Positions 1 through 41,789 of a DNA stretch of 41,789 nt are shown in pieces. The position numbers were made by a program, and so were the translations under genes. The DNA is from a virus, in IMG/VR virus record IMGVR_UViG_3300036860_000309, positions 1 through 41,789 of that record; one strand, given 5' to 3'. The notes under the pieces are model-generated. The model was not told the origin of the DNA. It did not search any database and was given only the letters and a program-made list of their open reading frames with translations. How positions within the stretch are numbered: the first letter of the stretch is position 1; each line of letters opens with the position of its first letter.

Positions 1-100
1 CTGCGCGGCGCCAACCTGCGCGTCGCCAACCTGCGCGACGCCGACCTGCGCGACGCCAACCTGCGCGGCGCCAACCTGCGCGGCGCCGACCTGTGCGACG
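1..100. repeat. Terminal overlap, copy at left end (15-bp tandem repeats)
   Basis: Bases 1-100 correspond to 41690-41789 with mismatches only at positions 13 and 23; bases 24-100 match exactly (77 nt). The unit is a 15-bp repeat encoding pentapeptides such as NLRGA. Overlaying the copies keeps the reading frame of the pentapeptide gene, whereas simply abutting the ends breaks it. This fits a circular or terminally redundant molecule whose assembly broke inside a tandem repeat. Confidence 0.85.
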
Positions 101-453
101 CCAAAAATGTCGCACTAGCCATCGCCGCGACGAGAATTCTCCCTGCCGGTAGCTTGATAGGCTGGAAGAAGGGACTGCACGATGGTACGGACGCAGCCGT
201 TGTCATCGAATTGGAGATCCCCAAGGACTCCCGACGTAGCCACGCTTTCGGGCGCAAGTGTCGCGCTGAAAAGGCCATCGTTCTCAGCATCTCAGGAGGA
301 TGCAAAAAGGCCCATAGTTTACACGACTATTCATTTACCTACGAGGTAGGACAAATCGTTCACCCGCGAGAACCATTCAGCGAGAATTGGACGGAAGAAT
401 GCGCCAGCGGAATCCATTTCTTCATCACTCGCGAGGAGGCTGCAGCCTATTAG
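1..453 (+). CDS. Pentapeptide-repeat protein, C-terminal part (gene continues from 41285)
   Basis: This is the 3' part of the gene that starts at 41285. The first 33 codons are pentapeptides (NLRGA, NLRDA, DLCDA). The repeat ends near base 101 and a globular tail of about 115 residues follows, ending in SGIHFFITREEAAAY and TAG at 451-453. The tail contains IGWKKG, a KCRAEKA stretch and TYEVG, and resembles the DUF5758-type domain that often closes phage pentapeptide proteins. Pentapeptide repeats form a right-handed quadrilateral beta-helix that can mimic DNA, but the role of phage members like this is mostly unknown. Merged with the right end it is about 285 aa, although the repeat number may be wrong because the assembly collapses here. 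Confidence 0.85.
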   Translation: MRGANLRVANLRDADLRDANLRGANLRGADLCDAKNVALAIAATRILPAGSLIGWKKGLHDGTDAAVVIELEIPKDSRRSHAFGRKCRAEKAIVLSISGGCKKAHSLHDYSFTYEVGQIVHPREPFSENWTEECASGIHFFITREEAAAY

Positions 454-455
454 CC

Positions 456-641
456 ATGACCCAATACATCGTAACAATCGAACAGGCAGACCAGGAAGGC
501 GGCGGCATCGAAGTCTACCGTCGCCGCGTCGAATGCGAGAACGTCGATTTCGTCATCAGCCAACTCGACGGCGCGCTCAAAGCCAAGCAGCGAAAGCCTA
601 GGCGCGACAAGGGACTGCCGCGCAAACTTGAAAGCCAATGA
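456..641 (+). CDS. Small hypothetical protein, 61 aa
   Basis: The ATG lies 3 nt after the pentapeptide gene's stop, and the frame ends with TGA overlapping the next ATG (ATGA). The product is charged with a basic C-terminus (KAKQRKPRRDKG). No family was recognised. It is real by operon context: same strand, no gaps, coupled at both ends. The longer in-frame upstream start at 387 would overlap the pentapeptide gene and was not used. Confidence 0.6.
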   Translation: MTQYIVTIEQADQEGGGIEVYRRRVECENVDFVISQLDGALKAKQRKPRRDKGLPRKLESQ

Positions 642-922
642 ACATGACCATTAAAGTAACTCATGACCACTTGAGACTAGCAATCGGCTCCAACGCGAAT
701 ACGAGGACCCGAACATGCGCGCTCGCATTGGCTATCTCTGAAGCACTTCAAGGAACAGTCGAGTGCGCGTATGGCTGCGGGAGATTGGTAGGCACACCCG
801 ACTGGTTCGCTTACAACGATGCTGGCCGAAAGGTCGAGGCGCTGTTCGACGCAGGAGAATACGACGAACTCGCGGCACGATTGCCCATCGCGGTTGAACT
901 CTACGGAGGGAATATCAAATGA
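638..922 (+). CDS. Hypothetical protein, 94 aa
   Basis: The start overlaps the previous stop (ATGA) and the 3' end overlaps the ERF gene by 4 nt. The product has a CAYGCG cluster near residues 43-48 and an aromatic/acidic C-terminal half. No known domain was recognised. Its place directly upstream of the annealing protein suggests an accessory early protein, which is position-based inference only. Confidence 0.6.
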   Translation: MNMTIKVTHDHLRLAIGSNANTRTRTCALALAISEALQGTVECAYGCGRLVGTPDWFAYNDAGRKVEALFDAGEYDELAARLPIAVELYGGNIK

Positions 923-1659
923 GCACCGAATCAGCATTAGCAACCGTCCACCCGCAGGAGCCGTCCGTCGCCGGAATGCTCCAAGCCGTTATCGACCGCG
1001 GGATAACGCCCGAGAACGCAGCCGCAATGGAGCAGCTCGTCGGCCTGTACGAGCGCATGGAGGCCAAGCGAGCGGAACGAGAGTTCGCAGCTGCGATGGT
1101 CGCGCTTAAGATGGAGATGCCAGCCATCCGCGCGTGCAAGGGAGTACCCGGCAAAGACGGGACCATTCGCTACAAGTACGCGCCACTTGAGGACATCGAC
1201 GGCGAACTGAGGCCGGTGGCGTTAAAGCACGGCTTTAGCTATTCGTTCTCGCAAGCGCCAGCCGATATTGGGCGCGTCACGAAAGTCTGCGTCGTGAAGC
1301 ATATCGGTGGGCATTCGGAATCGACTCCGTTCACCGTTCGAGTAGGCCAAGGCCCGCCTCATTCAAGCGAGGCCCAAGGCGACGGCGCTGCAGCGTCCTA
1401 CGCCCAACGGCGCGCGCTCTGCGATGCCTTCGGCATCATCGTCGAGAGCGACACGGACGGCGCGGACGACGCGCGAAACGAAGGCAAGCCAATCACCGCG
1501 AAAGAAGCCGCTGACCTCCGCGATTGGGTCGAGGCTATCGGCGCCGACGAAAAGGCGTTTCTCGAAGTGGCCGGCGCAGCGCATTATGAAGCCATTTGCT
1601 CGAGCAAGCTGGAAGTCCTGCAGGCCATGCTGAAAAGGAAGGAGAAACAGCGGAAATGA
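919..1659 (+). CDS. erf: ERF-family single-strand annealing protein
   Basis: A 246-aa protein with the typical ERF core: helical N-terminus, then YKYAPLEDI near residue 88, then a conserved LRPVALKHGFSYSF stretch. ERF proteins anneal complementary single strands in phage recombination and genome circularisation, working with a 5'-3' exonuclease. A YqaJ-type exonuclease lies one gene downstream, completing a two-component Red-like system. The start overlaps the upstream stop and the end overlaps the next start (ATGA). The C-terminal 60 residues are charged and may contact partner proteins (inference). Confidence 0.85.
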   Translation: MSTESALATVHPQEPSVAGMLQAVIDRGITPENAAAMEQLVGLYERMEAKRAEREFAAAMVALKMEMPAIRACKGVPGKDGTIRYKYAPLEDIDGELRPVALKHGFSYSFSQAPADIGRVTKVCVVKHIGGHSESTPFTVRVGQGPPHSSEAQGDGAAASYAQRRALCDAFGIIVESDTDGADDARNEGKPITAKEAADLRDWVEAIGADEKAFLEVAGAAHYEAICSSKLEVLQAMLKRKEKQRK

Positions 1660-2009
1660 GCGTCTCCGTCAACTGCCCACATTGCAGCAAAGACTTCGAA
1701 ATCGAGCCGTCGGTGTCCATCCCGAAAGAACAGGTGATTTATCTTTCGATGGAATCGACCAACACCTTCTTCCCGCCGGATGTGATTGGAGGCCAAATCC
1801 AGAACATGGGTAAGCTTTTACAGTCCGTCGCAAAGGATATAGGCGGCAAAATTGCGGTATTTGTTAAGTCCATCGAACTTGATGAGAACAAGGTGAAGAT
1901 TGGGTTCTTGGTCGTAGACGCCCCGAGTCGAAAACCAAAGGTGGCAAAGTATGTCGGCGAGGCAATCGGCGTCATGCACGGCAAAATTAAGGAAGGGTCC
2001 GCGCCATGA
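1656..2009 (+). CDS. Zinc-ribbon-like hypothetical protein, 117 aa
   Basis: The chosen ATG overlaps the ERF stop (ATGA); an in-frame start at 1596 would lie inside ERF. The N-terminus has a single CPHC pair at residues 7-10 followed by a mixed alpha/beta domain, and no second cysteine pair is visible, so zinc binding is uncertain. It sits between the annealing protein and the exonuclease, so a role in recombination is plausible but unproven. Confidence 0.6.
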   Translation: MSVSVNCPHCSKDFEIEPSVSIPKEQVIYLSMESTNTFFPPDVIGGQIQNMGKLLQSVAKDIGGKIAVFVKSIELDENKVKIGFLVVDAPSRKPKVAKYVGEAIGVMHGKIKEGSAP

Positions 2010-2623
2010 AAATCATCGACTGCCTACAATGTGACACGGAATGGTTAGCCTGCCGTGTCGGGAAGGTGACGGCCAGCGAGATGCATAATCTCGTCACACC
2101 AAAGTTCGCCATCAAGAAGGGCGACGGCCCGACGACCTACCTCTACAGGAAACTTGCTGAAGCCTATCGCGGCTGTCCGTTGCCTGGCTTCTCGGCGTGG
2201 TCCACGGAACAGGGGGAGGAACTCGAGGACGAAGCCCGCAAATGGTTCGCGTTCGAGTACGGCGACACGGAACGGATTCAGCGCGTCGGATTCATAGAAC
2301 ACGACGACGGCCGCTGCGGGTGTTCGCCGGATGCGCTGCTTGGTGAGGAAGGCGGACTCGAATTGAAATGCCCTGAACCCACCAACCACGTCCGCTACCT
2401 GCTCGACGGCGTTCTACCGGACGATTACGCGGCGCAGGTGCACATGAGCATGTACGTAACGGGTCGCCCATGGTGGAAGTTTGTTAGCTACCGCCGCAAG
2501 TTCCCGGCCTTCGTCCTCAAGGTCCAGCGCGACGAAAGAATCTGCGCCGTCATCGCCGACGCGCTCGCACAGTTTTACGACCGTTTCGACGCAGCAATTC
2601 AAAAACTACGACAAGCAGCATGA
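2006..2623 (+). CDS. YqaJ/lambda-Exo-type recombination exonuclease
   Basis: A 205-aa PD-(D/E)XK nuclease. Visible motifs are GEELEDEA at about residues 70-77, CSPDA at 106-110 and LELKCP at 118-123; these supply the metal-binding acidic residues and lysine of the YqaJ/lambda Exo family. The enzyme resects dsDNA 5'-3' to load the annealing protein. Length is normal for the family. It is coupled by ATGA to the preceding gene and overlaps the following start by 4 nt. It acts with the ERF protein encoded at 919. Confidence 0.88.
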   Translation: MKIIDCLQCDTEWLACRVGKVTASEMHNLVTPKFAIKKGDGPTTYLYRKLAEAYRGCPLPGFSAWSTEQGEELEDEARKWFAFEYGDTERIQRVGFIEHDDGRCGCSPDALLGEEGGLELKCPEPTNHVRYLLDGVLPDDYAAQVHMSMYVTGRPWWKFVSYRRKFPAFVLKVQRDERICAVIADALAQFYDRFDAAIQKLRQAA

Positions 2624-3036
2624 ACACTCCAACCGAATCCCCTCTCGTGCAAAGACTGCGCGGCTATGTCGCGGCGGCGGAAGCGATGGAAGCGAACAAC
2701 ATTTGGCAATATCTAGGCCCAGATAACAAATGGGTAACGCCGCAGGATCAGACCTTTCAGCACTTGAAAGATTTTATCTCTGAACATCATGCACTCCGCC
2801 CCGCGCCCGAACCCGTAACCCGCGCATGGACGCTGGACACTGCGCCCCTGAATCAGGTGATATTTGTGCAGAAGAAAAGAGAGAAGCACGATAAAGCAAT
2901 CCGATTCGTAGGCGCATGGCATCTTAGAAACGCCGAAATATTCGGCTATGGTTTCATAGATTATGCCACCCTTCACACCGACTGGCTGCGCGCCGATGGC
3001 TCGGTCTGTGGCACCGTGGAAGGAGACACCCAATGA
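2620..3036 (+). CDS. Hypothetical protein, 138 aa
   Basis: Coupled at both ends by ATGA overlaps. It has an amphipathic N-terminal helix, then a domain with FVGAWHL and GYGFIDYATLHTDWL. The C-terminus CGTVEGDTQ nearly repeats that of the next gene (CGTVEGGK), where the same codons also carry the GGAGG-type ribosome binding site for the following ORF. No family was recognised. Confidence 0.6.
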   Translation: MNTPTESPLVQRLRGYVAAAEAMEANNIWQYLGPDNKWVTPQDQTFQHLKDFISEHHALRPAPEPVTRAWTLDTAPLNQVIFVQKKREKHDKAIRFVGAWHLRNAEIFGYGFIDYATLHTDWLRADGSVCGTVEGDTQ

Positions 3037-3272
3037 TTCGAGTCATCTTTACCGAGGTTGGGCCGCGAAAGCTGTCATGGGAAGCGCAAACCGAAACGCT
3101 GACTTACTCATGGCTCATGAAGCAAATCAGAGCCAAACGAGCCCTGATGTCTCGAGGGGTAGACTTCGACGAGGAGACAGGCGGCATTTACGTGGGAGGA
3201 TTCCGTCGCGTTGGTTCATTTCAAATCATTACTGATGTCGCAGCCTGCGGCACTGTGGAGGGAGGCAAGTGA
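3033..3272 (+). CDS. Hypothetical protein, 79 aa
   Basis: Starts with an ATGA overlap. The product is basic in the middle and ends in CGTVEGGK, like the upstream gene. The last codons contain GGAGG at 3261-3265, which should serve the next gene. No domain was recognised. Confidence 0.55.
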   Translation: MIRVIFTEVGPRKLSWEAQTETLTYSWLMKQIRAKRALMSRGVDFDEETGGIYVGGFRRVGSFQIITDVAACGTVEGGK

Positions 3273-3484
3273 GAAAAATGAATCCAAATCGGTTTGTGAT
3301 TGGAGAACGCGTTGGCTATGTCAATCATGTCGCAGGATATGAGATCGGGGTGTTGGTCGTCTCCAGACTGAAAGGAGCGAAGGTATTTGCTACCAAGTTG
3401 TTTGATGAGACTCGCGAATTTATGTTTGATGAAAATGGCGTGGCATCGTGGTCCCCTAACTTATCGATTAAACATTTGCCATGA
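3269..3484 (+). CDS. Hypothetical protein, 71 aa (GTG start, or ATG at 3278)
   Basis: A GTG at 3269 overlaps the previous TGA (GTGA) but is only 3 nt from GGAGG. The ATG at 3278 lies 12 nt from the same GGAGG. Neither spacing is ideal, so the start is undecided. The product is a small beta-rich protein (RFVIGERVGYVNH; YEIGVLVVSRLKGAKVF), suggesting an SH3-like or beta-barrel fold (inference). It ends with an ATGA overlap. Confidence 0.55.
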   Translation: MRKMNPNRFVIGERVGYVNHVAGYEIGVLVVSRLKGAKVFATKLFDETREFMFDENGVASWSPNLSIKHLP

Positions 3485-3996
3485 CCACTCCCCTAACCAC
3501 CCTGCTTGCCCAAATTCGAGAGGCGGATGAGAAGGCGACCAAGGGAGCGTGGACTACTCGCACGGCAGAACGGGAGATCCCCTCCTATGTTAACAAGCGA
3601 TGCTCCACGTTGATTGAAATAAATGCACCTGGAGCACGGGCAATTTGCGATCTCTGTGGCCGTAAGGAATCATTGTCCGACGAGCAATGGAAAGAAACGG
3701 AGAGGACAGCCGACCTAATTGCCCTCTACCGCACCGTCACCCCGCTGCTGGCGAAGATGCTGGAGGAGGCGGTGCCAGTCGTCGAAGAACTGGCGGAAGA
3801 ACTAGCCTGCCTCATTGCCAAGACAATCCCGCGCGATCCTTGTGAGGATTATAGCAATCAGTCGCCATCCCTATTGCGCGCAAGGACGCTTCTCAACCAC
3901 CTCAACTCTCTCGCTCAGGAAGCAATCAACCAGAGATTGCAGAAAAGCATTGCCAAGGGAATAACAAGACCCGACAGGCAATCATCGCCAGCTTAA
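3481..3996 (+). CDS. Hypothetical helical protein with CxxC, 171 aa
   Basis: A long helical protein with a CDLC motif near residues 56-59 and a leucine/glutamate-rich segment at 85-115 (likely coiled coil). Its pattern of READEKATKGAWTT early on and long helices later is common in phage early-region proteins of unknown role. The truncated gene at 5467 starts similarly (ANAATLGPWHVAS), so the two may be paralogues. Coupled upstream by ATGA. Confidence 0.55.
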   Translation: MTTPLTTLLAQIREADEKATKGAWTTRTAEREIPSYVNKRCSTLIEINAPGARAICDLCGRKESLSDEQWKETERTADLIALYRTVTPLLAKMLEEAVPVVEELAEELACLIAKTIPRDPCEDYSNQSPSLLRARTLLNHLNSLAQEAINQRLQKSIAKGITRPDRQSSPA

Positions 3997-4019
3997 AGTT
4001 CGCGGCATTGGACCCAGTC

Positions 4020-4148
4020 ATGCCTACACCACACCGGCTAAAGGAACTCGCCGAGAAGTACAGCCAGATAACTCATATTCAGCCGAAGGTGTTCATGGAT
4101 TTCGCTACCGAACTCCGCGCCGAAGCAATCAACCAGCAGAAGAAATGA
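4020..4148 (+). CDS. Small hypothetical protein, 42 aa
   Basis: ATG at 4020, stop TGA at 4146-4148 overlapping the next ATG. The product contains RLKELAEKY, repeated as RLKELAEKW at the start of the 4342 gene, and ends AEAINQQKK, echoing QEAINQRLQK near the end of the 3481 gene. These shared words and the coupled stop support it as a real small gene in a group of related early genes. Confidence 0.5.
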   Translation: MPTPHRLKELAEKYSQITHIQPKVFMDFATELRAEAINQQKK

Positions 4149-4345
4149 CTGACGCCGAATTTCAAACTCGTTTCCTTAAGATTATCACGGCAGCGATGGC
4201 ACCCAAGAAGGAACGCTTGGAACAACCTGGAACACATCCCCTGAGATGCCCACGATGTGATGCAATGGCTTTCAATCTCTGGCAAATCTACGGCGTTTCA
4301 TACTTCAAGTGTGATGCGTGTGGACACAAAACTAACAATCTATGA
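4145..4345 (+). CDS. Zinc-ribbon protein, 66 aa
   Basis: Two cysteine pairs, CPRC at about residues 35-38 and CDAC at 56-59, spaced as in a small zinc ribbon. The N-terminal helix is basic. Coupled to its neighbours by 4-nt overlaps on both sides. Such ribbons bind nucleic acid or protein; no specific role can be read here. Confidence 0.6.
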   Translation: MTDAEFQTRFLKIITAAMAPKKERLEQPGTHPLRCPRCDAMAFNLWQIYGVSYFKCDACGHKTNNL

Positions 4346-4926
4346 CTATATCCAACGACCGATTGAAGGAACTTGCGGAGAAGTGGAAGCGAATTATCCA
4401 GAACCGAGCGCGAGACGAAGAGGAAATTCTGGAGGATTCTGAAATGGAGCAGCATCTATTCTCTATGCTCACCGAACTCCGCGACGAGATGGAGAAGGAG
4501 CGGGCGGCAGTAACGTTGAGCGTCAACGCTAGTGCGTTCTGGCTGGATAATCGCCACGTGGTTGACTACGAAACGGCATTTGAAATCGAGAAGGAGCTTC
4601 GCGCCAAGCTCGCCGCCGCCGAGCAACGGATTGGGGAACTGGAAGGCGATAATGCAGGATTGATTGCCGCTTGTGAAAGCCTTGAGCAAGAATGCATCGG
4701 CTTTACTGATCCCCGCATCGCCCAACTGGAGGCACAGTTGAAAGGCGCATCGGCCGCACTGGAGCCTTTCGATATTTCCGGCGAGGGTGACGAAGACTTC
4801 GATGATGAGACGCAGGTCATCGTCAAGTTCGGGCGAACAACGTGTTATTCAATGCGGCTTAAGCATCTCAGGAACGTATCCAAAGCCCTCGCCGAACTCT
4901 CGCGCCTGGAACAGGAGGGGAAATGA
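4342..4926 (+). CDS. Coiled-coil hypothetical protein, 194 aa
   Basis: Opens with RLKELAEKWKRII and has a long heptad-like stretch around residues 80-135 (ELRAKLAAAEQRIGELEG). The C-terminal third is acidic, then basic. It resembles the RLxxLAExW class of phage early proteins of unknown function. ATGA overlaps at both ends place it in the same operon. Confidence 0.6.
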   Translation: MTISNDRLKELAEKWKRIIQNRARDEEEILEDSEMEQHLFSMLTELRDEMEKERAAVTLSVNASAFWLDNRHVVDYETAFEIEKELRAKLAAAEQRIGELEGDNAGLIAACESLEQECIGFTDPRIAQLEAQLKGASAALEPFDISGEGDEDFDDETQVIVKFGRTTCYSMRLKHLRNVSKALAELSRLEQEGK

Positions 4927-5261
4927 AGCTAACTAGTTTACAGCCGAGATGGTTTACTATTCCAGGGCGCATTGGCCCAGTGGGATTTACTTTCTTATGC
5001 CCACATTGCCAGAAAGTCAGGCTTGGAGTTGCATTCGCGCCTGCGATGGACGGAGGCGATCCGGTTAGCCTTGCTCCAAATCAGCTATGGGCGCACATGC
5101 GTCCCCGTGATGTGGAGGAAAGCATGAGCATCGTCCCTCCAGGTATTCACTGGAAGCGGAGCGGGGAAGCGTTCGAAACGCTCAGCCTATCACCATCGAT
5201 CGACGCCTCAAATGCTGGACACTGGCACGGCTTTATAAAGAACGGAGAAGTAACTTCATGA
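4923..5261 (+). CDS. Hypothetical protein, possibly DUF6527-like, 112 aa
   Basis: Has an N-terminal CPHC at about residues 26-29 and an SLSPSIDA...GHWHGFIKNG ending. The closing SPS...H.HGFI pattern recalls DUF6527 phage proteins, possibly metal-binding. The resemblance is to the ending only, so the family call is tentative. Coupled by ATGA on both sides. Confidence 0.55.
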   Translation: MKLTSLQPRWFTIPGRIGPVGFTFLCPHCQKVRLGVAFAPAMDGGDPVSLAPNQLWAHMRPRDVEESMSIVPPGIHWKRSGEAFETLSLSPSIDASNAGHWHGFIKNGEVTS

Positions 5262-5470
5262 ACAACGAACAACTTACAAAGGCACTAAATGACGTTCTGG
5301 AAGCACTCCAATTTGCCGAGGGCGCGCTATTGGATGCGGTCGCATGTGAAGACGGTTTAGATGGAGAGACCGGATTGCGAATCGCCAAAATGGCCAGCGA
5401 ACAGCTATTAAAACACGGAAGGCCGAGCGCTGTGGACCAGTATCGCCGAAACCATCCTGATAACAAATGA
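5258..5470 (+). CDS. Hypothetical helical protein, 70 aa
   Basis: A small, mostly helical, acidic protein (LTKALNDVLEALQFAEGALLDAV). Overlaps the upstream stop and the downstream ATG at 5467 (ATGA). No family was recognised. Confidence 0.55.
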   Translation: MNNEQLTKALNDVLEALQFAEGALLDAVACEDGLDGETGLRIAKMASEQLLKHGRPSAVDQYRRNHPDNK

Positions 5471-5702
5471 ACCACGCCGAATCCATCCTCCAACTCCTCT
5501 CTGCCTCCAACGAACGGGCGAATGCTGCGACGCTTGGGCCGTGGCATGTTGCCTCGAATCCTGAAGGAATGTCTCAGCCTGCCTTCCCGTATGTTTGCGA
5601 CGATAGCGGACTTCCGACGCGATAGGTGCTGTTTACTTTAATGAAGCTGAACGACTGCGAGAAGTCCTATCCAACACGTTGGCACTGATGAAGGGTGGAT
5701 AG
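5467..5702 (+). pseudogene. Frameshifted small gene
   Basis: The frame from ATG 5467 reads 52 residues (NHAESILQLLSASNERANAATLG...) and stops at TAG 5623-5625. In another frame, beginning just before that stop, the sequence reads IGAVYFNEAERLREVLSNTLALMKGG to TAG at 5700-5702, which looks like a natural C-terminus for this kind of protein. A one-base indel near 5615-5625 would join the two. It may be a genuine decayed gene, programmed frameshifting or a sequencing error. Confidence 0.5.
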
Positions 5703-5704
5703 GC

Positions 5705-6064
5705 ATGGAGTTGCGAGAATCTATGAATACGCCACTACAATGTTCAATTGAAGGAACCAACCTCGTGATACGCATCGGCATTGGAACGCTTGCTTGGGCG
5801 GCTAAGGAAAAGAACGGCGGACCTATTGATAACCGAGTTCGGATCGCGGATAAATCTGAACTCGCAAAGGATGTTGCAAACGAACTGATGCGCGAAGACG
5901 AACTCGGCAACATGCCGATTTCGGAACTGATCGACGATGCTATCAAGAACGCTGCTGAACATGGAAGCGTGGCATTCGCGTATCCACGCAATAGACCGAA
6001 ATCCCTCATCCAACCCCGCGCCCTCTCCCGCGCTCATGCCATATTGAAGGGAGGGCAGGAGTGA
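5705..6064 (+). CDS. Hypothetical protein, 119 aa
   Basis: Contains LVIRIGIGTLAWAAKEKNGG, an amphipathic middle (LMREDELGNMPISELIDDAI) and a basic tail. A weak GGTGGA lies upstream. ATG 5705 was chosen; ATG 5723 (MNTPLQCSIEG) is an equally plausible start. It ends overlapping the GTG of the RusA gene (GTGA). Function unknown. Confidence 0.6.
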   Translation: MELRESMNTPLQCSIEGTNLVIRIGIGTLAWAAKEKNGGPIDNRVRIADKSELAKDVANELMREDELGNMPISELIDDAIKNAAEHGSVAFAYPRNRPKSLIQPRALSRAHAILKGGQE

Positions 6065-6516
6065 CACCCATCGAATTCTTCGTCCCCGGCGTTCCTAAGC
6101 CCGCCGGAAGCAAGCGCGCGTTCTGCCTGAAGAAAGGCGGCGTGTACACGGGACGCGCCATCGTCACGGATGACTGCGAGACTTCGCGCGATTGGAAGTG
6201 CGACGTTCAGCGCGCAGCTCAGGAGAAGGCTAACGGCATTCTGTCCATGCCGCTGGCGCTTGAAATCACGTTCTACATGCCGCGGCCAAAGTCGCATTAT
6301 CGCACTGGTAAACACGCCGGAACGCTTAGGAATGACGCACCCGACTTTCACACGACGAAACCAGACGCAACCAAGCTGATTCGCGGCGTCGAGGACGCGC
6401 TTACGTCTATCATTTGGAAGGATGACAGCCAGATTGCAATGCAGCTAGTTCGGAAGCGTTACGCCGACGGCACACCTGGTGCCTCAATCCGAATCTTAGA
6501 GATTTCTAAGCCATGA
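6061..6516 (+). CDS. rusA: RusA-family Holliday junction resolvase
   Basis: A 151-aa protein starting at GTG. It has the RusA signature PGVPKPAGSKRA at residues 9-20 and the catalytic block KPDATKLIRGVEDAL followed by IWKDDSQI at about 100-125, which carries the metal-binding aspartates. RusA dimers cut four-way junctions symmetrically and resolve recombination intermediates. Length is close to the family norm. It belongs functionally with the ERF and exonuclease genes upstream. Confidence 0.88.
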   Translation: MTPIEFFVPGVPKPAGSKRAFCLKKGGVYTGRAIVTDDCETSRDWKCDVQRAAQEKANGILSMPLALEITFYMPRPKSHYRTGKHAGTLRNDAPDFHTTKPDATKLIRGVEDALTSIIWKDDSQIAMQLVRKRYADGTPGASIRILEISKP

Positions 6517-6710
6517 ACCGCCCCCGCTTCCAAATCCAACGCGGTCCAAGCGGCCGCTCAATCGAACCCGTCTCGGAATTCCACGGTACTTGCCTCGGCG
6601 AAGAGTCGGAGCTGTGCGCCGAATGCTCAAGGCGCCGGCAGCTTTACGAGACCGATGACGGTCGATGGGTCTGCGGGGGATGTTTTGAGGATGAGGAGAA
6701 AACGGAATGA
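6513..6710 (+). CDS. Small zinc-finger-like protein, 65 aa
   Basis: CAECSRR at about residues 35-41 and CGGC at 54-57 form two cysteine pairs, giving a likely one-zinc ribbon. The N-terminus is basic and the C-terminus acidic. ATGA overlap with rusA upstream and with a small ORF at 6707 downstream. Confidence 0.55.
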   Translation: MNRPRFQIQRGPSGRSIEPVSEFHGTCLGEESELCAECSRRRQLYETDDGRWVCGGCFEDEEKTE

Positions 6711-6838
6711 TGCAGTTGACTCGAACCCTCGAACCTGATACAAACTCGCTCCGGGAATGGAAACCCGAACACCGAGACATTACTTTAACCCGCAGCGGGT
6801 ATCTGGAGGCCGTCTCAGCCGCTTTCCATACCAGATGA
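6707..6838 (+). CDS. Small hypothetical protein, 43 aa
   Basis: ATG at 6707 overlaps the previous stop (ATGA); stop TGA at 6836-6838. It reads through TTGACTCGAACC at 6716-6727, a motif that recurs in control regions, so part of this stretch may be regulatory instead. No family was recognised. Coding status rests on the coupled start alone. Confidence 0.4.
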   Translation: MMQLTRTLEPDTNSLREWKPEHRDITLTRSGYLEAVSAAFHTR

Positions 6839-6863
6839 ACGCTGCGGGTTTCCATTTTCACTG

Positions 6864-7403
6864 ATGGGTAAACGAAAGACCACCGGCAAGCGTCTAAGAT
6901 TCGCCATTTTCGCGAGGGATAGCTTCACCTGCCGATATTGCGGGCGCCAAAGCGACGAGGTAAAATTGGTGCTGGACCACATAGTTCCCGTGTCAGCCGG
7001 TGGCCCTACGAACGAGGAGAATTTGGTAACATCGTGCGAGGACTGCAATCAGGGAAAAGCGGATAAGGTTTTAACTGCCATCCCGGACCTCGATCGCTTG
7101 GCGCGACTTCAAGAACTTCAGGAACAACGGGCAGTAGCGGATGCCTCTGCGGCAGCTATGCGCGCGGACAAAGAAGCATTTCAGTCCTTCGTTAATTTCT
7201 GGTGCTCGTGCACCGGGAGAGAAAACGTAGAAACCAAAACGATAACGACCGTCTATTCATTCGTTCGTGAGTACGGCATGCCTACGGTCTGCGAATGGGT
7301 AAGGATGGCCGCTTGGCGCGTTGGGCCCGCAAAAGACAGAAATATCGGGAAATACGTTTCGGGAATACGCCGGGCGCTTCGCGCGGAGGAGAAGGCCGCA
7401 TGA
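6864..7403 (+). CDS. HNH endonuclease with helical C-terminal domain, 179 aa
   Basis: The N-terminal HNH core has CRYC at about 23-26, DHIVPVSAGG at 38-47 and ENLVTSCEDCN at 52-62, giving the HNH triad plus a structural zinc site. Residues 90-179 form a separate helical domain (VYSFVREYGMPTVCEWVRMAA) as seen in phage replication-region proteins. It sits directly upstream of and coupled to the initiator gene, so a role in replication or host DNA processing is more likely than homing (inference). Confidence 0.75.
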   Translation: MGKRKTTGKRLRFAIFARDSFTCRYCGRQSDEVKLVLDHIVPVSAGGPTNEENLVTSCEDCNQGKADKVLTAIPDLDRLARLQELQEQRAVADASAAAMRADKEAFQSFVNFWCSCTGRENVETKTITTVYSFVREYGMPTVCEWVRMAAWRVGPAKDRNIGKYVSGIRRALRAEEKAA

Positions 7404-8155
7404 CAGAACTGTCTTTCATCATGTTAAGCAGAAGGTTCTTCGAGCACGCTTTCTGGCTCGAGGAACGGCATTTTTCGCCAGCCGAGGCGTGGTTGGATTG
7501 CGTCCGCATGGCGGCCTTCCGACCACACCGTCGATTGGTGAAAGGTGAAATCGTCGAGATACCCAGAGGGGGGATTGTCGCCTCAGAGCGCTTCCTCTCG
7601 GACCGCTGGACGTGGTCCAGGACGAAAGTCCGATCGTTTCTTGACACGCTGAAGAAGGAAGCAATGATTTCCGTGGGAAAAGACCACGGAAATACCATCA
7701 TAATGCTATGCAATTTCGAGCGTTATAACACACGTAGTGACGAGAAAGAACCCGGGAAAGACCAGGGAAAGACCAACGGAGAACCACCCGAAGACCAAAT
7801 AGAAGAAGGTAAAGAATGTTTTTCGGCACACGCTATTTGCGTGCGCGAGGCATTACCAAAGTTTGAGGAGGTCTTGAAGTATGCTGGAACGCTAGTTCCA
7901 CCGTGTGCCGAAGATTACGCGCAGAAGTGGTTTGAAGAGGTCGAATCCCGCGGATGGTGCGACCGCAACGGCATCCCGATTCAAAAATGGAAGCCATCAC
8001 TCAGCGCTTGGTGGAGAGGCGTCAGAAACAACCAAGCCGAGCGCGGTGCGCGAGGCAGTAACATCCAAAACAAACATGCAAACCGAACTACAGCCGATAG
8101 GGAGCGAGATCGAACTGGCTTTGAGCCAGCTAAAATCCCCACCCGCCTCCTATAA
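7400..8155 (+). CDS. Replication initiator-like winged-helix protein, 251 aa
   Basis: The N-terminal domain has ASERFLSDRWTWSRTKVRSFLDTLKKEAMI, a winged-helix region typical of phage replication initiators. A charged linker (EPGKDQGKTNGEPPEDQ) follows, then a C-terminal helical domain with SLSAWWRGVRNNQAERG. ATG 7400 overlaps the HNH stop. The 3' end overlaps the next gene by 80 nt in another frame. By analogy with lambda O/P and DnaD/DnaC-type pairs it would recruit the downstream ATPase loader; any origin it binds was not identified. Confidence 0.65.
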   Translation: MTELSFIMLSRRFFEHAFWLEERHFSPAEAWLDCVRMAAFRPHRRLVKGEIVEIPRGGIVASERFLSDRWTWSRTKVRSFLDTLKKEAMISVGKDHGNTIIMLCNFERYNTRSDEKEPGKDQGKTNGEPPEDQIEEGKECFSAHAICVREALPKFEEVLKYAGTLVPPCAEDYAQKWFEEVESRGWCDRNGIPIQKWKPSLSAWWRGVRNNQAERGARGSNIQNKHANRTTADRERDRTGFEPAKIPTRLL

Positions 8156-8762
8156 ATCGCCAGAGGAAGCCGAAGAAGCATGGAGGCTGCACAAGGCCAG
8201 GACTGAGTGCGGCACGCGGCTACTCAACGCCGGCTACCCGAGGCGCGCCATTGCCAACCTCGCGACCATGCATGGGCCTGGAATGGAATGCGCTCGAGCA
8301 ATGTATCCGCTGATTGCGAAAGGCAGCATCATCTTCCTGATTGGCGACCGTGGCCCCGGCAAAACGCAAATCGGCACTTGGATTGCCTCTCAGCGAATCA
8401 TGGACGGCGCCGGCGCTGGCGTCTACCGCAAGGCGCTGGACCTATGGGGCGAGATTCGCGCCACTTGGCGACAGGGTTCGGAGAAGACCGAAGACGACGT
8501 CGAGCGCCGCTACAAGCGCGCAGAGTTCCTCGTGGTCGATGAGGCGCAGGAACGCGGCGACACGGAAGGCGACAGGCAATGGTGCGACCGAATGTTCACG
8601 CACATTCTCGACCATCGCTACGACGGCATGCTGCCGACGCTGCTTATCGCGAACCTGAATCCCGAAGGATACGAGGCAACGATACCGGCCAGCATCCGGA
8701 GCCGAGTAGCGGAATGCGGAGGCGTAAAGCACTGCGACTGGCCGAGCTACCGAACCGCATAG
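8076..8762 (+). CDS. DnaC-like AAA+ helicase loader
   Basis: A 228-aa P-loop ATPase. Walker A is GDRGPGKT at residues 90-97 and Walker B is FLVVDEA at 151-157, followed by a sensor-like LLIANLNPEGY and the terminal SIRSRVAECGG. DnaC/IstB-type proteins load replicative helicase at the origin. The first methionine (8076) lies inside the preceding gene, so the genes overlap by 80 nt. No in-frame ATG lies between it and residue 65, and a later start would remove the N-terminal partner-binding region. Confidence 0.82.
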   Translation: MQTELQPIGSEIELALSQLKSPPASYKSPEEAEEAWRLHKARTECGTRLLNAGYPRRAIANLATMHGPGMECARAMYPLIAKGSIIFLIGDRGPGKTQIGTWIASQRIMDGAGAGVYRKALDLWGEIRATWRQGSEKTEDDVERRYKRAEFLVVDEAQERGDTEGDRQWCDRMFTHILDHRYDGMLPTLLIANLNPEGYEATIPASIRSRVAECGGVKHCDWPSYRTA

Positions 8763-8764
8763 CC

Positions 8765-8902
8765 ATGCCATCCACACTCTCACGCCTCGAACGCAACGCC
8801 TACATGCGCGCATGGCGCCGCAAGAACCAAGCGACCTGGCGACCATATGCAACCGAGGCAATGCGGAAGCACCGCGCGAAGAAGAAACCACACCAAGCAT
8901 GA
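8765..8902 (+). CDS. Small basic protein, 45 aa
   Basis: ATG at 8765, 2 nt after the loader stop. Very basic with NAYMRAWRRKNQ, similar in style to the 56-aa protein at 37178 (QREWYMRKYW). Such mini-proteins are frequent in phages and often resemble the start of HNH proteins. Ends overlapping the next ATG. Confidence 0.5.
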   Translation: MPSTLSRLERNAYMRAWRRKNQATWRPYATEAMRKHRAKKKPHQA

Positions 8903-9141
8903 ATGCCAAAGAGTACCTCGACAGCAACCGAAATCGAATCCTCGAGACCTATCGCGGCAGATTGCCGGACTGCTTCATCGTCTATCGCACGCATCCAGAT
9001 AGGGGCGTAACAGGTCCAGCATTAGCCATCTTCCAGAACTTCGAATCGCTATACGGGAAGTTGCAACGAATTGCGGACGAACTGGACAAGCGATTCGGAA
9101 TCGACGTTGCATCATGCTGGTTTGACGACTCGGACGACTGA
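8899..9141 (+). CDS. Hypothetical protein, 80 aa
   Basis: Coupled by ATGA to the previous gene. The product is compact and mixed-charge (ESLYGKLQRIADELDKRFGIDV) with an acidic end. It is the last gene of the early operon before the control region at 9142-9405. Function unknown. Confidence 0.55.
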   Translation: MNAKEYLDSNRNRILETYRGRLPDCFIVYRTHPDRGVTGPALAIFQNFESLYGKLQRIADELDKRFGIDVASCWFDDSDD

Positions 9142-9405
9142 CTCGAACCATGCACACCACGCACACTGACTCGCCAACGTTCCACGTGGAACAATCAAGC
9201 AAGACTGACTTGAACCGAAAGGGATTACAAGGGGTATACGGGGAAACGCAAGACTTTTCTATTATCCATGAATGAGAAATACCTATTCTCAAGATCGCAC
9301 TATGAGACTCTCACCCCTGAGAAGGCATCTCTTTTCTGAGAATGTTGCCTGCGTAGCTTTTGTCTCCCACGAAATTCGCATAAGGGGTACCAAAACCGTC
9401 TTCTC
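9142..9405. promoter_or_regulatory. Non-coding control region upstream of small terminase (candidate cos/operator)
   Basis: These 264 bp hold no convincing ORF. From left to right they contain GACTCGAACC, the palindrome GTTCCACGTGGAAC, GACTTGAACC, and six TGAGAA/TTCTCA hexamers that continue over the start of the terminase gene. In lambda the region just upstream of the small terminase gene is cos, with a two-fold symmetric nick site and repeated terminase-binding sites; the layout here fits that by position. It is also the natural place for the late-operon promoter, but no clear -35/-10 pair could be assigned. Confidence 0.5.
9178..9193. promoter_or_regulatory. parS-like / cosN-like palindrome
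   Basis: CGTTCCACGTGGAACA contains the perfect 14-bp palindrome GTTCCACGTGGAAC. It differs by one base from TGTTCCACGTGGAACA, the chromosomal parS sequence bound by ParB in many bacteria. No ParA or ParB gene is recognisable in the window. Its place upstream of terminase genes also allows a cosN-like nicking site. Confidence 0.55.
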
Positions 9406-9416
9406 ATGACTGAGAA
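9273..9416. repeat. Cluster of TGAGAA/TTCTCA sites
   Basis: Exact hexamers occur at 9273, 9286 (inverted), 9318, 9337, 9401 (inverted) and 9411, and the near-copy TGAGACTCTCA at 9303-9313. The pairs at 9273-9291 and 9401-9416 are inverted repeats with 7- and 4-nt spacers, and the last one spans the terminase ATG at 9406. This looks like a multi-site binding region for a dimeric protein, perhaps the small terminase itself or a repressor. Confidence 0.55.
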
Positions 9417-10035
9417 CTGTCCAACATTCGCCGCAAACTGGGTGGAACTGGCCGATTTGCTACAGGTGGACCGCCGTTCGCTGCAGACCTGGCGGAAGGA
9501 CCCGGAACTTCAGGACTACCCGCGCTGTCGGCCGGACGGTCGGAAGGACGTGGAGGCATGGCGCGTCTGGATTATCGCGCACAACCTGAAGCAGCGCGGT
9601 GCGGTGGACGAAACGCCGACCAACGGCGAGCCGGTCTCCCTTGCCGACTGGAAGAAGCGCCGCGAGCAACTGATTTGCACTGGTCTCGAGCGGAAGATTC
9701 AGATTGCCGAGGGTACGCTGCTGGTGGCCGCTGACCTGGAAGTGAGTCTCGGTCAACTCCTGTCTGCCATACAGTCCGCGCTTTCGAGGTTTCCCAGTGA
9801 GAACGCTCGGTCTTTGGTGGGACTCAAAGACCCGCAGGAAGTCCAAAGACGCATGGAGGAATATATCGACGCGCTACTCGGCCAGCTCCAACTGACGACA
9901 TACCTAGACGCGTCGGCCACAGAAGCGGATCAGCACGTCGGTCAGCATGCCATCGCGAACCTGCGGCCCAAGTTTACCATGAACCCTCTGGACTTGGAAC
10001 CGCGGAAGAAGAAATCGAAAAGATTCCGAAAATAG
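9406..10035 (+). CDS. terS: Terminase small subunit (gpNu1-like), 209 aa
   Basis: The N-terminal winged-helix DNA-binding segment reads NWVELADLLQVDRRSLQTWRKDP (residues about 11-33), the pattern of lambda Nu1-type subunits. A helical middle follows that should mediate oligomerisation and large-subunit contact, and the tail is very basic (PRKKKSKRFRK). The small subunit recognises the packaging site and recruits the large terminase encoded at 11741. The repeats overlapping its start codon suggest autoregulation or a cosB-like site (inference). Confidence 0.8.
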   Translation: MTENCPTFAANWVELADLLQVDRRSLQTWRKDPELQDYPRCRPDGRKDVEAWRVWIIAHNLKQRGAVDETPTNGEPVSLADWKKRREQLICTGLERKIQIAEGTLLVAADLEVSLGQLLSAIQSALSRFPSENARSLVGLKDPQEVQRRMEEYIDALLGQLQLTTYLDASATEADQHVGQHAIANLRPKFTMNPLDLEPRKKKSKRFRK

Positions 10036-10075
10036 TTCTTGCGTCTTCCGTAAAAAAGACGAATCTCTCCGCGTC

Positions 10076-10921
10076 ATGAAAACACAAACTGAATCACAAC
10101 TCCCGAATTACCGCATCTATGACCGCACGGGAGGCGGTGTCACCGAGGACATCTACGCAGAGTCATTGGAGGATGCGATCGAAGAGGGCCGCGCGTGGAT
10201 AGAGGCTGGCGACTGGAGCGGCCTTGCTGGCGAGGATAGCGGTGAAGGACGGCAGTATGTTATCGGCGTGCCGCTCGAATGCAGCGTCCGAGAAATCGTC
10301 CGGTATGACGACTCTCAGGATGATGGCGAGGCGGGTGAGATCGATGACGATGCCACTGTTGCCGGGGACGAATACGATTGCTCCGGCGAATATAGCGACA
10401 CTCTGCCCGACTGTGAGCAAGCCGAACACGCGAGCGCAGATGACGAGGCGGACGAAGAGGGCCACGTCTGGCGCTCTCCATATTCCGTGGTCGGCGGCTG
10501 TAAGGAAAATCCTGGTGTGTGGGGCGGCAACGGAACCGCGATGAATTTCCACGAGGTCTGCCGTCTATGTGGCTGCCACAAGCATACTCATTCCTACGGC
10601 AGCCAGCGAAACGATGGTGACCCGCGCGAGAAAATCACGATTAAAGACCGCGACGAAGAGAGCGAGGCGTGGCTCAAGCGTACGCATGAAGACGAGGGCT
10701 TCATCCCAGATTGGCTTGCCGAGATGCTCGACTGTCTCCCCACACTGCGCATGACTGAGGCCCAGGCCCGCGAATATGTCGCCGAACATAACGACGATGG
10801 CGATCTGGACGAGGACGATCTAGAGCACGCCTTCGCCGCGATCTTCGGTCGCCGAGTCAATGATGAGGATCGCAATGAAGGGCTCTGGAGTCACCTGTGT
10901 GCAGCAATCCCCGCCGAATAA
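10076..10921 (+). CDS. Very acidic hypothetical protein with Cys/His cluster, 281 aa
   Basis: Strikingly rich in Asp/Glu, especially around residues 80-130. A central segment has HVWRSPYSVVGGCKENPGVWG followed by EVCRLCGCHKHTH, a likely zinc site. The arrangement VGG..ENPGVWG...EVCR.CG is one seen in phage and plasmid proteins of unknown role. Its strong acidity could suit DNA mimicry, but that is speculation. It lies between the two terminase genes, an unusual insertion site. Confidence 0.6.
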   Translation: MKTQTESQLPNYRIYDRTGGGVTEDIYAESLEDAIEEGRAWIEAGDWSGLAGEDSGEGRQYVIGVPLECSVREIVRYDDSQDDGEAGEIDDDATVAGDEYDCSGEYSDTLPDCEQAEHASADDEADEEGHVWRSPYSVVGGCKENPGVWGGNGTAMNFHEVCRLCGCHKHTHSYGSQRNDGDPREKITIKDRDEESEAWLKRTHEDEGFIPDWLAEMLDCLPTLRMTEAQAREYVAEHNDDGDLDEDDLEHAFAAIFGRRVNDEDRNEGLWSHLCAAIPAE

Positions 10922-10926
10922 CTCCC

Positions 10927-11262
10927 ATGAAACCCCAATCAACTCCTTCACCCTCCGTTGCGGCCCAGCGCGAACCAACGCCGCAAACGTGGCTCCGCGC
11001 ACTCCTCCGAGACATTCAGCGACGGGACGATATATTCGCATTGCTCGCGGAGGATGATCCTGACGCCCTGCTGACGTGTCTTGCGGAATGTGAGCAGTTA
11101 ATCCGCTCTTACGCCGCCCTGGAAGCCCGCAATGCAGAGCTGGAGAGAGCGCTGGATGCCGTATCGGGGGCGCTGCTATCTGTCCGCTTGGCAGATGTTC
11201 ACGCCGATGCGCGCCGCCAAATTATCGCCGCCCGTGCGCTGCTGGAAAGGCAGGGGGTATGA
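10927..11262 (+). CDS. Hypothetical helical protein, 111 aa
   Basis: ATG 10927 is 5 nt after the previous stop. The N-terminus is proline-rich, followed by leucine-rich helices with a likely coiled coil (YAALEARNAELERALDAV). The end overlaps the next ATG (ATGA). No domain was recognised. Confidence 0.55.
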   Translation: MKPQSTPSPSVAAQREPTPQTWLRALLRDIQRRDDIFALLAEDDPDALLTCLAECEQLIRSYAALEARNAELERALDAVSGALLSVRLADVHADARRQIIAARALLERQGV

Positions 11263-11501
11263 GCGACGGCGATAAGCTCAAAGCCTTGCGCGAACGATTG
11301 TGGGCGAGAGCCGAAAACGCATATTGCGACATGATCGCCATTGCCCGCAAAGACGAATCTTTAGGGTGGGAGATTAAAGTCGAGCGCGGCGGATTTGGGC
11401 GCAAGGAACTTGATGCGCACATTGCTGGCGGCGAGAAGTTGGGGCGGCACCGCGCATTCGCTGAGGTATGCCGCGAAATTGATATCTTACTCAACTCATG
11501 A
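11259..11501 (+). CDS. Hypothetical protein, 80 aa
   Basis: Coupled by ATGA upstream and downstream. Charged helical N-terminus (LKALRERLWARAENAYCDMI), then GWEIKVERGGFGRKELDAHI. Unknown function. Confidence 0.5.
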   Translation: MSDGDKLKALRERLWARAENAYCDMIAIARKDESLGWEIKVERGGFGRKELDAHIAGGEKLGRHRAFAEVCREIDILLNS

Positions 11502-11683
11502 CCTTCGCCGAACAACTCCGCGCAGCGCGTAAGCGGCTTGGGCTCACGCAGGCCGAACTTGCAACCCTTCTCGGCGTCTCATTCGAGGGCGTCAGCAAGT
11601 GGGAACGCGGACTATCCGAGCCGTCCAGAATAACGCAGGAGGGGGCGCTGGCGAGACTTAAACGACACAAGAAACGAAAATAG
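11498..11683 (+). CDS. XRE-family HTH protein, 61 aa
   Basis: Almost entirely a Cro/C1-type helix-turn-helix: LRAARKRLGLTQAELATLLG followed by VSFEGVSKWERG at residues about 6-40, with a basic tail. It is Cro-sized and lacks the C-terminal dimerisation or cleavage domain of a CI repressor. It could regulate the packaging genes or act as a Cro-like switch; no operator could be tied to it. The 57 bp to the large terminase contain nothing else obvious. Confidence 0.75.
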   Translation: MTFAEQLRAARKRLGLTQAELATLLGVSFEGVSKWERGLSEPSRITQEGALARLKRHKKRK

Positions 11684-11740
11684 ACAGTACGACGGAAACC
11701 ACATGGCACTGTTCGGCTGATTGAAATCCCCGCGTCCTTC

Positions 11741-13720
11741 ATGGGCGCGCCAGAACCCGGCAGATTTCTCGACCCTAAAGCGTGGCTTCGTCGCCTGATT
11801 CAAGCGACGCTGCGGCCGCGACCGAAGACGCGGCTATGGGAATGGCTCGAGCGCTGGGTGTCCATTCCGGTCGAGAGCGGGTCGCCGAATCCTGGGCCGT
11901 TGCGGTTATCGCGCTTCCCAATCTTCCGCGGACTCTACGACCTAGTGCAGCAACCGGGCGTCCACTTCGTGACGCTGTGCGCCAGCGCGCGCGTGGGCAA
12001 GACGCTGTTCTCGATTTGCATCGTCCTGTGGTGGATTGCCGAGAAGTTCGGGCAAATCGTCTGGCTGGACCCAACGAAGACTTCGGCATTGCGCCTGGTC
12101 CGTTCGGAACTAGACCAATTCCTTTTACAGTGTCCGCCGGTCAAGGCGCTGGCAATCGTCACCAAAACCATGTGGACGGCGCTCTCGAAGCAGTTTCGCG
12201 GCAAGGTTCTGCGCATCGTTCCGTCCGGCGCCGAGGCGGACCTTCACGGATTCCAGGCGGAACTCGCGGTCATCAACGAATCCGACCGCTGCCACCGTTC
12301 GATTGACCGCGACGCGACCAGCGCTGACAAGATTATTGCGCGGACGCGCCAGTTCGCGCACACGCGGCTAATCCTCAAGAACTCGACGCCGACCGAGGAA
12401 CTTGGGGACGTGTGGCAGGATTTTCTGCGAGGCTCTCAGCATTATTGCTACCTGCCGTGTCCGCATTGTGAGAAATACCAGCGGCTGACCTTTTTTGCAG
12501 AGACAAAGGAAGTACCGTTCGACGAAGAACTGCGTCCGTTATCGAACGGTGCAACTCGCGAAGAGCGGACCGGGTGGATTCGGTTTGACCAGTTTTCGAT
12601 TTACGAGACACGGCTTTCCCCGGATGATGCCACGCAGACTGAACAGGTCAAGGTTGGGTATGATGTCGATGAAGTAGAGAAGGGTGCGACCTACGTCTGT
12701 GCGTACTGCAAGCGTGACATCGAGTGGTGCGCAATCAACGGCATGCTGACTCGCTACAAGTGGGTGGCGCACAATCCGAAGGCGCCGCGCGACCGTATCT
12801 CGGCGCACTTGTCCGCACTTTATTCGCCGTTCGAGTTCTGGGGCATCATCGCGAAGGAGTTCCTCGAGTCCAAGGGCAGCTTGGCGCGAATGATTAAGTT
12901 CGAGACGCTGACTCTTGGCCGGCCATTCATCCGATACCGGACGGCGGTCAAAGAGAGCGACATTGATAAGGTCATCGCGCGCAGTCCTCGCTATCTGCAG
13001 GGACAGATACCGATGGAGCCGGAAATCCTAACCATGACGGCTGATATCCAAGGCGAGCAACTCTACTACGTCATACGCGCATGGGGAATCCAATGGGACC
13101 ACCCGGACAAGCCTACCTGGTGCGCGCTGGTCGATTGGGGCGAAGCCATTAATTGGGACCAACTGGAAGAATTCTGCGGCTGGCGTCCGCGCGCTGACGG
13201 AACGTTGCGCAAGTTCCGATTCACGCGGCCGGACGGAACCGTTAGGGAATACATCGTGACCAGTGGATTGGTGGATTCAGGCTATGAGGCCAAGCAAGGC
13301 AAGGAAGTCTACGAATTCTGCCTGAAGCACGCCGAAATGCTTTCGCCGTACAAAGGCAGCGACCGCAGCAAGGTGCGCGGCGACACGGTGCGGACGACGC
13401 CGATTCTAAACGGCAAACTAGAATTGATTCTCGCTTGGTCCGACTACTTCGCCGCGGCCCTATACTACAACGCGATTCGTGATGGACGAAACGGCGTCGG
13501 CGACCTGATTAACTGGTGGCTTCCTTACAACGCGGACCCGCAATACAAGGCGCAACTCACGAATGAACGACAGGTGGAAGAGAACGGCAAGCTGACCTGG
13601 AAGGACAGCGGCAATAACCACTTGGGCGACTGCGAGAAGATGCAGGAAGTCTTGCGCGACACAATCGAGGCCATGCTGGACGAGATTCGCGCGGAAAAGC
13701 CGTTGGAAGAGGCGGCGTGA
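11741..13720 (+). CDS. terL: Terminase large subunit (lambda gpA-like), 659 aa
   Basis: A lambda gpA-type packaging motor. The ATPase has the deviant Walker A CASARVGKT at residues 80-88 and a Walker B-type LAVINESD at about 175-182. Two zinc-ribbon pairs follow (CPHCEKYQ and CAYCKRD), then an RNase H-like nuclease domain opening with LTMTADIQGEQLYYVIRAWG. Length matches gpA (about 640 aa). It packages DNA into the procapsid through the portal and cuts at cos. The stop is followed at once by a large structured inverted repeat. Confidence 0.9.
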   Translation: MGAPEPGRFLDPKAWLRRLIQATLRPRPKTRLWEWLERWVSIPVESGSPNPGPLRLSRFPIFRGLYDLVQQPGVHFVTLCASARVGKTLFSICIVLWWIAEKFGQIVWLDPTKTSALRLVRSELDQFLLQCPPVKALAIVTKTMWTALSKQFRGKVLRIVPSGAEADLHGFQAELAVINESDRCHRSIDRDATSADKIIARTRQFAHTRLILKNSTPTEELGDVWQDFLRGSQHYCYLPCPHCEKYQRLTFFAETKEVPFDEELRPLSNGATREERTGWIRFDQFSIYETRLSPDDATQTEQVKVGYDVDEVEKGATYVCAYCKRDIEWCAINGMLTRYKWVAHNPKAPRDRISAHLSALYSPFEFWGIIAKEFLESKGSLARMIKFETLTLGRPFIRYRTAVKESDIDKVIARSPRYLQGQIPMEPEILTMTADIQGEQLYYVIRAWGIQWDHPDKPTWCALVDWGEAINWDQLEEFCGWRPRADGTLRKFRFTRPDGTVREYIVTSGLVDSGYEAKQGKEVYEFCLKHAEMLSPYKGSDRSKVRGDTVRTTPILNGKLELILAWSDYFAAALYYNAIRDGRNGVGDLINWWLPYNADPQYKAQLTNERQVEENGKLTWKDSGNNHLGDCEKMQEVLRDTIEAMLDEIRAEKPLEEAA

Positions 13721-13803
13721 TTCTCTGAAGAGTCCGGGCAGCAGCACTCTTTTCGGAATGCTGCTGCGTACTGGATTTGAACCAGACCGGAGTCTTCAGA
13801 GAA
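13721..13803. repeat. Structured three-way-junction element after terL
   Basis: Arms TTCTCTGAAGAGTCCGG (13721-13737) and its complement at 13787-13803 pair at 16 of 17 positions. Inside are a perfect 9-bp hairpin (GCAGCAGCA at 13738-13746 with 13759-13767) and a small hairpin at 13771-13785. On the minus strand the small hairpin reads as a tRNA T-arm-like CTGG-TTCAAAT-CCAG. It begins immediately after the terminase stop and GACTCGAACC follows at 13806. It may act as a two-way terminator, an RNA processing site or a tRNA-like relic. Confidence 0.65.
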
Positions 13804-13862
13804 CCGACTCGAACCCTATTTCAGCAACATCGCCACTGCAAGCAGCAAAACGGCGGACCGGG

Positions 13863-14096
13863 TCATAATGCTGGAAGGACGCCAAACAACTTCGCGATAA
13901 AAAGCACCAAGGCTATCCCGATGAACGCGGCCAGGATGATCCACACGGGTTGCGGAATCGGAATTCCACTCCACTTCACAAGGGCGATGATTGCCCAGCA
14001 AACGATGGCGGCGATGGCGAACCATACTAGAAGGCCAATCAGCGACCCGGCTGATGGCATGGCAGCCACGAAGATAGAAAAGGAAAGCGCATTCAT
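13863..14096 (-). CDS. Small two-segment membrane protein, 77 aa (possible moron)
   Basis: Reads leftward against the packaging operon. Two hydrophobic segments are clear: SLIGLLVWFAIAAIVCWAII and VWIILAAFIGIALVLFIAKL, joined by a short loop containing KWSGIPIPQP. It resembles small bacterial Thivi_2564-type membrane proteins sometimes carried by phages. Opposite orientation, isolation between terL and the gpW-position gene, and structured elements on both sides suggest a moron, an independently transcribed cargo gene. A holin-like role is also possible. Confidence 0.7.
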   Translation of the reverse strand: MNALSFSIFVAAMPSAGSLIGLLVWFAIAAIVCWAIIALVKWSGIPIPQPVWIILAAFIGIALVLFIAKLFGVLPAL

Positions 14097-14122
14097 GCCA
14101 AGGGGCTCGGCGTCAAAAGCGT

Positions 14123-14238
14123 TCTGAATTGAGCGGGCCGGACGCTACCCCGGCTGACGGTCACCTGGAATATGTTCGGTCAGTGCCACCAGGGGCACGC
14201 GTGTCTGCGTATATTTCCACGCCGCCGCTCAATTCAGA
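14123..14238. repeat. Structured inverted-repeat element upstream of 14388
   Basis: A perfect 14-bp inverted repeat, TCTGAATTGAGCGG at 14123-14136 and its complement at 14225-14238, encloses about 88 nt with further hairpins (GCCGG/CCGGC at 14137-14153 and GCGTG/CACGC nearer the 3' side). Its 3' arm ends in TTCAGAGA, the same 8-mer that ends the element after terL. Bases 14239-14387 have no gene; they contain GTTCGAGTC at 14268-14276 and GGAG ahead of the next start. Confidence 0.6.
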
Positions 14239-14387
14239 GAGCTGAAAGCACTCAAACAACCGAACGAGTTCGAGTCAAGCCTCCATTGAGACCCTCGCGC
14301 CGTCGTCTGGCGACAGCCGGGGCGGTCGGCGCCATACCACGTCGGTCGCTCCGGTCCGTCAGGCATTGAGAGAACGGAGTGCGTAAA

Positions 14388-14684
14388 ATGAAACCGCACG
14401 TCAGGGACTTCATCGACACTCTCGTCATGGAAATGGAGGCGACGGCATCGACGGCATTCGTGGACGGCCTGCTTTCCGCGGCGAAGACCAAAATCACCGC
14501 GGGTCTGGGTGAGGTCGGCATGATTAGCCAGGGCACCATTAACGGCAAAAGCTTCACCCGATTTTTGGACGGCAGCCTGACGGCAATCGAAATGATGGGC
14601 GCCTGTCGCCGCGCGCTGGACCTCTACCAGGACAACGACGCGCCGCCCATTACGACGCCTGACTTTTCCAGAATCCAAATCTGA
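14388..14684 (+). CDS. Head-tail joining-type protein in gpW position, 98 aa
   Basis: ATG 14388 is preceded by GGAG at good spacing; a GTG at 14379 is possible but overlaps that site. It lies between terL and portal, where lambda has gpW. The sequence (INGKSFTRFLDGSLTAIEMMGACRRALDLYQDND) has the helix-hairpin-helix rhythm of gpW-like connectors but is longer. The function is inferred mainly from position. Stop and portal start overlap by one base (TGATG). Confidence 0.6.
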   Translation: MKPHVRDFIDTLVMEMEATASTAFVDGLLSAAKTKITAGLGEVGMISQGTINGKSFTRFLDGSLTAIEMMGACRRALDLYQDNDAPPITTPDFSRIQI

Positions 14685-16210
14685 TGGGACTTGCCAACTG
14701 GTTTTCAGGCTGGGGCCGAGCATTCCGCGAACAAACCGATTACTCGGTGGACCGAGCGAACGTCCGATTCATTCTGCCGCACGATACGGCGCGTTATTCG
14801 GCGCCTACGTCCCGTCGCGCGATTCGAGAAAAATATGAGTGGCTTTGGCAGAATTTCGGCCTCGTACGCGAACTGGTCGCCGGCATTGCGCGGCACGTGG
14901 TCGGCAAAGGGATTTCACCGCAGCTCAACACGACAGACCTCGAATGGAATGCCGAGGCCGATGCGCAATTCGAGGAATGGGCGCTTACGCCCGACCGTTG
15001 CGACATCGCCGGGCGGCGGAACTTCTACGAAGGTCAGACTTTTGCCGTCGAACAGTACATTGGACCGGGCGAATTCTTCGCCTCCGACGTCGGGAATCCA
15101 CGTTGGAACGGCGAACCCTGCTTCCAGCTATACGACCCGAGCGAAATCTGCACGCCGCCGGATCTCGCCGAAGACCCGCGCGTGCTGGACGGCGTTAGAA
15201 TCGACGAGAACTATGTCCCGACGGACCTGTATTTGCGCGTCCAAGGCGACAAGGATTTCAAGTATGAGCCGCGTCCGGCCAGCGGCTTTACCCACTGGTT
15301 CTCCGGCCACACAGCGAACCAAGTACGCGGCATCTCTCCGTTCGCGGCAGCGCTGAACAATCTCGTCGATGTTCACGAGTTGAAGCGGCTGACGACCAAG
15401 ACGGCCAAGGCGCAGCAACTGATTGCACTGGTCCTGAAAGGCGTGGACAAGAAGAGGGGCCGCGGAGCATTCGGCGCGATTAAGAATTCCGGCGCATCGA
15501 CCGCCGGCTACGACGCCAGCCAGGATAACGCTCAACTCGAACAACTATTCACGGGAAGCGGCGCTGGGATTGCCTATCTGAACGATGACGGCAGCGCAGA
15601 ACTGCTTAGTTCCAATTCGCCGAGTCCACTGGTGGAACCATTCGTCACAGACGTTCTGCTGCGCGATGTAAGCTTGGCGCCGGGCGTGCCACTCGAATTC
15701 TTTTGGGCTCCTCAGAAAATCACATCGGCGAATCAGAGATTCATTCTGACCAAAGCAGACCTGTTTTTCCAAATGCTCGGCGACGCATTGATTTATCGCT
15801 GGATTCGCCGGTCGGTGATTCGGGTTCTGTCGTGGCGCATGCAAGCCGGGTTGCTCCGAACGCCGAGCGACCCGCAATGGATGATGAAGCTGAGTTTCCA
15901 GACTCCCGCGCGTCTCTCCATCGACATCGGTCGGGATGGCGCGCTGCAAATCAATCGACTTGGTCAAGGGCTAACTACGCTGCGCAACGAGTACGACAAG
16001 GAAGGCAAGGGTTATCGCCCCGAGATGCGCCAATGGATTCGCGAAATCCTAGAGTTCCTCGAAATCGCGAAGCAGGAAAAGGCACCACCTGAACTCATTG
16101 CGAAGTGGACCGCAGCGCTCCCGGTCTGGCGCGCGCATGCGACCGGAGCGGGAGTTTCCCAGTCATCGCAACCGCCGAATGACAATCAGACGGAGGACCA
16201 GGCAGCATGA
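14684..16210 (+). CDS. Portal protein (lambda gpB family), 508 aa
   Basis: Typical lambda-type portal. The N-terminal segment (SAPTSRRAIREKYEWLWQNFGLVRELVAGIARHVVGKGI) is family-like, and later come the QLYDPSEIC and GFTHWFSGHTANQVRGISPF regions. The C-terminal tail is Gln/Asn/Glu-rich. Twelve subunits form the DNA channel at one capsid vertex that binds terminase and the tail connector. Coupled to the protease gene by a 4-nt overlap. Confidence 0.88.
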   Translation: MGLANWFSGWGRAFREQTDYSVDRANVRFILPHDTARYSAPTSRRAIREKYEWLWQNFGLVRELVAGIARHVVGKGISPQLNTTDLEWNAEADAQFEEWALTPDRCDIAGRRNFYEGQTFAVEQYIGPGEFFASDVGNPRWNGEPCFQLYDPSEICTPPDLAEDPRVLDGVRIDENYVPTDLYLRVQGDKDFKYEPRPASGFTHWFSGHTANQVRGISPFAAALNNLVDVHELKRLTTKTAKAQQLIALVLKGVDKKRGRGAFGAIKNSGASTAGYDASQDNAQLEQLFTGSGAGIAYLNDDGSAELLSSNSPSPLVEPFVTDVLLRDVSLAPGVPLEFFWAPQKITSANQRFILTKADLFFQMLGDALIYRWIRRSVIRVLSWRMQAGLLRTPSDPQWMMKLSFQTPARLSIDIGRDGALQINRLGQGLTTLRNEYDKEGKGYRPEMRQWIREILEFLEIAKQEKAPPELIAKWTAALPVWRAHATGAGVSQSSQPPNDNQTEDQAA

Positions 16211-17052
16211 GATTGCAACGCATTCAGGAACTCGTTTTCCACCGGCCTTGGCTCATCACGCCGAGCGGTCACCACGTCATTCGCGAAATCATCGCGCGCA
16301 AACTGGCTCGGGATGCAATCGAAACCGAACAAGCCGGATTCCTCGATGAATTCATCGTCGCACGGCCGAAGGCATCAGTAGAGAACGGCGTAGGTATGGT
16401 GCATATCTGCGGCGTCGTCGGCGTCGGCATGTCGAACATCGAAAAGACGTGCGGGAATACGGACCTGAACGACCTTCTCGCCGAAATTGAACAGGTGCGC
16501 GCGGACGGAGCCGAGCGAATCATGCTGATGGTCGATTCTCCCGGCGGCACGGTCGGCGGCGTGCCGGAAGCGGCGCAGGCCATTGCCGACAGCGAAGTCC
16601 CGGTCTTTGCCTACGTGCCAGGCGGCGCCATGAATGCCAGCGCTGCCTATTGGCTTACGTCCGGCGCTGACCGCATCTACGCGTCGCAGAGTGCCGAGAT
16701 TGGAAGCATTGGTGTCTATCTTCCGTGGCTCGACCAATCGGCGGCGTTGGCCGCGCGAGGCTATTCCATCGACCTAATCAAAAACAAGGAAGGCGACCTG
16801 AAGGGCGCCGGTTATCCTGGCACTTCACTGACCGAGGACCAACGCGCCGACTTTCAGGAAGGCGTGCAGGAAATCTTCGACAACTTCGCCGCATTCGTCC
16901 GCGAGCATCGGCCTGAAGGCATGGCCGACGATACGTTCCGCGGGCAGACCTTCTTTGGCGCCGAGTCTCGCAAGCGCAAGTTGATTGACGGCGTCGCCAG
17001 CATGGAAGCGGCCATGAGGACGCTGCGCAAATACAAGCGACCAACCGATTGA
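16207..17052 (+). CDS. S49-family capsid maturation protease, 281 aa
   Basis: SppA/gpC-type serine protease. DSPGG at residues 110-114 is the oxyanion region, Ser145 lies in AMNASAAYW as the nucleophile, and Lys199 in EGDLKGAG is the likely general base. S49 proteases in this position cleave scaffold and capsid during head maturation, as lambda gpC does. Here the scaffold is a separate downstream gene and not an internal C-terminal start product. Confidence 0.88.
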   Translation: MRLQRIQELVFHRPWLITPSGHHVIREIIARKLARDAIETEQAGFLDEFIVARPKASVENGVGMVHICGVVGVGMSNIEKTCGNTDLNDLLAEIEQVRADGAERIMLMVDSPGGTVGGVPEAAQAIADSEVPVFAYVPGGAMNASAAYWLTSGADRIYASQSAEIGSIGVYLPWLDQSAALAARGYSIDLIKNKEGDLKGAGYPGTSLTEDQRADFQEGVQEIFDNFAAFVREHRPEGMADDTFRGQTFFGAESRKRKLIDGVASMEAAMRTLRKYKRPTD

Positions 17053-17070
17053 CATTCAAACGACCGACAA

Positions 17071-17502
17071 ATGAGCAAGAAAACCGACCTCGAATTGCTG
17101 GAGGAAGCAAACGCTCGGATTGAGGCGCTTCAAGCCGACCTTAACGCCGCAACCGCTCTCGTGGATCGCGCAGCGCTCGACGTTGAACTCGCGAACAAGC
17201 GCGCGACGGATGCAGAGGCGAAGGCCATCGCGGAAAAGGCACGCGCCGAGGAAGCCGGAGAGCTGCTAGAGGCGTCTATGAAGACGAACGAAAAGCTTAT
17301 GTCCGAACAGAAAACTGCCGAACAGCGCGCCACTGAAATCGCCGCGCGTCATGGCATCAAGCCTACCAAGCAAGCCGCCGCTGAGACCGACGAGGACGGT
17401 ATCCTCACAGCGTTCGCGGCAATCACCGACGCCACGGAGCGCGCCAATTTTTACCGCAAGCACAAGGCCGAGATTCGCAAACACTTCAAACGCGCATCCT
17501 GA
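17071..17502 (+). CDS. Putative scaffold protein, 143 aa
   Basis: A long, highly charged coiled coil covers residues 5-110 (Ala/Glu/Lys-rich heptads), followed by a short globular tail (GILTAFAAITDATERANFYRKHKAEIRKHF). Position between protease and capsid, helical character and basic C-terminus fit a procapsid scaffold that binds coat protein. No sequence family was recognised. Confidence 0.7.
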   Translation: MSKKTDLELLEEANARIEALQADLNAATALVDRAALDVELANKRATDAEAKAIAEKARAEEAGELLEASMKTNEKLMSEQKTAEQRATEIAARHGIKPTKQAAAETDEDGILTAFAAITDATERANFYRKHKAEIRKHFKRAS

Positions 17503-17537
17503 ATTTGACAGTCGCCGCCAACTAAACCGCAAACTCA

Positions 17538-18422
17538 ATGGCAACGTACACCAACCTAAACAACGAAATTTTCGCGCAGTCCGCGATTCAGGGCCTGTGC
17601 AAGATTCTGTTGCCGCTCTCTCGGTTCTCTCACAATTTCAGTCCCGATTCCGGGCAGAGAGGCGACCAAGTGCTTGTGCCGCTCATCTCGACACTGACGG
17701 CAACCACGTTCGGCGGATCGTACGCGGTTTGCGGCGGTACGAAGACGGTTGCGACCATCAACCTTACGAACCAAAAGGTCGTGCAGGTTGGTCAGAGCGA
17801 CATCACGGCTTGGTCCTCGAGCGTGTCGAACCTCGAGGACTTCGGCTACCAGATGGGCAAGGCGCTCGGAACGCTCGTGCTAACCGACATTCTTTCGCTG
17901 GTCACGACCGCGAACTTCACGAGTGCGGCAATCACGACAGTTTCATTCTTCGGCCTAAACGAACTGCGTGCCGCGCGTCTCGCGCTCAACGTGGCGAACG
18001 TCCCTACGGACCCGCGCAGCATCCTGCTCGACTGCACGCCGTACGACCAGCTTTTGGGCATCACGAACTTCGTCCAGGCTCAAATGTTCAAGGACCAGTC
18101 TGTTCTCCAAGAAGGCCGGGTCATGCGGGCGTTGGGCATGGACTTCTACGAAATCAATGCCCTCTTCGCTGCCGCAAACTCCATCATGGCATTCGTCGCG
18201 CACCCGGATTCGATTGCGATTGGAATGCGCTACCTGCAGCCGCAGAAGCCGGAAGCCTATTCGGACGCCCATTCAATCACCGACCCTGAGACCGGACTGA
18301 CCGTTGGTCTGCGCGACCATTACGACCCGAACACCGGCTCGCGGTACATCAACCTCGAGTGTCTCTACGGTTACACAGTCGGTCTGACGAACTGCGGACG
18401 CATCATCAAGCGGACGGACTAA
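17538..18422 (+). CDS. Major capsid protein (putative), 294 aa
   Basis: Follows protease and scaffold, as the capsid gene does in lambda-like clusters. The N-terminus (ATYTNLNNEIFAQSAIQGLCKILLPLSRFSHNFS) and internal ALGTLVLTDILSLV...LNELRAARLALN...LLDCTPYDQLLG look like an HK97-fold coat. It ends with a conserved-looking NTGSRYINLECLYGY block. No lambda gpE similarity could be asserted by eye, so the call rests on context and composition. Confidence 0.78.
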   Translation: MATYTNLNNEIFAQSAIQGLCKILLPLSRFSHNFSPDSGQRGDQVLVPLISTLTATTFGGSYAVCGGTKTVATINLTNQKVVQVGQSDITAWSSSVSNLEDFGYQMGKALGTLVLTDILSLVTTANFTSAAITTVSFFGLNELRAARLALNVANVPTDPRSILLDCTPYDQLLGITNFVQAQMFKDQSVLQEGRVMRALGMDFYEINALFAAANSIMAFVAHPDSIAIGMRYLQPQKPEAYSDAHSITDPETGLTVGLRDHYDPNTGSRYINLECLYGYTVGLTNCGRIIKRTD

Positions 18423-18830
18423 GTGGCCTACTTCCCCGACACCGTAGTCGCGGCTGGTTTCCTGACTGGAAACGACGACGTAGGAATAGGTTACTCGACT
18501 GGCGCCGGTGCAGCGGTCACACAGGCCACTAATCGGACCACCGGCGTCACCATCAATGCGCTTTGCGGGGCAATCACGACGAACAACGCCAGCCTCGCGG
18601 CTGAAGCTGCGGCGGAGTTCACCGTGACCAACGATAAGGTTGCGATTGGAGACGTGCCGACCGTAGCGCAGCGCAGCGGCAGCAACGGCGGAAATACCGA
18701 CGTGTTCGTTTCCACGGTCGCCGATGGCAGCTTCAAGATTAAGGTCGCGAACAATAACGCGGCAGCAGGCACCGCAGAGACCGGCGCCATCATCATCAAT
18801 TTCGCGGTCTATAAAGCCGTAAGTTCCTAA
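18423..18830 (+). CDS. Capsid decoration-like virion protein, 135 aa (GTG start)
   Basis: GTG follows the capsid stop directly. The sequence is beta-rich with VTQATNRTTGVTINALCGAI, FTVTNDKVAIGDVP and GSFKIKVANNNAAAGT, and ends IIINFAVYKA. This motif set is widespread in phage virion proteins of the capsid-cement or fibre type. It probably coats the capsid. Confidence 0.7.
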   Translation: MAYFPDTVVAAGFLTGNDDVGIGYSTGAGAAVTQATNRTTGVTINALCGAITTNNASLAAEAAAEFTVTNDKVAIGDVPTVAQRSGSNGGNTDVFVSTVADGSFKIKVANNNAAAGTAETGAIIINFAVYKAVSS

Positions 18831-18847
18831 TTCTTGGCATGGGCTCG

Positions 18848-18878
18848 CGGGCGTGTCGTTCATGAGGCGGCACGCCCG
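18848..18878 (+). terminator. Hairpin between decoration and glycosylation genes
   Basis: CGGGCGTG at 18848-18855 pairs with CACGCCCG at 18871-18878 and is followed by TTTCC. The stem is GC-rich and the T-run is short, so it may attenuate and not fully stop transcription from the abundant capsid genes into the glycosyltransferase gene. Confidence 0.5.
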
Positions 18879-18903
18879 TTTCCGTTGACGCGAACCGTTC
18901 GGC

Positions 18904-21147
18904 ATGTCGCCAACATACCAGAACGGGAAACTCATCTCCCTTTGCCTCATTACCGGCAACTGCGAGGAATACATCGAACGCTGCCTGTCCAGCTTCGCAC
19001 CGATTGCAGACGAAATCGTCGTGGTCCGCGCCATCGGGAACCAAGAACCAGACGCAACGCTCGACATCGCGCGGGATAAGTTCGGGGCCATCACAGCCGA
19101 ATACCGGAATTCACCGCCATTTGATTCATGGCCGCACATTGATAATTTCGCTCGCGCTCGCCAGATGTCGTTTAGCCTTGCGTCCGGCACCTACTGCTTC
19201 TGGTGCGATACCGACGATATTCTAGTCTCGGGCGCGGAGAAGATTCGCAAGCATGCCGCGGATGGCGCTTATGCATGCTACATTTTCCCTTATGATGTCT
19301 TCGGAAAAAACGTCATCGTGCCGCGCGAACGAATGATGTTGAAGCTTTCTGGCATCTGGGAAAATGCGGTTCACGAAGCATTTAGGTTCGACATAGAACC
19401 AGTCTCCACCGTGATGGATGAAAGCGTTGTGATTCAGCACCTACCGCACCTCACGAAGACCGGCAGCAACGACCGGAACTTGCGGATTCTCGAATCAATT
19501 CCAGACGACCAAATGACGGTCGGCCTGAAGTACCATTATTTCGGCGAACTGATGGGCGCAGGCCGCATACAGGAAGCCATCCCGCTTGCAATCCAACTCA
19601 TCACAGAGGAAGACCTCGGCAAAGACGAACGCTACGACCTCCTGCTTTCGCTCTGCATCCAGACTAGCGACCTCAAGCAGCGCACGGATTTGCTGCACGA
19701 AGCCTTTAAGGCCGACCCGGCGCGACGCGAAGCCCTCGGCGTCCTGGCCTGTAACGCGATGGATTCAGGTAATCCAGAATGGGCGCTAGCGTTCGCGCGA
19801 CAGATGGTCGCGACGGCTACACCTGAGATTCAGTCATGGAACTCACGGCAGCCGTTCTATGGCTACGTAGGAGACGACATCTACCAGCAGGCGCTGCGCG
19901 TGAATGGGCTCTTCGCCGAAGCCGAAATCATCCGCCGGGAGATACTGAAGAAGCAAGGCGGACCTCGGATTGCGCTATTGCACGCAACTCGCGGGCGTCC
20001 CGTCATGGCAAGCAAATGCCGCAAGGCCTGGCATGACCTGGCTGCAGAACCCGGCCGCGTCGAACACATATTCGCAATCGACGACGACGACCCGGAAAGC
20101 GCCATCCTTCGCCGCTTCCATCATATCGTAGTCCCGCACGGCGGCGGCTGCGTGCGCGCCTGGAATATGGCTGCGCACTCGACCTCGGCACCGGTCATAG
20201 TCCAACTCTCGGACGACTGGATTCCGGTCCCGAAATGGGACGACCTAATTCTCGAGCGGATTGGCGACGTGAACGAACCGCGCGTCCTGGCAATCAGCGA
20301 CGGAATTCGCAGCGACCAACTGCTGTGCATGGCGATTTGCACGCGGAATTACCTGACGAGTTTCGGCGATTACTTCCTTTTCCATCCTTGGTTCAAAGGC
20401 GTCTACAGCGACAACTGGTTCACGCATCAGGCATACGAACGCAGCGCAGTCATCGAGGCGCGCGACATTCAGTTCACGCACAATCACCCGGTCGCCGGCG
20501 CCGAATGGGACGCGACCTATAGGGCACAGAACTCGGGCGAACGCTACGAGGAAGGCAAGGCCATTTACCACCTCCTTCTCGAAGGCTGGGATTGGTCAAG
20601 CGTCCCCGGCTGGTTCAACTACTGGCCGTTCTATCAGGAAATCGCGGAGATTCTAAAAGACGGCGACCATATCGCGGAGGTCGGCGTATGGCTTGGCCGT
20701 TCCGTCATCTATCTCGCGCAGGAGCTGAAGCGCCAAGGCAAGAGTTGCGAAATCCACACATACGATACCTTCCAAGGCGAAGACAATCAGCCGGAGCACC
20801 AAGCCGTTGTGGATGAATACGGCGGGAGTATAAGAGAGGCGTTCTACGACAACGTTAAACGATGCGGAGTCAGTGAACTATTTTCAGTGACTCAATGTGA
20901 CTCCGCCGCCGGAGCTTCGTTTCATGAGAATGATGAAATGGCCTTCGTTTTCATCGACGCCGCGCACGATTACGAGAGCGTGAAGCGCGACATTCAGGCA
21001 TGGCTCCCGAAGGTCAAACCGGGTGGCATTCTGGCCGGTCACGACATTCAGCACGAAGAAGTGCAGCGCGCCGTGAAGGAACTCCTTCCAGCGGCGAAAG
21101 TCTGCGGGCCGGTTTGGGTCTATCGCGCGGGGGAGGTGGCGAAATGA
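18904..21147 (+). CDS. Glycosyltransferase-glycosyltransferase-methyltransferase fusion, 747 aa
   Basis: Three enzymatic modules can be read. Residues 8-200 form a GT2-type glycosyltransferase (LCLITGNCEEYIERCL, DxD-type CDTDD at 101-105, WENAVHEAF). Residues 205-345 are helical and repeat-like. Residues 354-545 look like a second GT-A domain (ALLHATRGRPVMASKC, AIDDDDPES at 391-399, LSDDWIPVPKWDD). Residues 585-745 are a class I SAM methyltransferase (AEVGVWLGRS at 591-600, FIDAAHDYESV at 683-693, GGILAGHD at 707-714). Set among virion genes, it probably adds and methylates sugars on capsid or tail proteins (inference). A shorter GT2 gene follows. Confidence 0.8.
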   Translation: MSPTYQNGKLISLCLITGNCEEYIERCLSSFAPIADEIVVVRAIGNQEPDATLDIARDKFGAITAEYRNSPPFDSWPHIDNFARARQMSFSLASGTYCFWCDTDDILVSGAEKIRKHAADGAYACYIFPYDVFGKNVIVPRERMMLKLSGIWENAVHEAFRFDIEPVSTVMDESVVIQHLPHLTKTGSNDRNLRILESIPDDQMTVGLKYHYFGELMGAGRIQEAIPLAIQLITEEDLGKDERYDLLLSLCIQTSDLKQRTDLLHEAFKADPARREALGVLACNAMDSGNPEWALAFARQMVATATPEIQSWNSRQPFYGYVGDDIYQQALRVNGLFAEAEIIRREILKKQGGPRIALLHATRGRPVMASKCRKAWHDLAAEPGRVEHIFAIDDDDPESAILRRFHHIVVPHGGGCVRAWNMAAHSTSAPVIVQLSDDWIPVPKWDDLILERIGDVNEPRVLAISDGIRSDQLLCMAICTRNYLTSFGDYFLFHPWFKGVYSDNWFTHQAYERSAVIEARDIQFTHNHPVAGAEWDATYRAQNSGERYEEGKAIYHLLLEGWDWSSVPGWFNYWPFYQEIAEILKDGDHIAEVGVWLGRSVIYLAQELKRQGKSCEIHTYDTFQGEDNQPEHQAVVDEYGGSIREAFYDNVKRCGVSELFSVTQCDSAAGASFHENDEMAFVFIDAAHDYESVKRDIQAWLPKVKPGGILAGHDIQHEEVQRAVKELLPAAKVCGPVWVYRAGEVAK

Positions 21148-21371
21148 AAGCTTCAGAAGCACGCAAAATAGCCGACGCCGCGCTCCATGAATCCATTCTG
21201 CAAGAGATAGAAGTGCAAGCCAAGCGGGGCGGTCACTGGATAGTTGTCCAACAAATCGGTAACGGAGCCACAAAAACGCTTGAGGCGCTCGGTTACTCCG
21301 TGACGCAGGGAGAATACAACCCAAGCATGGGGATCAAGGGAACAAAGATTTCATGGGAGGAGGCCCAATGA
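21144..21371 (+). CDS. Hypothetical protein, 75 aa
   Basis: ATG overlaps the fusion gene's stop and has GGGGAGG upstream; it ends overlapping the next ATG. The sequence (ASEARKIADAALHESILQEIEVQAKRGGHWIVVQQIGNGATKTLEALGY) is typical of small phage proteins with an alpha-beta fold. Its place inside the glycosylation cassette is the only functional clue. Confidence 0.6.
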   Translation: MKASEARKIADAALHESILQEIEVQAKRGGHWIVVQQIGNGATKTLEALGYSVTQGEYNPSMGIKGTKISWEEAQ

Positions 21372-22003
21372 TTCTCTCCATCCTCACGCCAGCCGTCCCG
21401 TCTCGCATCGCGCAACTCGGCAAACTCTGCGACCACATAGGCGCTCAAATTGGCGATTTACGCGTCGAACACCTCGTCCTACTGGATAACAAGCGGCGGT
21501 CGGTCGGCGAGAAGCGTGACGCCCTCCTGCGCGCGGCACGGGGGCAATACGTCGCCTTCGTCGATGACGACGATTGGGTTTCCAACGATTACGTGCGCGA
21601 GATATGCGAAGCTGCCGCAAAGGAACCATCTGTAATCACGTTCCTACAGGGGGCGAACGTGAACGGAAAAGTCGCCTTCGTGGAGTTCAAGCTTGGCAAT
21701 CCGAACGACCCGTTTACTGGCTCCGCGGTAGGCGCAGGAAACATCCACTCGATTCCCAGAGTCAGGCGCAACGCCTGGCACGTCTGCGCCTGGCGTCGTG
21801 CGCTTGCCGTTCAAAGCAGCTTCCCGGCGACGAATTACGGCGAGGATTGGGCGTTCGCTCGGCCGCTTACCGAATTAGTCGGGTTGCGCGAGATCCATAT
21901 CCCACTGGTCCTCCATTTCTATCGGCACGACGAGCGGACTACTGAGGCGCCGCCGCCCATGACCGACCCCCGCCAAAGCGTCGCCGCTGGCCAAGATTCT
22001 TAA
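21368..22003 (+). CDS. GT2-type glycosyltransferase, 211 aa
   Basis: Opens with LSILTPAVPSRIAQLGKLCDHI and has GEKRDALLRAARGQYVAFVDDDDWVSNDYV with the metal-binding DDDD at 66-69, as in GT-A family 2 enzymes. GEDWAFARPL near residue 158 is the acceptor-side acidic motif. It follows the large fusion gene and should act with it. The 3' end overlaps the convergent small gene at 21939 by 65 bp. Confidence 0.8.
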   Translation: MILSILTPAVPSRIAQLGKLCDHIGAQIGDLRVEHLVLLDNKRRSVGEKRDALLRAARGQYVAFVDDDDWVSNDYVREICEAAAKEPSVITFLQGANVNGKVAFVEFKLGNPNDPFTGSAVGAGNIHSIPRVRRNAWHVCAWRRALAVQSSFPATNYGEDWAFARPLTELVGLREIHIPLVLHFYRHDERTTEAPPPMTDPRQSVAAGQDS

Positions 22004-22136
22004 TCGGTAGGCAAAAGCACGGGGCATAATATGGGGACCCAGGTTTTGGGTAAAGCTTTCCGCTTCCGCCGCACAAATGGCAATATGGATTAGCTAAATT
22101 GGCGTTCTCGCTGAATCTGACGCCGACGGTCATCAT
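21939..22136 (-). CDS. Small cysteine-motif protein, 65 aa
   Basis: Contains CHLCGGSGKLYPKPGSPYYAPCFCLP, a four-cysteine zinc motif closely matched by CQFCGGTG...GPCFCL in the gene at 22701. The start is preceded by GAGGCTAAACC. It is the last gene of the leftward block and overlaps the glycosyltransferase gene tail to tail. The matching motif supports a real gene, although the far C-terminus is arginine/glycine-rich and may be poorly conserved. Confidence 0.55.
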   Translation of the reverse strand: MMTVGVRFSENANLANPYCHLCGGSGKLYPKPGSPYYAPCFCLPIKNLGQRRRFGGGRSWAAAPQ

Positions 22137-22139
22137 GGT

Positions 22140-22313
22140 TTAGCCTCCGCAACGTCGCTTGGCCTCGTTTAAGCGGCGGTCGAATTTACGGCTGATGTTG
22201 CGCAGAAATGAATTAACTCCGTGAGATAAGCTCTGGTCACCAGCGCTCGTCCAATTCAGGACCGATTCAAGCGTCCAGGTCGGGAGAAGATTAAGGGACA
22301 TTTTAAGCCTCAT
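22140..22313 (-). CDS. Small hypothetical protein, 57 aa
   Basis: Reads MRLKMSLNLLPTWTLESVL at the start and ends NEAKRRCGG. Its ATG overlaps the stop of the 22310 gene (ATGA) and its last codons carry GGAGGCTAAACC ahead of the next ATG. The size and coupling fit a real small gene of the leftward operon. Function unknown. Confidence 0.5.
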   Translation of the reverse strand: MRLKMSLNLLPTWTLESVLNWTSAGDQSLSHGVNSFLRNISRKFDRRLNEAKRRCGG

Positions 22314-22519
22314 GGTTTAGCCTCGTGGTGGATGCATCCGAATTTCTCGCCGGTCTCGAAGTAACTTCCACAGTCATCACCCATCCCATATCCAAGTCCA
22401 TCAGAAAGGGTTTTAGTGCTGCACCTTTCGGTGAACTTGGGGCAACTGCACTCGCCGATTACTTGCTTCCGTGGCGTTTTATCGCGCGTCCAGAACCGGC
22501 AGGTGTCACAGGTGTTCAT
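22310..22519 (-). CDS. Cysteine-rich protein, 69 aa
   Basis: Seven cysteines: CDTC at residues 4-7, CSCPKF near 24, C33, C50 and C61, with a closing HHEAKP. The pattern CDTCRFW...GECSCPKF resembles small phage proteins thought to bind zinc. Both ends are coupled by ATGA overlaps. Confidence 0.6.
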   Translation of the reverse strand: MNTCDTCRFWTRDKTPRKQVIGECSCPKFTERCSTKTLSDGLGYGMGDDCGSYFETGEKFGCIHHEAKP

Positions 22520-22704
22520 TGGCCTTCGTTCGCATCGATTAGGAACCGAGAAGCAACCAACAGTGCTCCGGCGCGTAGATTCAGCATTTCCATTTCACCC
22601 TTCCCATCAGCCGGAGAGGAAAGAGCCATCATGCTAAGGCGAGCAGCTTGTTCCCTGAGAAAGCATATCGCTTCGCTGAAATCGCGCTGAGGAGCCTCAC
22701 TCAT
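22516..22704 (-). CDS. Small hypothetical protein, 62 aa
   Basis: Helical, with FSEAICFLREQAARLSMMAL and RAGALLVASRFLIDANEGQ. Coupled at both ends in the leftward operon. No family was recognised. Confidence 0.55.
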   Translation of the reverse strand: MSEAPQRDFSEAICFLREQAARLSMMALSSPADGKGEMEMLNLRAGALLVASRFLIDANEGQ

Positions 22705-22979
22705 ACCGCCGAAAGCTTCCGAATAAGTTCCGCGAGAGGCTCAAGCTCAGCTTTGAGCGAACGAAGTTCATCTTCTGTCCACGATTCGAAATCGACTCCG
22801 TTGAGGTCCATACATACATCCACGACGCGTTTGATTCTCGCAACCGGCTGGAACTGCAAACAAAAGCATGGACCGCTTGTCAGGCCCCCTCCGTATTTAT
22901 CAAATCCCTTAACTTCCATCCCGGTCCCGCCGCAGAATTGGCAGTTCGGCAGCGGTCGTTCCGGCGGGAATCTATTCAT
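22701..22979 (-). CDS. Zinc-motif protein, 92 aa
   Basis: N-terminal CQFCGGTG and GPCFCL (residues about 13-43) form a four-cysteine site like that of the 21939 gene. The C-terminal half (WTEDELRSLKAELEPLAELIRKLSA) matches the end of the next gene upstream (WPDELRMSLRTELEPLVELYRELSA), so a segment has been shared or duplicated between the two. Confidence 0.6.
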   Translation of the reverse strand: MNRFPPERPLPNCQFCGGTGMEVKGFDKYGGGLTSGPCFCLQFQPVARIKRVVDVCMDLNGVDFESWTEDELRSLKAELEPLAELIRKLSAV

Positions 22980-23581
22980 GCCGAAAGCTCCCGATAAAGT
23001 TCCACCAGCGGTTCGAGTTCGGTCCTGAGAGACATCCGCAGTTCATCCGGCCAATCGCGGAAAGTCGATCCGCTGATTTCCTCGCGGATTCGACCGGCGA
23101 TTCGCTTGATGCGCCAGACGATGTGCGCCGGTAGTGGCGGGGGCCTTTCACCATTTTGAGAATCCTGCCCCTCTGGTAGCATCCCAGCGAGCGCAAATAG
23201 CTGTCTTACCGTATGTGCCCGTTCAAGGGCATCAGGCGGACATCGGTCAATCGTATCCGCCAGCTTTATCCAGTTCCTTGATGTCTGATACCACGCTTGG
23301 AAAGCTGCTTTTAAATCCCCAGCGGACCGTTTGGTTCCCTCCCCAAAATACTGTTTCGGCATATGGTCCTTTAGCCATGATTCCCATTGTCCGTGGGCGC
23401 ATGACTCCCTTTTGATAGCGAGCATCCTTCCCGCTTTGGCCTGAGCAATCCATGTTTTTTGAACCGCGTCTCGAGCCCCCATGAACTCTCGCTCGGCATC
23501 GGCGATAGCTTCATCTATCTGGGCATCAGATGCCGGTGGTTGAACCTCCAAAACTAAAACTGTTTTAGTTTTGCTCTTCAT
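22976..23581 (-). CDS. DUF3102-like DNA-binding candidate, 201 aa
   Basis: ATG 23581 is chosen because it overlaps the upstream stop (ATGA); a start at 23641 would lie inside that gene. Residues about 40-110 (WIAQAKAGRMLAIKRESCAHGQWESWLKDHM...YQTSRNWIKLADTID) resemble DUF3102 proteins, which are ParB/HTH-related phage and plasmid regulators. The C-terminus has TELEPLVELYRELSA, shared with the 22701 gene. Codons 4-11 contain a perfect 23-bp palindrome. A link to the parS-like site at 9178 is tempting but unsupported. Confidence 0.55.
   Translation of the reverse strand: MKSKTKTVLVLEVQPPASDAQIDEAIADAEREFMGARDAVQKTWIAQAKAGRMLAIKRESCAHGQWESWLKDHMPKQYFGEGTKRSAGDLKAAFQAWYQTSRNWIKLADTIDRCPPDALERAHTVRQLFALAGMLPEGQDSQNGERPPPLPAHIVWRIKRIAGRIREEISGSTFRDWPDELRMSLRTELEPLVELYRELSA
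23550..23572. promoter_or_regulatory. Perfect 23-bp palindrome inside the 5' end of the 22976 gene
   Basis: AAAACTAAAAC at 23550-23560 and its exact complement at 23562-23572 surround one central base. It is A/T-rich in a GC-rich neighbourhood and lies 9 bp inside the gene. It could be an operator for autoregulation or an RNA hairpin limiting translation. Confidence 0.5.
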
Positions 23582-24189
23582 GCCGCTTGTGCCCGCAATA
23601 ACCCCAAGATGGTTTTCACCGCCGCCGCCGTTCCTTTCCAACGATAACGCATCGGCCTTGGCCTTGCGCGTTTACCCATTTGCCGCTCCGCATATTTAAT
23701 GCGCGTTTCAGCGGTTCGCATACCGCGCCCCGGCGGTGCATCTAAACGGTCGGCCAAGGTCACACAGTATTTGCTGACATCCGCGCGCGAGACTCCGAAT
23801 TCTGAAGCCAAATCGGTCTGTGATTCTCCCTTGTCGCATGGAAGTCGTAGCACAATCGGCAAACAGCGGAGGGCCAAATAAGGATTGGGATACTGCCTGA
23901 TTTCATTGACCAATCCATTGACCATTTCATGCTCACTCCGACGACCATGATTGATTTGTCCATTGGCTGCCTCCACGAGCGCAGACGCAATCGGTACAAC
24001 GAGAATCTGAAACGAGAGCCGTTCGAACATTTGAGGGGATAGTCCGAATGACGCCATGTTCACCGACCGGATTGCTGTGGCGATTAGTTCGCGTGCCTCG
24101 TCCTCCCAAGAATCAACCGGCGACTCTGCATCGATTGACGATTGAGGTAAATCGGATGCGTCACAACGACGGGTGGTGCTGGCGGTCAT
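23578..24189 (-). CDS. HTH protein with sigma region-4-like motif, 203 aa
   Basis: The helix-turn-helix SQTDLASEFGVSRADVSKY lies at about residues 122-140, in the style of sigma-70 region 4 or phage transcription regulators. The N-terminal half is helical without a clear family, and the C-terminus is basic (KYAERQMGKRARPRPMRYRWKG). TTGACTCGAACC lies 18-29 bp upstream of its start. A role as late-gene activator or regulator is inference from the HTH. Confidence 0.55.
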   Translation of the reverse strand: MTASTTRRCDASDLPQSSIDAESPVDSWEDEARELIATAIRSVNMASFGLSPQMFERLSFQILVVPIASALVEAANGQINHGRRSEHEMVNGLVNEIRQYPNPYLALRCLPIVLRLPCDKGESQTDLASEFGVSRADVSKYCVTLADRLDAPPGRGMRTAETRIKYAERQMGKRARPRPMRYRWKGTAAAVKTILGLLRAQAA

Positions 24190-24233
24190 CGACGCGTCGT
24201 TTAACCGGTTCGAGTCAAAGCGTCAATAGAAAA
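24190..24233. promoter_or_regulatory. 44-bp gap with palindromes and TTGACTCGAACC
   Basis: This short gap in the leftward operon contains CGACGCGTCG (24190-24199), AACCGGTT (24203-24210) and, on the minus strand, TTGACTCGAACC (24207-24218). It probably holds a secondary promoter or operator for the regulatory genes downstream. Confidence 0.45.
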
Positions 24234-25070
24234 TCATGCCACCTTCAGGAGAGCCGCGTTTTTCTGCGCGACCTTTTCGAGAATTATCTTGAGTTCCTTC
24301 TCTAGCGATTCCTCAAAAGCCGTGTTCGCGCGCGTGATGTAACGCTCCGGCACCAGGTCGCCCATGTAGCGGACCAGATTCTGCAAAATGACATGCGGGT
24401 TTTCTTTATTCATGCTGCGGTCCGTGCCGCTTCCCGGCGCCGGTTGGCGCATCCAGGTAGGCAAACCGGCGTATCCTCTCGATTTTGCGATTTGTTTCGC
24501 GGCGGTAATCCAACCAGACTTGGCCCATCCGACGCGCTTTTTAATTTTCATCACATAGTGTTTCAGCGCCTCGGGGTTGGCGACGATGACTGGTTTTTTC
24601 CCTTCGTTTACGCGGCCCCGGCTATTGCGATTCCGCTGATGCAGCGCGCCTCCATCGAAGGTAATAATGTCCAGCATCGCGCCTCGCATGCCGAGACGTT
24701 CCAGCATGGCTTTGGCATCCTCATAATGACCGCTTTTTATCAGCGCCGTGAAAGCTTTTGCGAGCCGCTGTCCATGCCTCTCTTGGATATCATTGTAGGT
24801 TTTCGAGGGCGGCGAGTAGACTCGCGAAATATCTCTGGTGACGGCAGCCCAACCGAGCTGCTTGGCCTTGATGGAGAAGCCGTCCGGCTGGTCCTTCATC
24901 GGATCGGAAGCGCCGAGGCCCGCAATCGGCTGCGTCGCTTCGGCGAAGTAACGTCCCATCGCGCCGCTGCGATCTGCGATGAAGGCGCCCATTGGCTTCC
25001 CAGTTGCCTCTCGAAAATCGCGCAAAAGCTGGTCTACACCTTCCGATTCGACTTTTATAAAGCCTTCCAT
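24234..25070 (-). CDS. Minor tail / HK97 gp10-like protein, 278 aa
   Basis: The start at 25070 (MEGFIKVESEGVDQLLRDFREATGKP) overlaps the previous stop as TGATG; the longer frame to 25250 would lie in the neighbour. The N-terminal EGVDQLLRDFREA is typical of HK97-gp10/lambda gpZ-type head-tail joining proteins. The rest is basic with ALKHYVMKIKKRVGWAKSGWITAAKQIA. Longer than usual for gp10. Third gene of a leftward head-tail module. Confidence 0.6.
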   Translation of the reverse strand: MEGFIKVESEGVDQLLRDFREATGKPMGAFIADRSGAMGRYFAEATQPIAGLGASDPMKDQPDGFSIKAKQLGWAAVTRDISRVYSPPSKTYNDIQERHGQRLAKAFTALIKSGHYEDAKAMLERLGMRGAMLDIITFDGGALHQRNRNSRGRVNEGKKPVIVANPEALKHYVMKIKKRVGWAKSGWITAAKQIAKSRGYAGLPTWMRQPAPGSGTDRSMNKENPHVILQNLVRYMGDLVPERYITRANTAFEESLEKELKIILEKVAQKNAALLKVA

Positions 25071-25528
25071 CAGACCAAGTGACAGGCGAAAGTTTTGGTC
25101 AGGATAGTGACGTAATTCTCTTCGTCGTCCTGGTCCGTGCGGTCGTACCCCCAGTACGAGGAAACCCCTAATTCCGCGTCGATTCCGGTCAGCGCCGCGG
25201 TGATGGTCGCAACTCGAGTCTCGCCGTAGATTCCCGCAATCGCTTCGCACCGCTTCTCATGCGTTACCAGCGTATCTTCAGCGTCGCCGGACTGCGGACG
25301 CCGATTCGTGATGACGACGAAATTCAATTCCACCTCATAGTTCCCTTGCCGCGCGTGCGGACCCGCGAGGACGCCGGCGCAAATGTGAATTCGGTCCTCG
25401 GTCGCGATGGTCGAGTTCGCGTGGCCCGAGTACAGCGTAGCGCCGTTGAGTTCCTCGCCGACGCCTTGCCAGGTGTTTGTGAGGTAAGTCTTGTTTGCCG
25501 TTTCCAGCTTGGTCCGGACGGTGTTCAT
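25070..25528 (-). CDS. Tail terminator-like protein, 152 aa
   Basis: A mixed alpha/beta protein with YEVELNFVVITNRRPQSG, DTLVTHEKRCEAIAGIYG and a C-terminal VTILTKTFACHLV, resembling tail-completion proteins that cap the tail tube (lambda gpU role). The assignment comes from pattern and position between a gpFII-like and a gp10-like gene. Coupled by ATGA upstream. Confidence 0.55.
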   Translation of the reverse strand: MNTVRTKLETANKTYLTNTWQGVGEELNGATLYSGHANSTIATEDRIHICAGVLAGPHARQGNYEVELNFVVITNRRPQSGDAEDTLVTHEKRCEAIAGIYGETRVATITAALTGIDAELGVSSYWGYDRTDQDDEENYVTILTKTFACHLV

Positions 25529-25839
25529 CGAACGCGATTCGCGAGGTAAAACGTGTAGGCGATGGCATCGACCTCGAGGCGTTGGATGCGGTAGAGGTCA
25601 GAACCAATCGCCAGATTTTTACCGACGCCGGGTTCACTCGGGAATTGGTCAAGTTCGGCAACGAGCGTGGCGTCGTAGTCCGGCAGGAATCCGGCATCCT
25701 GGCCTTTCTCATTCTTCGCCGCGCGGTCGAACACACCGATGAACGTCCCGGTAATTCCCGGCACGGTGAAGCTCACCGTCCCCATGATGGTGGCCGCAGC
25801 GTCGAAGGACTGATTGAGAAAATCCGTGAGGTCGCTCAT
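25525..25839 (-). CDS. Head-tail connector, gpFII-like, 104 aa
   Basis: Start at ATG 25839 (SDLTDFLNQSFDAAATIMG); a longer frame to 26061 would run through the divergent gene at 25889 and was rejected. TVSFTVPGITGTFIGVFDRA and GSDLYRIQRLEVDAIAYTFYLANR resemble lambda gpFII-type joining proteins. It is the first gene of the leftward operon, with a 49-bp divergent gap to the tail operon. Confidence 0.6.
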   Translation of the reverse strand: MSDLTDFLNQSFDAAATIMGTVSFTVPGITGTFIGVFDRAAKNEKGQDAGFLPDYDATLVAELDQFPSEPGVGKNLAIGSDLYRIQRLEVDAIAYTFYLANRVR

Positions 25840-25888
25840 GCAGTTCCAATCGGTCTCAAAGCGCGATTGACATTCGCCGTCTGACCAA
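25840..25888. promoter_or_regulatory. Divergent intergenic gap, leftward head-tail operon / rightward tail operon
   Basis: Promoters for both directions would be expected in or near these 49 bp. The only promoter-like word is TTGACA at about 25867 on the plus strand, without a matching -10 before the next start. The actual promoters may lie inside the flanking genes. Confidence 0.3.
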
Positions 25889-26263
25889 ATGGCTGCACCT
25901 GTCCAGCGCGGAACTTCGCACATTACTTTTACCGCTCCGACTTGCACGGAGTTTACGATTGACGCGACCACGTTCCGACTCACGCGCGGCGCAGACCAAA
26001 TCACGATAAAAAACGAGTCCGCAGAAACCATTCTCGACGTGTTCAGCGACCCGACCGTCACGGTTCATTTTGAGGGGACTCTGAAGACTGCGCAGACGCC
26101 GAAGATTCGCGGCGACACAATCTCTCTGACGTTCCCCGCGTCGCATACGCCGACTGGCGCAATCATCTTTGTCATCGTCAACGACCCGGAAGACAGCGGC
26201 TACGGGCAGGTGATTCGGCAGTCTATCCAGGCGAAGAAACCCGCTTCAGTGACCTACTCCTGA
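25889..26263 (+). CDS. Tail protein (tube-like), 124 aa
   Basis: Beta-rich (ITFTAPTCTEFTIDATTFRLTRGADQITIKN; GAIIFVIVNDPEDSG). It is first in the rightward tail operon, before a chaperone-like protein and the tape measure, which is the usual place of the tail tube gene. It is short for a tube protein and no family was recognised by eye. Confidence 0.5.
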   Translation: MAAPVQRGTSHITFTAPTCTEFTIDATTFRLTRGADQITIKNESAETILDVFSDPTVTVHFEGTLKTAQTPKIRGDTISLTFPASHTPTGAIIFVIVNDPEDSGYGQVIRQSIQAKKPASVTYS

Positions 26264-26287
26264 CGGATTGAGATAGGCCGAGAGTCA

Positions 26288-26920
26288 ATGCAGGAACGAC
26301 TCTCAAAGTTTTTCGCCGAAAGTGAAGCAACGGTCCTCGGGACTAGACTCGAACCATTTACGCTTTGGCATTGGCGCGAACTGGAACGATTGCGCTCGCC
26401 GCTGATTGGCGACTTCGGCGAACCGGAATTCGCGGACTTGGCGCTGGCCGTTCGGATTTGTTCTCGACCACCGTTCAGCAAAGGCGACCCGACGCGACTC
26501 GGATTCTTCGCGAAGCTGCGGCTAACGATCCTGCGCGGACATTACGACTGGCAACTGGATTCCGAAATCGTCGTATTCATGCAATACCTGCGGCATTATT
26601 TCGCCGGTCCGATTCTGAAACCTGCCGGACCGAATGGACCCGAAGGAAGAAGCGGAACATTGAAGGTCCACCCGGCACTCTATTCGGTCTGCGGTCTGTT
26701 GAATCTCGGCTTCTCGGTCGAGCAAGCGTGGTCAGAAGCGCCTGGCATGGCGCGCTGGTACATTGTCGGCGCGGCGGAAGCTGCCGGACACGAAGTGAAC
26801 ATCATGCCCACGCAATGGATTGAGGACGCGTTGGCGAGCGGTTACAGCTTCGAGGATTGCGGCTTTGGTCCTGACGTTACACCAGAGGACGTCGGCATCT
26901 TTCGAAGGGAGGCCGCGTGA
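26288..26920 (+). CDS. Hypothetical tail-assembly protein, 210 aa
   Basis: Lies between the tube candidate and the tape measure, where tail-assembly chaperones are encoded. The helical body contains FTLWHWRELERLRSPLIGDF and LAVRICSRPPFSKGD; FSVEQAWSEAPGMARWY follows. No slippery site for a G/GT-type frameshift was noticed. The stop overlaps the GTG of the next gene. Confidence 0.55.
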   Translation: MQERLSKFFAESEATVLGTRLEPFTLWHWRELERLRSPLIGDFGEPEFADLALAVRICSRPPFSKGDPTRLGFFAKLRLTILRGHYDWQLDSEIVVFMQYLRHYFAGPILKPAGPNGPEGRSGTLKVHPALYSVCGLLNLGFSVEQAWSEAPGMARWYIVGAAEAAGHEVNIMPTQWIEDALASGYSFEDCGFGPDVTPEDVGIFRREAA

Positions 26921-28149
26921 AATTCTTCGGCATAATCCTCGGCTGCAAGAACGCGCAATTTAACAGCGGCTTGGATCAATCCGAAGCGCGGGTTAAGAAA
27001 TTCAAAGCTGTGGCCTCGGGAGCATTCGGCGGCGAACTCGGCAAAAAGCTAGCTGGATATTTTGGCGGCGTAGCTATCGCCGGTGCCCTCAAGGGAATTG
27101 TAGACCGCGCGGACGAAATCGCCGACCTCGCAGACCGTTTCCAAGTTCCCACGGATGCTCTTCAAAAGATGGGTCTAGTTGCCGAGAAAAATGGCAGTTC
27201 ATTGGAAGGCGTAGCAATGGCGTATAACAAACTCGCCATCAATCAGGACAAGGCGCTCGCTGGCAGCGATGAGATGCGGCAGAATTTCGAGGACTTGGGA
27301 ATCAGCATGGCGGACCTGCAATCCCTGTCGCCGGACCAGCTAATGGAGAAAATAGGGCAAGGCTCCATGCACGCGAGTTCGCTGGTTGGTGCGCTCGGAA
27401 AATCGGCATTGGAACTGGTCCCGACATTGGAGCAATTAAAGGGCGCAAGTGTCCACGGAATCATATCTGAAGACGAAGTGAAGCGGCTCTCGGACTTCAA
27501 AGACCAGGCAACGGAAATCGGCCGAGTCTTGCAGACATGGGGCGCTTTCATTGCAAACGGTTTAATTGCTCAGTTGCAAAGAGCCGGAGCGTTGGCAGCG
27601 GCAATCTATGGTGGCTTCGAGAGCATGGTCAAAGGTGAGGGCTTTATGAAGGGCTTCGCCGGGCCAGCGGCGGAAGTTGTTTTTGGGGAGCCGAAGAGCG
27701 CAGCTAAGAAGCCGAGGCCGAGGAGAGACGGGGAGGGTGGAGACGCCGCTAGCAGGAGATTCGGGCAGGCTGTGGAGGCTGAGAAGAAAGCCTATGAACG
27801 CCTCGAGGAAGAACAGCTCAAGGCGCAGGACAAGAAATCGCTAGCCGCACTCGAAGCGAGCAAGAAACGCCAAGGCATGAGTGGTTCTGAGATTGCGCAG
27901 ATGCGCCGAGATGCGCACCGCGAAGCGCGAGAACAGCGCAAGGCCGAGCGCGAATTCACTAAAAAGTACCTCCATGGCGACAAGGAAGCAGGCAAACAAT
28001 ACTTCCAAGAACTCCGCGACCGGCAAGACCCGGTGAAACAGGCCGAAAAGGCATGGAAATCAGCGATGGCTAAATCGGAGTCGCTGCTCGGAGAGATAGC
28101 CGATGGCATCGACGAAGTGAAGGACGCGTTGACCGCGCCCACCAACTGA
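26917..28149 (+). CDS. Tape measure protein, 410 aa (GTG start)
   Basis: Contains the tape-measure hallmark ADEIADLADRFQVPTDALQKMG followed by GMxx-type helical segments. A hydrophobic stretch sits at about residues 45-60 (AGYFGGVAIAGALKGIV), and the C-terminal 150 residues are a long charged coiled coil (KAYERLEEEQLKAQDKKSL). It sets tail length and helps DNA ejection. At 410 aa it is short, which predicts a short siphovirus tail. GTGA overlap with the preceding gene. Confidence 0.82.
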   Translation: MKFFGIILGCKNAQFNSGLDQSEARVKKFKAVASGAFGGELGKKLAGYFGGVAIAGALKGIVDRADEIADLADRFQVPTDALQKMGLVAEKNGSSLEGVAMAYNKLAINQDKALAGSDEMRQNFEDLGISMADLQSLSPDQLMEKIGQGSMHASSLVGALGKSALELVPTLEQLKGASVHGIISEDEVKRLSDFKDQATEIGRVLQTWGAFIANGLIAQLQRAGALAAAIYGGFESMVKGEGFMKGFAGPAAEVVFGEPKSAAKKPRPRRDGEGGDAASRRFGQAVEAEKKAYERLEEEQLKAQDKKSLAALEASKKRQGMSGSEIAQMRRDAHREAREQRKAEREFTKKYLHGDKEAGKQYFQELRDRQDPVKQAEKAWKSAMAKSESLLGEIADGIDEVKDALTAPTN

Positions 28150-28152
28150 CCA

Positions 28153-28869
28153 ATGGCTAACAATCCGCGCATTTTCGGACTTGGAACCAGCTTCGACATT
28201 TCGGCGGCTACGCGTTTCCGCGGAGACAGTACGCAGCTCGTTCTGCAGCCGAATTCCCACGAGGAACCGGACCAGTTCGGCGTGAACGTCCTGACTCGTA
28301 AATGGTGGTGCCGGCGCGATTTGGTCGAGAGCTTTCTGCCGCGCGATGGGGACGTGGATTTCCTGCACCGGGACTTGAAGTATTGGAAGCATGCGATTGA
28401 TTACGACGGCTCCGGTGCCATGATGACGACCTGGTTCAATGGCTTTATCGGCAGACCGGTGCGAGTCTACAAATCCGAAGAGGATGTTCAATTACAGGAG
28501 GTCACCGTGACTGGTGTTCCAGTTCCCGTCTCCGGGCAAATCCCCGAATCTGGCAATGCGAATGTCAGCGTCAGCATCGTTTATCTTTCGCCGACCATCA
28601 CGACCACGTATGCCTCACTCTCCAAGCTCAAGCAAAGTGAACCTATTGCGGTCGAGCCGGAGGGAAAATGCGAGACCATCGAGATTCGCGGACCAAACGG
28701 AGTAGTCATCACCAATACGGATCGAATCACGGAGAATCTCGCCGACTTCGGGATTGTTCCGCGTATTCAGAGGATGGGATTCCAACGCCGCCAGGAAGGA
28801 TCAATTTGGAAAGTGACGGAGACGGTTCAGCGGCTGTTGGTGCAACAGCAAGCGTTTATCTCCATTTGA
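28153..28869 (+). CDS. Distal tail protein candidate, 238 aa
   Basis: Follows the tape measure by 3 nt. Beta-rich with LTRKWWCRRDLVESFLPRDGDVD, WFNGFIGRPVRVYKSEEDVQ and VSVSIVYLSPT. Position suggests a distal tail or baseplate hub protein. No catalytic motif was seen. Confidence 0.55.
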   Translation: MANNPRIFGLGTSFDISAATRFRGDSTQLVLQPNSHEEPDQFGVNVLTRKWWCRRDLVESFLPRDGDVDFLHRDLKYWKHAIDYDGSGAMMTTWFNGFIGRPVRVYKSEEDVQLQEVTVTGVPVPVSGQIPESGNANVSVSIVYLSPTITTTYASLSKLKQSEPIAVEPEGKCETIEIRGPNGVVITNTDRITENLADFGIVPRIQRMGFQRRQEGSIWKVTETVQRLLVQQQAFISI

Positions 28870-28872
28870 CCT

Positions 28873-29139
28873 ATGCCGCGCGATTATGACCTTCAGGAAA
28901 TAAACGAGTTCAGCGGCGGTCTCCCCGGTTTGGCTGATGACCTGAATCAAATCGTCAAGGTCGTAAATGCGCTTGTTCGGGCGACAGAACCAACGGCTAC
29001 CGGATCATCCAGTTCTGGAACGACGGTCGATGCCCTCTGGACCCTCTTTGGTGACGACGGCTCTGTTCGCCTGCAACGCGTCCGCGCCTCGAACATCACG
29101 CTCGCTGAGGAAATCACCTCAGACACCCAGATTCCGTGA
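28873..29139 (+). CDS. Small tail-region protein, 88 aa
   Basis: Has an acidic N-terminus (RDYDLQEINEFSGGLPGLADDLNQIVKVVNAL) that could form a trimerising helix and a Ser/Thr-rich linker (TATGSSSSGTT). It ends overlapping the next GTG. Unknown, probably a virion component. Confidence 0.5.
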   Translation: MPRDYDLQEINEFSGGLPGLADDLNQIVKVVNALVRATEPTATGSSSSGTTVDALWTLFGDDGSVRLQRVRASNITLAEEITSDTQIP

Positions 29140-29717
29140 GCCTATACTATGCGCGCGCCTTCCCGTGGGAAGTCCAAGTCCTGAGTTCATCCGAAGTTGG
29201 CGATGGCACGGCTTTCCCTTGTAAGACTAAGGTCAAGCTGACGCACACAATTTTTTGGGAGACGGATGTCCTTAATGTGACTGCATCGGTTCTGGCCGCC
29301 AATGAGACGCAATCCAGGTTTTTCATCCTTCAGGGTCAGTCCGAGGCGCGCGCCGTAGACAGGCCGCAGGACATGCTTCTGGAGCCAATCGGCGCCGCGG
29401 TCAACGCAGCCGGTGGGGATGGGTATTATCAGAGCTTTCTGCAATTCCGTTTCGAGGCGGATTCTGCTGGCTCCACGAACGACCTTCGAGAGCAGCACCT
29501 GCAAATGTTGGTCACCGGTTCATTCGGCACGATTGGCACGCTTGGCCCGAGCGATATCCCGCCGCTGACCTTCAGCTCCATAAGCGGCAACGGGCAATTC
29601 ATCGGCTCCTGTAGCTTCCTCGACTGCGATATCTCGCTATACTCGGCCGTTCCAGGCGGCGTCTTCCTGACGGTGATTATGTCCGTCACCCGCACTCTCT
29701 TCACTTTCCGCGGCTGA
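29136..29717 (+). CDS. Tail protein, 193 aa (GTG start)
   Basis: Beta-rich, glycine-containing protein with LSSSEVGDGTAFPCKTKVKLTH and GTIGTLGPSDIPPLTFSSI. GTGA overlap with the previous gene. Probably a baseplate or adhesion component placed before the tail fibre gene; no family was recognised. Confidence 0.5.
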   Translation: MSLYYARAFPWEVQVLSSSEVGDGTAFPCKTKVKLTHTIFWETDVLNVTASVLAANETQSRFFILQGQSEARAVDRPQDMLLEPIGAAVNAAGGDGYYQSFLQFRFEADSAGSTNDLREQHLQMLVTGSFGTIGTLGPSDIPPLTFSSISGNGQFIGSCSFLDCDISLYSAVPGGVFLTVIMSVTRTLFTFRG

Positions 29718-29751
29718 TTCAAGGTGCCGTTTGACAGGTGCTTTTGGGCAA

Positions 29752-32700
29752 ATGGCTGCCGAAATTCCGGACTGGAACATCGACATTTCAGACGAGCAAC
29801 TTGCGGGTCTATACTCGTTTGCCGATTCCCGCACGCCGGCACCGGCGCCGCGGTTTCTTCGAGAACAGACGCTCAAACGGCGCATCCGGCTACTCAGTGC
29901 CGCACGTCAAGGACTGCTTCAAACGTTCGAGCAGGTAGACTTGACCGGTTCGGATTTTGAGGTTGGCATTGGACCAATCGACGTCGCGCCTACGGGCGGA
30001 ACGTTCGGCCTGAGCTACAACGGCAACAGCACCGGCTTAACCGCGCTCGCCTACAATATCACCGATACGGCTCTGGCAGCGGCGCTGAATGCCAATGCCG
30101 CAGTCAGCGCGGCGGGCGGCGTGACGGTCACGAAAACCGGCCAGCTTTACACGATTGTTTTTACGACGGTTGGCGACAAGTTCGAACTGGCGACTGACAA
30201 CGCCGGACTTTACCCGCCAAGCTCGGTCATCCCATCGACGCCGCTCGAGGGCACCGCATCGATTCACGAAATCCAGACGCTCCAGGTCATCCAACGGCCG
30301 TACGCCTTCCAGGATTCTTGGGCCGCTGTAGCAGAGGGGACCGTCGCCGCGACGACGGTCTATGCCGGGAACAATGAGAAACCGGCAAAGTACAAGGTCA
30401 CGTTCACCGAGCCGCCGATGTCCGGCAGTGTTCGAGTGGACCATCAGGTGTCGCAAATCACCGAGATAACGACCAGCGCGAACACCGCATCGAAGGCACA
30501 GGTTCAAGTCGATTTTTCCCCGGTCACCGGCAGCGAATCGACATTCGCCGGCGAGTTCCTCGATATCTACACGATCAGCAACAGCATTCTGCGCTTTTGG
30601 TTCAACCACTTCGCGGTGATATCTACGTGCACGGCGGACGCGGGAACCGACGTCATCACGGTCGGCGCTACGCACAACCTCGCCGTAAATGACAAGGTAC
30701 GTTTCTCGAACAGCGGCGGCGCGCTTCCGGGCGGCATTTCGGCCGATACGACCTACTTCGTAAAGACAGTTCCCACAGGGACCACGCTAACGATTTCGGC
30801 AACGCTAGGGGGCGCCACACTCGACATTACCAGCGTCGGCACCGGCACGCACAGCATTCTTGGTGGAACCGTGGCAGCGAGTGCGCCCGCGGTCGGAACG
30901 CTAATCGAGGTCGTCTATACCACGGTCGCAACGCTGGTCACGAACTTCCTGACTGCGGTCGATGCGCAATCGGAATTCGACACGCCGAGCACTCAATCTC
31001 AGACGCGGGTCGGTTTCACCTATGCACTCAAGGGCCTGCGAACTGCGATGAGTCTCGACGGTGCCGTCACGTTGAGCGCACTGACGACGAAGATGGTCAC
31101 GAACGGAACGGACGGCATTCATGCGGGACGGTATTTGTTTCTCTCGGACCGCCTTGGCCTGACCTGTGTCTACTTTCCGTCGCTAATGACGCTTGGGATA
31201 TGCACCGTGGTTGCGGCGACCGACGTCATCACGGTATCGGCTGCGCACGGTCTCGTGGTTGGCGACCGCGTTCGCTTCTCCAATTCTGGCGGCGCTCTAC
31301 CAGCGGGCATTTCCGCGGCGACGGACTACTACGTTCTGACTGTTCCGCTGACGACGACGCTCACCATCTCGGCGACGCCGGGTGGATCGGTGCTGGACAT
31401 TACCGGGACAGGAACAGGGACGCATAGCATTCATCGGTACGGGTTGACGACCAGCGAACCCACGTTCCCGGCCGGCGTGTCCGCAAATCGTTTTTTGCCC
31501 GCACCCATAATCATCGACGATACGGCCTCGGGCGTGGCAACGTTCATCGGCGCGGCCATTGATGCAGACGCCGAATTCACCGCAGCAGCGTCAGGAACTA
31601 CGGTCACCGTTACCGACGCATTCGGCGGACCGCGGGCGGACCCGTACGTGAAGACGGTTACGTTCGGCGTCTCCGTCAAGCGAAGCGGCTTCAGCCTTTC
31701 GGCAAGCATTCCATGGGATTTCGACGCCAACACAATCAGCGTTCTCCTGGACGACCAGTTCATCGTTTCCAAACCGGATGAGCTGAATTGGCTTCTGACG
31801 AAGACGATTAACGGCGTGATGCCGGACCTGACCGCGACGGATGAGTCGCTCGAATGGCCGTCCCGTATGGAGGGAACACTAGACTTCGACACGCTCGCAC
31901 TCCATCAGGCATTCGCCGCGACGACGGCCCAACGTATCGACGCCAAGCTGGAAGTGGTCTGGATTCCAGACGGAGGCGCGAGACGCGTTGTTCTGCAAAT
32001 CCAGTGCGAGCTATATAAGAACCTTCTGCTGACTGCTGGAATGTCAGCGCCTGGATTCCCAAATCCGCTGACGAGCGTCAAGACTGGCAACACGCTTTGG
32101 GTCGATGCCATTAACGGGAACGACTCTACGGCGATTCGCGGACGGCTGGACAAACCTTTCCTTACGATTGGCGCTGCTCAAACGGCAGCGACGGCGGAAG
32201 ATACGGTGAAAGTATGGGCCGGCTCATATACGGCCGATGCCATCGGCACCAAAACTTTAAAATACGATCTCGATCCCGGCACTACAATCACGGCGTCGGT
32301 GGACCAGGTGTTCAACCTATCAACGGCCGTTACGGTGACGATTCGCGGGAACGGTGCCAAGATTACATCGGCTGGCGGGCAGACGGTTTCCATAAGCCAT
32401 GCCAGCGCAGTATTCACCGCAACCGACCTTACTATTGAATGCACCCTAGGGGCAGATCACGCATTGGAGATTTCAACCGGGACTGTTCAACTAGACCGTT
32501 GCACGCTTCCAAGCGTGGGTGGAGCCGTTGACCAATCCGGTGGAACTGTTCGGGCGCGGAGAAGCCGCTTTAGCGCTTCTGGCGCTGCGGCAAATGGAAT
32601 CGACAAGAGCGGCGGCACGATGGCGCTGCATGGCAATGAAGTCATTGGCGGGGCATCTGCAGCCGCAGTCGCAGGCTCTGGAACGGTTCTCGCGTGGAAC

Positions 32701-32775
32701 AACATTTGGAACATCGTTCCGACCGGAGTGACCATTAGCGGAGCCGGAAACACCACGGATTCAAACCTGACATAA
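29752..32775 (+). CDS. Tail fibre/spike with beta-helix C-terminus, 1007 aa
   Basis: ATG 29752 (MAAEIPDWNIDISDEQL) is preferred to an upstream TTG at 29731. An N-terminal virion-attachment region is followed by beta-rich modules. Two 77-codon copies of one domain lie at 30628-30858 and 31201-31431, sharing DVITV, VRFSNSGGALP and TLTISAT. The last 250 residues (from GNTLWVDAINGNDSTAIRG) form a right-handed parallel beta-helix of pectate-lyase type. It is probably the receptor-binding or depolymerising spike; no catalytic residues can be named. Confidence 0.8.
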   Translation: MAAEIPDWNIDISDEQLAGLYSFADSRTPAPAPRFLREQTLKRRIRLLSAARQGLLQTFEQVDLTGSDFEVGIGPIDVAPTGGTFGLSYNGNSTGLTALAYNITDTALAAALNANAAVSAAGGVTVTKTGQLYTIVFTTVGDKFELATDNAGLYPPSSVIPSTPLEGTASIHEIQTLQVIQRPYAFQDSWAAVAEGTVAATTVYAGNNEKPAKYKVTFTEPPMSGSVRVDHQVSQITEITTSANTASKAQVQVDFSPVTGSESTFAGEFLDIYTISNSILRFWFNHFAVISTCTADAGTDVITVGATHNLAVNDKVRFSNSGGALPGGISADTTYFVKTVPTGTTLTISATLGGATLDITSVGTGTHSILGGTVAASAPAVGTLIEVVYTTVATLVTNFLTAVDAQSEFDTPSTQSQTRVGFTYALKGLRTAMSLDGAVTLSALTTKMVTNGTDGIHAGRYLFLSDRLGLTCVYFPSLMTLGICTVVAATDVITVSAAHGLVVGDRVRFSNSGGALPAGISAATDYYVLTVPLTTTLTISATPGGSVLDITGTGTGTHSIHRYGLTTSEPTFPAGVSANRFLPAPIIIDDTASGVATFIGAAIDADAEFTAAASGTTVTVTDAFGGPRADPYVKTVTFGVSVKRSGFSLSASIPWDFDANTISVLLDDQFIVSKPDELNWLLTKTINGVMPDLTATDESLEWPSRMEGTLDFDTLALHQAFAATTAQRIDAKLEVVWIPDGGARRVVLQIQCELYKNLLLTAGMSAPGFPNPLTSVKTGNTLWVDAINGNDSTAIRGRLDKPFLTIGAAQTAATAEDTVKVWAGSYTADAIGTKTLKYDLDPGTTITASVDQVFNLSTAVTVTIRGNGAKITSAGGQTVSISHASAVFTATDLTIECTLGADHALEISTGTVQLDRCTLPSVGGAVDQSGGTVRARRSRFSASGAAANGIDKSGGTMALHGNEVIGGASAAAVAGSGTVLAWNNIWNIVPTGVTISGAGNTTDSNLT

Positions 32776-33869
32776 TGAAAGACGGCACCAAGCGAATCAT
32801 CTTCCTGATATCGGCCTTCCTCATCGCAAGCGTTTTCGCTGCGACTACGGCCTTTGATATTATAACGCTGAACGTAGCGAAGTTCGTGGACCTTGGATAC
32901 ATTGCGGACGCAAATGGCAACGAACTAATCATTCTCGATACTGTCGCCAGCGCAGTGAACGAGGTCACTCTCGCAAATGCAGCGACTGGCAATGCTCCGG
33001 TGCTAAAGGCCACGGGGGGCGATACCAATGTTGGCCTATCCCTCCAGACTAAAGGCAGCGGAACCATTACCCTGCAAGCGACCACCGGAACGGTTGTCGC
33101 GGATATGTCCTCGGTCACTATTGCGAGGTTGGGCGTTAAGGGATCATCAAACACCGGAATTAGCTTGTATGAAGGCGGCGCCGAACATTGGGCGTTCTTT
33201 TCCAACGGAGGGACGTTTGGACTATATGACGTGAGTTCATTGGCGCAGGCATTCAGTGTAAGCGGGATTACGCAAATAACTAATTTCGATGTTGGTCCTA
33301 CTGCACCAACGGCTGCGGCTAGCACGAACACTACACAGCTTGCAACTACGGCTTTTGTGAAATCGGTGCCGATTGCGAATGCTAACACCGGGACTGTTAC
33401 GGCAAATGCGGCTGACACCTACATTACCGGTTCATCGATGGCAATAGGCGGGAGGGTCCAAGCGAAATCTATTTTGAAGTGGCGCTTTGCTTTTACGAAG
33501 ACTGCTGCCGGTACAGCAACGCCGGTTTTTACGGTAAGATTCGGGACAGCGGGAACTACTTCAGATACAGCGCGACTCACCTTCACCGGAATCGCTCAAA
33601 CGGCTGCCACTGATACTGGATTCGTGGAGCTGGAAGCAGTTGTTTTAACTCACAGCGCGACCGGAACCGTAAACGGAGTCTTCAAGATGGCGCATACGAA
33701 TGCGACAACTGGAATATCCACTGTAGCCCAGGATCAATTATTTGAGGCTACCTCTGGGACTTTTGATACGACAGGTGCCACATTAATTGCGGGAGTATCG
33801 TGTAACCCCGGGGCGTCGGGAGTGTGGACTTTTACCCACGTGTCCGCTGTATCATTCAACCTAAACTAA
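32775..33869 (+). CDS. Fibre-like protein with N-terminal signal/membrane segment, 364 aa
   Basis: Residues 1-22 (KRIIFLISAFLIASVFA) look like a signal peptide or membrane anchor, unexpected for a virion protein. The rest is repetitive and Thr/Ala/Gly-rich, including VGPTAPTAAASTNTTQLATTAFVKS, a motif typical of tail fibres, and a C-terminal beta-sandwich (WRFAFTKTAAGTATPVFTVRFG). The ATG overlaps the spike stop (TAATG). It could be a fibre, or a secreted or surface-displayed product acting on the host. Confidence 0.6.
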   Translation: MKDGTKRIIFLISAFLIASVFAATTAFDIITLNVAKFVDLGYIADANGNELIILDTVASAVNEVTLANAATGNAPVLKATGGDTNVGLSLQTKGSGTITLQATTGTVVADMSSVTIARLGVKGSSNTGISLYEGGAEHWAFFSNGGTFGLYDVSSLAQAFSVSGITQITNFDVGPTAPTAAASTNTTQLATTAFVKSVPIANANTGTVTANAADTYITGSSMAIGGRVQAKSILKWRFAFTKTAAGTATPVFTVRFGTAGTTSDTARLTFTGIAQTAATDTGFVELEAVVLTHSATGTVNGVFKMAHTNATTGISTVAQDQLFEATSGTFDTTGATLIAGVSCNPGASGVWTFTHVSAVSFNLN

Positions 33870-33871
33870 AA

Positions 33872-34261
33872 ATGAAATACATCTATCCTTCGTCACTCAA
33901 CTTACCAAACATGCCACTGGTATGTGTGGATATTAACGATCCTGCTACCATCCACTTAGGGCTTATTGAATCCGGCGTTGACATAGAGGAGACAGGTTAC
34001 GTTCAACTGACATTCCCGAGCGGTTTTTTAACAGTTCAGGTATTTGCGCATGTTCCCGATGAAGAGAATATATATATTGCCATGCCGGGAAGTGCGGCAA
34101 TCGGCACGGTGTTGGAAATCATATCCGACAAGGAGTCATCCCCGCTACTGACAGTTCAGGGGTCCAATATTTTTGGTTCTGATCAGATCGGTAAAGGCGG
34201 AGCAACTTTTAAGTTCATGAAAGTCCCTGGCTCTACGCAGGAAATGTGGGTGAGGTTCTAG
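33872..34261 (+). CDS. Hypothetical protein after fibre genes, 129 aa
   Basis: ATG 33872 is 2 nt after the fibre stop. Beta-rich (YVQLTFPSGFLTVQVFAHVPDEENIYIAMPG) with a compact C-terminus. It may be a fibre tip or chaperone, by position only. Confidence 0.5.
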   Translation: MKYIYPSSLNLPNMPLVCVDINDPATIHLGLIESGVDIEETGYVQLTFPSGFLTVQVFAHVPDEENIYIAMPGSAAIGTVLEIISDKESSPLLTVQGSNIFGSDQIGKGGATFKFMKVPGSTQEMWVRF

Positions 34262-34300
34262 GCATATGAACGCGCAACTCCAAATGAGGAATCCATAACC

Positions 34301-34591
34301 ATGAAAACATTCATCCTTCTCTTTTTCGCCATGGCAATCTCATGCAATGCTGCGGATGTAACCGTCACGATTCCTGACCCAGAAGTGACTCGGGTACTCA
34401 ACGCGATAGCTCTCACCCAGGGCTATACCGGCCTGAATCCCCAAGGCGGTGCAGAGACCAAAGCCCAATTCGCCAAGCGAATGCTCAAGAATTGGGTCAT
34501 TGCCCAAGTCAAGCAAGCTGAAGGCACGCCCGCAGCCGACGCTGCTAGGGCTACGGCCAACGCATCCGTCGATGCCATAGGAATAAACTGA
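34301..34591 (+). CDS. Secreted small protein, 96 aa
   Basis: A clear signal peptide (KTFILLFFAMAISCNA) with likely cleavage after residue 17, then a helical mature part (VTRVLNAIALTQGYTGL). GAGGAA lies upstream. The lone cysteine at the signal end could suggest lipidation, but the lipobox is weak. It lies at the head of the lysis region. Confidence 0.6.
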   Translation: MKTFILLFFAMAISCNAADVTVTIPDPEVTRVLNAIALTQGYTGLNPQGGAETKAQFAKRMLKNWVIAQVKQAEGTPAADAARATANASVDAIGIN

Positions 34592-34667
34592 CCAAATGCA
34601 CAACTAGTCCCCCCATTGACCGTCCACCTTCACCCCACAATGTTTAACCCATTCACACCCTCCACGC

Positions 34668-35183
34668 GTGAACATATTGCAGAATCTGATGCCTGACCAA
34701 GTATTTGCTCCCGAACAAATCAGCCCCTGGCTCAAGGTCGCCGTCGATTGGCTCAGGGGACAGCCTGTCGTTGTCGCGCTCATCCTCTTGATGTTCGCGG
34801 ATGTCGTCACCGGCATCTGTTGCAGCATTGCCAAGCGCACGCTTAGTTCGTCCACCAGTTGGCGCGGTATGAGTCGCAAGGCCATGATGCTCCTTATTGT
34901 CGGGGTTGGCGCGATTCTGGAGCCATTAGCACAAGGTATCCCGCTAGCCAAACTAATTGCGCTTTTCTACATCGCGACGGAAGTCCTAAGCATCACCGAG
35001 AACGCGGCCATAATGGGCGTGCCGTTGCCGAAGGTGCTAATAGATTTGCTCATCAAGCTCCGCGAAGACAACCGGGCGTCGTCGATTGTTATCACTCAAC
35101 CTGGCGCCCCCACTGTCAGGATGTCCGGCCCGATTGAGATTACGGCTCCGAAGAAGGAGACCATCAAGAAGAATACCCGATGA
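34668..35183 (+). CDS. Holin (phage holin family 4 type), 171 aa
   Basis: Three hydrophobic segments with PVVVALILLMFADVVTGICCSIAKR and WRGMSRKAMMLLIVGVGAIL...LIALFYIATEVLSITENAAIMGVPLPKVL, the pattern of the TcdE/holin_4 family. Holins form membrane lesions that release or activate the endolysin. The start is uncertain: GTG 34668 gives the longest form, ATG 34689 is an alternative, and neither has a good ribosome site. ATG 34640 opens an 18-codon ORF in another frame that ends within the holin start region. Confidence 0.8.
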   Translation: MNILQNLMPDQVFAPEQISPWLKVAVDWLRGQPVVVALILLMFADVVTGICCSIAKRTLSSSTSWRGMSRKAMMLLIVGVGAILEPLAQGIPLAKLIALFYIATEVLSITENAAIMGVPLPKVLIDLLIKLREDNRASSIVITQPGAPTVRMSGPIEITAPKKETIKKNTR

Positions 35184-35533
35184 AATCCGAACTCAATGTC
35201 ACTTTCACGAAACCTCTTCACGTAAAACTGGAGACCGTCCCGCCAGCGGCACTGTCGGAAATAAACCACAAACTAGACCACATCATGAGTAAAATCTCAG
35301 ATTTTGCAGACAAGCAAACTGCTCACAACGACGCCATCGACACGGCTGTTGCCGGCCTGCAAGGCGATATCAAGGCACTCAACGATAAAATCGCTGAGTT
35401 GCAAAATACGTCCGGCACAATCTCGCCCGAGGACCAGGCGTTGCTCGACGGAATCGAGGCGCGGTCATCGGCAATCGCCACCAAGATTGCCGCCCTCGAC
35501 GCTTTGACGCCGCCGGCGGTGCCAGTCGCGTAA
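35180..35533 (+). CDS. Coiled-coil protein, 117 aa
   Basis: Coupled to the holin gene (ATGA). The centre (ISDFADKQTAHNDAIDTAVAGLQGDIKALNDKIAELQN) is a clear coiled coil with a short proline-rich end. Proteins like this occur near phage lysis genes and among small fibres; the role is unknown. Confidence 0.6.
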   Translation: MKSELNVTFTKPLHVKLETVPPAALSEINHKLDHIMSKISDFADKQTAHNDAIDTAVAGLQGDIKALNDKIAELQNTSGTISPEDQALLDGIEARSSAIATKIAALDALTPPAVPVA

Positions 35534-35540
35534 CTAAACC

Positions 35541-35571
35541 GGCTGGCGGGTTTGCTCACAGCTCGCCAGCC
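35541..35571. promoter_or_regulatory. Hairpin ahead of the 35579 start
   Basis: GGCTGGCG (35541-35548) pairs with CGCCAGCC (35564-35571), ending 7 nt before the ATG, where a ribosome site would be. There is no T-run, so translational control or RNA protection is likelier than termination. Confidence 0.4.
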
Positions 35572-35578
35572 AAATCCC

Positions 35579-35860
35579 ATGACCGACGCCGTTGCCATCC
35601 AAATCGCACAGACTGCCGGAATCGTCTTCACCACTATCGGCAGCATTTTCGCTGCTTGGTTTTCCTATAAGGCGAAAGCGAACTCGCAGCGAAACACCGA
35701 ACACATTACGGACATCAAACAGGATGTAGTGGAAGTGAAGCGGCAAACCAATCATATCAAAGATGAGTTGGTAGCCACCACCGCCAGGGCTGCCTTGGCC
35801 GAAGGGAAGGCCGAAGGCCGGGCAGAAGAGAAGGCTGAACAGAATAAGGAGAACGCATGA
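35579..35860 (+). CDS. Membrane-anchored coiled-coil protein, possible inner spanin, 93 aa
   Basis: One N-terminal membrane segment (AGIVFTTIGSIFAAWFSY, residues 13-30), then a long charged coiled coil (ITDIKQDVVEVKRQTNHIKDEL). This is the topology of an inner-membrane spanin. The following gene overlaps it and encodes a lipoprotein, as expected of an outer spanin. The call is inference from topology; sequences of spanins vary widely. Confidence 0.5.
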   Translation: MTDAVAIQIAQTAGIVFTTIGSIFAAWFSYKAKANSQRNTEHITDIKQDVVEVKRQTNHIKDELVATTARAALAEGKAEGRAEEKAEQNKENA

Positions 35861-36126
35861 AATTTTTACTATTGCTTCTCCTCTTCCCCGGCTGCGCAAG
35901 CACTCGATTCTATCACAACGGCCAACTCGTTCTAGACACGCAGGCGAACATTGCCGGGTTCCGAGTCACGGCGGATGGAGAGATGACTGCAACCCTTATG
36001 GATCATTCCACGGCTACGATAGCGGGCGGCGCTGCCTTTGCAAAAGGCGCCGGCGGCATTGGCACCGCGGCAATCGGCATTGGCTCTGCAATCGCGGGTT
36101 CTGGGCTGACTAAATTAGCAAAATGA
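35857..36126 (+). CDS. Lipoprotein, possible outer spanin, 89 aa
   Basis: Signal peptide KFLLLLLLFPGC with cysteine at residue 13 in a lipobox-like LFPGC, so lipidation is likely. The mature part has a beta-type middle and a Gly/Ala-rich end (GAGGIGTAAIGIGSAIAGSG) unusual for spanins. It overlaps the 35579 stop and the endolysin start (ATGA). Confidence 0.55.
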   Translation: MKFLLLLLLFPGCASTRFYHNGQLVLDTQANIAGFRVTADGEMTATLMDHSTATIAGGAAFAKGAGGIGTAAIGIGSAIAGSGLTKLAK

Positions 36127-36605
36127 ATGATGTGCCTGACTGGTACTGGGACTTCCTCTGGGAATTTGAGGGAACCGCTTATGAAGACGACCCCGACGAT
36201 CCCGGCGGGGCTACTCGGTGGGGGATTGACCATCGCTCTCATCCTGATGTGGACATTCGCCATTTATCGGAAGAGCAGGCGAAGGCGATCTACCGAAAGG
36301 ACTATTGGACCAAAATAAAGGGTGGAGAGCTGGACGAAGCACTGGCAGTCGTCCTGATGGATATTGCAATCAACAACGGTTCTAGGCGCGCGACTAAGTG
36401 GTTGCAGGAGCTTTTGGGAGTAGCGATAGATGGGGTATTCGGACCGATCACGCTGGCACATGCCAAGCTGGCTGGATTGGCAGAAGCAAATATCTTGCTG
36501 GATCGTCGTGATTCCTTTTATCGGTCAATCGCCAAGGGGCGAATGGCGAAGTTCCTCAGAGGATGGTTGCGGCGCAATACGGCCCTTCGAGACCTGATCC
36601 AATGA
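36123..36605 (+). CDS. Endolysin, GH108-type muramidase, 160 aa
   Basis: N-terminal FLWEFEGTAYEDDPDDPGGATRWGI (residues about 11-35) is the GH108 signature; Glu16 is the likely catalytic acid. LMDIAINNGSRRATKWLQELLGVAIDGVFGP is the family's C-terminal peptidoglycan-binding region. The enzyme cuts the glycan backbone at lysis once the holin opens the membrane. No signal peptide. Confidence 0.85.
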   Translation: MNDVPDWYWDFLWEFEGTAYEDDPDDPGGATRWGIDHRSHPDVDIRHLSEEQAKAIYRKDYWTKIKGGELDEALAVVLMDIAINNGSRRATKWLQELLGVAIDGVFGPITLAHAKLAGLAEANILLDRRDSFYRSIAKGRMAKFLRGWLRRNTALRDLIQ

Positions 36606-36611
36606 GCGGGA

Positions 36612-36627
36612 CAGGCGTCTTTGCCTG
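36612..36627. terminator. Short hairpin between convergent endolysin and cargo genes
   Basis: CAGGC and GCCTG around GTCTTT in the 23-bp gap between convergent stops. Position fits a two-way terminator, but the stem has only 5 bp. Confidence 0.35.
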
Positions 36628-36628
36628 A

Positions 36629-37168
36629 TTACTGCGGAGCGGTCGCAACCCCGTTATCGAGTCTCCATTGCCGAATCCGTTCCTCGCTTCGTCTCTTCCC
36701 CTCGAATTCTTCCAGTGACTTGGTGAACGTCGGTGTCTTGAGGAAATCGCTAATCGACTGAGATGATGCTTGGAGACGCTGAATCTTCTCGCCATCGCGC
36801 AGAATGACCGCCCAACCGGAAAAATCGTAATACTTGAGCGGCGGCATTTCGAGAATCTTCTTGTCTCGGAACGATGCGGGGACGGCGGCGGCGGTCGCCT
36901 CGCGGTGAAAAAGGAATTGCCGACCTTGCTTGTCTTTGCCGATCCACAGAACGTCGAGCGTCCCATTGTACGGCTGACGGCCGCTGTTACCGAGATTGAC
37001 CTCCAGCTTGCGCGTTGCAGCCCTGGCGGACGTTCCGCCGCCGGCGTCGCGGCAATCGAGGCCAATGCTCCCGCCGCGGTTAGCCTGGCTGAAGTCGAAA
37101 TTGATGACCGGCGCGTCCTGCGCTAGCGCGGTCGTGGCAAGGAATCCGAGGAGTAGAATCGTTCTCAT
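36629..37168 (-). CDS. Secreted protein, likely lysogenic cargo, 179 aa
   Basis: Signal peptide RTILLLGFLATTALA with a cleavage-type AQD, then a beta-rich domain (RKLEVNLGNSGRQPYNGTLDVLWIGKDKQGRQFLFHRE) and a helical tail. No family was recognised. It reads opposite to the lysis genes and lies next to attP, so after integration it would sit at one prophage end beside the host tRNA, a usual place for genes expressed in the lysogen (inference). Confidence 0.65.
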   Translation of the reverse strand: MRTILLLGFLATTALAQDAPVINFDFSQANRGGSIGLDCRDAGGGTSARAATRKLEVNLGNSGRQPYNGTLDVLWIGKDKQGRQFLFHREATAAAVPASFRDKKILEMPPLKYYDFSGWAVILRDGEKIQRLQASSQSISDFLKTPTFTKSLEEFEGKRRSEERIRQWRLDNGVATAPQ

Positions 37169-37177
37169 GGCGACTGG

Positions 37178-37348
37178 CTATGGTTTACCCTTTGCGGCCC
37201 CGCGTCGATTACAAACCGCCATCTTGTTTTGGAACCAGTCCGCCTTCCGGTCGCTCTCGGCGTGGCGAAATTTGCGGTCGCTCCAATACTTCCTCATGTA
37301 CCACTCGCGCTGCGCTTTCTTCTGCGCCTCTCGGTTTGCATACGGCAT
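37178..37348 (-). CDS. Small basic protein, 56 aa
   Basis: Reads MPYANREAQKKAQREWYMRKYW and is strongly charged. It is similar in type to the 45-aa protein at 8765 and to phage mini-proteins with repeated REWYxRKYW-like words. Its stop lies 9 nt before the secreted-protein start, so the two probably share a transcript. Confidence 0.55.
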   Translation of the reverse strand: MPYANREAQKKAQREWYMRKYWSDRKFRHAESDRKADWFQNKMAVCNRRGAAKGKP

Positions 37349-37534
37349 GCGGCAGCTTCTTCGGGCTCCACAGATGCTTCAAGCGAGTGCCAAAAGTGCC
37401 AAAAGGATCGACGATTTTGAACCGAGAATATACGCATAGTTATCTGTATATTTATAAAATCAGAAGGCAAATTGCACCATTGTGCGGGTTCAAGTCCCGC
37501 CCCGAGCACTGATTCTACGGAGTAAAAGCGAGGT
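37349..37534. other. attP: attP region (core plus flanks)
   Basis: This gene-free stretch holds tandem AGTGCCAAA words at 37386-37403, an A/T-rich segment around 37430-37465, and a tRNA 3'-end match at 37470-37508. CCAAAAGTGCCA occurs at 37390-37401 and again at 37543-37554, on either side of the core, as arm-type integrase sites would. The A/T-rich part may also hold the promoter of the leftward cargo genes. Confidence 0.75.
37484..37508 (+). other. attP core: 3' end of a host tRNA gene
   Basis: GCGGG (37484-37488), loop TTCAAGT and CCCGC (37496-37500) form a perfect T-arm. CCCGAGC (37501-37507) is the acceptor 3' strand and A37508 the discriminator; CCA is not encoded. Upstream, GCACCATTGT could be a long variable arm, which would suggest a tRNA-Leu-like class II tRNA, but a class I tRNA is not excluded. 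No 5' half is present, so this is not a working tRNA gene. Confidence 0.8.
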
Positions 37535-38638
37535 TCAGCGGTCCAAAAGTGCCATGGAGGGCCGAAGTCCAAACCAACGCTCCGCTTCGTCCTCATGCTT
37601 CAGGTCGAGGTAGTGGGAATGAATCATCGCCGGGCTGTTTCCCATCTCGAGGCTCAGTTCCTGAATGTCCTTCAGAATCGCAAGCCGATAGGATGCGAAG
37701 CTGTGCCGCAACGCGTCCGCCTTCCAGACGATGGATTTATCGGCGCGTTTGAGTCTGGGGAGGTAATGGCAGAAGCGACGCTCGGGTGCGACTGGGCCCC
37801 GTGCACCGCGCCATGGTTGAAGGAATGCGGCGGCGGCATCCGGCAAGGGCGCGAAGCGGCGACGGCGGGTTTTCGATACGCTTGCCGGCACATCGACCTT
37901 CGCCTTGTTCCAAAGGATGTTCTCCCACCGGATGCCGTCTTTGGCGTTTCGCTGTTCGGGCGCTATCTCTTCCGGTCGCAATCCGCAGAACGCGCCCAGC
38001 GCAATGGTCGGCAGCCATTCGGAATCGACAGCGCGCAGAATCGCCGTCAGCTCCGCCGGTGAATACGTCGAGACAGTTACCTCGACCTTCTTCCGTTCGA
38101 TGAGTTCCACCGGCGTCAGGTCCGTTCCGATGGAGCCGTCGCGCCGCGCGAATCGAATCAGCGCAACGATATCGGCAAGTACGTTGTTCCAACGCCTAGG
38201 TCCGACTCCCCTCCCCTCCAACCATGCCTCGACGCCCAAGCGGGACAGTTTTCCGACCGAACACGGGAACGATTTGGCGAAGAGATTCAGCGTGGATTTC
38301 AAGCCGCGGAGATGCTTTTCGCTGAGTCCCCGAAGTTCCTTCGTCGCCAGGAAACGCTGAACCAATTCTGGCACCGGCCTCGCGTTCCGTCGTTCGGAAC
38401 GCCAGCGGAGGAACTCGGCGTATTCATCGGGCTCTATCTTCAGGAGGTCAACCGTCCCCGCCTTGGTAGCGCCGAGCAATTCGCGAGCGCGTTCCTCCGC
38501 GTCCGCGAGGCTGCGCAGACGCACACGCTTCCTGTCGTACTCGTCCGGCTGCCAATCGAAACCGAAGCGCCCGTCGGCATATTGGAGGATGTCGATTTTC
38601 AGCGCGCCGTTCCTGAGAGTTTTACTTAGGTTCGCCAT
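37535..38638 (-). CDS. int: Tyrosine-type integrase, 367 aa
   Basis: Catalytic-domain motifs: Arg in GAFCGLRPEEI, the LRHSFASY box with the second Arg, and GNSPAMIHSHYLD with the nucleophilic Tyr. A core-binding SAM-like domain (residues about 90-180) and an N-terminal arm-binding part precede them. The residue usually His in HxxR, and the His of the GH box, differ (DALRH and GN). The C-terminus recalls integrases of Verrucomicrobiota/Planctomycetota. The 3' end abuts attP, and the last codons contain one arm-site candidate. Confidence 0.88.
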   Translation of the reverse strand: MANLSKTLRNGALKIDILQYADGRFGFDWQPDEYDRKRVRLRSLADAEERARELLGATKAGTVDLLKIEPDEYAEFLRWRSERRNARPVPELVQRFLATKELRGLSEKHLRGLKSTLNLFAKSFPCSVGKLSRLGVEAWLEGRGVGPRRWNNVLADIVALIRFARRDGSIGTDLTPVELIERKKVEVTVSTYSPAELTAILRAVDSEWLPTIALGAFCGLRPEEIAPEQRNAKDGIRWENILWNKAKVDVPASVSKTRRRRFAPLPDAAAAFLQPWRGARGPVAPERRFCHYLPRLKRADKSIVWKADALRHSFASYRLAILKDIQELSLEMGNSPAMIHSHYLDLKHEDEAERWFGLRPSMALLDR

Positions 38639-38717
38639 AGGTGGTTTTCCTCGTAAAAGGGGAAAAGGTCCGCATAGCCAGAATCGTTACTATTTTGTTA
38701 TCTTTGTATGCATGCGG

Positions 38718-38984
38718 TCACCCCTTGGACACCACCTTCTTGCGGCTCTTCCGTCGGCCCTTCTTGCGTTTCTTGCCATTCTGCGCGTCGATCCAGCTTA
38801 ATATTTTCTCCCGGTCTGCCTCGCTGACGTTGTCTAGATCAATGTTGAATTTCTGGCGGGCTTCCGAGCGGATTTTGGCGGCTACCCAGCCTGAAAAACT
38901 CAGGGAATCGCTCTCTGCGACTTGATCGCCGACAGCGTATTCCGCGGGTGGAAGGGTCATCGTTACCTTCACTTTTTTGTTCAT
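38718..38984 (-). CDS. Ribbon-helix-helix-like regulator, 88 aa
   Basis: ATG 38984 (NKKVKVTMTLPPAEYAVGDQVAESDSLSFSGWVAAKIRSEA) is chosen over the longer frame to 39047. A beta strand KVKVTMTLP and two helices fit an Arc/MetJ-type DNA-binding fold, followed by a lysine/arginine-rich tail (KKRKKGRRKSRKK). An inverted repeat of ACGTAC lies just upstream. Beside the integrase and divergent from the early operon, it may control integration or the early promoter. Confidence 0.55.
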   Translation of the reverse strand: MNKKVKVTMTLPPAEYAVGDQVAESDSLSFSGWVAAKIRSEARQKFNIDLDNVSEADREKILSWIDAQNGKKRKKGRRKSRKKVVSKG

Positions 38985-39081
38985 CACGTACGCATCGTTG
39001 TACGTACATTTACACAGAGCAAGAGAAAAAATCACATCAACCTTCAAAATTTAATTGCATCACACGTATGAATACACGTAT
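38985..39081. promoter_or_regulatory. Divergent control region with ACGTA boxes
   Basis: ACGTAC (38986-38991) and GTACGT (39000-39005) form an inverted repeat 2 nt from the regulator start. ACACGTAT occurs twice, 12 bp apart, at 39062 and 39074, over the start of the opposite gene. The middle is A/T-rich and would suit two promoters, though no clear -35/-10 pair can be assigned. This is the best candidate for the lysis-lysogeny switch. Confidence 0.5.
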
Positions 39082-39337
39082 CGTCCTCTCCTCCATGAAT
39101 CCACTGTCTGAAACCAGTCCCTCCACCGTGCGGCCAAAGGGGGCCGTAACCATCTACCAGCACTACGCGCTTTTCCGGATTCTCGGGGAGCTGCTGGAAG
39201 AAAAAGCCAAGAAGGGCGGCTACAAGGGTCCGCGGACGCCGAGCCAATTTTTCGAGCGCGAGACCATCCGCATCATCCGCCGCGAAGGTCGGAAGCTCGG
39301 GTTCAAACTTCCATCCGAATTCGCCGGACGGTCATGA
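39068..39337 (+). CDS. Hypothetical protein at head of early operon, 89 aa
   Basis: ATG 39068 or 39095 (MNPLSETSPSTV) may be the start; neither has a strong ribosome site. The middle YQHYALFRILGELLEEKAKKGGY and basic ETIRIIRREGRKLGF suggest a small helical DNA-binding protein. As the first gene after the divergent switch it could be a Cro-like regulator, by position only. Confidence 0.5.
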   Translation: MNTRIVLSSMNPLSETSPSTVRPKGAVTIYQHYALFRILGELLEEKAKKGGYKGPRTPSQFFERETIRIIRREGRKLGFKLPSEFAGRS

Positions 39338-39350
39338 TTACCTTCTTACC

Positions 39351-39436
39351 GCGGCCAGGCGCGTCAGAGCTGGGCTATGCCGGGCCCTGTAAGGCTAGGC
39401 GCGGCATAGCTAACACATCCGCCCTCATCCGGCGGA
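39351..39436 (+). repeat. Pentanucleotide NNGGC array 1 with terminal hairpin
   Basis: Thirteen in-phase 5-mers run from 39351 to 39415, seven ending exactly in GGC and most others in xGC. They end in ACACA and a hairpin TCCGCC-7 nt-GGCGGA (39418-39436), then AAGCTTTT and CTCATG of the next gene. It is a shorter copy of the array at 40070-40510. No other gene or ORF with credible composition lies here. Confidence 0.75.
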
Positions 39437-39449
39437 AAGCTTTTACCTC

Positions 39450-40043
39450 ATGAAAACACTGCAAACTACATGGACTGGCATCCGTCCTCTCGTGATGCAC
39501 AACGCCGCAATGGTCGATCCTCTGAACCCCCATGTTCGGCGGATCAAAGACATAAACTCCAAGGGCTCTAAGAAGCTCACGGACTCGGACCGAGAGGAGA
39601 TGCAGCGCCTTGAATGGGCTGGCTCTCTCTATTGGGACGAGAAGCTAGGCCTGCATATCCCCTCGGAGAACATCGAGAAGTGCATTCGCGAAGGCGCGAC
39701 GAAATCGCGACTCGGCAAGGCTGCGGAAGCTGCCTCATTCGTCACCGATCCCGTCGTTAAGCTCGACTGCGGCAAGTACCCGATGGACCTCGACAAGCTG
39801 TACGAGCTTTCCGAATACCAGTTCCGCAAGCCTGTGCGCATTCCGCCGAAGACTGGCGCGCGCATTATGAAGGTGCGGCCCGTCATCCCGACCGGCTGGA
39901 AACTGACCTTCGTCGTGGAGTTCGACGATTCGGTCATCAACTCGAAAGACATCGTCAAAGCTATGATCGACGCGGGTGCGCTGGTCGGCCTTGGCGATTG
40001 GCGTCCGAAGTTCGGGCGTTTCACCGTGGAGGTTTCGCAATGA
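39450..40043 (+). CDS. Conserved-type phage protein between two repeat arrays, 197 aa
   Basis: Starts TTWTGIRPLVMHNAAMVDPLNP and ends GALVGLGDWRPKFGRFTVEVSQ. These two words mark a phage protein type of unknown function. The closing GLGDWRPKFGRF looks like the glycine-rich loop of RAMP/Cas7-like RNA-binding folds, but this is a weak resemblance. The unusual NNGGC arrays lie directly before and after it, so it may bind or process them (inference). Confidence 0.65.
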   Translation: MKTLQTTWTGIRPLVMHNAAMVDPLNPHVRRIKDINSKGSKKLTDSDREEMQRLEWAGSLYWDEKLGLHIPSENIEKCIREGATKSRLGKAAEAASFVTDPVVKLDCGKYPMDLDKLYELSEYQFRKPVRIPPKTGARIMKVRPVIPTGWKLTFVVEFDDSVINSKDIVKAMIDAGALVGLGDWRPKFGRFTVEVSQ

Positions 40044-40069
40044 TTTGGCCTAGCTTTCTTAGGCATGTC

Positions 40070-40510
40070 CCCGCCGGGCCGGGCGCGGCAGGTCGAGGCA
40101 ATGCCGGGCTTCTCACACTACCGTCCCTCGGGGCGGTAGCAGAGAGGCCCGGTGATGCCTTGCAGGGCGAGGTATGGCACGGCAGTCCCCGGCTTTGCCG
40201 TCCGGGGCGGGGCATGGCCCGCCAATGCGGGGCATCGCTGTGCATAGCTATACACACCGCCCCGATTCGTCGGGGCGGCAGTATGGCAGTGCCCCGCTGG
40301 TCCCGGCAGTCCTCGGCTGTGCGCGGCATGGCGTGTCAAGTCCGGGCTTTACACATCGCTTCCGTTCGCGGGAGCGAAAGTAAGGCAGGGCAAGGCGTTG
40401 CGTGGCTGCGCTGGGCTCGGCTCGGCGGGGCAGTGCCCGGCCCGGCTTACCAAGGCTCTGCGGGGCATGTCTATCACACGCGCCCTAACACGGCGCGAAG
40501 CTTTCTAAAC
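40070..40510 (+). repeat. Pentanucleotide NNGGC array 2 with four hairpins
   Basis: About 60 in-phase 5-mers (consensus NNGGC) form four tracts broken by hairpins at 40108-40148, 40247-40287, 40346-40386 and 40479-40497. Within each tract the C recurs every 5 nt, with phase resetting only at hairpins. The first three hairpins share a plan: 7-bp outer stem, asymmetric ACA/CA or ACA/AA bulge, 9-bp inner stem, 4-nt loop (CTCG or TTCG). Open frames through it have biased composition and are not taken as genes. Confidence 0.8.
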
Positions 40511-40524
40511 TCATTTCCAACCTC

Positions 40525-41007
40525 ATGAACGAATCAAACGGCAATCATCAAACTGAACCAGTCAAGCTTCCGCTGCGGAAAACGTGCTTGGAGAACATGC
40601 GAGCCGCCGGAATCGCCCACGGTCAAATCTATCTGGCGGATTTCTTCGCGAAGGAACTGAGGTCCGAACCTGGCACCATGCGGTTCAAAATGGATGTTTC
40701 ATGGATTCGTCAGCAGTTACTGGACGACGGATTCTATCTCGAAGGACGACGACAAAATGGCAACTTCCTCATAGTCCCGGCTGACGCCAATCGACGCCAT
40801 GGTGCAGCGTACTCGCGCAACTCAAGCAAGCTGCTCAAGCGTGGCTATACGCTTCTAACCAATACCGACGTATCGCTGCTCTCGGAGAAAGATAGGAAAC
40901 TGCACGACGCGGAACAGGAGAAGATTGCCACACGGTTCGCGCTGAACCGTCGCTCCAAGCAGGTCTACAACGAACTGACCAAGACTAAACCTAAGCTCCT
41001 TCAATAA
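40525..41007 (+). CDS. Hypothetical basic protein, 160 aa
   Basis: Begins 15 nt after the terminal AAGCTTT of array 2. Contains RKTCLENMRAAGIAHGQIYLADFFAKEL and a DVSWIRQQLLDDGFYLEG stretch that could be a winged helix, with a strongly basic C-terminus (LNRRSKQVYNELTKTKPKLL). Likely nucleic-acid binding; no family was recognised. Confidence 0.6.
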   Translation: MNESNGNHQTEPVKLPLRKTCLENMRAAGIAHGQIYLADFFAKELRSEPGTMRFKMDVSWIRQQLLDDGFYLEGRRQNGNFLIVPADANRRHGAAYSRNSSKLLKRGYTLLTNTDVSLLSEKDRKLHDAEQEKIATRFALNRRSKQVYNELTKTKPKLLQ

Positions 41008-41009
41008 CC

Positions 41010-41171
41010 ATGCGCGCCCTAATCCAAGTAATCGCCGTCACATTTTTCCTATTCGGCGGCATCTTCTTTTCCGCAGTCATCTGCATCGCTCGCGCGTGCC
41101 TGCGCGCCGACCGTCGAAATAAACAACGCGACAGTCTCGGCGCGGCTGTGCTGAGGACCAAGAATCTATGA
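41010..41171 (+). CDS. Small membrane protein, 53 aa
   Basis: ATG 41010, 2 nt after the previous stop. One strong membrane segment (LIQVIAVTFFLFGGIFFSAVICIA) and a basic tail (RADRRNKQRD) give an N-out, C-in single-pass protein. Stop TGA overlaps the next ATG. Possibly a superinfection-exclusion or regulatory peptide, without direct evidence. Confidence 0.55.
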   Translation: MRALIQVIAVTFFLFGGIFFSAVICIARACLRADRRNKQRDSLGAAVLRTKNL

Positions 41172-41248
41172 CACTCTCCGCAGCGCAAACGAAACTCCCA
41201 CCTATGCGCGAGATAGCTACGCGCTCTGTGGGTGACAGAACGGGCTAA
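41168..41248 (+). CDS. Possible 26-aa peptide
   Basis: ATG overlaps the preceding stop; reads MTLSAAQTKLPPMREIATRS. Too short to judge; kept only for its coupled start. The 36 bp before the pentapeptide gene contain nothing else. Confidence 0.25.
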   Translation: MTLSAAQTKLPPMREIATRSVGDRTG

Positions 41249-41284
41249 TAGGCGAACCCGGCTGCGGGGACACTTCAATACCTC

Positions 41285-41789
41285 ATGAAAATCGAAATCA
41301 AAGACCAATGGACTGGCCGCATAATTTACAGCGGAGACCATGATTCCATCAAGGCCGCAATGGCGTCGGCGCTCAAAATGAAAGTGAACCTGTGCGACGC
41401 CAACCTGCGCGGCGCCAACCTGTGCGACGCCAACCTGCGCGGCGCCAACCTGCGCGGCGCCAACCTGTGCGACGCCAACCTGCGCGGCGCCGACCTGTGC
41501 GACGCCAACCTGCGCTGCGCCGACCTGTGCGACGCCAACCTGCGCGACGCCGACCTGCGCGACGCCAACCTGCGCGGCGCCAACCTGCGCGGCGCCGACC
41601 TGTGCGACGCCAACCTGCGCGGCGCCAACCTGTGCGACGCCAACCTGCGCGGCGCCGACCTGCGCGGCGCCGACCTGTGCGACGCCAACCTGCGCGGCGC
41701 CGACCTGCGCGGCGCCAACCTGCGCGACGCCGACCTGCGCGACGCCAACCTGCGCGGCGCCAACCTGCGCGGCGCCGACCTGTGCGACG
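41285..41789 (+). CDS. Pentapeptide-repeat protein, N-terminal part (continues at window start)
   Basis: Starts MKIEIKDQWTGRIIYSGDHDS, a 34-residue leader that precedes many phage pentapeptide proteins. About 27 tandem pentapeptides of the types NLRGA, NLCDA, DLRDA and DLCDA follow without a break to the window end. The last base, G41789, is in phase with G100 at the other end. Cys alternates with Arg at the third position in many repeats. The leader plus repeats plus the C-terminal domain at 1-453 make one gene. Confidence 0.85.
   Translation, partial: MKIEIKDQWTGRIIYSGDHDSIKAAMASALKMKVNLCDANLRGANLCDANLRGANLRGANLCDANLRGADLCDANLRCADLCDANLRDADLRDANLRGANLRGADLCDANLRGANLCDANLRGADLRGADLCDANLRGADLRGANLRDADLRDANLRGANLRGADLCD
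41690..41789. repeat. Terminal overlap, copy at right end
   Basis: Counterpart of bases 1-100 with two differences. It belongs to a longer tandem tract of 15-bp units from 41387 to the end. Because the units are so alike, the true number of repeats in the circular genome may be larger or smaller than shown. Confidence 0.85.

Follow-up and report, generated by a model that had tools for sequence, protein, structure and literature searches.

A phased pentamer array downstream of a vipr gene in a lambda-like siphophage: a VIPR locus with a guide that appears to read the ImmA/IrrE motif

What does a phage do with a long run of pentamers held in strict phase and interrupted by hairpins? The window analyzed here, a stretch of 41,789 nt (positions 1 to 41,789 of the IMG/VR virus record IMGVR_UViG_3300036860_000309), contains one such array. 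Our answer, which we hold with great confidence, is that the element is a VIPR locus carried by a lambda-like siphophage with an integrase and that it works as in the mechanism proposed below.

The initial annotation of this DNA had described NNGGC recurring every 5 nt for about 60 units in four tracts. The phase and the four tracts stand: there are 68 in-phase pentamers at 40045-40471, in tracts of 14, 22, 14 and 18 units whose limits we drew by hand following the pentamer phase. The period is visible as self-similarity at lags of 5, 10, 15 and so on to 30 nt, and this is the sole such place in the window. The unit NNGGC itself does not stand as a rule; it is the commonest form and is exact in 34 of the 68 units. 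G occupies position 3 in 43/68 units and position 4 in 53/68, and the GG is more degenerate here than in most related arrays. Position 5, by comparison, is a pyrimidine in all 68 units (the surrounding region is 50% pyrimidine), and the NN positions have a near-even composition. The array region as a whole folds (z = -7.2). Tandem Repeats Finder reported nothing at 40045-40510, and an Rfam scan of the element and 11 related loci matched no family. The features of the locus are collected in Table 1.

Table 1. Features of the vipr locus in the window.
Feature	Coordinates	Strand	Basis and remarks
vipr gene, 197 aa, RAMP (Cas7-like)	39450..40043	+	phrog_4652, PDB 36pp, AlphaFold2, Foldseek
vrRNA 1 guide tract, 14 NNGGY-type units	40045..40114	+	phase; Y at position 5 throughout
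Tail hairpin 1	40108..40148	+	ACA/CA internal loop, CTCG; -35.5 kcal/mol, z -7.5; covariation
vrRNA 2 guide tract, 22 units	40144..40253	+	phase
Tail hairpin 2	40247..40287	+	z -5.5; covariation
vrRNA 3 guide tract, 14 units	40283..40352	+	phase, decoded NN
Tail hairpin 3	40346..40386	+	z -5.5; covariation
vrRNA 4 guide tract, 18 units	40382..40471	+	phase
Tail 4, partial	40472..40510	+	ACA, 6-bp inner hairpin (40479-40497), AA; z -0.9, weak
Candidate vap (VIPR accessory) gene, 160 aa	40525..41007	+	iterated profile search

The three internal hairpins share one architecture, exactly as had been claimed: 7 bp, ACA opposite CA or AA, 9 bp and a CTCG or TTCG loop, all far more stable than shuffled sequences. 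Each outer helix is built from the array itself, its 5' arm being the final pentamer of one tract and its 3' arm the opening pentamer of the next. The claim of a fourth hairpin holds only in part, since tail 4 has no outer stem. The tails within the array differ in sequence, and pairing persists across these differences. In an alignment of eight hairpin copies from three genomes, both partners vary at 13 of 16 pairs and 99.2% of cells are paired, compared with 37-49% when the partner is slid. Compensating changes and selection on a folded RNA, both put forward in the initial annotation, are thus borne out by conserved, covarying pairing. Over all fetched loci, the hairpin plan is 25 times denser in arrays than elsewhere (141 vs 5.7 per Mb). 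Its best examples outside the window lie in two IMG/VR phage loci, L046 and L089, whose tails follow the plan of the window at each base pair and differ by compensating changes. In the window, the covarying hairpins form the tails of the vrRNAs and probably set apart the units of a precursor transcript.

Relatives of the array were retrieved by DNA pattern. Five phased GGC matched at least 120 viral contigs, and seven phased GGC matched at least 119 bacterial-genome contigs and at least 120 viral contigs. In many of these contigs the arrays extend up to 1.5 kb in the same phase with NN varying freely; over 4827 units, all 16 dinucleotides occur at NN nearly evenly. Because some bacterial matches were plain microsatellites, we counted as strong arrays those with at least 12 phased GGC pairs and 2.5 bits or more of NN entropy. 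A vipr homologue lies near 113 of 138 strong arrays and is on the same strand in 111 of these 113, the commonest array positions being 10-40 nt past vipr, about 500 nt past it or 700-1000 nt ahead of it. For viral loci only, the homologue was found in 95 of 113 strong-array loci and in 0 of 89 control loci, which were viral loci retrieved by an unrelated pattern. The loci were picked by the array alone; therefore, the linkage does not depend on the protein. The initial annotation had named many relatives with conserved pairing and the same neighbour gene as support for a new element, and this is what emerged: more than 100 viral contigs, conserved pairing and vipr as the constant neighbour. 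Exact peptide patterns of Vipr and of the 160-aa protein confirmed no relatives, because the family is too diverse for patterns this strict; the DNA patterns succeeded.

Eighteen viral strong-array loci (L003, L110, L251, L072, L091, L062 and others) show no homologue of Vipr within the stretch fetched. Some of these arrays are cut by contig ends, and others may be lone vrRNAs or have a Vipr that is too diverged for the profile to detect. Some satellites bear vrRNAs of their own, according to the VIPR preprint (PMC13142463).

The array-linked protein identifies the system. It matches phrog_4652 (function unknown; E = 1.6e-45), and by itself it matches PDB entry 36pp, 'SUSP1 Vipr protein', over residues 1-195 (E = 6.1e-33); a profile of 65 homologues reaches E = 5.5e-48 against the same entry. 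The AlphaFold2 model has a pLDDT of 95.5, and its best Foldseek matches are Csm3/Cas7 of class 1 CRISPR complexes. Its C-terminal loop has an invariant Gly and an invariant Arg. The closest relative that we found, in locus L032, is 50% identical. The defining traits given for Vipr are a small RAMP homologue with an RRM core, a G-loop and a thumb (PMC13142463), and the 36pp match, the Csm3/Cas7 fold and the invariant Gly and Arg place the window protein in this class. Since the array-linked gene matches 36pp and has the Csm3/Cas7 RAMP fold, the element is a VIPR locus. A literature search on pentamer repeats in phages found nothing, and the name came from the PDB match. The statement that no named element has this plan is now out of date, as VIPR/vrRNA arrays were described in 2026 (PMC13142463). 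Separately, a vipr gene in a record named Staphylococcus phage SA1 (GU169904.1, 91697-92263) is as similar to the window protein as the Felixounavirus copies are; this record may include enterobacterial phage sequence.

As described in the preprint of April 2026 (PMC13142463), VIPR consists of the Vipr RAMP and vrRNAs in which 9-16 YNNGG repeats precede a structured tail. There, GGY is held, pairing of NN with DNA skips one base, transcription is repressed and the system is aimed mostly at competing phages and satellites. The window array has the repeat, with a weaker GG and with 14, 22, 14 and 18 units in place of the 9-16 reported, and it has structured tails in the form of the three covarying hairpins and the partial one. 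A close known counterpart is the VIPR system of Escherichia phage SUSP1 (Suspvirus), whose Vipr (PDB 36pp) is 36% identical to that of the window over its full length. Both loci are phage-encoded and have GGY/NN repeats downstream of vipr, structured tails and a small second gene. However, the SUSP1 tail is a pseudoknot hairpin whereas that of the window is a two-helix ACA/MA hairpin, and the SUSP1 vrRNAs flank vipr and vap1 on both sides whereas all four in the window are placed after vipr and ahead of the next gene. The window differs further in its more degenerate GG and in a second gene without detectable similarity to that of SUSP1. The Vipr proteins of L046 and L089 lie at a tree distance of about 3.5 from that of the window, compared with 1.9 for SUSP1, and their tails are nevertheless like those of the window, so tail type does not follow Vipr lineage. 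The two-helix tail (7 bp, ACA/MA internal loop, 8-9 bp) is common to distant Vipr lineages and is absent from the main text of PMC13142463.

The RAMP fold is common to the window protein and class 1 CRISPR-Cas (Csm3/Cas7), and coating of an RNA with a periodic, interrupted reading of DNA is expected of both. Unlike class 1 CRISPR-Cas, the locus has no direct repeats, its guide is 2 of every 5 nt rather than contiguous, and it has one small protein. The array lacks the near-identical direct repeats and contiguous spacers of a CRISPR array, and no Cas gene was recognised among the window proteins scanned. VIPR, whose description is only months old, has been proposed as the ancestor of the CRISPR RAMPs. 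The locus is a case reached independently from raw sequence, with a tail architecture unlike that of SUSP1, and the survey of VIPR distribution made here was not protein-based.

We propose that the locus works as follows. The array and the upstream vipr gene would be carried on one transcript, from which processing would release some four vrRNAs, each about 100 nt long and made up of consecutive NN-GGY pentamers with a structured tail behind them. As the preprint and the fold imply, Vipr would coat the repeat tract with one subunit per pentamer, gripping GGY and leaving NN exposed. The NN pairs would then read double-stranded DNA by base pairing, leaving out one target base between one pair and the next; the omitted base can thus fall at codon wobble positions. 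The bound complex would repress the target gene, as reported for VIPR (PMC13142463). Some limits of the guides are soft: the first 3-4 units of vrRNA 1 are degenerate and its true 5' end may lie nearer 40060-40070, and the 22 units of vrRNA 2 may hold two overlapping, staggered guides.

Guide 3 gave a readable message. Its NN series is AT AG CC TG CC AG TC TG GC AT GT AA CG TT, which on the complementary strand, with the 1-nt skip at the codon wobble position, decodes as [NK]R[FL]T[IM]A[HQ][DE]LG[HQ]GL[IM]. This appears to be the HExxH catalytic motif of ImmA/IrrE (Peptidase_M78), spelled as RF-T-[I/M]-A-H-E-L-G-H-G; the guide would thus consist of the wobble-insensitive codons of that motif. 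The padded 14-residue peptide matched Peptidase_M78 in Pfam at E = 0.0016, a value that is optimistic because the residues were chosen among degenerate options. A 20-base gapped slice of guide 3 had an exact match in 89 viral contigs, where about 0.1 matches would be expected by chance (a rough estimate). All 89 encode RFT[IM]AHELGH in the wobble-skip frame; the best 45 were read as printed translations and the remainder follow from the exact slice match. Within two mismatches, the slice occurred five times in 59 genomes and the reversed control 0 times. A 24-base slice had no exact match in the viral contigs and none within two mismatches in 195 genomes, and the top full-length score among the contigs was 26/28; therefore, the true target is likely an immA-like gene outside these collections. 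From the decoding, we consider guide 3, with fair confidence, the one guide with a nameable target.

One 18-base (9-unit) slice each of guides 1 and 4 matched 0 viral contigs, and decoding of guides 2 and 4 did not yield a convincing peptide. Guide 1 was considered as the start of an XRE helix-turn-helix (RLSLARRG) and rejected, as Pfam returned nothing and the pattern matched nothing. No guide had a good match elsewhere in the window at skips of 0-3, which would have indicated self-targeting. A general 1-nt-skip test of 411 guides against 2.4 Mb showed no excess; this test was underpowered and not limited to likely hosts, and the likely targets are absent from that 2.4 Mb.

ImmA/IrrE proteins are anti-repressors that are widespread in prophages and integrative elements, where they act in the lysogeny switch of mobile elements. 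As they are common in such elements, the phage probably turns guide 3 on rivals. The decoded guide suggests that phages can use the skip code to target protein motifs conserved in lysogeny regulators, and a fit with this is that such regulators are the targets of another VIPR clade (PMC13142463). We rate as evenly balanced the further idea that guide 3 is aimed at a conserved protein motif and not at a single sequence, so that by passing over the wobble positions of the HExxH site it could strike many different rival prophages and integrative elements with only the encoded amino acids in common, and that the tail RNA is a module swapped between distant Vipr lineages. The guide 3 reading, like the shared two-helix tail, goes beyond the main text of PMC13142463.

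Could the array be something simpler? Low-diversity, GC-rich pentamer runs do exist in bacterial genomes and were met in the same scan, so one might see here a microsatellite expanded by slippage, with hairpins arisen by chance. However, NN is spread nearly evenly over all 16 dinucleotides and a pyrimidine is kept in all 68 units while GG varies, and the same-strand linkage to one gene family together with hairpin covariation refutes this reading; its probability is practically nil. A cis-acting DNA or RNA element that merely travels with vipr (a packaging site, an origin or a platform for an annealing protein) draws on the ERF annealing protein that the phage encodes and on a 5-nt period that could suit a cooperative binder. 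The G-quadruplexes or annealing-protein platform of the initial annotation found no support, as the linked gene encodes a protein of RAMP/Cas7 fold. We consider a cis element extremely improbable, given the linkage to a RAMP family across many unrelated phages, the published biochemistry of VIPR (PMC13142463) and a guide that reads a protein motif.

A repetitive peptide encoded by the array would seem plausible from the 176-codon open frame through it (40040-40528), which has ATGA overlaps with vipr at its start and with the next gene at its stop. Against this, any open forward frame occurs in only 29 of 69 related arrays of at least 250 nt, NNGGY composition makes few stops, and it is RNA pairing that is conserved; hence, we hold coding to be very improbable. 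The last alternative accepts VIPR and takes the match of guide 3 to ImmA/IrrE as coincidental. It gains from the residues of the Pfam test having been picked among degenerate options, from the lack of a full-length target and from the undecoded state of the other guides. It has to account for 89 exact 20-base matches where roughly 0.1 was expected, all of them encoding the motif in the wobble-skip frame, with none for the two other guides tested. We judge coincidence unlikely.

The family of the 160-aa protein encoded after the array was found by iterated profile search in the vipr-holding loci L032, L014, L059, L030, L017, L107 and L244. No similarity was detectable between this protein and the product of the SUSP1 gene after vipr. 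We regard it as a candidate vap, either of another type or strongly diverged.

Other arrays have other separators. In L057 and L044 (both minus strand), L281 (1400-1811) and L008, tRNA-like minihelices lie between array tracts; they have an acceptor-like stem and a T-arm with a TTCGA or TTCAA loop, and a full anticodon arm is absent. T-arm motifs are 15 times denser inside arrays than outside, and ARAGORN calls one tRNA each in L281 and L057. These separators suggest that RNase P or other tRNA enzymes do the processing, and tRNA goes unmentioned in the main text of PMC13142463. Further recurrent tail or separator types occur in L029, L090, L017, L006, L024, L070 and L005; examples are AAGGGTCACAGACGGTGGCAC..., AGGACTTT, GTTCA and ACCGCA, and none matched Rfam in the loci scanned.

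No DNA similarity of the window to known phages was found. A Verrucomicrobiota host was considered, as one of the best terminase matches is from an Akkermansia phage, and was set aside because the identity is just 25%. Genes for an ERF annealing protein, a YqaJ-type exonuclease and a RusA resolvase at 919-2623 and 6061-6513 form a phage recombination module. At the two ends of the window (1-104 and 41387-41789), the same 15-nt repeat encodes pentapeptide (A(N/D)LR..) repeats, and the record is probably a genome, either circular or terminally redundant, that was opened within a single pentapeptide-repeat gene.
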